In this document: one piece after another, positions 1 through 41,851 of the stretch
Layout: the number at the start of each line of letters is the position of its first letter
How positions within the stretch are numbered: the first letter of the stretch is position 1
From: a virus
Virus record (IMG/VR): IMGVR_UViG_3300025151_000090
Coordinates: 1 to 41,851 of that record
Reading direction: 5' to 3' (one strand)
Length of the DNA stretch: 41,851 nt
Made by a program: the position numbers and the translations under genes
The notes under the pieces: model-generated
The model's database searches: none
Seen by the model: only the letters and a program-made list of their open reading frames with translations
What the model was told of the DNA's origin: nothing

Positions 1-534
1 TTTGGTTGTGAAAGGGCGACCTCCAATCCTTGACATAAACTCTGCCTCTTCGCCGCCCGCAAAGTCGCCAAGGCTTTCTTTCTTGCCGTAGCCTGGAAAA
101 TCTGAGCTGTTTGTCCCTAAAAGGTAAGCGCCTTTGCCGCCACGAGGAAAAACAAGAATGGAATCTTGACAAAATGTTTCACCAAGTTTTGCCATGTTTT
201 CAAGAAAGCCAGGATCATCTTTTAGGTTTACACAAAAGAAACTATCTTCTTTAACTTCCTTGGCTGCTTCGGTGTTGTAGTTCTCAATATAAGAACCATC
301 AACGCTCGTCACGCCATAGCCCAAGCCCAACAAGGTTGCCTTTAAGTCTCTGTTTCTTTCTTTGTTGTCTTTGCCGATGATTGCTTTGTCGGTGCAGTTT
401 GCGCTATCTTCGGTGTCGTCTCGAAACGAAGTAATAACAACACAATCGTGCTCTTGGATGTGCTTATAGATTCTGCTCAAACCAGATTCGTTTAAGTTTG
501 CAAACTCTCTCCATTCTTTCATGATTTTTTTCAT
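1..534 (-). CDS. Hypothetical phage protein, C-terminus cut by the window edge
   Basis: An open frame runs from an ATG at 534 to the left edge with no stop (178 codons visible). An AGGAG Shine-Dalgarno lies about 11 nt upstream; a second in-frame ATG at 522 is a weaker choice. The protein begins MKKIMKEWREF and contains NKERNRDLKATLLGLGYGVT, then IENYN, then SFFCVNLKD and SILVFPRGGKGAYLLGTN. This mix of a polar 'N..RN.DLK..L' helix followed by beta-rich segments recalls small DUF3293-like phage proteins, but I recognise no catalytic motif. It is the last gene seen in the leftward unit of small accessory genes. Function unknown. Confidence 0.75.
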   Translation of the reverse strand, partial: MKKIMKEWREFANLNESGLSRIYKHIQEHDCVVITSFRDDTEDSANCTDKAIIGKDNKERNRDLKATLLGLGYGVTSVDGSYIENYNTEAAKEVKEDSFFCVNLKDDPGFLENMAKLGETFCQDSILVFPRGGKGAYLLGTNSSDFPGYGKKESLGDFAGGEEAEFMSRIGGRPFTTK

Positions 535-551
535 TTTCTCAAACTTCTCCT

Positions 552-821
552 TTAATCGTTTAGTTTGTTGATATCTTCAATCGTTTGTTCTTTATCGAAC
601 TTTACAAGTTTATCACAGCGAATCCACTCAGTTTCTGGATCGAAGTCTTTGCGGCGGATTTCCAAAAGGCTTCGAAGGTTTTCTTGTAGGGCCTTGTAAG
701 CGGTGGTTGGAGCCCACTTTACTTTTACGTAAGTCCATTTTCCTTCTTTCTTTGTTTCACGCACACGGCCAAACAAAACAGACGTTCCTTTAACTTGTAG
801 CACTGTGTCATTGATAAGCAT
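552..821 (-). CDS. Small hypothetical protein, possible SH3/KOW-like barrel
   Basis: An 89-residue ORF starts at an ATG with an AGGAGG Shine-Dalgarno a few bases upstream. The first half (LINDTVLQVKGTSVLFGRV, then WTYVKVKWAP) has the alternating hydrophobic pattern and 'G.V' turn of a small beta barrel such as an SH3 or KOW fold. The second half is charged and probably helical, with WIRCDKLVKFD near residue 66. It lies 17 nt before the gene at 534 and 14 nt after the gene that ends at 836, so it is probably co-transcribed with both. The fold is inferred only; no function is assigned. Confidence 0.7.
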   Translation of the reverse strand: MLINDTVLQVKGTSVLFGRVRETKKEGKWTYVKVKWAPTTAYKALQENLRSLLEIRRKDFDPETEWIRCDKLVKFDKEQTIEDINKLND

Positions 822-835
822 TATACCTCCTTTTG

Positions 836-1420
836 TTATTTCTGCTTTTCATAATACTCTTCAGGAGTAATAACCCCTGATGGCTCAACTGGTTCCCATA
901 GAGCCGCAATGGTGTTTTCTTCTTCTGCAGGTTCTTTTTTAGGGCCTTGTCTGAGAAGAAAGCCCTTTACGTTCGGGGCGTCTTTTCCTAACAAGGTCTT
1001 TAAAAGATCATACTGATTTACTGAGAATGTGGAATCGTGGCCAGTTATCTCAATGTATCTTTTCTTTGCTCTATCCCAATCAGCAAAATAGTTTGGATCA
1101 TCGTGGTTTAGGTCGTAAAGTTCTGATCGGTCCAACTCAACAACATAAACATATTTTCCTTGTATCTTTCTAAAGCCGCCGTCGAGCTGACCTTTTTTTG
1201 TAAAAAAGAAAACCCTTGGCTGGTCCCAGGTCTTGTATCCGGCGCTTGAATAACCTTTCTTTCCTTTTACGGCGACATTGGGGTCAAGTTTCTTGATACC
1301 TTCTGTATCAGAAATGTGATAAAGTTTTACAGGGCCAGCGGGGATGGCGCTGCCGGCGCCAATCTTATACTTTTCCAACTCTTCTAAAACTAGTTGCTCG
1401 ATTAGGTGTTTTATTTTCAT
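836..1420 (-). CDS. Hypothetical protein, possible ADP-ribosyltransferase-like fold
   Basis: A 194-residue ORF has a good AGGAGAG Shine-Dalgarno before its ATG. After a helical N-terminus comes KLYHISDTEGIKKLDPN (about 32-48), then PRVFFFTKKG (about 68-77) and YVYVVELDRSELYDL (about 90-104). A 'LYHis ... i..L.P ... prvfFF ... vy.VeL' layout is seen in several phage and toxin families with an ADP-ribosyltransferase-like or RNA 2'-phosphotransferase-like fold, where the H and Y bind NAD. I cannot point to a definite catalytic Glu, so enzymatic activity is a guess. The C-terminus is acidic and proline-rich. A TAAATAG (CTATTTA on the coding strand) sits 17 nt upstream of the start. Confidence 0.7.
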   Translation of the reverse strand: MKIKHLIEQLVLEELEKYKIGAGSAIPAGPVKLYHISDTEGIKKLDPNVAVKGKKGYSSAGYKTWDQPRVFFFTKKGQLDGGFRKIQGKYVYVVELDRSELYDLNHDDPNYFADWDRAKKRYIEITGHDSTFSVNQYDLLKTLLGKDAPNVKGFLLRQGPKKEPAEEENTIAALWEPVEPSGVITPEEYYEKQK

Positions 1421-1471
1421 TTTTTCTCTCCTAATCTAAATAGTGCGAGATGCGCAATCGAGAAGTTCTGC

Positions 1472-2002
1472 TTACAGATTCCCTCCTGTAAAGTATTTGT
1501 TCTCGTAGTAGATAAAATAAGCCTCGATAAGTTCATTGAAATAATCTTCCGCATAATAGAAGGTGTCGGGGCCGAGATCCGTTTTTATGGCTTTCATTAG
1601 GTCGTCGTCTTCTATCGCCTGTTCAAAAGCACTTTCAAGCATAAAGTTGTCTGGGTTATAAGTGAGAGCATGGGGGTCTCCGCAGGCTTCTGCTTCAAGT
1701 TGCTTGTGGAACCTATCAAAGAACAACTGGCGGTCCTCCTCTCTTACCCCCCAAAGGTGAGCGAGGGACATCCTAAACTGAAAAACCTTCCATGCATGGA
1801 ATACTTTTTCAGCCAAGTGTTTATCTAAAACAGAAAATGCCTTTTCTGGACAAAACGGACAAGTGTAGCCAGCATTTTTAATGTAAAACTCTTTAAAGTT
1901 GCGCCACGATCGATCTTCGGGCGGCTGCACCGCATGTTTTTTTAGATCTTGAAGTTGTGCTTCAAGTTGTTCAATCTTTTTTTCTAGTTCTTGTTTGTTC
2001 AT
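1472..2002 (-). CDS. Hypothetical protein with N-terminal coiled coil and Cys pair
   Basis: A 176-residue ORF starts at an ATG that overlaps the previous stop in ATGA, with AAAGGAT upstream. Residues 1-24 form a heptad-like charged helix (coiled coil likely). Residues 46-53 (TCPFCPEK) hold a CxxC pair followed by histidines at about 61, 69 and 101, so a structural zinc site is possible but unproven. The C-terminal half is acidic and rich in Phe and Tyr. Translational coupling to the 177-residue gene upstream suggests the two proteins act together. I do not recognise the family. Confidence 0.7.
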   Translation of the reverse strand: MNKQELEKKIEQLEAQLQDLKKHAVQPPEDRSWRNFKEFYIKNAGYTCPFCPEKAFSVLDKHLAEKVFHAWKVFQFRMSLAHLWGVREEDRQLFFDRFHKQLEAEACGDPHALTYNPDNFMLESAFEQAIEDDDLMKAIKTDLGPDTFYYAEDYFNELIEAYFIYYENKYFTGGNL

Positions 2003-2532
2003 TGTTTATCCTTTAGTTTGTCAAGCCTTGCTTGTGCTGCTTTTAAGGCACGTTCAGCGGCAGCCTTTTCTTTCTTCAAGGCGTTTTCTTCCTTTTGCTT
2101 CTGCTGTAAAGCGTATGCCTCACCAAATTCGTCATGCCACTCTTGCCACTTGGCAAGCTGCTTCTCGTAGTAGGTGATAAGCCTCTTGTTTTCTTTTTCT
2201 TGACTGGACCAAAGGTAATCGATTGCCTCTTGGTTCATGTCTCCAATCTTCATCGATACCCGGAATTGCGAATTTGGGTTCCAGCCTTTATGGGCGGCCT
2301 GAACGTAAACATCCGAAAGGCCTATTCCCACGTCTTTAAAAGAAGTAATTTTGTATAAACGCCGGGCCTCGACCTCTAGGTGGTTGAGCACAGATGGCAT
2401 TGAAAGGCCATGAAAATCTGGATCTATTTCGATAAAAGCACTCCTCTCTTCTTTGAGAAAATCCTCTTTTGTGAAGTAGCCACCGTTCTCAGTGTAGTGC
2501 TTGGGCTTTCTTCTTTTTCTAATCTTTTTCAT
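1999..2532 (-). CDS. Hypothetical protein with C-terminal coiled coil
   Basis: A 177-residue ORF has a basic N-terminus (KKIRKRRKPKHY), a middle section with VYVQAAHKGWNPNSQFRVSM, and a long Glu/Lys/Ala/Gln-rich helix over about residues 105-177 that looks like a single coiled coil ending in KDKQ. The ATG overlaps the preceding TAA by one base, and GAGGGAT lies upstream. Both this protein and the next gene's product carry terminal coiled coils, so a heteromeric complex is conceivable. No family recognised. Confidence 0.7.
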   Translation of the reverse strand: MKKIRKRRKPKHYTENGGYFTKEDFLKEERSAFIEIDPDFHGLSMPSVLNHLEVEARRLYKITSFKDVGIGLSDVYVQAAHKGWNPNSQFRVSMKIGDMNQEAIDYLWSSQEKENKRLITYYEKQLAKWQEWHDEFGEAYALQQKQKEENALKKEKAAAERALKAAQARLDKLKDKQ

Positions 2533-2720
2533 TATTCATCCCTCATAATATAATTTTTCACCCCCAATGCCTCAAAAAAGTTTGTTGTGGTTAGTTCTTC
2601 TGCAATGTCTTCAAGGCATACAAAGTTTCCAAATGTTGGCTCTAGTTCCATGTCCAATACAGACTTCACGCCTTCTTCTTCATCCAAAGAAAATACTCTA
2701 ATAAAATATCTTTTACTCAT
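2532..2720 (-). CDS. Small hypothetical protein
   Basis: A 62-residue acidic ORF (MSKRYFIRVFSLDEEEG...) is preceded by AAGGAGGAG six bases before its ATG. It overlaps the end of the glycosyltransferase gene by 8 nt and the next gene by 1 nt, so all three are probably translationally coupled. The sequence suggests two beta strands and an acidic helix. No motif is recognised. Confidence 0.65.
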   Translation of the reverse strand: MSKRYFIRVFSLDEEEGVKSVLDMELEPTFGNFVCLEDIAEELTTTNFFEALGVKNYIMRDE

Positions 2721-3720
2721 TTTGCTCCTCCTTTTTATTACTCACCATCTCTTCTAGGATTCTCGTGTATCTAATTGCGTCGCCAAACGTCATAAGGTCA
2801 TCTGGTCCTGGTAGGGGGTAATCTCTGAGGGGCACCCAAGCGGAAATCTCATAATTGATCGATATTTTGACATCTAGGCCTGGTGGGTCATAAAGCTTGC
2901 ACGGACCAAAAGTTTGCGTGTCATGAACCTCTGTCCACTCAAAGCCATTGAGTGGCAAACTGTTCGGTATTTCTTTTGTGCCGCCTGCATTCGAACAAAC
3001 GATATAACACCCACATGCAATTGCATCGACCACCACATTCGGACAGTGGTCAAGCCAAGCCAAGTGAACGAAAGTCGAGCACGCCTTCATTGCTCCGATC
3101 AGAACAGGCCATGGTTGCTCACCAACGTAGACAACTCGATCCGAAGCAATGCCAGTAACTTCATTTAGGGCATCTTGATCGTCTGCCTTTCCGAATACTA
3201 GCATTGCAGCATTGTCTGGTGCGTGAGCCTCGAAGTATCGAATATTGTCTTTAAGTCGCTTGTGAGGCCGCCAATGGGCAGCGCACATCCAGAACTCTTC
3301 GTACTTGGCTAGTTGTGGAATGTCGGCCTTGATATTCATAGGCTCAATCTGCCCGATGGCGTCGTGGCATGTTCCGTTGAGGACTACATGAACATTGTCT
3401 CGCTTGCCGAAGTGGTGCTCAACAAGACCTCGATCATACTCTGACTGAACAACAACAGCATCAGCCTTCTCATAAGAAGCCTTGATGGGTGCGTTCTGAC
3501 TTTTCCAGTCTTGGTCACTATTGAAGCAGATCCTGTCTAGCCTCAATAGGGTAGGCGCAACCTTGTTCACAATCTGGGTGAACGAGATCTGTGCGTCAGG
3601 ATTATCGTGCGCCCCAACAATTTCATGACCTGATTGCGTTAGTTTACACGCCAGCTTCTGGGCATAGTTGTTGAGGTCATTGGTGGCTCCTAAATTGGCG
3701 TTGTCGAAATAGATTTTCAT
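2713..3720 (-). CDS. Glycosyltransferase, GT-B fold (GT4-like)
   Basis: A 335-residue protein starts at the ATG at 3720; a GTG at 3723 is an alternative. The N-terminal half begins MKIYFDNANLG and carries ADAVVVQSEYDRGLV and VVLNGTCHD, the usual N-domain end of GT4 enzymes. The C-terminal half has AAHWRPHKRLKDNI (matching the family's 'R..H.K....' phosphate-contact region), VVYVGE, FVHLAWLDHCPNVVVDAIACG (the E/D-x7-E-like donor site, here with Asp) and PIVCSNAGGTKEI-like text. It likely transfers a sugar from a nucleotide donor to a host surface glycan, a virion protein or modified phage DNA; the acceptor cannot be read from sequence. It sits among small accessory genes. Confidence 0.85.
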   Translation of the reverse strand: MKIYFDNANLGATNDLNNYAQKLACKLTQSGHEIVGAHDNPDAQISFTQIVNKVAPTLLRLDRICFNSDQDWKSQNAPIKASYEKADAVVVQSEYDRGLVEHHFGKRDNVHVVLNGTCHDAIGQIEPMNIKADIPQLAKYEEFWMCAAHWRPHKRLKDNIRYFEAHAPDNAAMLVFGKADDQDALNEVTGIASDRVVYVGEQPWPVLIGAMKACSTFVHLAWLDHCPNVVVDAIACGCYIVCSNAGGTKEIPNSLPLNGFEWTEVHDTQTFGPCKLYDPPGLDVKISINYEISAWVPLRDYPLPGPDDLMTFGDAIRYTRILEEMVSNKKEEQNE

Positions 3721-3880
3721 CACTTTACATTACCTCCCATTCCTCAATGTAGTGCGATATTCTTTCTCTTGTATTGTCCTCAACAAAGTGCTTTGCTTTT
3801 TGTTCAGAGTCAAAAATAGCAACAATTCTCTCTGGCTCCCACGAGGACGCTTCTGATACAATAAATACTTTCATTTTTTC
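3718..3880 (-). repeat. Duplicated small-gene segment, copy 1
   Basis: On either strand this stretch aligns with 5313-5482: the shared parts include the MKVFIVSE start, the FDSEQKA segment, the EEWEVM end and the bases leading to the next start codon. The second copy carries about 12 extra bases. It marks a recent local duplication. Confidence 0.75.
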
Positions 3881-4213
3881 CTCCTTTTTTATTACTCCAT
3901 CAAATCCGCCAATAAGAAAATCTTTAACATCTTTCTTATTGTGAAAAATTTCTCTATAAACTTGTTCTCCTTCTTTATTCACGATGTAAAGATAAAAAAC
4001 AAGAGAAGGAATGTCCATCATAAGATCTACTGATGGTCCATAGTGCTCTTTCAAGGACTGCCTCCAAAGGATCTCTTCCCTGTTTAGTTCTCCGTAGGTC
4101 TTTGTTGTTTTCAGGGTCCTGTCCCCGCCCCAACAATCTGTTTCAACTAAATCTACAAGAACTTTATTTTCTTTATTTCTCAACAGTTTTTTAATTTTCT
4201 TTGCTTTATTCAT
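3725..4213 (-). CDS. Hypothetical two-part protein; C-terminal 49 residues duplicated at 5318-5476
   Basis: A 162-residue frame starts at ATG 4213, which overlaps the previous stop and follows GAGG. Residues 1-113 are unique. The last 49 residues (MKVFIVSEASSWEPERIVAI... to EEWEVM) are nearly the same as the C-terminal part of the protein encoded at 5318-5500. An AAGGAGG Shine-Dalgarno stands directly before the internal ATG at 3874, with no stop codon between the two parts. Either a separate 49-residue protein is also made from 3874, or a duplicated small gene has fused to its upstream neighbour by loss of a stop. The duplicated domain has a 'FDSEQKA.HFVEDNTR' helix; function unknown. Confidence 0.65.
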   Translation of the reverse strand: MNKAKKIKKLLRNKENKVLVDLVETDCWGGDRTLKTTKTYGELNREEILWRQSLKEHYGPSVDLMMDIPSLVFYLYIVNKEGEQVYREIFHNKKDVKDFLIGGFDGVIKKEEKMKVFIVSEASSWEPERIVAIFDSEQKAKHFVEDNTRERISHYIEEWEVM

Positions 4214-4511
4214 CTTGATCCTCAACCAAATCCCAGACATCTAGTCCGTTTGCCCAGCGGTAAAACCACTCAATGATTTCTTCCTTAGAGCGCCCTTGAA
4301 CATTTAAGAAAGAAGCATCCCACTCATTGGACCTCCACTGCCAATATTTTCTGCACTCGTTGATGGATAAATGAATGTCAAATTCTTCTTTTAATGTTTC
4401 CTGAATGGTTTTGCAATCTTCATAATACCAATCAATTGTTCCATTGCCGTCAATCAAAGAAAAAATGTTATTAACTAACCTTTGGTTGATTTTATTTTTA
4501 AGCTCAGTCAT
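4206..4511 (-). CDS. Hypothetical protein
   Basis: A 101-residue ORF starts at the ATG at 4511 (MTELKNKINQRLV...), overlapping the upstream stop by 8 nt, and its own stop overlaps the next start by 8 nt. The protein is helical and rich in Trp (DWYYEDC, YWQWRSNEWDASF, EWFYRWANGLDVWDLV). The Trp-rich helices suggest a small protein-binding or DNA-binding domain, but I recognise no family. Confidence 0.65.
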   Translation of the reverse strand: MTELKNKINQRLVNNIFSLIDGNGTIDWYYEDCKTIQETLKEEFDIHLSINECRKYWQWRSNEWDASFLNVQGRSKEEIIEWFYRWANGLDVWDLVEDQDE

Positions 4512-4692
4512 TTTCGCTCTCGCTATAATAATCATCTGACATTAATTCACAAACCTCTTGGAGAGCAAATAAGAAGTTTGTAATTTGACTCCCACCCCAG
4601 TTTTCTATGTAATTACTTCTGACTAATCCAATATTTTTTTGCAATCTAAAGAACATTTTTTGCATATTTTTATTAAAATCTTTATCACTCAT
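4504..4692 (-). CDS. Small hypothetical protein
   Basis: A 62-residue ORF (MSDKDFNKNMQKMFFRL...) has GGAG seven bases before its ATG at 4692. It overlaps the gene on each side by 8 nt, the same spacing as its neighbours, which marks a coupled run of small genes. It is mostly helical and ends in acidic residues. Function unknown. Confidence 0.6.
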   Translation of the reverse strand: MSDKDFNKNMQKMFFRLQKNIGLVRSNYIENWGGSQITNFLFALQEVCELMSDDYYSESEND

Positions 4693-4930
4693 TTTCACTC
4701 CATCCCGCAGTTGTTGCTGCTAGCCCTTCTTTATTGTCTTTGTTTGCTTCAATGTAATCTGAAACTCCATCATCAAAGCCTTCTTCAAAAGCCACCGGAT
4801 CGTTTGTTGTTGGGACAAGTAAAAACCTTGTTCCTTCAACCCATTCTTTGTAAAGTTCATAAACGTCTCTATCGTGGTATTCTGAGTTTAGCCCTCGGTG
4901 GTATCCGGCATTGTAAGAATTATTGCTCAT
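4685..4930 (-). CDS. Small hypothetical acidic protein
   Basis: The frame is open further upstream, but the likely start is the ATG at 4930 (MSNNSYNAGYHRGLNSEYHD...), which overlaps the previous stop in ATGA and has AGAGGAGGG upstream. This gives 81 residues. The pattern 'YNAGYHRGLN' near the N-terminus and 'AFEEGFDDGVSDY' near residue 52 resembles small phage proteins with short amphipathic helices. No function can be named. Confidence 0.65.
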   Translation of the reverse strand: MSNNSYNAGYHRGLNSEYHDRDVYELYKEWVEGTRFLLVPTTNDPVAFEEGFDDGVSDYIEANKDNKEGLAATTAGWSENE

Positions 4931-5316
4931 TTTTCCCTCCTCTGTGTTCCGGCGTGGCTCTCCCCCACGACAACAGGAATCAACTCTCCATCCTCGTCGA
5001 CCCAAGTGCGTCGAGCAATGATTGTCTCTTCCCCAAATGTATTTAATTCCTGCAAGTCTTCCTGCAAGTGCTCGGGAAGTGAATTCCATGGCACTGTAAT
5101 TACCGTAGCCAATCGTGCCTGTTCATCCTTGTCGGCCAGAGATGCACGGTCATTTTCTACAAGCATAGATTTCATAAATTCTGCTGCACATTCAGGATCT
5201 TCATGGTTCATTTCTTTATTGTCGAAAGATGTAAACTGAATCCATAGCGTCTTTCCGGCAAACTGGCCTTCTTTTTGGTCGAACTTAATCCAAACTGGTC
5301 CTTTTGAATTTATCAC
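4927..5316 (-). CDS. Hypothetical protein, GTG start
   Basis: A 129-residue ORF starts at a GTG that begins one base after the previous stop; GGGAGG lies about 10 nt upstream. Its C-terminal codons (VVVGESHAGTQRREK) are read from a stretch almost identical to the untranslated leader at 5711-5748, so this coding end was probably built by duplication of that leader. Motifs VWIKFDQKEG and TLWIQFTSFD suggest a beta-rich N-terminus. Function unknown. Confidence 0.65.
   Translation of the reverse strand: MINSKGPVWIKFDQKEGQFAGKTLWIQFTSFDNKEMNHEDPECAAEFMKSMLVENDRASLADKDEQARLATVITVPWNSLPEHLQEDLQELNTFGEETIIARRTWVDEDGELIPVVVGESHAGTQRREK
4935..4971 (-). repeat. Second copy of the 5.7 kb leader sequence
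   Basis: This copy differs from 5711-5748 mainly by loss of one G, which shortens the stem loop. Here the sequence is translated as the end of the gene at 4927-5316 and supplies the ribosome binding site of the gene that starts at 4930. Confidence 0.65.
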
Positions 5317-5482
5317 TTTACATTACCTCCCATTCTTCAATATAGTGCGATACTCCTGAATTGTCGTCTCTTGTGTTGTCCTCAACAAAATGCTGTGCTT
5401 TTTGTTCAGAGTCAAAAATAGCAACAACTCTATCTGGCTCGAAGGCGGCCACCTCTGATACAATAAATACTTTCATTTTTTC
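5313..5482 (-). repeat. Duplicated small-gene segment, copy 2
   Basis: Partner of 3718-3880. The junctions on both sides are at or next to start/stop codons, so the duplication moved a whole small gene plus the next gene's initiation region. Confidence 0.75.
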
Positions 5483-5500
5483 TCGTTTTTTATCAGTCAT
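5318..5500 (-). CDS. Small hypothetical protein, paralogue of the 3725-3874 segment
   Basis: A 60-residue ORF begins at ATG 5500 (MTDKKREKMKVFIVSE...), overlapping the upstream stop by 8 nt; an internal ATG at 5476 aligns with the likely internal start of the other copy. Both copies end in HYIEEWEVM and are followed by the same intergenic bases and a GTG/ATG start, so the duplication covers the gene end and the junction to the next gene. The copies differ at about a dozen residues, with an insertion of about four residues (DDNSGV region) here. Confidence 0.65.
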   Translation of the reverse strand: MTDKKREKMKVFIVSEVAAFEPDRVVAIFDSEQKAQHFVEDNTRDDNSGVSHYIEEWEVM

Positions 5501-5705
5501 AACCACTCTCGCAAAAAACCAACCAGTAAGGAGTTCGGTTCTGTTCACCGTTTGGTGGAACGAATGTGTGTCTTGGAAGACCAACCTCTACTGACCACTC
5601 AACAAACTCCTCCAGAGAAGAAAATTCTACAGGATTTGTTTGTGGCGGGTATTTCCAACCTTCATAAGTTTTATTGTCATCTCTATCATAAAAAACAAAT
5701 TTCAT
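5493..5705 (-). CDS. Small hypothetical protein, first gene of the 5.8 kb unit
   Basis: A 70-residue protein (MKFVFYDRDDNKTYEGWKYPP...) is most likely started at ATG 5705, preceded by AGAGGAGG. The frame is open upstream to 5756, but that would place the start inside the promoter's -10, so the shorter form is preferred. It is the first gene after the promoter at 5755-5784 and follows a leader with a CGTGGG/CCCACG hairpin. It may resemble small phage proteins of the 'F.SLEEFVEWSVEVGL' type; function unknown. Confidence 0.65.
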   Translation of the reverse strand: MKFVFYDRDDNKTYEGWKYPPQTNPVEFSSLEEFVEWSVEVGLPRHTFVPPNGEQNRTPYWLVFCESGYD

Positions 5706-5710
5706 TTTTT

Positions 5711-5748
5711 CCTCCTCTGTGTTCCGGCGTGGGCTCTCCCCCACGACA
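5711..5748 (-). repeat. mRNA leader with hairpin and RBS; imperfect copy at 4935-4971
   Basis: Just downstream of the predicted transcription start, the leader holds CGTGGG-GGAGAG-CCCACG, which can form a stem loop, then ACACAGAGGAGG. The same text, with one G fewer, occurs at 4935-4971, where it encodes the end of the 129-residue protein and provides the Shine-Dalgarno for the gene at 4930. I infer duplication of a leader into a coding end. Confidence 0.7.
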
Positions 5749-5754
5749 CGACAC

Positions 5755-5784
5755 ATCTTACCACGGAAGGGGGCGGCGGGTCAA
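5755..5784 (-). promoter_or_regulatory. Strong sigma70-type promoter for the leftmost unit
   Basis: On the minus strand TTGACC (5779-5784) is followed by an 18-base spacer and TAAGAT (5755-5760), with TGG just before the -10 (extended -10). The -35 overlaps an inverted repeat GGCGGG (775-780) / CCCGCC (791-796). An 11-base element, AACTTTCAACC on the coding strand, lies exactly 20 bases upstream of the -35 (5805-5815), as at 12323-12333. It lies between the dnaE stop and the small accessory genes. Confidence 0.8.
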
Positions 5785-5826
5785 GCAAAACCCGCCCTGC
5801 CCCCGGTTGAAAGTTGTAGTGGTGAT

Positions 5827-8800
5827 TTAAGATAAGAGTTTAAATGCGTGCTTGATGGACCTTGTTGAAAAGCCCCAGTTTGGGCAATGCGAAAGCCTTG
5901 CCGCATAAGGTCGGTTCAAGTGCACAACATCATTTTCTTTAACAGCCCAGCATTTAATCGAGACCATTTCACTATTGCTGTCCGTCACATCAACAATCCA
6001 ATAAGGCTTTCCTTTCTTGGTTTTTCGTTCTGTGATCTTGCGAGGGATAAACCAACACACAATAAGTTCTGGATCAAACTCTGAGATAGGTGGAACACCT
6101 TGATCTTGTAGATCTTGGATCAGATCAGCATCAACAACAAGAGACATTGGGAATACGCCGGTTAGATCTGTTAGATATTCGATTCTTTCAATGTCTGAGA
6201 AGTCCCCTTCTGGGGCGTATTGCTTAATGTTCTCGGCAAGTTTGTCGTGGGACTTTTGGATCTTCTTGTAGATCTTTGGTCGATCAACACACACCGCAGA
6301 CCAGAAGTGCTTCAAACCTGTGAAGCGTTCATCAACAAGCGAGTTAAGAGCCTGTGCTCGGCAAAGAACATCAAGTGCTTTCTTGTTCAACTTTGAGTAT
6401 GAAATGTTTTCAGAGAAAAGCAAGTCCTCAACTTTGTGGAAAGGCCTGTTGGCCATAATCTCATCAATCGCAGCATCACCAAGGCCCTTGATTGAAGAAA
6501 GGGGTTGGTAAAGAGTTTCACCATCCTCAGAGATTTCCCAGCGGCGACCAGAAGAGTTAATGTTGATTTTCTCTACATTGAACCCTGCTCCTTTTGCTGT
6601 TGCAATCGCCGCCTCCTTCTTCGCATCCGGCTCCGCATCGAGGAACGCAGCCATCCATTCGGATGGAAAGTACTTATAAAGCCAAGCACACTGATAGCTA
6701 ATAATAGAATAACAGACAGCGTGAGACTTATTAAAACCGTAACCAGAGAAGTACTCAAACTTTCTCCAAAGTTCTTTACCTCCTTTGTAGCCTTTTTCAT
6801 AACAACCCTCCAAAAACTTTTGTCTAATGTCTTCTTTTTGTCGCAACTTCTTCTCGGAAAGACCCTTCTTTGTTAGAAGTTTCCTAAGTTTGTTTCCATC
6901 ATCAAGTGTAAGGTCTTTGCCTAGTTCAGCCGCCAACTGAGCGATTTGCTCTTGGAAAATCATAAAGCCGTATGTTGGCTCCAAGATCTCACGAATGATC
7001 GGGTGATCATACTTAATGTATTGAGGGCTGTCCTTTGCTTCAATGTAATCCTTGTCGACGCCAGCCGAAAGAGGCCCTGGGCGGTAAATCGAAGTTACAG
7101 CAGATAAATCAATGATCGACTCTACTTTTGAGTTGGAGCAAAGTTTTTGCGCACCTTCATTCGCAAACTGGAAAATGCCTGCCCACTTGCCTGCTTGGAA
7201 AATGTCCTTATACACTTTTTGATCTTCCAAATCAATCACGTCAGGGTGGAGGTTTTGTTCGTAGAAGTCCCTGATCTGATCGAACGATGGGTTTTCGATT
7301 CCGTGGTGCCTTCTAAGAATGTGGTAGATTGCTCCCTCCATAATGGCAAGCGTGGTCAAGCCAAGAACATCAAACTTAATAAAGCCAAGAGGCTCCAAAT
7401 GTCGAACGTTTTGACCTTCCGACCAGGGCGTTTGAACAACGCCCCCCGAAGCAATAAGAGGCATGTGCTTTTTCAGGTCGTCGCCAACAACAACACCGCC
7501 AGCATGACGAGAAACAGAACGCACTTGACCCAACAGCGCTTCCAAGTGAGCCCCAACTTGGGGATACTGAGCGAGGAAGTTTTGAAGGCTCTCAGAGTAT
7601 CTAAGAGTTTCTTCATAAGTTGGAACATACATACCTGCCGTAATGCCGTGCTCTGCTTTGGCAAGGGGTGTTGCTTCTTTGATCATAACAGAAGTTACTT
7701 TGTTTGCTTCTGTATAAGGAATACCATAGAACTTTGCAACGTCCTTGATAAGAGAGCGCAACTTAAGTGTGTTGTAGTTTGAGATTGGAACAACTGAATC
7801 TTCACCCCACTCCTCAGCCAGCACTTCTTTAAGTTCCATGTTTCTGGAAACATCAAAGTCAATGTCTGGATAGTCGGTTGCATCTTTCGTCATGAAACGA
7901 GAGAAAAGAAGGCCGTGCTTGATTGGATCAACTTGTGTAATCTTCAAGATGTAAGCCAAAAGAGAGCCTGCTGCGGAGCCACGGCCTGGGCCTGATAGCA
8001 TCATTTCATTTGCTTTATCTGCAATGGCTTTCATTGTAAGGAAATACTTTGCGAAGCCTCTATCTTTGATTACTTCGAGTTCTTCACGAAGTCTTTGAAT
8101 GTATTCTTCGTTCTCGGTGAAGCCAAACTCTTTCATTCCTTCAATCGAAAGTTTGACAAGTTGGCTTTCTGCTGTTTCTCCATCGGGAACAACAAAATCA
8201 GGAAGCCGGACAGTTGCGTCAGGCTCAAAGTCTTCGATAAGGCTGTGGGCAATCCAGTGGGTGCGCTCAATGCTTTCTCGGACTAGATCATCATCGTATG
8301 TGCTGTTTGTTTGCTTTGAATAAGAAACATAAGAATCCCACATTTGATCCCCGTTCTTTGGATAAAGTTCATAGCCAACTTCTTCAATGCTCTCGGGAAG
8401 AGATCCATCTTGGTCTTTCTTGTTCATCCAGCCAAGTTTCTTGTAGAGAATGCGGTCCTTCCAAAGTTCAGGGCGAGGATAGTGGGCATCAGCCGCAGAC
8501 ACAAGAGGAACGTCAAGGCGCTTTGAAACCTCAACAACGATTTGATTTAGACGGTGCTGCTCTGGAATGGAGTTCCATTGCAGTTCCAAAAAGAAGCGGT
8601 CTTCAAAAATGTCAAGCATTAGTTTAGTTTGCTTTACTGCTTCTTCAATGATTTCTTCGTCAGTTTGATCAAACATCTCCCACATAATCTTGGCGATAAA
8701 GCCACCAAGGCAAGCGGAAGTTGCAATCACCCCCTCAGAGTGCTCACGCAGCATTTCATAATCCACACGAGGAAAGCGATAATAGTTATCGCCTTGGTGA

Positions 8801-9252
8801 GATTTTGAAACAAGCGAGAAAAGATTGTTTAGGCCGGTTTGATTTTGAGCAAGCAAAACCAAGTGGCGGCGGTGGTTGATTGCAGAGTTCCTGGAACGGG
8901 TTGCGCCCTCGTCCTCAATGGACATTCCTTCGTTCTTTGCAAGTTCTTTTGCTCGCTTCTTGTCTTCTTCAATGCGGGCTTTTTCTTCTTTCCATTCTTT
9001 GATGGACGGGTGGAAATAAGCTTCCACACCATAGACTGCCTTGAAGTTCTTTCCTTCGGACTTCATTTTCTTCCAGTGAAGATACTGATAAGAAAGGCCG
9101 TTCATGTTTCCATGATCGGTTAGTGCAATGGCATCGCACCCATTGCTGTGTGCGAAATCCATATGTTCGTCGGGAAAACCAATAGCGTCGAATGGCGATC
9201 CAACGCAAGAGTGCCCGTGTAGATTTACAAATTTAAGTTTTGGTTGTTCCAT
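5827..9252 (-). CDS. dnaE: DNA polymerase III alpha subunit (family C replicative polymerase)
   Basis: An 1141-residue protein with AAGGAGGAAC before its ATG. The N-terminal PHP domain shows LHGHS (11-15) and LTDHGN (44-49), then YGVEAYF and RRHLVLLAQ; the metal ligands look kept. The polymerase core has GPGRGSAAGSLLAY (421-434), PDIDFD (462-467, catalytic D463 and D465), SRHAGGVVV (581-589) and KFDVLGL with D628 as the third carboxylate. A C-terminal OB-like segment (WIVDVTDSNSEM...IKCWA) follows, and the protein ends early, without a tau-binding tail, as in short bacterial DnaE. No 3'-5' exonuclease motif is seen. It should extend primers for phage DNA synthesis, yet the phage also carries a family A polymerase. 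T4 relatives usually use family B, so this gene is probably acquired. Confidence 0.97.
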   Translation of the reverse strand: MEQPKLKFVNLHGHSCVGSPFDAIGFPDEHMDFAHSNGCDAIALTDHGNMNGLSYQYLHWKKMKSEGKNFKAVYGVEAYFHPSIKEWKEEKARIEEDKKRAKELAKNEGMSIEDEGATRSRNSAINHRRHLVLLAQNQTGLNNLFSLVSKSHQGDNYYRFPRVDYEMLREHSEGVIATSACLGGFIAKIMWEMFDQTDEEIIEEAVKQTKLMLDIFEDRFFLELQWNSIPEQHRLNQIVVEVSKRLDVPLVSAADAHYPRPELWKDRILYKKLGWMNKKDQDGSLPESIEEVGYELYPKNGDQMWDSYVSYSKQTNSTYDDDLVRESIERTHWIAHSLIEDFEPDATVRLPDFVVPDGETAESQLVKLSIEGMKEFGFTENEEYIQRLREELEVIKDRGFAKYFLTMKAIADKANEMMLSGPGRGSAAGSLLAYILKITQVDPIKHGLLFSRFMTKDATDYPDIDFDVSRNMELKEVLAEEWGEDSVVPISNYNTLKLRSLIKDVAKFYGIPYTEANKVTSVMIKEATPLAKAEHGITAGMYVPTYEETLRYSESLQNFLAQYPQVGAHLEALLGQVRSVSRHAGGVVVGDDLKKHMPLIASGGVVQTPWSEGQNVRHLEPLGFIKFDVLGLTTLAIMEGAIYHILRRHHGIENPSFDQIRDFYEQNLHPDVIDLEDQKVYKDIFQAGKWAGIFQFANEGAQKLCSNSKVESIIDLSAVTSIYRPGPLSAGVDKDYIEAKDSPQYIKYDHPIIREILEPTYGFMIFQEQIAQLAAELGKDLTLDDGNKLRKLLTKKGLSEKKLRQKEDIRQKFLEGCYEKGYKGGKELWRKFEYFSGYGFNKSHAVCYSIISYQCAWLYKYFPSEWMAAFLDAEPDAKKEAAIATAKGAGFNVEKININSSGRRWEISEDGETLYQPLSSIKGLGDAAIDEIMANRPFHKVEDLLFSENISYSKLNKKALDVLCRAQALNSLVDERFTGLKHFWSAVCVDRPKIYKKIQKSHDKLAENIKQYAPEGDFSDIERIEYLTDLTGVFPMSLVVDADLIQDLQDQGVPPISEFDPELIVCWFIPRKITERKTKKGKPYWIVDVTDSNSEMVSIKCWAVKENDVVHLNRPYAARLSHCPNWGFSTRSIKHAFKLLS

Positions 9253-9285
9253 GTTCCTCCTTTTATTTTAAAGCTTTATTCTTCG

Positions 9286-10044
9286 CTAGTGGTGAAGGGA
9301 AGATAATTGATACCCATCGACACTCCCATGCTCATCTTCAGCTAACACGCCGGTCAGTGCGTGGATCATTCTTATTGCTTTATTGTCTCCTGTTTCAGCG
9401 TATCGATTAAGCAGGTCTTTGCAGTAGGAGCTGTCCTTTTCTCTATTGAGACGATCGCAGTTGGCGCTTGCGCTGTTAGCCGGCTGGGCTTTTTTTTGGA
9501 CACCTTCATAGTTTGGACCTAAACATTCGCCTGTTTTTGTGTCCTTCCAAGAACGCTCTGCAAGGTCGCCGTTTTGATACTTAAGATGATTAGGATCGCC
9601 ATTTTTAAGCTTCAACCATTCACCTCTTTTCTTGTATTTTTCCTCAATGATGTTTTCGCCTTCATCAAAGAAGATATGCGCAGGAGAGTTATTAAAACTA
9701 TGGATTTTCCCCAAATAATGGAATCTTTTTTCCATCAAGGCGCCAGTTTTTTTATTTAATTTTTCATAAGATGCGAACTGCCCCTGGTGGGAGTCCATGA
9801 CCCACTCGCCATTCTTGTTCTCGGTTGTAATTTTATACTCAACAGTTTCCTTGTTGGTTTTCACTTCCTTACGATAGCCCTCTGGGATCCCTTTTTGCTC
9901 GTAGGGCATGCACTGCCTCCATCTAGGGAAGGGGTTAGCAGCTTTTTCTTTTTTATTATTTTTATTTTGTTTTTTCATAGTATCCTCTTTTTTAAGTTTG
10001 TTTTTATTTCTCTCCCAAAGCTTAATTCTCTCTTTGTCTGTCAT
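9286..10044 (-). CDS. Hypothetical protein with degenerate HREDGPA-type repeat
   Basis: About 252 residues from the ATG at 10044, which follows AAGGAGAGGC; an ATG at 10068 and one at 9978 (with AGAGGAT) are alternatives. The N-terminus is very Lys/Asn rich. Around the middle, GKIHSFNNSPAHIFFDEGENI followed by GEW matches the spacing of the neighbouring 'G..HREDGPA.....G...W' repeats but is worn. The C-terminus (KDSSYCKDLLNRYAETG...) is helical. It ends 33 nt before dnaE and probably shares its transcript. Its role is unknown. Confidence 0.65.
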   Translation of the reverse strand: MTDKERIKLWERNKNKLKKEDTMKKQNKNNKKEKAANPFPRWRQCMPYEQKGIPEGYRKEVKTNKETVEYKITTENKNGEWVMDSHQGQFASYEKLNKKTGALMEKRFHYLGKIHSFNNSPAHIFFDEGENIIEEKYKKRGEWLKLKNGDPNHLKYQNGDLAERSWKDTKTGECLGPNYEGVQKKAQPANSASANCDRLNREKDSSYCKDLLNRYAETGDNKAIRMIHALTGVLAEDEHGSVDGYQLSSLHH

Positions 10045-10060
10045 GCCTCTCCTTGTTCTT

Positions 10061-10354
10061 TCATGCATCAAACCTCAGTTCGTTTGCTTCTTCGTCGTAA
10101 TAACAGAATACCCCACGGGATAGCCAAAGATCGACGATTTGTTCAGGGTCGACTTTTTCACCGTGGAGCCACCATCCTTTGTCTCCGTTTGCCCATTCAA
10201 TAGCCGGGCCATCTTCACGGTGTCTCTTTCCGTGAAAATACCATTGCTTGGTCCCATCTGCGTTCTCAATGGCCGGGCCGTTTTCACGGTGAAAATTCCC
10301 ATCTTTGAGCCATTGTTTGTCTCCATCGATTTCGTGTGTGGGTTTATCGCTCAT
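10061..10354 (-). CDS. HREDGPA-repeat protein, 97 residues
   Basis: The start ATG overlaps the preceding TAA by one base, with GAGG upstream. Two copies of a roughly 23-residue repeat are present (HRENGPAIENADGTKQWYFHG and HREDGPAIEWANGDKGWWLHG), then a shared tail LSRGVFCYYDEEANELRF. The repeat has the G/W/aromatic spacing of MORN-variant (YwqK-like) beta hairpins. Such repeats occur in phages and giant viruses without a firm function. It is one of four or five related genes in tandem, so local duplication is clear. Confidence 0.75.
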   Translation of the reverse strand: MSDKPTHEIDGDKQWLKDGNFHRENGPAIENADGTKQWYFHGKRHREDGPAIEWANGDKGWWLHGEKVDPEQIVDLWLSRGVFCYYDEEANELRFDA

Positions 10355-10650
10355 TATTCAAACCTCAGTTCATCTGCTTCTTCATCGTAATAACAGAATA
10401 CCCCACGGGATAGTTGGAGATTCACGAGGGTCTCGGGGTGGACCACTTCATCGTGGAGATACCATCGTTTGCTTCCGTCGTGATACTCAATAGCCGGGCC
10501 ATCTTCACGGTGGCGTTTTCCGTTGAGAAACCATCCTTTGCGTCCGTGTGTATATTCAATGGCTGGGCCATCTTCACGGTGCCTCTTTCCGTGAAGATAC
10601 CATTCTTTGTGTCCCCATTTATTTACTTTACATTGGGGCTGTTCTTTCAT
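10354..10650 (-). CDS. HREDGPA-repeat protein, 98 residues
   Basis: It begins MKEQPQCKVNKWGHKEWYLHG, very like its paralogue at 10871, and carries two full repeats (HREDGPAIEYTHGRKGWFLNG and HREDGPAIEYHDGSKRWYLHD) and the tail CYYDEEADELRFE. The ATG overlaps the previous stop in ATGA. The single Cys near the N-terminus and the Cys-Tyr-Tyr in the tail are kept in the paralogues, so they may matter structurally. Function unknown. Confidence 0.75.
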   Translation of the reverse strand: MKEQPQCKVNKWGHKEWYLHGKRHREDGPAIEYTHGRKGWFLNGKRHREDGPAIEYHDGSKRWYLHDEVVHPETLVNLQLSRGVFCYYDEEADELRFE

Positions 10651-10871
10651 TCTTCAAACCTCAGTTCGTTTGCCCTTTCCTGTGAAAGGCCGTGGTGAAT
10701 CGCACAGGTGAAGCATGTCAACAGTGCAGCAAATAAAACAAACGCAATAGCCCACAAGGTGAAGAAAGAAAACTTTCCAGCCTTCTGTCTACGCTCGCCC
10801 TCAGGTTCGTAGAACTCGACCTTGGGCGCTAGCAGGACCAAGACCACCAACAGAATCACAAAGAAAATCAT
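10647..10871 (-). CDS. Small membrane protein with a tail shared by the repeat proteins
   Basis: A 74-residue protein with a hydrophobic N-terminal helix (about 2-15, IFFVILLVVLVLLA) and a second at about 36-56 (FTLWAIAFVLFAALLTCF), separated by a charged loop (EPEGERRQKAGK). Its last residues, ANELRFEE, and the DNA coding for them match the ends of the adjacent repeat proteins. It thus looks like a membrane protein gene that recombined into the repeat cluster, keeping the cluster's 3' end. It could be a holin-like or inner-membrane partner, but with no lysis genes nearby I do not claim that. Confidence 0.65.
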   Translation of the reverse strand: MIFFVILLVVLVLLAPKVEFYEPEGERRQKAGKFSFFTLWAIAFVLFAALLTCFTCAIHHGLSQERANELRFEE

Positions 10872-11167
10872 TATTCAAACCTCAGTTCATCTGCTTCTTC
10901 ATCGTAATAACAGAATGTTCCACGGGATAAGTGAAGATCCACTAGGGTTTCAGGGTGGGCTTCTTCACCGTGGAGCCACCATTCTTTACGTCCGTCTGCA
11001 TATTTAAAAGCCGGGCCATCTTCACGGTGCCATTTTCCGTGGAGGAACCATGATTTGCCTCCGCTTGCCAACTCAACAGCCGGGCCACCTTCACGGTGGA
11101 TTTTGTGGTTGAGATACCACCTTTTGTTTCCGTATTCATCTACTTCACATTGGGGTTTTTCTTTCAT
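10871..11167 (-). CDS. HREDGPA-repeat protein, 98 residues
   Basis: A close paralogue of the gene at 10354-10650: MKEKPQCEVDEYGNKRWYLN, two repeats (HREGGPAVELASGGKSWFLHG and HREDGPAFKYADGRKEWWLHG) and the tail GTFCYYDEEADELRFE. Its start overlaps the preceding stop by four bases and its stop touches the start of the membrane protein gene. The two 98-residue genes flank the membrane protein gene, consistent with duplication around it. Confidence 0.75.
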   Translation of the reverse strand: MKEKPQCEVDEYGNKRWYLNHKIHREGGPAVELASGGKSWFLHGKWHREDGPAFKYADGRKEWWLHGEEAHPETLVDLHLSRGTFCYYDEEADELRFE

Positions 11168-12009
11168 TCTTCTCCTTTGAGGATAAAGTTTTTTGCTTCT
11201 GTTCCCGTGGTTAATATCCTGTGCCCTTCCTCAGAGAGGCGCTCGTCACAGAGCCACCATTCTTTTGTTCCGTCTGCGTAGATGACAGCAGGTCCGTCTA
11301 CTCGGTGTCGCATGTTGCAGATCCACCACTCTTTCCAGCCGCTAGGATATTCGATAGCAGGTCCACCTACTCGGTGGTTCTTCCCAAGGAACATCCATTT
11401 CTTGGTGCCATTTGGGGTTATGATGGCTGGCCCTCCGTCTTCTCGGTGGTTCTTGCCGTTGAACCAATACTCTTTGTGGCCACATCCCGTCACGAACGCA
11501 GGAGCGCCTACACGGTGGCATTTCCCGTGACGATACCATGACTTATCTCCATTTGCCCTAATCCAGGCTGGTGCGCCTTCTCGGTGGATTTTCCCGTGGG
11601 CGTAATATATTACGTCTCCATTCACCCCTTCAAACGCAGGCCCATCTTCACGGTGATACTCTCCATCGAGGGTCCACACCTTATCTCCTCGACCGTTTGT
11701 TTTACACTCGGGTTCTCTCTTCGTCTCTGCCTGTTTCTCGCCCGAAGAGCATTTTTGATCCTGATACCAATACGGCCTCCCTGCGGACGGATAAACGAAG
11801 CGCTTGATCTGGTGATCCTCGCATACAGACTCGTCTATAATTTTGCTAGACAAGTCTACCCACTGGACTGTGTATCTAGGTTGTCCGAACTCTGGACCTA
11901 ATGCTGGGTCATCGACATTGATGATGAATCCCCTGCGTGGACAGGCCTTAACTCGCTCGACCACTTCGGTTCCGACCTCATGTGTTTTACATTCAAGTTG
12001 TTTTTTCAT
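11164..12009 (-). CDS. Large HREDGPA-repeat protein, 281 residues
   Basis: The N-terminal third (about 1-100) is unique and beta-rich (RRGFIINVDDPALG, RYTVQWVD, CEDHQIKRF), perhaps an SH3-like barrel. It is followed by six tandem 22-24 residue repeats starting at HREDGPAFEG, HREGAPAWIR, HRVGAPAFVT, HREDGGPAII, HRVGGPAIEY and HRVDGPAVIY, each with 'G...W' in the middle. It ends TEAKNFILKGEE, the same tail as the next upstream gene. The series suggests a solenoid of beta hairpins for binding. It is probably the oldest or most elaborated member of the cluster. Confidence 0.75.
   Translation of the reverse strand: MKKQLECKTHEVGTEVVERVKACPRRGFIINVDDPALGPEFGQPRYTVQWVDLSSKIIDESVCEDHQIKRFVYPSAGRPYWYQDQKCSSGEKQAETKREPECKTNGRGDKVWTLDGEYHREDGPAFEGVNGDVIYYAHGKIHREGAPAWIRANGDKSWYRHGKCHRVGAPAFVTGCGHKEYWFNGKNHREDGGPAIITPNGTKKWMFLGKNHRVGGPAIEYPSGWKEWWICNMRHRVDGPAVIYADGTKEWWLCDERLSEEGHRILTTGTEAKNFILKGEE
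11165..11203 (-). repeat. 39-base direct repeat, copy 1 (gene ends)
   Basis: The 39 bases covering the end of the 281-residue gene, through the start codon of the following gene, are identical to 12007-12045. They encode TEAKNFILKGEE and the ribosome binding site GGAG for the next gene. Repeats at gene ends in this cluster may serve as recombination joints. Confidence 0.85.
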
Positions 12010-12242
12010 TCTTCTCCTTTGAGGATAAAGTTTTTTGCTTCTGTTACGGGCATTCTTGATAAAGCAAAAACAAGTTTGAGTTCTTCATCGTTTGCCAGTT
12101 CTTCTTTTAGTTCTTTAATAAGAGTGCTAATAAGTTTGTTTAAGTTCTTTTTTCTTTCTGTTTTTTTTCTTGGCGCATCCATTGCTTTGCGCAGCGTCTT
12201 AAGATTAATGTCCAAGACGCCCTTGTAGCCGTAGTCCTTCAC
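12006..12242 (-). CDS. Small hypothetical protein, GTG start, first gene of the 12.3 kb unit
   Basis: The frame is open up to 12302, but that start would lie inside the -35 of the promoter. A GTG at 12242 follows GGAGGAG and gives a 78-residue protein (MKDYGYKGVLDINLKTLRKAM...). The middle is a basic helix (PRKKTERKKNLNKLI) followed by an acidic one. The end, TEAKNFILKGEE, is shared with the next gene through the 39-base repeat. Function unknown. Confidence 0.6.
   Translation of the reverse strand: MKDYGYKGVLDINLKTLRKAMDAPRKKTERKKNLNKLISTLIKELKEELANDEELKLVFALSRMPVTEAKNFILKGEE
12007..12045 (-). repeat. 39-base direct repeat, copy 2 (gene ends)
   Basis: Identical partner of 11165-11203, at the end of the 78-residue gene and the start of the 281-residue gene. 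Confidence 0.85.
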
Positions 12243-12272
12243 ACGCTCCTCCGGTTCAGTGGTTCGGCCACC

Positions 12273-12302
12273 ATCATACCACGAGACAACGCCGGGTGTC
12301 AA
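12273..12302 (-). promoter_or_regulatory. Strong sigma70-type promoter with -35 in the loop of a perfect hairpin
   Basis: Minus-strand TTGACA (12297-12302), 18-base spacer, TATGAT (12273-12278) preceded by TGG. The -35 forms most of the loop of a 7-bp perfect inverted repeat (CGCCGGG at 290-296 and CCCGGCG at 304-310). AACTTTCAACC lies at 12323-12333, exactly 20 bases upstream of the -35 and directly after the stop of the gene ending at 12334. It should drive the repeat-protein cluster and dnaE. Confidence 0.85.
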
Positions 12303-12333
12303 GCCCGGCGTGCCCCGTGGAGGGTTGAAAGTT

Positions 12334-13170
12334 CTAGTCCTCGTTTTTTTTGTTGCTTGTCTTGTCCAGCCATACTTTTGGTATAAGCCAGTTTTTCTTT
12401 CTCGTGTCGAAAGTCAAATTGGAAGCAAGGCATTTTTTATAATCTTCAAATGACTTAATAGAATAAAAGTCTTCTATTTCTATTTCTTCGTGCTTGCCTT
12501 TTTTCACGTTGTTAAAAACCCACTTTGTTCCTTCTTCGTAGATTTCTTTTCCTTTCTCGGTATAAAGCCTGCGGAGGCTCCTGCGGGACTGAATGAAGTC
12601 TTCGGCTGTAAAGCAAAAACCCAAAGGAATGTCATCTGTTATGTCTTTTCCTTTGTGTTTTAAAAGAACGTTGTTTCTTCTTATCACATCTCGCTTTGCT
12701 CTTAAAGGTAGAAAATCATAAACCCCAAAAGGTGAAGCAACATACACCTTATCATAAGTTGTCCATTTTGACATAAACTTTGATACATAATAAGAAGAGT
12801 GCGCAGCCCAGATGATTTGCCAGGCAACACTTTCCATTTTCTTTATGTGCATTGAGTTTAAAGGAACATAAAAGATTGGAATGTATCTTTTTAACTTCCA
12901 CCCATTGTTTGTTAAGTGGCGCTCGGCCCACACTGGGTCTAAGGCCACTTCACCTATTCTTTCTTTGGCCAAGGGGATAATGTGGGCATCGCAGCAAATC
13001 CAAATACTAGAACACCCAACAGTTGCACACTCCATTACTGCTCTTTCTAAGAGCGTATAGTCTTGTTCTAGGGGCATAAGGCAGTCATCCCACTCAAATC
13101 CAAAGTTTATTCTTCGGTCAAAAGAAGGAATAACGCCAACCATGTTTATTGTGTCTTGAAGTTCTTTCAT
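12334..13170 (-). CDS. Hypothetical protein, possible nucleotidyltransferase/GT-A-like fold
   Basis: A 278-residue protein whose ATG overlaps the previous stop (ATGA). Near the N-terminus INMVGVIPSFDRRIN, then LMPLEQDYTLLERAVMECATVGCSSIWICCD, follows the order seen in sugar-nucleotidyltransferase-like folds: a strand with a glycine/proline turn, a 'PL....LLERAV..C...GC..I.I' helix and a strand. The exact G-rich nucleotide loop (GxGTR) is absent, so activity is doubtful. The C-terminus is basic (KTSNKKNED). It is paired with the 284-residue gene upstream, suggesting a joint function. Confidence 0.65.
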   Translation of the reverse strand: MKELQDTINMVGVIPSFDRRINFGFEWDDCLMPLEQDYTLLERAVMECATVGCSSIWICCDAHIIPLAKERIGEVALDPVWAERHLTNNGWKLKRYIPIFYVPLNSMHIKKMESVAWQIIWAAHSSYYVSKFMSKWTTYDKVYVASPFGVYDFLPLRAKRDVIRRNNVLLKHKGKDITDDIPLGFCFTAEDFIQSRRSLRRLYTEKGKEIYEEGTKWVFNNVKKGKHEEIEIEDFYSIKSFEDYKKCLASNLTFDTRKKNWLIPKVWLDKTSNKKNED

Positions 13171-14021
13171 AGTGTGGGTAAATCCAATTTAAGTAAATTA
13201 TTATAACAGGCCGATCTATATAAGACGTTTGGGAAAAGGAAATTATTCACATTTTTATAATTTTTTTTCTCCAAAGAGTAAATTTTTCTTTCTTTCGCTC
13301 TTAGGGAGATGCCACGAAAGAGATGCGGCCTGTCTGCTCTTGCGTACCCTGTAATGCCTGCTGCTTTCATTACATCCTGGGCTTTAAACCTAACGGAGTA
13401 ATCGGCATAGCAGTGGCGGTTGATTTGACGGCTGTTTAGATAAGAAATAGCATAAAACTCATTTATGTTTCTTGAGATAATCTCATTAACAAAAAAGTGA
13501 TCTGTTTTTACTCCGTTGCCTGGGTGCCTTAGGGGCTTTACTGCTCTAAGATAGTCAACAACTTTAAATTCTTTTTTATTTTCTATGCTATCGACTTCAA
13601 AAGTGTGATTTTTTATCTGATCAGCATCAAAAACGTGATATTTGTTTGCTTTAACGTAAAAATCAAACTTGTTGCTTGCTATAAGCCTTAGTTTGTCTTC
13701 ATAAATAAACATACCATCGCTGTAAGGGCAGTAAATCTTTGGATAATGCCTTCCGTGGTATAAATGAAGAATACCAAGCAACTCTGAAAGGCCAGAACTC
13801 ATAATCTTCCTTTTATGAGTTTTGTAATTGGCCTCCCAGTAGTCGCTCGGTATACCTACTTTGCTGAAAACTTCTACCCATTTTTCATCATACTCCAATC
13901 TATCGTATGTTTGGAAATCTTCCCAGCGAGTTGAGATAATAGGTAGTTTGTTTTCTAATGCAAAAATCAACGAAGGTATGTTGCCACCTACAACAACCTC
14001 GTCGTATGTGTATTCAATCAT
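13167..14021 (-). CDS. Hypothetical protein with Rossmann-like N-terminus
   Basis: A 284-residue protein starting MIEYTYDEVVVGGNIPSLIFALENKLPIIST. The first strand and 'GGNIPSLIFAL' helix recall the start of a dinucleotide-binding fold, though the loop is not a clear GxGxxG. Later parts are rich in Tyr, His and Lys with no known motif. It begins directly after the thyX stop with no evident Shine-Dalgarno, so it likely depends on translational coupling, and it overlaps the next gene by four bases. Function unknown. Confidence 0.65.
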   Translation of the reverse strand: MIEYTYDEVVVGGNIPSLIFALENKLPIISTRWEDFQTYDRLEYDEKWVEVFSKVGIPSDYWEANYKTHKRKIMSSGLSELLGILHLYHGRHYPKIYCPYSDGMFIYEDKLRLIASNKFDFYVKANKYHVFDADQIKNHTFEVDSIENKKEFKVVDYLRAVKPLRHPGNGVKTDHFFVNEIISRNINEFYAISYLNSRQINRHCYADYSVRFKAQDVMKAAGITGYARADRPHLFRGISLRAKERKIYSLEKKNYKNVNNFLFPNVLYRSACYNNLLKLDLPTL

Positions 14022-14726
14022 TTATAGGTGGTTTTTCATTGCCTCTGCTGCATAAGGGAACTCTCTTTGTGTGAATTCCATCATTGCTCTTGCCAAAACT
14101 TGGATTTCCCATTGTGCTCCTGGCTTATCACGCAAATCAATAAACTTCATGATGTTTGATAAGTTTGCAGAAGCGTAATAGGTAGTATAGAGGTTTTGAG
14201 GCAGCACCCCTCTTGCTTGCTCACGGCAAACGCCCTTGTCAAGAAGATCATCAAACAACTTTAAAGAAAGTTTATGGTGATTTCTCACTGCTTCTGCCGC
14301 AGATGTGCAAACAAGTTTTTGGCAAATCTCATTAGACACTTCTGGGTTGATTAGATCGCCTTCATTTGAAGCCTGTCTGTTTGACTTGTGTTGAGTTCTA
14401 AAAGATTGAGGCTCATAAAACTCAATGTTGACGTCAGTATACCTTCTTGAAATCTCGTTATAAGACCAAGTTCTGTGTCTATGATGCTGAGAGCGCACAA
14501 ACAAAGGAACAACGCAGCGGAAGGTAATGCCGTTATGTTCCATTGTTGATGTGTGCTTATGCTCAACAAGAAAGTTGATTAGACCTTTGTCTCTTTCGTC
14601 TAACTCTTCCTTTTCAACCCCGAAGGATGCTCTTGCTGAATTGACCAGCATTAGATCATCGCCCCAGGACTGAATAAAATCGCAGCGACCAATACCATCG
14701 CCGTATAGATAGATTGTGTTTTCCAT
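14022..14726 (-). CDS. thyX: Flavin-dependent thymidylate synthase
   Basis: A 234-residue protein with the full ThyX signature at 83-96, RHRTWSYNEISRRY (consensus RHRxxSxNExSxRY). ThyX methylates dUMP to dTMP using methylene-tetrahydrofolate, FAD and NADPH. Supporting features are TSTMEHNGITFR (about 59-70), ARGVLPQNLYTTYY (catalytic-side 'R..LP' segment, about 169-183) and LRDKPGAQWEIQVLA near the C-terminus, all typical. Length is normal for the family (about 210-250). It would use dUMP, which the deaminase at 21161 could supply. Confidence 0.97.
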   Translation of the reverse strand: MENTIYLYGDGIGRCDFIQSWGDDLMLVNSARASFGVEKEELDERDKGLINFLVEHKHTSTMEHNGITFRCVVPLFVRSQHHRHRTWSYNEISRRYTDVNIEFYEPQSFRTQHKSNRQASNEGDLINPEVSNEICQKLVCTSAAEAVRNHHKLSLKLFDDLLDKGVCREQARGVLPQNLYTTYYASANLSNIMKFIDLRDKPGAQWEIQVLARAMMEFTQREFPYAAEAMKNHL

Positions 14727-14734
14727 TGTTTCCT

Positions 14735-15331
14735 TTAGCTAACTGTCAATTCTTGATATCCACCGGTGTCTAGCTGGGCGGTTTGCAGCTCTCCGGGAGA
14801 ATAGTTGACGTAAAAAGTGGCGCCAGTTGTTGTTTTGTCGACAGAAACTTTAATTTCTGTTGTTGCAGAAGCAAGATTATTTGGTTCTTTGTACACAGGG
14901 TAAAGATTGCCGGTTTTGGGCTCTTCTTTTTGTATAACTCCATCGACAGAAATAGTCATTGTGTCTGAATCATAGGCAAAATAAAGCGCTTCATTTTCTT
15001 TCTTTTCAGAAACAGTCAAATTAGCACTATCAAATTCATACTCCTTCTCAAAAATTTCACTATTAACATTATCGAAATAAGAAGGCTTTACGTCATCATT
15101 GAATGCGCCTGAAATTTCAGTGATCTCTTCTGACGAAATGATTTGTGCCGTTGCAATTGCAAGCTTTTTATCTGCTAGTGTTAAAGAGGCACCATTTGAA
15201 CCTGTGATTGTTGTTGAGTTAAGAAAGTTTTTTGTCGTAGATCTTAACTCCTGCTTAAGTTCTTTGATTTGTCTGTCTAGTACTGTGCGAATTTGAAGAA
15301 ACTCTTGTAGTGTTTTTGGTGTTTGTGGCAT
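14735..15331 (-). CDS. Hypothetical protein, coiled-coil N-terminus and beta-rich C-terminus
   Basis: A 198-residue protein beginning MPQTPKTLQEFLQIRTVLDRQIKELKQELR, a helix that could form a coiled coil, followed by Thr/Ser-rich strands (TMTISVDGVIQKEEP, ATTEIKVSVDKTTTGATFYVNYSP). The layout resembles small virion-decoration or fibre-associated proteins more than enzymes. An AACTATTTA element lies about 47 nt upstream (15378-15386), inside the end of the preceding gene, the same motif seen before virion genes. It may be a late gene sitting in an early block; that is inference. Confidence 0.65.
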   Translation of the reverse strand: MPQTPKTLQEFLQIRTVLDRQIKELKQELRSTTKNFLNSTTITGSNGASLTLADKKLAIATAQIISSEEITEISGAFNDDVKPSYFDNVNSEIFEKEYEFDSANLTVSEKKENEALYFAYDSDTMTISVDGVIQKEEPKTGNLYPVYKEPNNLASATTEIKVSVDKTTTGATFYVNYSPGELQTAQLDTGGYQELTVS

Positions 15332-15342
15332 TTTTTTCTCCT

Positions 15343-15636
15343 TTAGTTATAGTAAGCCATAATGTGGTTTTCTAAGATAAATAGTTGTTTATTGCCATCT
15401 CCATCAACAAAACTTTCTAGCATTGTTGTGTCAACAACTAAAACAGTCTCTAACTCATCTTTCTCTGAAAACCAAGTGCATTGCGGGCCAACCCCAATAA
15501 GATTGGCCTTTCTGTATCTTTGTTGCGTTTGGCTAACGTAGTCTTCTGGCAGCAATACCGCTGGCTGTTCTTTTTCTTGCTTTGCTTCTTCAATCAAAGA
15601 AACGTGAAGATAGCGATTGCACGGCCTAAGCAACAT
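15343..15636 (-). CDS. GroES-like co-chaperonin
   Basis: A 97-residue protein; the ATG at 15636 with GAGG upstream overlaps the preceding gene by 11 nt (a GTG at 15642 is possible). The order matches GroES: LRPCNRYLHV at the start (as in 'kPLgDRVlV'), a flexible stretch with AVLLP (26-30) where GroES has the hydrophobic tripeptide that docks on GroEL, LIGVGPQC (47-53), ETVLVVDTTMLESF (like 'GD.Vl....gte') and LFILENHIMAYY (85-96, like 'eyliLrEsDIlAiv'). T4 encodes the co-chaperonin gp31 for capsid folding, so a similar role with host GroEL is likely. The canonical GG before the tripeptide is missing. Confidence 0.75.
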   Translation of the reverse strand: MLLRPCNRYLHVSLIEEAKQEKEQPAVLLPEDYVSQTQQRYRKANLIGVGPQCTWFSEKDELETVLVVDTTMLESFVDGDGNKQLFILENHIMAYYN

Positions 15637-15892
15637 CTGCACCTCGCTGTGCGGAAACGGCAGTTAAGAGACGTGAATACATTTCTTGAAGTTGTTCAAG
15701 GTCCTCGTCCTTCTTAAGCATACGGTAAGCCTTTACCGCAAGCCGCATCTCATCTGTTGAGAGCCAGCCGTTCTCTTTGTAGTTTGCACGAAGATCACGC
15801 TTTGCCTCCTTGTAGGGCTCCATTTCTTGCTCAATGGCATCTAGTGCCTTGATAAAATCACGAATTTTCTCTGTCTTTTCTTCTTCACTCAT
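15626..15892 (-). CDS. Small helical protein, possible GapR-like DNA-binding protein (DUF2312)
   Basis: An 88-residue ORF with CAGGAGG before its ATG. After an acidic N-terminus the sequence AIEQEMEPYKEAKRDLRANYKENGW, then STDEMRLAVKAYRMLKKDEDLE and QLQEMYSRLL, follows the pattern of GapR (DUF2312): 'iE.le.eKk....dik.vy.eAk.nGfd.k.lr.vi.lRk.d....e....l..Yl.al'. GapR binds over-twisted DNA ahead of moving polymerases. The match is by eye, so confidence is moderate. The upstream leader (ACAACTCAAACAACAGGAGG) is also found, slightly changed, before the 169-residue gene. Confidence 0.55.
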   Translation of the reverse strand: MSEEEKTEKIRDFIKALDAIEQEMEPYKEAKRDLRANYKENGWLSTDEMRLAVKAYRMLKKDEDLEQLQEMYSRLLTAVSAQRGADVA

Positions 15893-15952
15893 TTTTTCCT
15901 CCTGTTGTTTGAGTTGTTTTTATTTTTATCTGCTCTCGGTTGAGTCTAATTG

Positions 15953-16462
15953 TCATCCTACCTCCTTCGCTCGGAAGCCTAGCTTGATGACATCCCCCTC
16001 TTCTTCCTGCACCCTCCCCAAAGGGACCAGGGGCGTAAAGAAAAAGACACGCTTGTCCTTGTATCTTTTGTTTAATTCTTGTGATATTTCACAAGAGAGA
16101 TCTGACACAAGCAAACATTCAAGGTCCATTACTGAGTATGCCGAAATGTTTTTATACAGCACAAAATTAAAATCCGCAATAAGTCTTTCGGTGTTAACGG
16201 ACATTTCCCTGCCTTCAAATTCAAAACAAGGGCGGTCAACAACATCCCAGTCAAATTCCAAAGAAGTAAAAATCCTACGAACCAACGCAAAACAATTGTT
16301 TTGGAACCCCTCCTCGGCAATGCTAATATCTCTTTCGCCAAAAACTCTGTTAATGTAGACAAATTGGTTTTCGAGTAACTGGGCGAACTTTGGCTTGTCT
16401 TCTTCCGGTAGGTCGTTTAGCAATCCAGTTTTATACCATCTTTGAAAGATATTTTCACTCAT
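15953..16462 (-). CDS. Hypothetical protein, first gene of the 16.5 kb unit
   Basis: A 169-residue ORF with AAGAGG before its ATG, the first gene after the promoter at 16516-16544. The sequence MSENIFQRWYKTGLLNDLPE, then EDKPKFAQLLENQFVYIN and FNFVLYKNISAYSVMDLECL, suggests a compact alpha/beta protein, but I recognise no family motif. Its position at the head of the unit containing GroES-like and ThyX genes suggests early or middle expression. Confidence 0.7.
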   Translation of the reverse strand: MSENIFQRWYKTGLLNDLPEEDKPKFAQLLENQFVYINRVFGERDISIAEEGFQNNCFALVRRIFTSLEFDWDVVDRPCFEFEGREMSVNTERLIADFNFVLYKNISAYSVMDLECLLVSDLSCEISQELNKRYKDKRVFFFTPLVPLGRVQEEEGDVIKLGFRAKEVG

Positions 16463-16497
16463 TTTTTCCTCTTGCTGTTTGAGTTGTTTGCTCCATT

Positions 16498-16530
16498 AAA
16501 AAAGCGAACCCCACCATTATAGGGTTCGCT
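16498..16530 (-). terminator. Intrinsic terminator after the reductase gene
   Basis: On the minus strand AGCGAACCC (522-530) pairs perfectly with GGGTTCGCT (503-511) around a 10-base loop and is followed by six T (16498-16503). It lies 23 nt past the nrdJ stop and would end the SSB-to-reductase transcript. Its loop holds the -10 of the next promoter. Confidence 0.85.
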
Positions 16531-16544
16531 AGTGCGTTTGTCAA
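16516..16544 (-). promoter_or_regulatory. Consensus sigma70 promoter embedded in a terminator
   Basis: Perfect TTGACA (16539-16544), 17-base spacer, perfect TATAAT (16516-16521). The -10 is exactly within the terminator loop, so new transcripts start inside the 3' half of the stem and do not contain the whole hairpin. A shortened form of the upstream element, AACTTTC, abuts the -35. Confidence 0.9.
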
Positions 16545-16552
16545 GCGAAAGT

Positions 16553-18412
16553 TTAGACTACTTCGCAGCCACCGGGACCACAAGCAATCTCACCTGCAAG
16601 ATCGGTGTTGTCGTCCTCCTCAATAACCTTTGAAAGATCGACGTCAGATAGCGCTTTAAGTAGGGTCTCATAAGTTTCTTTTGTGCAATCTTCGAAGGGT
16701 GCTTGAGTATAATTGCCGCCGTCGTAATTGAGCACAGAGAGACCATTGTAGACGTCTCTATTCTCCCACATCCACTCTCCAACTTCATCCCACTCATTCT
16801 CACGAACAGAGATTGTTGCTGAAACATTGTGCGTGTTTTGGCCTTTGCGGTGTCCGGGACGAACCCACTTACTAGAAACTAGTTCCACACGCTTAAGCAA
16901 GTCTAATGCTGTCTCAGTGCGATAGATGGCGCCTTCTGGGGCCTTTTGTGGAATAGAAATAACCGCCGTATCGTGTGGCCGGAAATACTCGTCCTCAACA
17001 AGTTCTGGGTGGTTATTCAAAAGGTAAGAGTAGATTGCCTCATTCTTGCCGACACGAATACGACGAATGTAGTAATCATTGTGCCAAGCGTGAATGCCAG
17101 AAGAGGTTCCAAGTGCAAGAGAGGTTGTTCCTGCTGGTTTTACACAAGTTGTTCGAGCAGCCTTGTTGATGCCGATAAGTTCTGCAACTCTTTCATTTTC
17201 TTTCTTTACGATCTTCGCACCTGCTTCTTGATCCAACTTAAGAATGGCGCCGGATGCGATGCCTGTCATTGATACGCCAATAAGGGCGTCCTTTTCTGTT
17301 GTTCTGCGCCAAACATCACGAAGGTAGTGGAAGTCTGTATATCCAGCCTGAATGGTGCCAAGGAAAGCAGCAGCACGGCAGCGAGCCTCATACTCTTCTT
17401 GAGAGTCAACGTCCGAAACGTTAATCTCTGTTAGGTTGCAGAACTGATTTGGCTTAAGACCAATCTCGCAGCAGGGGTTTGTGCCCCAATCTTTGTCGTT
17501 TGAAAGGTAAATAGCAGGCTCGCCAGAACCGGATTTTTGAATACGCTCCCAAAGAGACATAAAGTAGTCTTTATCCACCTTGTGGCGAAGAGCAACTGCG
17601 GAGTTGTTTGCACGGCCACGTTGTGGGTTTGTCTCCCACCAGTTGCCAGTCTTTGCAGCAATCATCTCGTCATCGTCTGCCGAGAAAAGAGAGATAAGGG
17701 CCGCTCGGCGGATACCGCCAGCAAGAACAGCGTCTGCAATGTAGCAAATAATGTCGTGAACTTCGATTGAAGTAAGTTTATCTCCGTCTTCCTTTGAAGA
17801 AAGAACGCCTTCAATCCTAACCAAGCACTCTTTGAGGGGCTGTGGTCCGGGGGCTTTACCACCAGAGGTGACTAAACGAGCACCCTTTGGTCGAATGTCT
17901 GAATAGTCAAAGCGGATCTTTGAAGTTCCCTTGAAGTAAGAAAGCATAAGCACTTTAACTGCATCTGCCCAGCCTTCAATGGAGTCTCCAATAAGAAATC
18001 GCCTTGTTCGCTTCTCACTTGGCCTTCTGATCTCTGGTAGTTTATCTACGTGGTGCGTTTGAACAGAAAAACCGACGCCGGTTCCACCAAGAAGCAAGAA
18101 CATTGTCTCACTAAACGCTGCGTGGTGGTCGATTGGCAGGTAAGCGCAGTTAAAGATGCGGTTTGGGGCAACTTCAATAGGCTTCCCGGCAAACTGCATT
18201 GAGCGCATTGAAGGAAGCACCTTCTTTGTGCGCACATAGTTCTCATAAACTTGAGAGATTTCTGTTGCAAGTTGAGGGTATTTCTCAATGTGCATTAGGC
18301 AGTTTCGATTAACTAGTTCATCCCAGTTTTCTCTTCGCTTGAGAGAGGGAATGAACTTTGCGTATTTCATATATACTGTAATGTCTGATAAGATTTTTGT
18401 AGCAAGTTCCAT
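16553..18412 (-). CDS. nrdJ: Ribonucleotide reductase, class II, adenosylcobalamin-dependent (monomeric RTPR type)
   Basis: A 619-residue protein that should reduce ribonucleotides (triphosphates in this subgroup) to deoxyribonucleotides using coenzyme B12. It has FNCAY (C89, one active-site disulfide Cys), LLGGTGVGFSVQ (107-118), NPCCEI (312-317, thiyl radical C314 and E316) and FCNLTEI (C325). C314 and C325 are 11 residues apart, as C408 and C419 are in the Lactobacillus enzyme. PAGTTSLALGTSSGIH (about 426-441) is the usual substrate-phosphate loop. The C-terminal CGPGGC (C611, C616) is the swinging redox pair. Length is somewhat below the Lactobacillus enzyme (about 740). Its stop is followed by a terminator. 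The start overlaps the helicase stop by one base. Confidence 0.96.
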   Translation of the reverse strand: MELATKILSDITVYMKYAKFIPSLKRRENWDELVNRNCLMHIEKYPQLATEISQVYENYVRTKKVLPSMRSMQFAGKPIEVAPNRIFNCAYLPIDHHAAFSETMFLLLGGTGVGFSVQTHHVDKLPEIRRPSEKRTRRFLIGDSIEGWADAVKVLMLSYFKGTSKIRFDYSDIRPKGARLVTSGGKAPGPQPLKECLVRIEGVLSSKEDGDKLTSIEVHDIICYIADAVLAGGIRRAALISLFSADDDEMIAAKTGNWWETNPQRGRANNSAVALRHKVDKDYFMSLWERIQKSGSGEPAIYLSNDKDWGTNPCCEIGLKPNQFCNLTEINVSDVDSQEEYEARCRAAAFLGTIQAGYTDFHYLRDVWRRTTEKDALIGVSMTGIASGAILKLDQEAGAKIVKKENERVAELIGINKAARTTCVKPAGTTSLALGTSSGIHAWHNDYYIRRIRVGKNEAIYSYLLNNHPELVEDEYFRPHDTAVISIPQKAPEGAIYRTETALDLLKRVELVSSKWVRPGHRKGQNTHNVSATISVRENEWDEVGEWMWENRDVYNGLSVLNYDGGNYTQAPFEDCTKETYETLLKALSDVDLSKVIEEDDNTDLAGEIACGPGGCEVV

Positions 18413-19806
18413 TAATTTTCTCCTTGTTCGTTTTTCATTTGCTTATACTGCTCTCGCAAGTGGTTCATTTGCCTTTTAGCAGTATTCTTTTTTAGATCTT
18501 CAATTGATTCATTTGTTGGTTCTAGAACCCTGATTTTTACGTTGCTTGTGTCCATAAACAGAGGGAATACTAATCCATCTGCGCCATTGCGATTCTTGGC
18601 GACATACAAGCGTCCAGTGTTGTTGTTGCGATCTTCAATCGTCCTGGAAAGTGAGCAAATAAAATCAGCAACAAAACACTTGTTGAATGCCTCTGAAATT
18701 GCTTCCATTGTTACAATTTCAGCGTTTACTCCAGAACGGTTTGTTTGTGAAGCAGTCCAGATAGGACAAGAATATTTTTGTGCGAGTCCCCGTAGTTCCT
18801 CGTAGATAGATTCGATCTCAAATCTCTTGTCTTTATAACTAGTGACTGGCTTTAAAAGATCCGCATAATCAACAATAATTGTTCCAATTTCAATGCCTCT
18901 TGAAATCAACTTTTCCAAGTGCCGATCGAGGGTTGCGATAGAGGCTGATTTTGTTGGGTATTCCTTAACAACAAGAGCTCCCTCAACTTCCTTGATCGAA
19001 TCAAGAACATCTTCTTTTCTGTTTTTAAGTTCGTTGAGTTTGATCTCGGAAATGCAAGAATCATAGCGCTGTGCAATAACCTTGTCTGAGAGTTCGAGAG
19101 TGTAGTGCACAACAGTCTTTCCAGACTTTACTGCGCTTGCTCCCAAGTGTGTAAGCGCCATAGACTTTCCAGCGCCGGTTGGAGCAATAACAACACCAAG
19201 TTCGCCAATGCCATGGCCACCCTGAGTTAGATCATCAATAAGGCCCCACCCTGTCGATACTGGGTGTCTTGGCTTTTCTACGTAGCGAGCATCAAAATCC
19301 TTGATAAAGTCGTGGCCAAAGTCGTTGTCCATTCCAAGTTTTAGCGCCTCATTAATAACTCCCTTGACCTCATCAAAAGATGAGTTCTTAATAAGAGAGA
19401 TAGAGTGCAAGATCGCTTCTTGTAGTTTTTGCTTCTTGCAAAAGTCCAAAGCCTGGTTCTTGATGTAGTCGGAATCTGCAACAGTTTTGCTACCAACGGC
19501 TTTTGCAACATAGTTTCTAATCGTTGCCTGAACTGATTCTGGCAAGTCTCCAATCTCAGTTCTGACAAGTGTTTCCAAAGTCTCCTCCGAAGGGTGAATT
19601 CCGTATTCTCTTCGGTGGTTGAAAATAAGTTTTGTTAGTTCTTGGAGAGCCTTGTTCTCAAAAAACGACACATCCAACACTTCTTCCATCTGATCAGCAA
19701 ATGGCCGATCAAACATAATAAGTTTGCATAGTTTTTCTTGAAAAGATTTACCAAATTTCTCAAATCCATCTTTATTTGAGATGGCGTCAGTCCTCATCAT
19801 ATTCAT
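18412..19806 (-). CDS. Replicative DNA helicase, DnaB/T4 gp41-like
   Basis: A 464-residue protein with a perfect AGGAGG before the ATG. The N-terminal helical domain (about 1-160) resembles DnaB's. The RecA-like motor has Walker A APTGAGKS (208-215), VVHYTLELS (232-240, motif H1a), IIVDYADLL (310-318, Walker B) and TASQTNRSG (about 350), the H3-type 'Q.NR' segment. It should unwind DNA 5'-3' as a hexamer at the phage fork. No primase domain is fused and none is seen in this window. It sits between the 5'-3' exonuclease and the reductase, in one unit with SSB and UvsX. Confidence 0.92.
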   Translation of the reverse strand: MNMMRTDAISNKDGFEKFGKSFQEKLCKLIMFDRPFADQMEEVLDVSFFENKALQELTKLIFNHRREYGIHPSEETLETLVRTEIGDLPESVQATIRNYVAKAVGSKTVADSDYIKNQALDFCKKQKLQEAILHSISLIKNSSFDEVKGVINEALKLGMDNDFGHDFIKDFDARYVEKPRHPVSTGWGLIDDLTQGGHGIGELGVVIAPTGAGKSMALTHLGASAVKSGKTVVHYTLELSDKVIAQRYDSCISEIKLNELKNRKEDVLDSIKEVEGALVVKEYPTKSASIATLDRHLEKLISRGIEIGTIIVDYADLLKPVTSYKDKRFEIESIYEELRGLAQKYSCPIWTASQTNRSGVNAEIVTMEAISEAFNKCFVADFICSLSRTIEDRNNNTGRLYVAKNRNGADGLVFPLFMDTSNVKIRVLEPTNESIEDLKKNTAKRQMNHLREQYKQMKNEQGEN

Positions 19807-19822
19807 TGTCCCTCCTATGAAT

Positions 19823-20785
19823 TTATTTTTGATTGTTCATTACCATTCTTGAATACATTCGAATGGAAGACCAATCATACGCCCCAATCCCGTCTTTGAT
19901 CAAAGAAGCGTCAAAGTCTCGCTGCGAGAACGAGAATGGCTCATTATACACGTCTTTGATGCCGTCCGCAACCCCAATCGGGATGTCTGGGGCGTAAAGT
20001 TGCATCATCTTATAATTACTCTCTAAAAGTTGTTTTGACTCCAAGAGTTTTGTGTGCACTGCTTTTGGCTTCTCTACTTTCTTGCAATCTCGCAAAAGAG
20101 CATCAATCCCATAGAAATCAGGCTCTGAAAGAACCGGAAAGGCCTTCACAAGCGTTTTGATTCCAATGCCCTTAACACCGGGTAGGTTATCTGACTTGTC
20201 GCCTTCTACGGCCCTTGCAAGCGCCATATTGGCTGGATGGATCTTATAGTCCTCCACGACAGTCTTAAACGTCTCAAACTTATCTGAGATTGGACGATAA
20301 AGAATGGTGTCCTTTGAACAAAGTTGCAAAAAGTCCTTGTCGTTGGATACAATAACTTTTACTGCGTCCTTTGTTTTTTCAGATCCGCAAAGATAAGCAA
20401 TAACGTCGTCTGCCTCAATACCCTCATAAATGTATTGTTTTACTGGAATAGTCTCCAAGTATTCCACAAGGCGAAGTTGTTGCCATACTTTGTTCTTCAT
20501 TTTGTCGTCATCTGTTAGATGCTCATAGTTCCAGTTCATTTTTACTGGCTTTCGACCCTCTTTATAGCCTTTATTCTCGGCTCTTTTGCGCTTTGCGCCA
20601 CCTGGTCCGTCCCAGCAAATGTGAACTTCGTCAGGATCGATCTCACGAATGCACTTTTGCAGTGATTTCAAAAACCCATAAAAGCCCCCAATAGGCTCTC
20701 CGTTTGAGTTTAGTGATGGATTAACAACATAAGATCTCAAAAACATGTTGAGAGCATCAATAATCATAATCTTTTTATTCAACAT
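19823..20785 (-). CDS. 5'-3' exonuclease / flap nuclease (T4 RNase H-like, FEN family)
   Basis: A 320-residue protein from the ATG at 20785, with AAGGA upstream; the open frame extends to a TTG at 20791. Metal-binding acidic motifs appear in order: IIDALN with D10, ICWDG with D59, EGIEADDVIAYL (E124, D126, D127), VSNDKDFLQL (D149, D151) and GDKSDNLPGVKGIG (195-208), the helix-3-turn-helix DNA clamp with its Asp pair. The family removes RNA primers and flaps during Okazaki processing. T4 RNase H is similar in size (305). The family A polymerase here lacks a 5' nuclease domain, so this protein may supply it. Confidence 0.93.
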   Translation of the reverse strand: MLNKKIMIIDALNMFLRSYVVNPSLNSNGEPIGGFYGFLKSLQKCIREIDPDEVHICWDGPGGAKRKRAENKGYKEGRKPVKMNWNYEHLTDDDKMKNKVWQQLRLVEYLETIPVKQYIYEGIEADDVIAYLCGSEKTKDAVKVIVSNDKDFLQLCSKDTILYRPISDKFETFKTVVEDYKIHPANMALARAVEGDKSDNLPGVKGIGIKTLVKAFPVLSEPDFYGIDALLRDCKKVEKPKAVHTKLLESKQLLESNYKMMQLYAPDIPIGVADGIKDVYNEPFSFSQRDFDASLIKDGIGAYDWSSIRMYSRMVMNNQK

Positions 20786-21164
20786 ACGCAAACCATCCTT
20801 CTGATAAAAAGAAGTCTTCTAAGACTTCTGCCATTGCTTTTGGCAAGTATTTAATCTCGCCGCTCATTTCTTGTTCTTTTGAGTTGTTTGAAAAGCAAAC
20901 TGTTTTTGTTGCTGCTGCCCGGGCATTGCTAGTTGCCCAAATCCTTTCAAAGTGTTTTTGAATAGAGTCTCTTCTTTTCCATACTTTTTCTGGGTCAAGT
21001 TCCTCATACGTGGCTGGGCTTGATGTTCTACTGTGCCCAAGGCCGCCTGAGAGGCCATACCAGCCTGTGATTACTTTGTATTTTCCGTTATCTTGTTTTT
21101 CTTTTAGAATACCATAGCGTTCTCCTGGTGATGGGTTATGATACTCAACTAATCTACCAATCAT
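20775..21164 (-). CDS. Hypothetical protein
   Basis: A 129-residue ORF whose ATG overlaps the deaminase stop in ATGA. The start GRLVEYHNPSPGERYGILKEKQDNGKYKVI looks like a small SH3-like barrel with alternating strands, followed by a helix (SIQKHFERIWATSNARAAA) and an acidic C-terminus (FFLSEGWFAYVE). It lies between deaminase and exonuclease genes in the replication unit. I recognise no family. Confidence 0.65.
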   Translation of the reverse strand: MIGRLVEYHNPSPGERYGILKEKQDNGKYKVITGWYGLSGGLGHSRTSSPATYEELDPEKVWKRRDSIQKHFERIWATSNARAAATKTVCFSNNSKEQEMSGEIKYLPKAMAEVLEDFFLSEGWFAYVE

Positions 21165-21577
21165 ATCTTCATTTCTCCTACATGGTTAGAATCCACGGAG
21201 TAAATGACTTTTTTAACCCCAACATGTTTCATTGCTGCTTGACACATACAGCAAGGTTTTGACATTCGCCACTCTCCCTGTGGATTGATTCGCACAACAT
21301 ACATTGTGCTGCCTGCGGCAGATTCTCCACCTGCTGCAAGAAGGCAACTAAGTTCAGCGTGAATAGTGGCGTGTCTTGGCACTTTCTTAAACTTAGCCGC
21401 AAATGAGTGAAACTGATTTTTGTTCACTCCTAAACTCAACACGGAGCCGCCCTTTACCAGAACGGCTCCGTGCCTAAACACCGGGAAGTTGGAGTTAGCC
21501 GCTTGTTTTGCAGCCAACTCCATCATCCCCTTTTCTTTACTCGTCGGGCTCCTCTTCGTCGTAATAATCTTCGGCAT
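21161..21577 (-). CDS. Cytidine/deoxycytidylate deaminase family protein
   Basis: A 138-residue protein from ATG 21577 (AGGACAGGAA upstream), overlapping the end of uvsX by 41 nt; a later ATG at 21526 would avoid the overlap but loses only a non-core tail. The zinc site is plain: HAEL (73-76) with H73 and catalytic E75, and PCCMC (108-112) with C109 and C112. Before it, FRHGAVLVKGG and SLGVNKNQ match the family core. dCMP deamination would give dUMP for ThyX, which makes this the simplest role. Free cytidine or tRNA substrates cannot be excluded. Confidence 0.85.
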   Translation of the reverse strand: MPKIITTKRSPTSKEKGMMELAAKQAANSNFPVFRHGAVLVKGGSVLSLGVNKNQFHSFAAKFKKVPRHATIHAELSCLLAAGGESAAGSTMYVVRINPQGEWRMSKPCCMCQAAMKHVGVKKVIYSVDSNHVGEMKI

Positions 21578-22622
21578 TTCCTGTCCTTTCGTCAAACTTC
21601 TTAACCACAACCTCATCCATCACACTTAATACTTCTTGACGGAATAGTGGGTCTTCTAGTTCTTGAGACCAGTCCGTTGCACGGAACTTTTTCTCTGTGC
21701 CATCTCGGAACGTAAGGGTGTACCACGATCCTGTTTTTACTCTATCTGAGATCTTGATTGCTTCCAGCCAAGACTCTTCATCAAGAATACCGGGCTTGTC
21801 AGTGCCAAACATAATCTTGAACTCACAAGAGCGACCTTCTGTGCCAAAGCGAGACTTTTCAAGTTTGCATTTTAGGGACTTTCCAAGTCGAAAGCCGTTC
21901 TCATCTGTGATAAAGTTCTTTTTAGCCTTTGAGCCGGTAAGCCAAATACGCAGCGAATAAACATAAGCCAGCGCCTTGCCACCTGGCGTGAAGTAGGGCG
22001 TTGTCATTGCCTCTGCAATATTCGAAGTAATGTTGGTCTTCAACTGGTTCAAGATTAGAACAGTTGCTTGCTTGTCTGCCACGGGTAGTGAAAGTTTTTC
22101 AGTGCCCTTGGCTAACACTCGTGGCTTCATAGCCATTGTAGCCTGCGGATTGAAGTCTTTTTCAAGATCTGCTTTTGCAGGGGTCATTGCAAGCGAGTCC
22201 CAGATAAACAAAACACGGTCTTCTGTTTGGCCTAAGATCGTTTCCATTGTTCCAAGAACCATTTCTACAGTAGTTGCCTGAATGTAAAGCAGGTTTTCTA
22301 GATCGCAACCTGCCGCTGTTAGGAAAGCAGGGTCGATTGAAGACTCAGAATCAAAGTAAACAACCTGGATCCCTTTCTTTTGAGCGTTTGCTGCAATCTG
22401 CGCAGCCATATAGGACTTACCGGTTGCTTGCAGGCCGGCAATCTCAGTCCATTTCCCAACAGGGATTCCGGCAACTCGACCCTTACAAATGATAGAGTCG
22501 AGCCACCGGGAACCTGTGGGAATCCAGTCTTTTACTTCTGTTGGATTTTCTTTGGTAAGATCATGGGCGACAACTGCGCCCATTTTCTTATTAAGAAGAT
22601 CTTTTAGATCTTTGATTCCCAT
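21537..22622 (-). CDS. uvsX: UvsX/RecA-like recombinase
   Basis: A 361-residue protein with AAGGAGG before its ATG. It has Walker A GLQATGKS (63-70), then VVYFDSESSIDPAFL (motif with the catalytic Glu), RVLFIWDSLAMTPAK (Walker B, about 135-149) and VLILNQLKTNIT, with Gln-Leu-Lys in the loop region like T4 UvsX. The C-terminus is acidic (YYDEEEPDE), typical of regulatory tails. It should coat ssDNA and drive recombination-dependent replication and repair. It follows the SSB gene by 10 nt, so the two are coexpressed, fitting their known cooperation in T4. Confidence 0.95.
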   Translation of the reverse strand: MGIKDLKDLLNKKMGAVVAHDLTKENPTEVKDWIPTGSRWLDSIICKGRVAGIPVGKWTEIAGLQATGKSYMAAQIAANAQKKGIQVVYFDSESSIDPAFLTAAGCDLENLLYIQATTVEMVLGTMETILGQTEDRVLFIWDSLAMTPAKADLEKDFNPQATMAMKPRVLAKGTEKLSLPVADKQATVLILNQLKTNITSNIAEAMTTPYFTPGGKALAYVYSLRIWLTGSKAKKNFITDENGFRLGKSLKCKLEKSRFGTEGRSCEFKIMFGTDKPGILDEESWLEAIKISDRVKTGSWYTLTFRDGTEKKFRATDWSQELEDPLFRQEVLSVMDEVVVKKFDERTGNAEDYYDEEEPDE

Positions 22623-22632
22623 TCAGGCCTCC

Positions 22633-23370
22633 TTATACGAGGTCCGCAAGGGCGTTAGCAACACGAGATCCGCCGCCTGCACGGACAGTCTCACTTGCCA
22701 ATTCCTCAGCATCTGCACCATCAGACATAAGGAAGTTGTTAAGGATCTCCTCAACCTCCTCCGGGGTCTTGCGGTTTTGCATTGCGTTGATATCGGGAAG
22801 GTTTGCAAGCCAGCCCTCAACTTGATCTTGATCCTTCGAAAGTTTCGAAGCCTTCGGACGGGGACGAACAGTGGTCTCAGGATACATCTTGCCTGAGTTC
22901 TTGTCGTAAGTCACCTTAAGGTCAAAGCCGCTATCGGGATCTGTAATGTCGCCAAAGTCGGGATCAAGAACGGTCTTGAGAAGCTCCTCGTATACCGTCT
23001 TGGAATAGGACCAGACCATTGGGCCATTCTCTTCTTGCCCACGCACAATAACAGGGGAGAAGAAGCGTGCCTTGGCGGAAAGATCCCGGGCCATTTGGCG
23101 GCTGTCATCATCACCCGCATCGTAAAGCTTGCGAACGAAACGATCGAGCGCATCGTCCTCACCAAAGTTGCGCTTGGGGGAAAGGAACGGCGGCGAGTTG
23201 CCCACACGATAGTGAACAAAGAACTGCTTGAACGGATCGCCGTCCGGGGTTGGAAGAATGCGAACCTCATACGTATTCCCAAGTTCCATCTTGAAATAGT
23301 TTGCGCCACCAGAACCCTTGTTGTTTAGTTGGTCCAGTTTTGCTTTCATCTTACTCATATCAATAGCCAT
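22633..23370 (-). CDS. 32: Single-stranded DNA-binding protein, T4 gp32-like
   Basis: A 245-residue protein, first gene after the 23.4 kb promoter with ACAGGAGG before the ATG. The OB-type core begins YFKMELGNTYEVRILPTPDGDPFKQFFVHYRVG (about 25-57), continues FLSPKRNFGEDD, and has ARFFSPVIVRGQEENGPMVWSYSKTVYEEL. This order matches phage gp32 relatives. There is no cysteine anywhere, so the zinc-binding site that stabilises T4 gp32 is absent. The C-terminus lacks the long acidic tail of gp32 but has Glu/Asp-rich helices (PEEVEEILNNF). It should protect ssDNA and help UvsX. Confidence 0.85.
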   Translation of the reverse strand: MAIDMSKMKAKLDQLNNKGSGGANYFKMELGNTYEVRILPTPDGDPFKQFFVHYRVGNSPPFLSPKRNFGEDDALDRFVRKLYDAGDDDSRQMARDLSAKARFFSPVIVRGQEENGPMVWSYSKTVYEELLKTVLDPDFGDITDPDSGFDLKVTYDKNSGKMYPETTVRPRPKASKLSKDQDQVEGWLANLPDINAMQNRKTPEEVEEILNNFLMSDGADAEELASETVRAGGGSRVANALADLV

Positions 23371-23421
23371 GTGTGTACCTCCTGTGTTGGCTGAGCGCCC
23401 CGAAGAGCGCCGTGGTTAACC

Positions 23422-23451
23422 ACTATACCACAGATGGACGGCGGGTGTCAA
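23422..23451 (-). promoter_or_regulatory. Strong sigma70-type promoter for SSB-to-reductase unit
   Basis: TTGACA (23446-23451), 18-base spacer, TATAGT (23422-23427), preceded by TGG. AACTTTCAACC lies at 23471-23481, 19 bases from the -35. Next to the -10 is a 12-base palindrome, GTGGTTAACCAC (23412-23423), overlapping the probable start site, which could be an operator or a leader hairpin. The 5' leader runs to the SSB start at 23370. Confidence 0.85.
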
Positions 23452-23487
23452 GCGTTCCGTCGCCGGCCGTGGTTGAAAGTTTAGAAT

Positions 23488-24342
23488 CTAGTTTTCTAAA
23501 GTCTGTTCTTGGATCATTGTGCTATATTGTACAACATATCCATAGTTGTGCTCCAAGTCGGAGCGATAAATAACAAACGAAGATGCGTTTGAAGGCTCTG
23601 TTGTGTTAATATTGGTGTTAATATCTTTAATCTTCATTAGTCTTGCCGGCTCTCGCAGGGCTTCGTCGTTAAGTATGTAAATATAACTTGTTTCTCTCGG
23701 AAAGTCAAGAGAATAAAACAACTTTCTCTCTCCGTCTTCAACGTTAAACACACCAATGGTTGCAATTCTTGCAGTTTCCACTGGATTGTCGGTTGTGTTT
23801 AGAACCGGCCTTTGTTCTTTGCAGAAGTTGATCATATGAAACGTGGAAGCAAGAAGATCGTTTAGTTGATCGTAGTAGTTTAGAATGTTAATGTCTGGAT
23901 TGATCTTTTCAAGTTCAATATTGTCGATAATGTAAAGTTGTTGAAGCAGTCCAGAGCGAGCAAACTCTTGAAGAACCATTAGAGCAGCCCTTTGTTGCAG
24001 TTTTGCTGTTCCATTGATTGTATTTGGGTCTGATTTAACAAAAATAACTGTTTTTAAGTTTTCTTTTACTTGCTCCATTAAAACAAGGGAAGTCGATGTT
24101 GATTTTGCTGCTCCATTAACAACAAAAAGCAGATCATCGTCCTCAGCAAAGGTTTTTAGTTTTTTTGACCACTTTCTTTTGTCTTTTAGCATTTTTTCTT
24201 CCAGGTCTTCTGCTTTTTTAGCACTTGGAAGTTTAATATCCCCGTTTTCCGATACGGTCAAAAGAGAATAGTTGTAGTATTTTAGGAACTTCTTTGCGAT
24301 CTGGCTTCCGCCGTCGCCAACACCAATAATCTTCTTAATCAT
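23488..24342 (-). CDS. Divergent tubulin/FtsZ-like protein
   Basis: A 284-residue protein. Residues 1-19 read MIKKIIGVGDGGSQIAKKF, like the first strand and G-loop of FtsZ ('ikViGvGGgGgNav'). Residues 69-85, DDLLFVVNGAAKSTSTS, stand where FtsZ has 'DmvFv.aGmGGGTGTG', but the glycines are replaced. Then VLMEQVKENLKTVIFVK matches the helix and strand after it. IIDNIELEK with a following YDQLNDLLASTFHMINF matches 'iPN..Ll....' plus helix H7, and TTDNPVETARIATIGVF may be the T7 loop. A polymer-forming cytoskeletal role (as for PhuZ) is possible, but with so degraded a GTP loop it may not hydrolyse GTP. Alternative: another Rossmann protein. It overlaps the polymerase stop in ATGA. Confidence 0.6.
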   Translation of the reverse strand: MIKKIIGVGDGGSQIAKKFLKYYNYSLLTVSENGDIKLPSAKKAEDLEEKMLKDKRKWSKKLKTFAEDDDLLFVVNGAAKSTSTSLVLMEQVKENLKTVIFVKSDPNTINGTAKLQQRAALMVLQEFARSGLLQQLYIIDNIELEKINPDINILNYYDQLNDLLASTFHMINFCKEQRPVLNTTDNPVETARIATIGVFNVEDGERKLFYSLDFPRETSYIYILNDEALREPARLMKIKDINTNINTTEPSNASSFVIYRSDLEHNYGYVVQYSTMIQEQTLEN

Positions 24343-25523
24343 CGTGGGATCTCCTTTAAGTTTCCAAGTGTTTTGCCTGCTTTAATGCTGGATTTAAAGT
24401 CGCCAAAGCGTGTTTTTGAGAAAGTGGCCACTAAATCGTCAATGAGGCCCAAGTCTTGCTTTGCCATATCCAATACAATACAGTCGTGGATAACAAAAGC
24501 AACAAATGTTTTGTGATTTTGGATTAAATCTTGGATTTTTTTCGTGTTCTCGTAAACAACGTCTGCTGTTGTCGACTGGACCACGTAGTTGATCGCATGA
24601 TCTTCGTCGCACGGGATTGCCCGGCCGAAAGGTGTCTTTACAAAGTCGTGGTGGAACCAGTCTTTCTTGATTTTTTCCTTGTCGTATACCTCTTCAAGGG
24701 TTTTGTTTGCCGCAGTCTTGCCATACAGCCATTGGAATGCTTTTTTCTTTGCGCTCTCACGATCTTGGATGCGTGAAAATACGTGCTGCATGTTCCATTC
24801 GTGGATGTCTTCCTCCGGCTGCTTTCTTCCAGACAAGGCAAGCATTGTTCTTAGTTCTGCTGCATTGAAATCCAACTCAACAAAAAGATCGTTATGTGGC
24901 CGAATAGCAGTTTTGAACTCGGCAGGAATGTTGAGGATCGGGAAAGAGTTCGGCTTTGTGCTCAGTCGCCCCGTTATCGTGCCATAAGGATCGTAGTGCA
25001 CCCACCCGTTTGTGCCTTTCAGGCTTCGCAGTTTGCCCTGTAAGGCCTTTGTCGTGGATAGCTGTGCCGCCACATCAAAATCAAAAATAACTTCGTTATA
25101 GTTCATTTGAGAGACAACCTGGTGAACTTTAACCATGTGGTCATAAGACTTTGGCTTTGTCCAGTTGGCCAAAACGTTGTCGGTGATTTTATTTTTGATT
25201 TCGCAAAGGTCGATAAGAAAAGAAAGTGGCATAAAATCATACACGCACCATTCTTCAATGTTGAAATCAACTGCATCAAAAGCAAGGTTAAAGGCCTTTA
25301 ACTTTTTCTCAATCTCTTCATAGTCGGCCAGAAGGTCGGCGGGGCAGCAATCCTTCAAGGAAGAGCCACCGGCCCAAATCTGGGCGATTTGAAGGTCTTC
25401 TTTGTCTGTTGTTTTGTGGAAAGCCCAAGTCTTGTCGCCTTGGGTCTCGTATTCATCAAAATGAAAAACGCCGTCTTCATAAACGGCGTGGCATTGGTTT
25501 TTTGTGTCTAAAGTTTGGAACAT
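24339..25523 (-). CDS. DNA polymerase family A, minimal form without exonuclease domain
   Basis: A 394-residue protein, about half the size of bacterial Pol I. It contains TGRLSTKPNSFPILNIP (184-200), motif A LDFNAAELR with D218, motif B RESAKKKAFQWLYG (255-268, with R, K and F at the spacing of E. coli R754, K758 and F762), NYVVQSTTADV (312-322) and motif C HDC (346-348). The Asp of motif C is kept but the following Glu is Cys. The first 170 residues do not show 3'-5' or 5'-3' exonuclease motifs. It likely fills gaps or does lagging or repair synthesis beside DnaE. Its ATG overlaps the upstream TAA by one base and has poor Shine-Dalgarno. Confidence 0.9.
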   Translation of the reverse strand: MFQTLDTKNQCHAVYEDGVFHFDEYETQGDKTWAFHKTTDKEDLQIAQIWAGGSSLKDCCPADLLADYEEIEKKLKAFNLAFDAVDFNIEEWCVYDFMPLSFLIDLCEIKNKITDNVLANWTKPKSYDHMVKVHQVVSQMNYNEVIFDFDVAAQLSTTKALQGKLRSLKGTNGWVHYDPYGTITGRLSTKPNSFPILNIPAEFKTAIRPHNDLFVELDFNAAELRTMLALSGRKQPEEDIHEWNMQHVFSRIQDRESAKKKAFQWLYGKTAANKTLEEVYDKEKIKKDWFHHDFVKTPFGRAIPCDEDHAINYVVQSTTADVVYENTKKIQDLIQNHKTFVAFVIHDCIVLDMAKQDLGLIDDLVATFSKTRFGDFKSSIKAGKTLGNLKEIPR

Positions 25524-26698
25524 TAATAAAGTTTCTGGTTAAGGACGTAGCGTCTCACTTGGGACTCAATATACCGGACCTTGGCCGGCGTGTCAAGTGT
25601 TTTGAGCGCCCGATTTAGTGCTTGACGAGAGGCCCTGATATCTGTATTATTGACGACAAGCTTGTTCTTGGACTCGATCAGCCGAAGATAAAAATAAATA
25701 TCACAGAATAAATCAATATCAATTATCTTTGTTAGCTCCCCATAATCTAACTCTGTTCTTGTATTCTTTGTTATTGTCATAAATTCTGGATTATTAACTT
25801 TAAAAGAAACATGTGAAGGATAATAAAAACAAAACTGATTATATAGATAACCAATAAATATTATAAAATCTTCGAAATCTGTGTTTTTTGCTTTTTCAAA
25901 ATAAAAGTTGTTAAACGTTTTAAATGTTATATCTTTTTTTCCAATATATTTTTCAGTTTTCTGAATAACATAAGAATCATTTATATTGCAAATAAATTGA
26001 TTTGGAAGCATATAGTTTGGATAAAAACCATAACGAGAAGCCAAATCAGCAAAACCAGAATAATAAGGGTCGTTTAAAAAGTTGTTGTATTTTTCTTGAT
26101 CATTATTTGCATCTTCAAGATTAAACTCAAAACCCAATCCTGCTTTGATATGATTAAAGTTATTTTTTAATAAATAAGCTTGTTTTGTTATGTAGTTATT
26201 TTGTCTTAAAGATATAAACTTGTTAAACTCTATAATAAAAGAATTTAAGTTTGTTATTCTTGTTTGAATTTCATAATTTCTACAATAAGTATTTAAAAAC
26301 AACTTTGCAACTTTTTGAAGATTTGAACGATATTCAGCTTGAAGATCAAAAGTGTTTTCATTTATGTTGTTTAAATTAATAAAGGTATTTGAAAAACTTA
26401 AGCCCTTTGAAACAAACTTTTTATTAAATGATGTTTTTAATTCTCCAAACAAATCAGATACAAAGTTTAATAAAGTGCCGGCGCTTGTATCTTGAACCAA
26501 GTAATTTTGTCTTGGAAATACAACATCTAAAGAAGGATTAATTTTAAAATTTAAAATATCTCTTTTTCCAGGATTATAATAAGTTAAATAATTTAAAGGA
26601 TTATAAACAGGATAATTTAATTTTTTATCAAATTTATCTTTTAAAGATCTTTCTTCGTTATTTGATATAAAGGTATCTATAAAGTATTTATTGATCAT
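25523..26698 (-). CDS. Hypothetical virion protein, very AT-rich
   Basis: A 391-residue protein (MINKYFIDTFISNNEERSL...) with GAGGG before its ATG, overlapping the 1239-residue gene by 11 nt. It is extremely rich in Asn, Tyr, Phe, Lys and Ile, unlike the replication proteins beside it, and matches the composition of the baseplate genes. No known motif is seen. As the last gene of the tail/baseplate run, a baseplate or wedge component is the most probable role by position. Only its last 35 codons are GC-rich, where the promoter lies. Confidence 0.7.
   Translation of the reverse strand: MINKYFIDTFISNNEERSLKDKFDKKLNYPVYNPLNYLTYYNPGKRDILNFKINPSLDVVFPRQNYLVQDTSAGTLLNFVSDLFGELKTSFNKKFVSKGLSFSNTFINLNNINENTFDLQAEYRSNLQKVAKLFLNTYCRNYEIQTRITNLNSFIIEFNKFISLRQNNYITKQAYLLKNNFNHIKAGLGFEFNLEDANNDQEKYNNFLNDPYYSGFADLASRYGFYPNYMLPNQFICNINDSYVIQKTEKYIGKKDITFKTFNNFYFEKAKNTDFEDFIIFIGYLYNQFCFYYPSHVSFKVNNPEFMTITKNTRTELDYGELTKIIDIDLFCDIYFYLRLIESKNKLVVNNTDIRASRQALNRALKTLDTPAKVRYIESQVRRYVLNQKLY
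25568..25596 (-). promoter_or_regulatory. Sigma70-type promoter inside the end of the upstream gene
   Basis: TTGACA (25591-25596), 17-base spacer, TATATT (25568-25573), on the minus strand, 45 bases before the polymerase ATG and within the coding end of the 391-residue gene. It lacks the 11-base upstream element but is also in a GC-rich patch of an AT-rich gene. It would separate expression of the polymerase and tubulin-like genes from the virion genes. Confidence 0.7.
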
Positions 26699-29600
26699 TT
26701 TGACCCTCTAGTTGGGACTGGGCGTCTTGGAGAGTTCGGTGTGCGTCAAGTATTGCTTGGAGCTCTTGAATTAGAAGCACAACAGCGTCTTCGTCGGAGT
26801 TTTCATTTAAACTTACAAACTCTGATGCATCTATAGAGGTGTCATTTGGAAAACTAAAATTAATTTCATTTGTATTTAAATTTAAACTAAAAGAAATATT
26901 ATCTAAAGCTCCAAACGTAAGAACTGCGTTCATACCGATACGCAAACCTTCTATACTTGTAGGCGGAACACCAGTGCCCCGCTCTCCGAGAGCATAGTCA
27001 TTAAATTGATAAACACCATCGGAAGGAGCTCCGCTAGGCACTCCACCTGCTTCACGAATTGCTTCTTGCAAATCTTGCTGCGCATCGAAGACGTCTGCCC
27101 TTTCTTGAATCTGTATAGTGGCCATTTCAATCGCTTCTTCACTATATAGACTTATTGGCGCTTGTAAAAAGCATAAATCTTCATCACGTTGTCGCCCAAA
27201 GCTTTGCCAGTGAAGTTTGCATTCTGTTGTATAGTTATGATTTGCATCAATTTTATTTACTGTATTTAAAACAACATAATACCCGCCAAAGCCAAGAAAC
27301 TCACTTATATCTCTCGCTTGCCCACCAGCCCCCATAAATATTGGATTTAAATATAAGTATTGACCAGGCATTAAAAACGGTGTTCCAATTAAACTTAAAT
27401 TAACGTTATATAATTCTCTAAGATAATTTAAGTTATCTGCACCTTCTCCAATTGTTCTTGCTGTTCTTAAAGAAGGATCATCAAACTTTTGAAAAGTTAA
27501 GTTTTTTATAATTGAATTTTTTTCACCAAAAGTTAAATGAAATATGCCTCTATCTTTATCTTTTAATCTGTGTTCGGAGTAATCGTAATTATCAAAATCA
27601 ACGCCCTCAGGGACAACCAACTGAACAGGGTTTGCTGTGATATAAATATAGTTATAGGTTTTTAAAGATGAAGGATTTTCTGTGTCGTTGGCTTGAGAAA
27701 AACCTTCAGAAAATTCAAAAAAATCTTTAACATTAATTATTTTTGGTTTAAACTCACTTAGTAAAGTATTGATATCACTACTAACCTCTCTAAATCCAAA
27801 TTCTATTTCGTTAAAACTTCTTGGAAATATAATTGTATTATCATTATCTTTAAAGCCAATGCTAGTATTAGTTGGTCCTATGTTTATATAATCTTCTTGG
27901 GCTTTTTTTCCAAACCTTAATAGCAGCTCTTCTCTTGGTTCTGCATATGTTTTTGAAAATGAATTATAAAATAATCTAGATCTTGAAGATAAAAGGCTTG
28001 TTCCTTGTAAAGCAGCTCTTGCATTTGTTTCATAGCAAAAATATGAATACATTTCTTTTATAAAAGTTTCTAATGTATAACTTGTGGCAAGCCCGGACAT
28101 TATTTTTTCTGTAAAGAATTTTCTAAAAGCATCAATATCAACAAGAATATTTGATAAGTTAATTAATATATTTCTGCCTTCTACATCTTTAAATGAATAA
28201 GGGCCGCTAATAAGATAAGGCAAGTCTTCAATTTCTACATTGTTTTCTATATTTAAATTAGCGTCTGCTAGTGCGCCCATCACCGCTTGAATAATATCTC
28301 CTAGCGTTGTAAAATAAGTTCTCACATATTGACCTGTCTGTTCTGCCCCTTCTGTGTATGGGTTTGCTTCAACACTTGTTGTTGGCGTGTTTAAAAGAGA
28401 CAGTGGTGTTTGGCGTTGAAGTTGAAAAGAAAGATTAACATTTTCTAAGTCTTGATCTGCTATTTCTTGTGCTAATATTTCCTGCTCAGCTTGAAGTGCA
28501 TCTTGCAAAAATAAAACTCCGTCTTTAGTTAAACGCCCAACATTAAATTCTTGATTTTTTATAAACTCTAAAGTAAGTTCGTTTTGAACAATTCTTAAAT
28601 AAGCTTCCCTTTCTTCGCCTTCAATCTCGCCTTCAGTGTTATTGACTATAGCTTCCACATCTTCAACGGTTATTCTGTCTGCAAGGTTTCCAAAATCAAA
28701 TCCTAAAACATATATTCTTGATTGTTCAATTAATGTATTAAAAATTGAAGAATAATTTGCAATAATATTATTTGGATCATTATAATCAACTTCAATTAAG
28801 TTTTGAAAAATCTTGGTATTTGTATTAACTCGGCGGTTGCCGTTATCATCCTCGCTGAGAACTGACTCTGTTTGTTGGCAGGGGGTTGGTTCGTCTTCAC
28901 TATCTTCTTCACCAGCGGCAGCGTCGATTTCTTCGCCTCTTTGCCTTATGTGATTTATTCTATCCAGCAATCTTTGATCGCCAATTGATAAAATATTATA
29001 AAAATCACTATTTTGCAATATTGAATCTAAAAATGAACGATAACTTAAAGATATTCCAATTGAACCATCTTGATTAAAGTTAATATCGTGAGCTTCAAGC
29101 CCAAGATCAAGAGTCTTGACTGCCTCTTCAAAGAAGCCTATATATTCTTGATATCCTAAGTTTGTTAAAGTGTTTTGATCAAAGTTCCAAGCAACATCAA
29201 TTTTTAAACGATAATCATAAGGATCGATAAAAGAGCCAGCTTCTGAGTTTTCTGGATATGACACCAAATCGCCTTGTTCTCCTCTTCTCACCAATCTAAA
29301 TAACTCAAATATATATCCTTGTTGAGTTGAACCATTTCCATCAAATGTAACCCGTTCATTTGAAATATCTGCTTCAGGAGGAAACAGCTTAGATAAATCT
29401 TGAATGTATAATTCTAATTTTGCTTTTATGCTTCTTGAGATCTCGAATGGGTTTTGGCCTTCATAGTCCCAGGAAAAAGATTTAATACCATAACCTCCAC
29501 CACGACCATTGCCAGTAGCAATTTTATTAATATTTTCGCTATCCATTTTATTTGGAAACTCAAACTCAACATCAACTTTTTCACCATCTGATGTGTTATA

Positions 29601-30407
29601 TTGTTTATAAATTCTTATTTTTGGTGTTATGCAAGAAAGAACTACAGATGGTGCACTGAACCAACTTTGATAATCTGGTTTGTTTGTAAATAAAGATAAA
29701 AAAGTTGATGAATCTTCGGCTTCAATTTGATATATATCTTTATAAAATAAATTAACAAGACCACTTTGAAGAATTGATGGGGTCAAGATGCTTAATAAGC
29801 CTTGTTGCCTTTGAACAATTGCTGTAAAGGCCTGCACGTTTTCAAGTGTCCTATCTTCAATGTCTGGAGTTGTGTTTTCATAATAGCGGTCCAGAGCATT
29901 ATTTATACTGCTGCGAGAGTGAAGCTTGGAGCCGGCGTTTGGATCTTGAGAGGTTCGTGTGCCGAGGAAAGACTGGCCCGCTTCGAGCCTGGCTGCTTCA
30001 AGTATTTCAAGAAATAAACTTATTTGATCTTTTTCTTCTTGGGTGACTCTACCTGATTCTCCACGAAAAATTCTTCTGGCTTCTGCAATAAACCTTCGCT
30101 GCAGGCTTCCGTCTCGATCGGAGCCGGCTACAAAGAAGCTTTCAAAAGCCTGCCGTGAAAGGTCCTCATCTACGTCTAGCGTAAAAAGATCTCTTGCAAA
30201 AAGGCCGCCCCGGGCATCACGCCCCACAACATCAGGCCTTTGCTGTCGGCCTCCAGGCAATAAAACTTGCTGATTAAATTGCCTGATATAATCTAAGACG
30301 TTTTCAATACCAAACTGCTCTTGGTCTGAATATTGAGAAATTCTTTGACGGTCAGATTGTGTTGGGCTGCCAATTTGTGGAAACGTTGGAAATCCTGCTT
30401 GTGCCAT
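26688..30407 (-). CDS. Large baseplate protein, hub-like C-terminal region
   Basis: A 1239-residue protein whose ATG overlaps the previous TAA; AGGAG is upstream. Residues 1-100 contain a Gln/Arg-rich start. The middle has phage structural-type segments (RLKIDVAWNFDQNTLTNLG, ISLSYRSFLDSIL). Toward the C-terminus, LNYLRELYNVNLSLIGTPFL with MPGQYLYLNPIFMG, then FGGYYVVLNTVNKID and YTTECKLHW, is the layout of hub proteins that carry a gp27/gpD-like barrel. The final 150 residues are Gln/Glu-rich and coiled. No lysozyme or spike domain is visible. By order it follows tape measure and LysM-like genes, as hub genes do in other myophages. Confidence 0.75.
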   Translation of the reverse strand: MAQAGFPTFPQIGSPTQSDRQRISQYSDQEQFGIENVLDYIRQFNQQVLLPGGRQQRPDVVGRDARGGLFARDLFTLDVDEDLSRQAFESFFVAGSDRDGSLQRRFIAEARRIFRGESGRVTQEEKDQISLFLEILEAARLEAGQSFLGTRTSQDPNAGSKLHSRSSINNALDRYYENTTPDIEDRTLENVQAFTAIVQRQQGLLSILTPSILQSGLVNLFYKDIYQIEAEDSSTFLSLFTNKPDYQSWFSAPSVVLSCITPKIRIYKQYNTSDGEKVDVEFEFPNKMDSENINKIATGNGRGGGYGIKSFSWDYEGQNPFEISRSIKAKLELYIQDLSKLFPPEADISNERVTFDGNGSTQQGYIFELFRLVRRGEQGDLVSYPENSEAGSFIDPYDYRLKIDVAWNFDQNTLTNLGYQEYIGFFEEAVKTLDLGLEAHDINFNQDGSIGISLSYRSFLDSILQNSDFYNILSIGDQRLLDRINHIRQRGEEIDAAAGEEDSEDEPTPCQQTESVLSEDDNGNRRVNTNTKIFQNLIEVDYNDPNNIIANYSSIFNTLIEQSRIYVLGFDFGNLADRITVEDVEAIVNNTEGEIEGEEREAYLRIVQNELTLEFIKNQEFNVGRLTKDGVLFLQDALQAEQEILAQEIADQDLENVNLSFQLQRQTPLSLLNTPTTSVEANPYTEGAEQTGQYVRTYFTTLGDIIQAVMGALADANLNIENNVEIEDLPYLISGPYSFKDVEGRNILINLSNILVDIDAFRKFFTEKIMSGLATSYTLETFIKEMYSYFCYETNARAALQGTSLLSSRSRLFYNSFSKTYAEPREELLLRFGKKAQEDYINIGPTNTSIGFKDNDNTIIFPRSFNEIEFGFREVSSDINTLLSEFKPKIINVKDFFEFSEGFSQANDTENPSSLKTYNYIYITANPVQLVVPEGVDFDNYDYSEHRLKDKDRGIFHLTFGEKNSIIKNLTFQKFDDPSLRTARTIGEGADNLNYLRELYNVNLSLIGTPFLMPGQYLYLNPIFMGAGGQARDISEFLGFGGYYVVLNTVNKIDANHNYTTECKLHWQSFGRQRDEDLCFLQAPISLYSEEAIEMATIQIQERADVFDAQQDLQEAIREAGGVPSGAPSDGVYQFNDYALGERGTGVPPTSIEGLRIGMNAVLTFGALDNISFSLNLNTNEINFSFPNDTSIDASEFVSLNENSDEDAVVLLIQELQAILDAHRTLQDAQSQLEGQNDQ

Positions 30408-38824: not shown

Positions 38825-39646
38825 CTACATTATTTGTTCTTTTATTCTTATATCAACAAAATTTTGCTTTAAAGAAATAAAATTTTTCTTTTCGTTTTTA
38901 TCTTCTCCAAATAAATATCCTAAAACTTTAAAGTTAACTGTTGTCTCATAAAGGCGCTCTTCTTCAGAAAGATTGCTTTTTGTATCTTTCTGAGAAAAAG
39001 ACTCCTCTATAAATAGTTCGTAGGAATGGTTATTTTTATTTATTATTATATAATTTAAATTTCCTGGCCTTGCAATCAAGGGTGCTACCATATCGTTCAT
39101 TTGTTCTTGGTAGTTTGAAGTAAGTGTTAAAGAGTAATTAAGTGTTAAGTGGACAATTTGTGGGATATTAAAAAACTCATAAACAACTTTTTTATTATTA
39201 AATCTTAAATTTGAAAATCTATTATTTGTTTTCTTTAAAGAAGACGCTGCAGCAAACTTCTTTGTAACTTCCTGAGTTATTCTTCTGCCCAGCGTTATTG
39301 AGGCACCGGTGTTATCAGGTGGGACATTTCCATAAAATGATCCTTTAAAAGACTTACTTTTATTTATGTTTTCTCTTGATATTGTAATAACAGGAAGTTC
39401 AAATACACCTTCTTTTCGTGGCTCTTCTTTTGAAAGCAGAGACCTTTCAGGCATCGACCACCTTAAAGGAACCTTAGTAAAGCCTTTGTTTGTTTTTGTT
39501 GATATATCAAAGTTGTTTTTAAAATAATCATATACAGCAAAATCAATATTTTCTATTGTAGAAGGAAAAAATGGAATGTCAACAAATTTAGTATATTCAT
39601 TGTATTTAATGTTTTCCACATCATATATTGAGTCGTTAAGTTGCAT
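38825..39646 (-). CDS. Tail completion/terminator-like protein (gp15-like position)
   Basis: A 273-residue protein from ATG 39646, overlapping the upstream gene by 11 nt (the frame is open further, but the longer form has no ribosome site). Motifs: VDIPFFPSTIENIDFAVYDYFKNNFDI (about 22-48), TKVPLRWSMPERSL, FELPVITISR, and SFKGSFYGNVPPDNTGASI. These resemble a family of marine-phage connector or tail-terminator proteins; 'LPVITI.R' and 'VHLTLNYSLTLTSNYQEQMNDM' are common in it. It lies just upstream of the sheath gene, as gp15 would, and probably caps the tail. Assignment by context. Confidence 0.6.
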   Translation of the reverse strand: MQLNDSIYDVENIKYNEYTKFVDIPFFPSTIENIDFAVYDYFKNNFDISTKTNKGFTKVPLRWSMPERSLLSKEEPRKEGVFELPVITISRENINKSKSFKGSFYGNVPPDNTGASITLGRRITQEVTKKFAAASSLKKTNNRFSNLRFNNKKVVYEFFNIPQIVHLTLNYSLTLTSNYQEQMNDMVAPLIARPGNLNYIIINKNNHSYELFIEESFSQKDTKSNLSEEERLYETTVNFKVLGYLFGEDKNEKKNFISLKQNFVDIRIKEQIM

Positions 39647-40121
39647 CAAAAACACCTTTTCTAGATTTAATACAAGCAGCAGATATTTCAAATCTTTTAT
39701 CGGCTTGACCAAAAAGAAGCCTGGGCTCTATTAAGGATACGATTTCAAATAAATCATCGTCATATAGCACAAAATCGCCTTCTCTAACATAAAGATCTTG
39801 ATCTTCAGTTAGTCTTCTTTTATGAAAATTAACAGTTATTTTAAATGATTTATCTAAACCATAGTTTTTTGTTTCTGTCTTGATTCCATCGAACTTTACA
39901 AGAGCGTGAACTCTTACGGGTGGCAGGAATGTTTTTTGTATTGCCTCTCCGTAAAGAGGGTGATAGTTTGTGTGTTCAAGGGATAGAGGGTAATAAGCAA
40001 CAGTTTGCCCGATGACCCTTTCAATAAGTTCGTCATTTACTTGCTTTACAAGATCTCGCTCTTTTTCATTAAAGAAAAGAGGAGGCGGGGGGCTTGCTGG
40101 GCGGCTCCACTCGTCAGACAT
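39636..40121 (-). CDS. Head-tail connector / neck protein candidate
   Basis: A 161-residue protein. FFNEKERDLVKQVNDELIERVIGQTVAYYPL (16-46) and NYHPLYGEAIQKTFLPPVRVHALVKFDGI (51-80) are of a type often found next to capsid and sheath genes in marine T4-like genomes; 'FEIVSLIEPRLLFGQADKRFEISAACI' is a C-terminal strand-rich part. It shares its start with the stop of the 420-residue gene. Likely a head-completion or neck protein such as T4 gp14, but by position rather than motif. Confidence 0.6.
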   Translation of the reverse strand: MSDEWSRPASPPPPLFFNEKERDLVKQVNDELIERVIGQTVAYYPLSLEHTNYHPLYGEAIQKTFLPPVRVHALVKFDGIKTETKNYGLDKSFKITVNFHKRRLTEDQDLYVREGDFVLYDDDLFEIVSLIEPRLLFGQADKRFEISAACIKSRKGVFDAT

Positions 40122-41383
40122 TATGAACTACCTTGTGGGCCGGTATAAATGGCCATTGGGATTGATTTAAAGGTCTCAACCACGGCAGTTATCTTGGCTT
40201 GATCATCTTGTGCAAGCTTGGTGTAAGTCAATTCGTCCATAATGGCCTTCAGTTCGTCTCTAAGGGCTTGCTTTTCTGTCTTGGACTCGTCCTTAAGGGC
40301 AGTGCCGTTAAGCGTCACAGACTCGCCAGGAATGGGCACAGTGGCAAATTTAGAACGAACTTCACCCAACTGCCCTTTTGAGACAGCGAGAGCATAGCGC
40401 CGAATCCAATGCTTGCCGATTGAGTTAATATTTTCAAATGGAATGTTTTCAAATGGCAGGGTGTTCATATTGTTGACACCATTTATTTGTTTTTGAACAT
40501 AGCCAACTGAAGAAGATAAGGGCGATTCGTCAACAGAGTACTCAATCCACATTTTCTTTGGCTGAACAATGGAAGGAGCAGGGAAGATTCTTAGTTTGTT
40601 GTTTCTTAACTGATAAGAGAATCCACTTGTCCTTGTATAAATGTTGTCTTCGAAAGCCATTGCCTGGGCTTTGTTTTGCCAGACTGGAATAACTTCAAAT
40701 GTTGAATCATCAGCATATTGACCATAGTTAGCCAAGTTGCCAACTGTGTTCAATCCGCCATAATAGCCATAAAATCGCCACATTGCTTGTGGTGTCTTGT
40801 AATAGACTTTGCGAATCATTATTCTGTTATCTGTTCCAACAGTTCCAGAGTGCACAGGATCATTTCTTAAAATCTCTTCTAAGTCATAATCTTGTTTCTT
40901 GACCTCAACATCAATCGAAGCAGAGTAAATGGTGACAAGGCCGCCAACACGAACTTCTGTGCCAATCGAATCTCCAACTCTTCTTGAATACTCAAAAGAA
41001 AAGCGAGTAAACTTTGTTGCCGCTGAAGATCCTGATGCATCTCCACCAATGATTGTTCCATCTGAATCAAAAGATCCTGTTGCAGAGCCAAGAAGGTCTG
41101 TAAGTGAGTTTTTGCTTTGATGGAGGTTGACCAAGTAAGAGTATTCAACACAAGCATCCTCATATGCTGCATAAACATTTCCGGCAGTAAGTTCAATGTC
41201 CAAAACATCGCCACCAAGCATTTTATAAGTATAAGCAACTTGATCTGCTGCACCTGTTAAGAAGGAATCTGATGTGGAATAAATACCGTAAGGTAAAGTT
41301 CCTGCAACATCAGTTACTGTTCCTGTCTGGGGCAATATTACGGCCGAAGTTTGTGAAATGGGGGTCAAAACAGGCAAAGCCAT
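40121..41383 (-). CDS. Neck/portal-adjacent virion protein candidate
   Basis: A 420-residue protein starting MALPVLTPISQTSAVILPQTG, AAAAGGAG before the ATG. VLDIELTAGNVYAAYEDACVEYSYLVNLHQSKN (55-87) is a characteristic stretch of a family of marine-phage structural proteins; MWIEYSVDESPL and PFENINSIGKHWIRRYALAVSKGQLGEVRSKF follow. Its place just after the capsid gene and before the two connectors suggests a neck protein (gp13-like), or a capsid-associated one. No portal-type domain is seen. The gene follows the terminator at 41431-41465, so it has its own transcription start or needs readthrough. Confidence 0.6.
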   Translation of the reverse strand: MALPVLTPISQTSAVILPQTGTVTDVAGTLPYGIYSTSDSFLTGAADQVAYTYKMLGGDVLDIELTAGNVYAAYEDACVEYSYLVNLHQSKNSLTDLLGSATGSFDSDGTIIGGDASGSSAATKFTRFSFEYSRRVGDSIGTEVRVGGLVTIYSASIDVEVKKQDYDLEEILRNDPVHSGTVGTDNRIMIRKVYYKTPQAMWRFYGYYGGLNTVGNLANYGQYADDSTFEVIPVWQNKAQAMAFEDNIYTRTSGFSYQLRNNKLRIFPAPSIVQPKKMWIEYSVDESPLSSSVGYVQKQINGVNNMNTLPFENIPFENINSIGKHWIRRYALAVSKGQLGEVRSKFATVPIPGESVTLNGTALKDESKTEKQALRDELKAIMDELTYTKLAQDDQAKITAVVETFKSIPMAIYTGPQGSS

Positions 41384-41414
41384 TCTTTTGGTCTCCTTTT
41401 TAAGTGATCTATCT

Positions 41415-41423
41415 TAAATAGTT
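41415..41423 (-). promoter_or_regulatory. AACTATTTA element upstream of the 420-residue gene
   Basis: AACTATTTA on the coding strand, 32 nt before ATG 41383 and just downstream of the capsid terminator, the position where a new late promoter would be needed. Same motif and distance as before the sheath gene. Confidence 0.4.
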
Positions 41424-41430
41424 CTCGACA

Positions 41431-41465
41431 AAAGAAAACCCCCCGACAATAATGCCGAGGGGTTT
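41431..41465 (-). terminator. Intrinsic terminator after the capsid gene
   Basis: On the minus strand CCCCTCGGCA (453-462) pairs with TGTCGGGGGG (439-448) in a 10-bp stem with two G-U pairs, loop TTAT, then TTTTCTTT. It starts 21 nt after the capsid stop. A strong terminator here limits or adjusts expression of downstream neck genes relative to capsid protein. Confidence 0.88.
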
Positions 41466-41485
41466 AATATCTAACTTAAGTTAGA

Positions 41486-41851
41486 TTAGCCAAGGAAGTC
41501 TTTGCAGACTACAAGTCCGTACATATCGGGACGAACCATCTTCTTAGCGTAGCGTGTCATGACACCCTTACGAGGTACGAAGTCCTCAACGCCGAAGATT
41601 GTTGGTGTGACCTGGAGTGGGACGTATGGAGCGTAAACGTAGCCAGACTCAAGGAATGAAGCGCCTCGACGACCAACTAGTACGACATTGCGTAGGAAGT
41701 ATGGGTCGACGTAAACGTCAAACTTCTTGGAGATTGAACCAACCTTTACAGCGCCAACTGTGCCACGATCGTCGTCGTGAGTTACAGAAGCACGGAAGCC
41801 GGAGGTGAACTCAAGAATGTTAGCCATTTCTGGTGAGACAACAATAAAGTT
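41486..41851 (-). CDS. 23: Major capsid protein C-terminal part, T4 gp23-like (start beyond window)
   Basis: The frame continues to the right edge with no start: the codons before the first Met read NFIVVSPE, then MANILEFTSGF. Conserved gp23 features follow: VDPYFLRNVVLVGRRGASFLESGYVYAPYVPLQVTP, then FGVEDFVPRKGVMTRYAKKMVRPDMYG. This is the last strand-and-loop region of the HK97-fold capsid subunit in T4-like phages, ending VVCKDFLG. It is followed by a terminator. About 121 codons are visible; the rest, including most of the domain, is outside the window. Confidence 0.95.
   Translation of the reverse strand, partial: NFIVVSPEMANILEFTSGFRASVTHDDDRGTVGAVKVGSISKKFDVYVDPYFLRNVVLVGRRGASFLESGYVYAPYVPLQVTPTIFGVEDFVPRKGVMTRYAKKMVRPDMYGLVVCKDFLG

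Follow-up and report, generated by a model that had tools for sequence, protein, structure and literature searches.

A new family of predicted tubulin/FtsZ-fold proteins, encoded between DNA polymerase and single-stranded DNA-binding protein genes in uncultured viruses

The well-studied families of tubulin and FtsZ form filaments, and FtsZ is a known target of phages. Tubulins encoded by phages themselves have been described as PhuZ, which is tied to the nucleus-forming jumbo phages (PMC10299810, PMC13282480), and as TubZ of phage c-st (PMC3678025). In known protofilaments the base of helix H8 lies at the subunit interface (PMC3678025), whilst the catalytic Asp of loop T7 in PhuZ is D190 in phage 201phi2-1, and PhuZ in which this residue is mutated still polymerises, giving non-dynamic filaments (PMC4244570). 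More diverged families, FtsZl1 and FtsZl2, are cellular and are recognised by a GGGTG(S/T)G loop, with FtsZl1 possessing extra coiled-coil domains and no recognisable T6–H7 (Makarova & Koonin 2010, PMC2875224). The gene described herein represents a new family of this known superfamily and, by the membership features tested, is not PhuZ, TubZ or FtsZ.

This gene is found in the window, by which is meant the whole 41.8 kb stretch of viral DNA that was analysed (41,851 nt), and its product is referred to as the window protein. The ORF of 284 codons runs from an ATG at 24342 to a stop ending at 23488, and contains IGVGDGGSQIAKKF (residues 6–19), FVVNGAAKSTSTS (73–85) and IIDN (138–141); the coordinates agree with those of the initial annotation, and the motifs quoted there are present. 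Comparison with four relatives of 77–94 % DNA identity gives a dN/dS of 0.07–0.09, from which it follows that the ORF is a real, constrained protein. Codon-position differences are mostly at the third position (e.g. 12/3/33), and strong purifying selection acts on the ORF. The features of the locus are collected in Table 1.

Table 1. Positions of the tubulin-like gene, its neighbours and its principal sequence elements in the window
Feature	Coordinates	Strand	Evidence or remarks
PolIII-alpha polymerase, bacterial type	5827–9252	minus	PHP, DNA_pol3_alpha and finger domains
UvsX-like recombinase	21537–22622	minus	phrog_97, E=5e-56; next gene downstream of SSB
gp32-like single-stranded DNA-binding protein (SSB)	22633–23370	minus	phrog_1192, E=4.7e-22; downstream neighbour
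Predicted tubulin/FtsZ-fold protein, 284 aa	23488–24342	minus	ORF; AlphaFold2 pLDDT 94.7, pTM 0.92; Foldseek/VIA-align; profile match to TubZ
T7 position, residues 182–192 (NTTDNPVETAR), no helix H8	23767–23799	minus	E189 acidic in 62 %, position 186 acidic in 32 % of members
Central helix H7, residues 153–174, with Y157 and N161	23821–23886	minus	DSSP of model; aligned to FtsZ and TubZ H7
Strand end and putative base-recognition Asn, residues 137–141 (YIIDN; N141)	23920–23934	minus	N141 in 95 %; aligns with EcFtsZ N165 and IDN of TubZ
Family signature LQEFARSG, residues 124–131, end of helix 111–129	23950–23973	minus	Q125, R129 and S130 invariant in 96 members
T4 (tubulin signature) position, residues 77–86 (GAAKSTSTSL)	24085–24114	minus	Family consensus GSGxISGxSL; degraded in clade of window protein
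T1-like loop, residues 7–16 (GVGDGGSQIA)	24295–24324	minus	G7 99 %, G9 100 %, G12 93 % in 96 members; aligned to FtsZ T1
Family-A DNA polymerase, 394 aa	24339–25523	minus	PF00476, E=4.9e-13; upstream neighbour

Because the close relatives of the tubulin-like gene all adjoin an SSB gene, an alignment of the latter was scanned over viral contigs, and the ORFs adjoining its matches were then searched for tubulin-like relatives. A profile of the close relatives reaches many distant members (with E-values from 1e-57 to 1e-32 for the first 28 of the matches listed), and iteration of the profile search among SSB-adjoining ORFs yielded 73 matches in total. When IMG/VR was scanned with diverse members, at least 597 stretches were confirmed to encode a relative (597 of the 600 among the matches listed); the loci collected for analysis contain 105 distinct full-length members, and the alignment used below (A6) is composed of 96 members, each of 262–292 residues. 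To members outside its own clade the window protein is 22–37 % identical. A single copy of the gene is present in each of 12 contigs tested (12/12), the longest being 193,778 bases, and seven long contigs gave no further match to PF00091, a result of little weight given that this profile also misses the known family member there.

With regard to distribution, 84,980 cellular genomes were scanned twice without any relative coming to light, tblastn with the window protein matched no phage record, and tblastn with four diverse members matched none of 50,697 phage records. On this evidence the family occurs in uncultured viruses alone, in so far as scans based on patterns can establish this. A search of PHROGs with the family likewise gave nothing convincing, and that the family was previously missed is explained by its lack of a PHROG match and by Pfam scores that stay below the curated cut-off; no earlier report of it was found in the open literature, most subscription papers being outside the scope of this search.

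The initial annotation had proposed a divergent tubulin/FtsZ-like protein and put forward a search with the Pfam tubulin profile (PF00091), the outcome of which is mixed. Over the 41.8 kb record this profile matches only two pieces, which are colinear and both lie inside the tubulin-like ORF, but the window protein scores just 18 bits (E=0.0038) against a cut-off of 33; some of its relatives also score sub-threshold. A profile of close relatives compared with PDB sequences produced nothing convincing, whereas the A6 profile, compared with all PDB sequences, has TubZ as its best match (E=6.3e-4, profile positions 6–204), the next match being at E=0.61. Alignment of profiles by hhalign relates the family to FtsZ from S1 to H7 (E=1.2e-4) and to PhuZ over the first 100 columns, i.e. 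S1–T4 (E=1e-6), compared with E-values of 0.01 or worse for controls (polymerase, SSB and a reversed profile). When family members were ranked against 976 decoy ORFs, they occupied 48 of the top 50 places with an FtsZ profile (AUC 0.986), in which the window protein scored highest of all members, and 45 of the top 50 with a PhuZ profile (AUC 0.957); reversed-profile and neighbour-gene controls in this test were null. The reverse direction is weaker, with the A6 profile separating single FtsZ/PhuZ sequences from decoys at an AUC of 0.87. Judged from these sequence comparisons, the similarity of the window protein to tubulin/FtsZ exceeds chance. The FtsZ sequences used for the profile tests came from plasmid records; on a Marinomonas plasmid (L222:311-1273), an FtsZ-like gene of 320 aa that bears a hypothetical annotation adjoins a PcfJ-domain gene.

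A first AlphaFold2 run with 12 close relatives only was too poor to use (pLDDT 44), which was overcome by virtue of the distant relatives recovered via the SSB neighbour: with alignment A6 the model reaches a pLDDT of 94.7 and a pTM of 0.92. The predicted fold is that of a two-domain tubulin/FtsZ protein with a central helix H7. The N-terminal part comprises S1 (4–8), H1 (9–21), S2 (26–31), helices 44–53 and 55–66, strand 71–76 and helix 80–91, followed by strand 97–103, helix 111–129, strand 135–140 and H7 (153–174), and by a C-terminal domain of strands 193–199, 215–224, 253–260 and 267–274 with helix 232–248. Helices H8 and H9 are missing from the model (by comparison with the anatomy of FtsZ), and the chain continues only about 10 residues beyond the last strand. 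Foldseek against the PDB gives 670 matches at E≤0.001, the best 50 of which are FtsZ and TubZ, with FtsZ as the best match (E=5.0e-14, TMq 0.70). By VIA-align, the model matches CetZ at Z 24.9 (259 residues, rmsd 2.9 Å), TubZ at Z 23.1 (278 residues), FtsZ at 22.8 and tubulin at about 22, with the match spanning both domains (model residues 1–282). The top viral structure in BFVD is A0A6J5RW92, an ‘FtsZ Cell division GTPase’ of an uncultured Caudovirales phage (E=4.5e-15, TMq 0.79), followed by two proteins of uncultured myoviruses, one named ‘Cell division protein’ and the other ‘Tubulin’; A0A6J5RW92 is the closest predicted viral structure, but at 452 aa is far from equivalent in size and shares only 15 % identity with the window protein. 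The tubulin/FtsZ fold that had been suggested from the letters alone is thus recovered over the whole chain, and neither of the outcomes named beforehand as refuting it (a non-tubulin fold, or a confident HMM match to an unrelated family) appeared. Placement of the fold and family within the tubulin/FtsZ superfamily, as a new family, is regarded as close to certain, the fold itself resting on prediction and sequence profiles.

The model and alignments also bear out the element order originally read from the sequence, i.e. S1 and G-loop, signature strand and loop, Asn, and H7. The GxGxxG of T1 is kept in 93–100 % of the 96 members. Conservation is likewise high in what appears to be the base pocket, where N161 is invariant (100 %) and Y157 is Tyr in 76 % of members, with Phe and Trp also occurring; in Escherichia coli FtsZ, Y157 aligns with F182 and N161 with N186. 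The tubulin residues matching N141, Y157 and N161 contact guanine. At T4, the strict signature GGGTG[ST]G is met neither by the window protein (GAAKSTSTS) nor by the family consensus, and for this reason the proteins are filed as a diverged homologous family rather than as strict tubulin, FtsZ, TubZ or PhuZ. The degradation of GGGTGTG that had been remarked upon is genuine in the window protein but is mainly a property of its own clade, as 63 of the 96 members retain Gly at all of positions 77, 79 and 83. A T7-like segment had also been claimed, and a T7 position does follow H7, but it lacks helix H8, and its acidic residues differ from member to member: alignment with TubZ places residues 186 and 189 at the T7 acids, both of which are acidic in 19/96 members and at least one in 72/96, such that the putative catalytic acid, for which the window protein has E189, is not conserved family-wide. 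More conserved than the phosphate-binding loops is the signature LQE[YF]ARSG, which has no assignable counterpart in FtsZ or tubulin.

Set beside the described systems, the closest resemblance in sequence is to TubZ/RepX, the partition proteins of plasmids and of phage c-st, which give the best PDB sequence-profile match, share the fold, and include GLGxxGCxIA, IDN and the H7 Asn within the profile match; both are carried by mobile DNA elements. The window protein, however, is some 100 residues shorter, has no C-terminal helix or tail, lacks GGGTGTG at T4 as well as H8/H9, and is encoded in a replication operon amongst a polymerase, a MazG-like ORF in many relatives, SSB and UvsX. PhuZ is similarly a phage-encoded tubulin fold, yet neither family detects the other by tblastn (a PhuZ query finds 141 phage records, the four members of this family none), the C-terminal helix and acidic tail that follow the last strand in PhuZ are missing from the model, and the catalytic T7 Asp is not conserved. 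Identity with PhuZ was accordingly dropped, there being only remote profile similarity. Contigs of this family, which are possibly incomplete, reach 194 kb, under the jumbo limit of 200 kb, and a search of seven long contigs for the chimallin of 201phi2-1 gave no match, which, in the absence of a positive control, carries no weight in either direction. FtsZ and CetZ share the fold together with the aligned T1, Asn and H7 aromatic/Asn positions, but identity is 10–15 %, T4, T7/H8 and H9 are altered, and the present family is viral and under the Pfam cut-off. FtsZl1 and FtsZl2 offer a parallel as diverged FtsZ–tubulin families found by remote similarity and genome context; unlike these, the family considered here is viral and has an altered T4, and its H7 is clear, in contrast to FtsZl1.

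The carrying phage encodes a tail sheath, tail tube, UvsX, gp32-like SSB, DnaB-type helicase and ribonucleotide reductase, as well as two polymerases within the 41.8 kb record, namely PolIII-alpha and a small family-A enzyme. No family-B polymerase was found among the proteins scanned, the fragment being an incomplete genome. Its description as T4-related is supported by the contractile sheath, UvsX and gp32-like SSB, but not by the PolIII-alpha, the separate family-A polymerase or the DnaB-type helicase, and is fair only loosely, in the sense that the phage has a contractile tail and that some of its replication genes are of T4 type. Three large proteins of 391, 1239 and 735 aa encoded nearby (25523–26698, 26688–30407 and 31587–33794, minus strand) have no confident family match, and L012, L008 and other relatives have counterparts of the first two with the order preserved; all three are possibly structural.

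The first 4 bases of the tubulin-like gene, start codon included (24339–24342), are also the last 4 of the polymerase ORF, and in terms of gene layout the coupling to a DNA polymerase proposed in the initial annotation is correct; the SSB gene begins 117 bases beyond the tubulin-like gene. This gene order is common to relatives in more than 100 contigs. Across the 105 members, SSB lies downstream of every one with enough sequence, and the polymerase upstream of those with room, with one exception (L066). Many relatives (L044, L051, L131, L133, L134 and others) harbour a small ORF inserted between polymerase and tubulin-like gene, presumably MazG-like, a name that rests on the motif KLVRDRIPEII (xxYxKLVRDRIPEII...) alone. 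In 15 related SSB loci (among L073–L122), other genes occupy the polymerase–SSB slot, and a tubulin-like gene was sought in that slot of these loci without success. The slot therefore looks like a variable cargo slot, and the tubulin-like gene occupies an accessory position inside a conserved replication block, meaning that gene order alone is no proof of a role in replication. Recurrent among the unnamed genes of the 15 loci is one whose product, some 200 aa long, carries a GER-x-x-x-x-P motif. Retention of the gene in cultured relatives was considered and rejected: Flavobacterium phage immuto and Microcystis phage Mel-JY01 share the SSB–RecA block, but their slot genes differ.

As a whole, these observations are best explained, with a probability of roughly 0.45, by a guanine-binding tubulin-fold scaffold for replication with weak or no hydrolysis, in which binding, hydrolysis, self-association and partner contacts are all inferred, without assay. 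Guanine nucleotide would most likely be bound via the T1 loop and a base pocket of N141, Y157 and N161, as inferred from conserved positions. Since H8 and a conserved T7 acid are lost, polymer-stimulated hydrolysis is inferred to be probably weak or absent, and any polymer stable rather than dynamic. Self-association would then most likely produce a filament or oligomer that gathers or positions phage DNA during its replication, together with the operon's polymerase and SSB; this role is inferred chiefly from the order of the genes and the behaviour of TubZ and PhuZ. Counting against such a scaffold, the window protein lacks at T4 the glycines expected to hold phosphates, and any polymer would be unusual given the absence from the model of H8, the base of which lies at the interface in known protofilaments. 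Lost catalysis does not in itself exclude a polymer, as the mutated PhuZ still assembles. It is nevertheless conceivable, if unlikely, that no polymers are formed at all, and that this is a pseudo-tubulin, a monomeric or dimeric sensor of guanine nucleotide (or of another ligand) regulating the adjacent polymerase or SSB. The degraded T4 of the clade, the unconserved T7 acid and the missing H8 would all agree with this, as would the 4-base overlap with the polymerase gene, and the conservation of QE[YF]ARS above that of the phosphate loops suggests a non-catalytic functional surface; such a sensor is, however, harder to reconcile with the Gly-rich T1 and GSGxxSG T4 loop kept in most members of the wider family, and with the filament formation of the well-studied tubulin/FtsZ families.

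Other readings fare less well. A dynamic, cytomotive filament in the manner of PhuZ or TubZ, moving or centring phage DNA through GTP hydrolysis, could draw upon the shared fold, the TubZ sequence match and the members that keep at least one T7-like acid, but is rendered improbable by the absent H8, the small number of members with both acids, and the lack of a TubZ/PhuZ-style C-terminal helix or tail. It is also rather improbable that the protein poisons host division as an FtsZ mimic, binding host FtsZ and blocking the Z-ring: phages do target FtsZ, the window protein tops its family with the FtsZ profile, and a mimic without the lower interface could, by inference, cap host filaments, yet a fixed position between polymerase and SSB is unlike that expected of an early host-takeover gene, and an identity to FtsZ of only about 10–15 % over the fold makes co-assembly doubtful. 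A plain Rossmann-fold enzyme with a merely superficial resemblance to tubulin finds its sole encouragement in sub-threshold Pfam matches to NAD-binding families in a few members; it is already contradicted, and hardly tenable, as both domains are matched at Z 22–25, all of the matches listed being tubulin, FtsZ, CetZ or TubZ, and H7 and the base-recognition residues align.

The replication scaffold favoured above would, if extended to the family, amount to a widespread new class of phage tubulin-fold protein outside the nucleus-forming jumbo phages, non-dynamic or nucleotide-sensing and organising polymerase, SSB and DNA, which is put forward here as a tentative possibility. What the family presents is a large set of proteins from phages with contigs below 200 kb, fixed between DNA polymerase and SSB. 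It would open the question of spatial organisation to testing in phages that have no nucleus, and provides a natural experiment in how the tubulin fold works after T4, T7 and H8 have changed.
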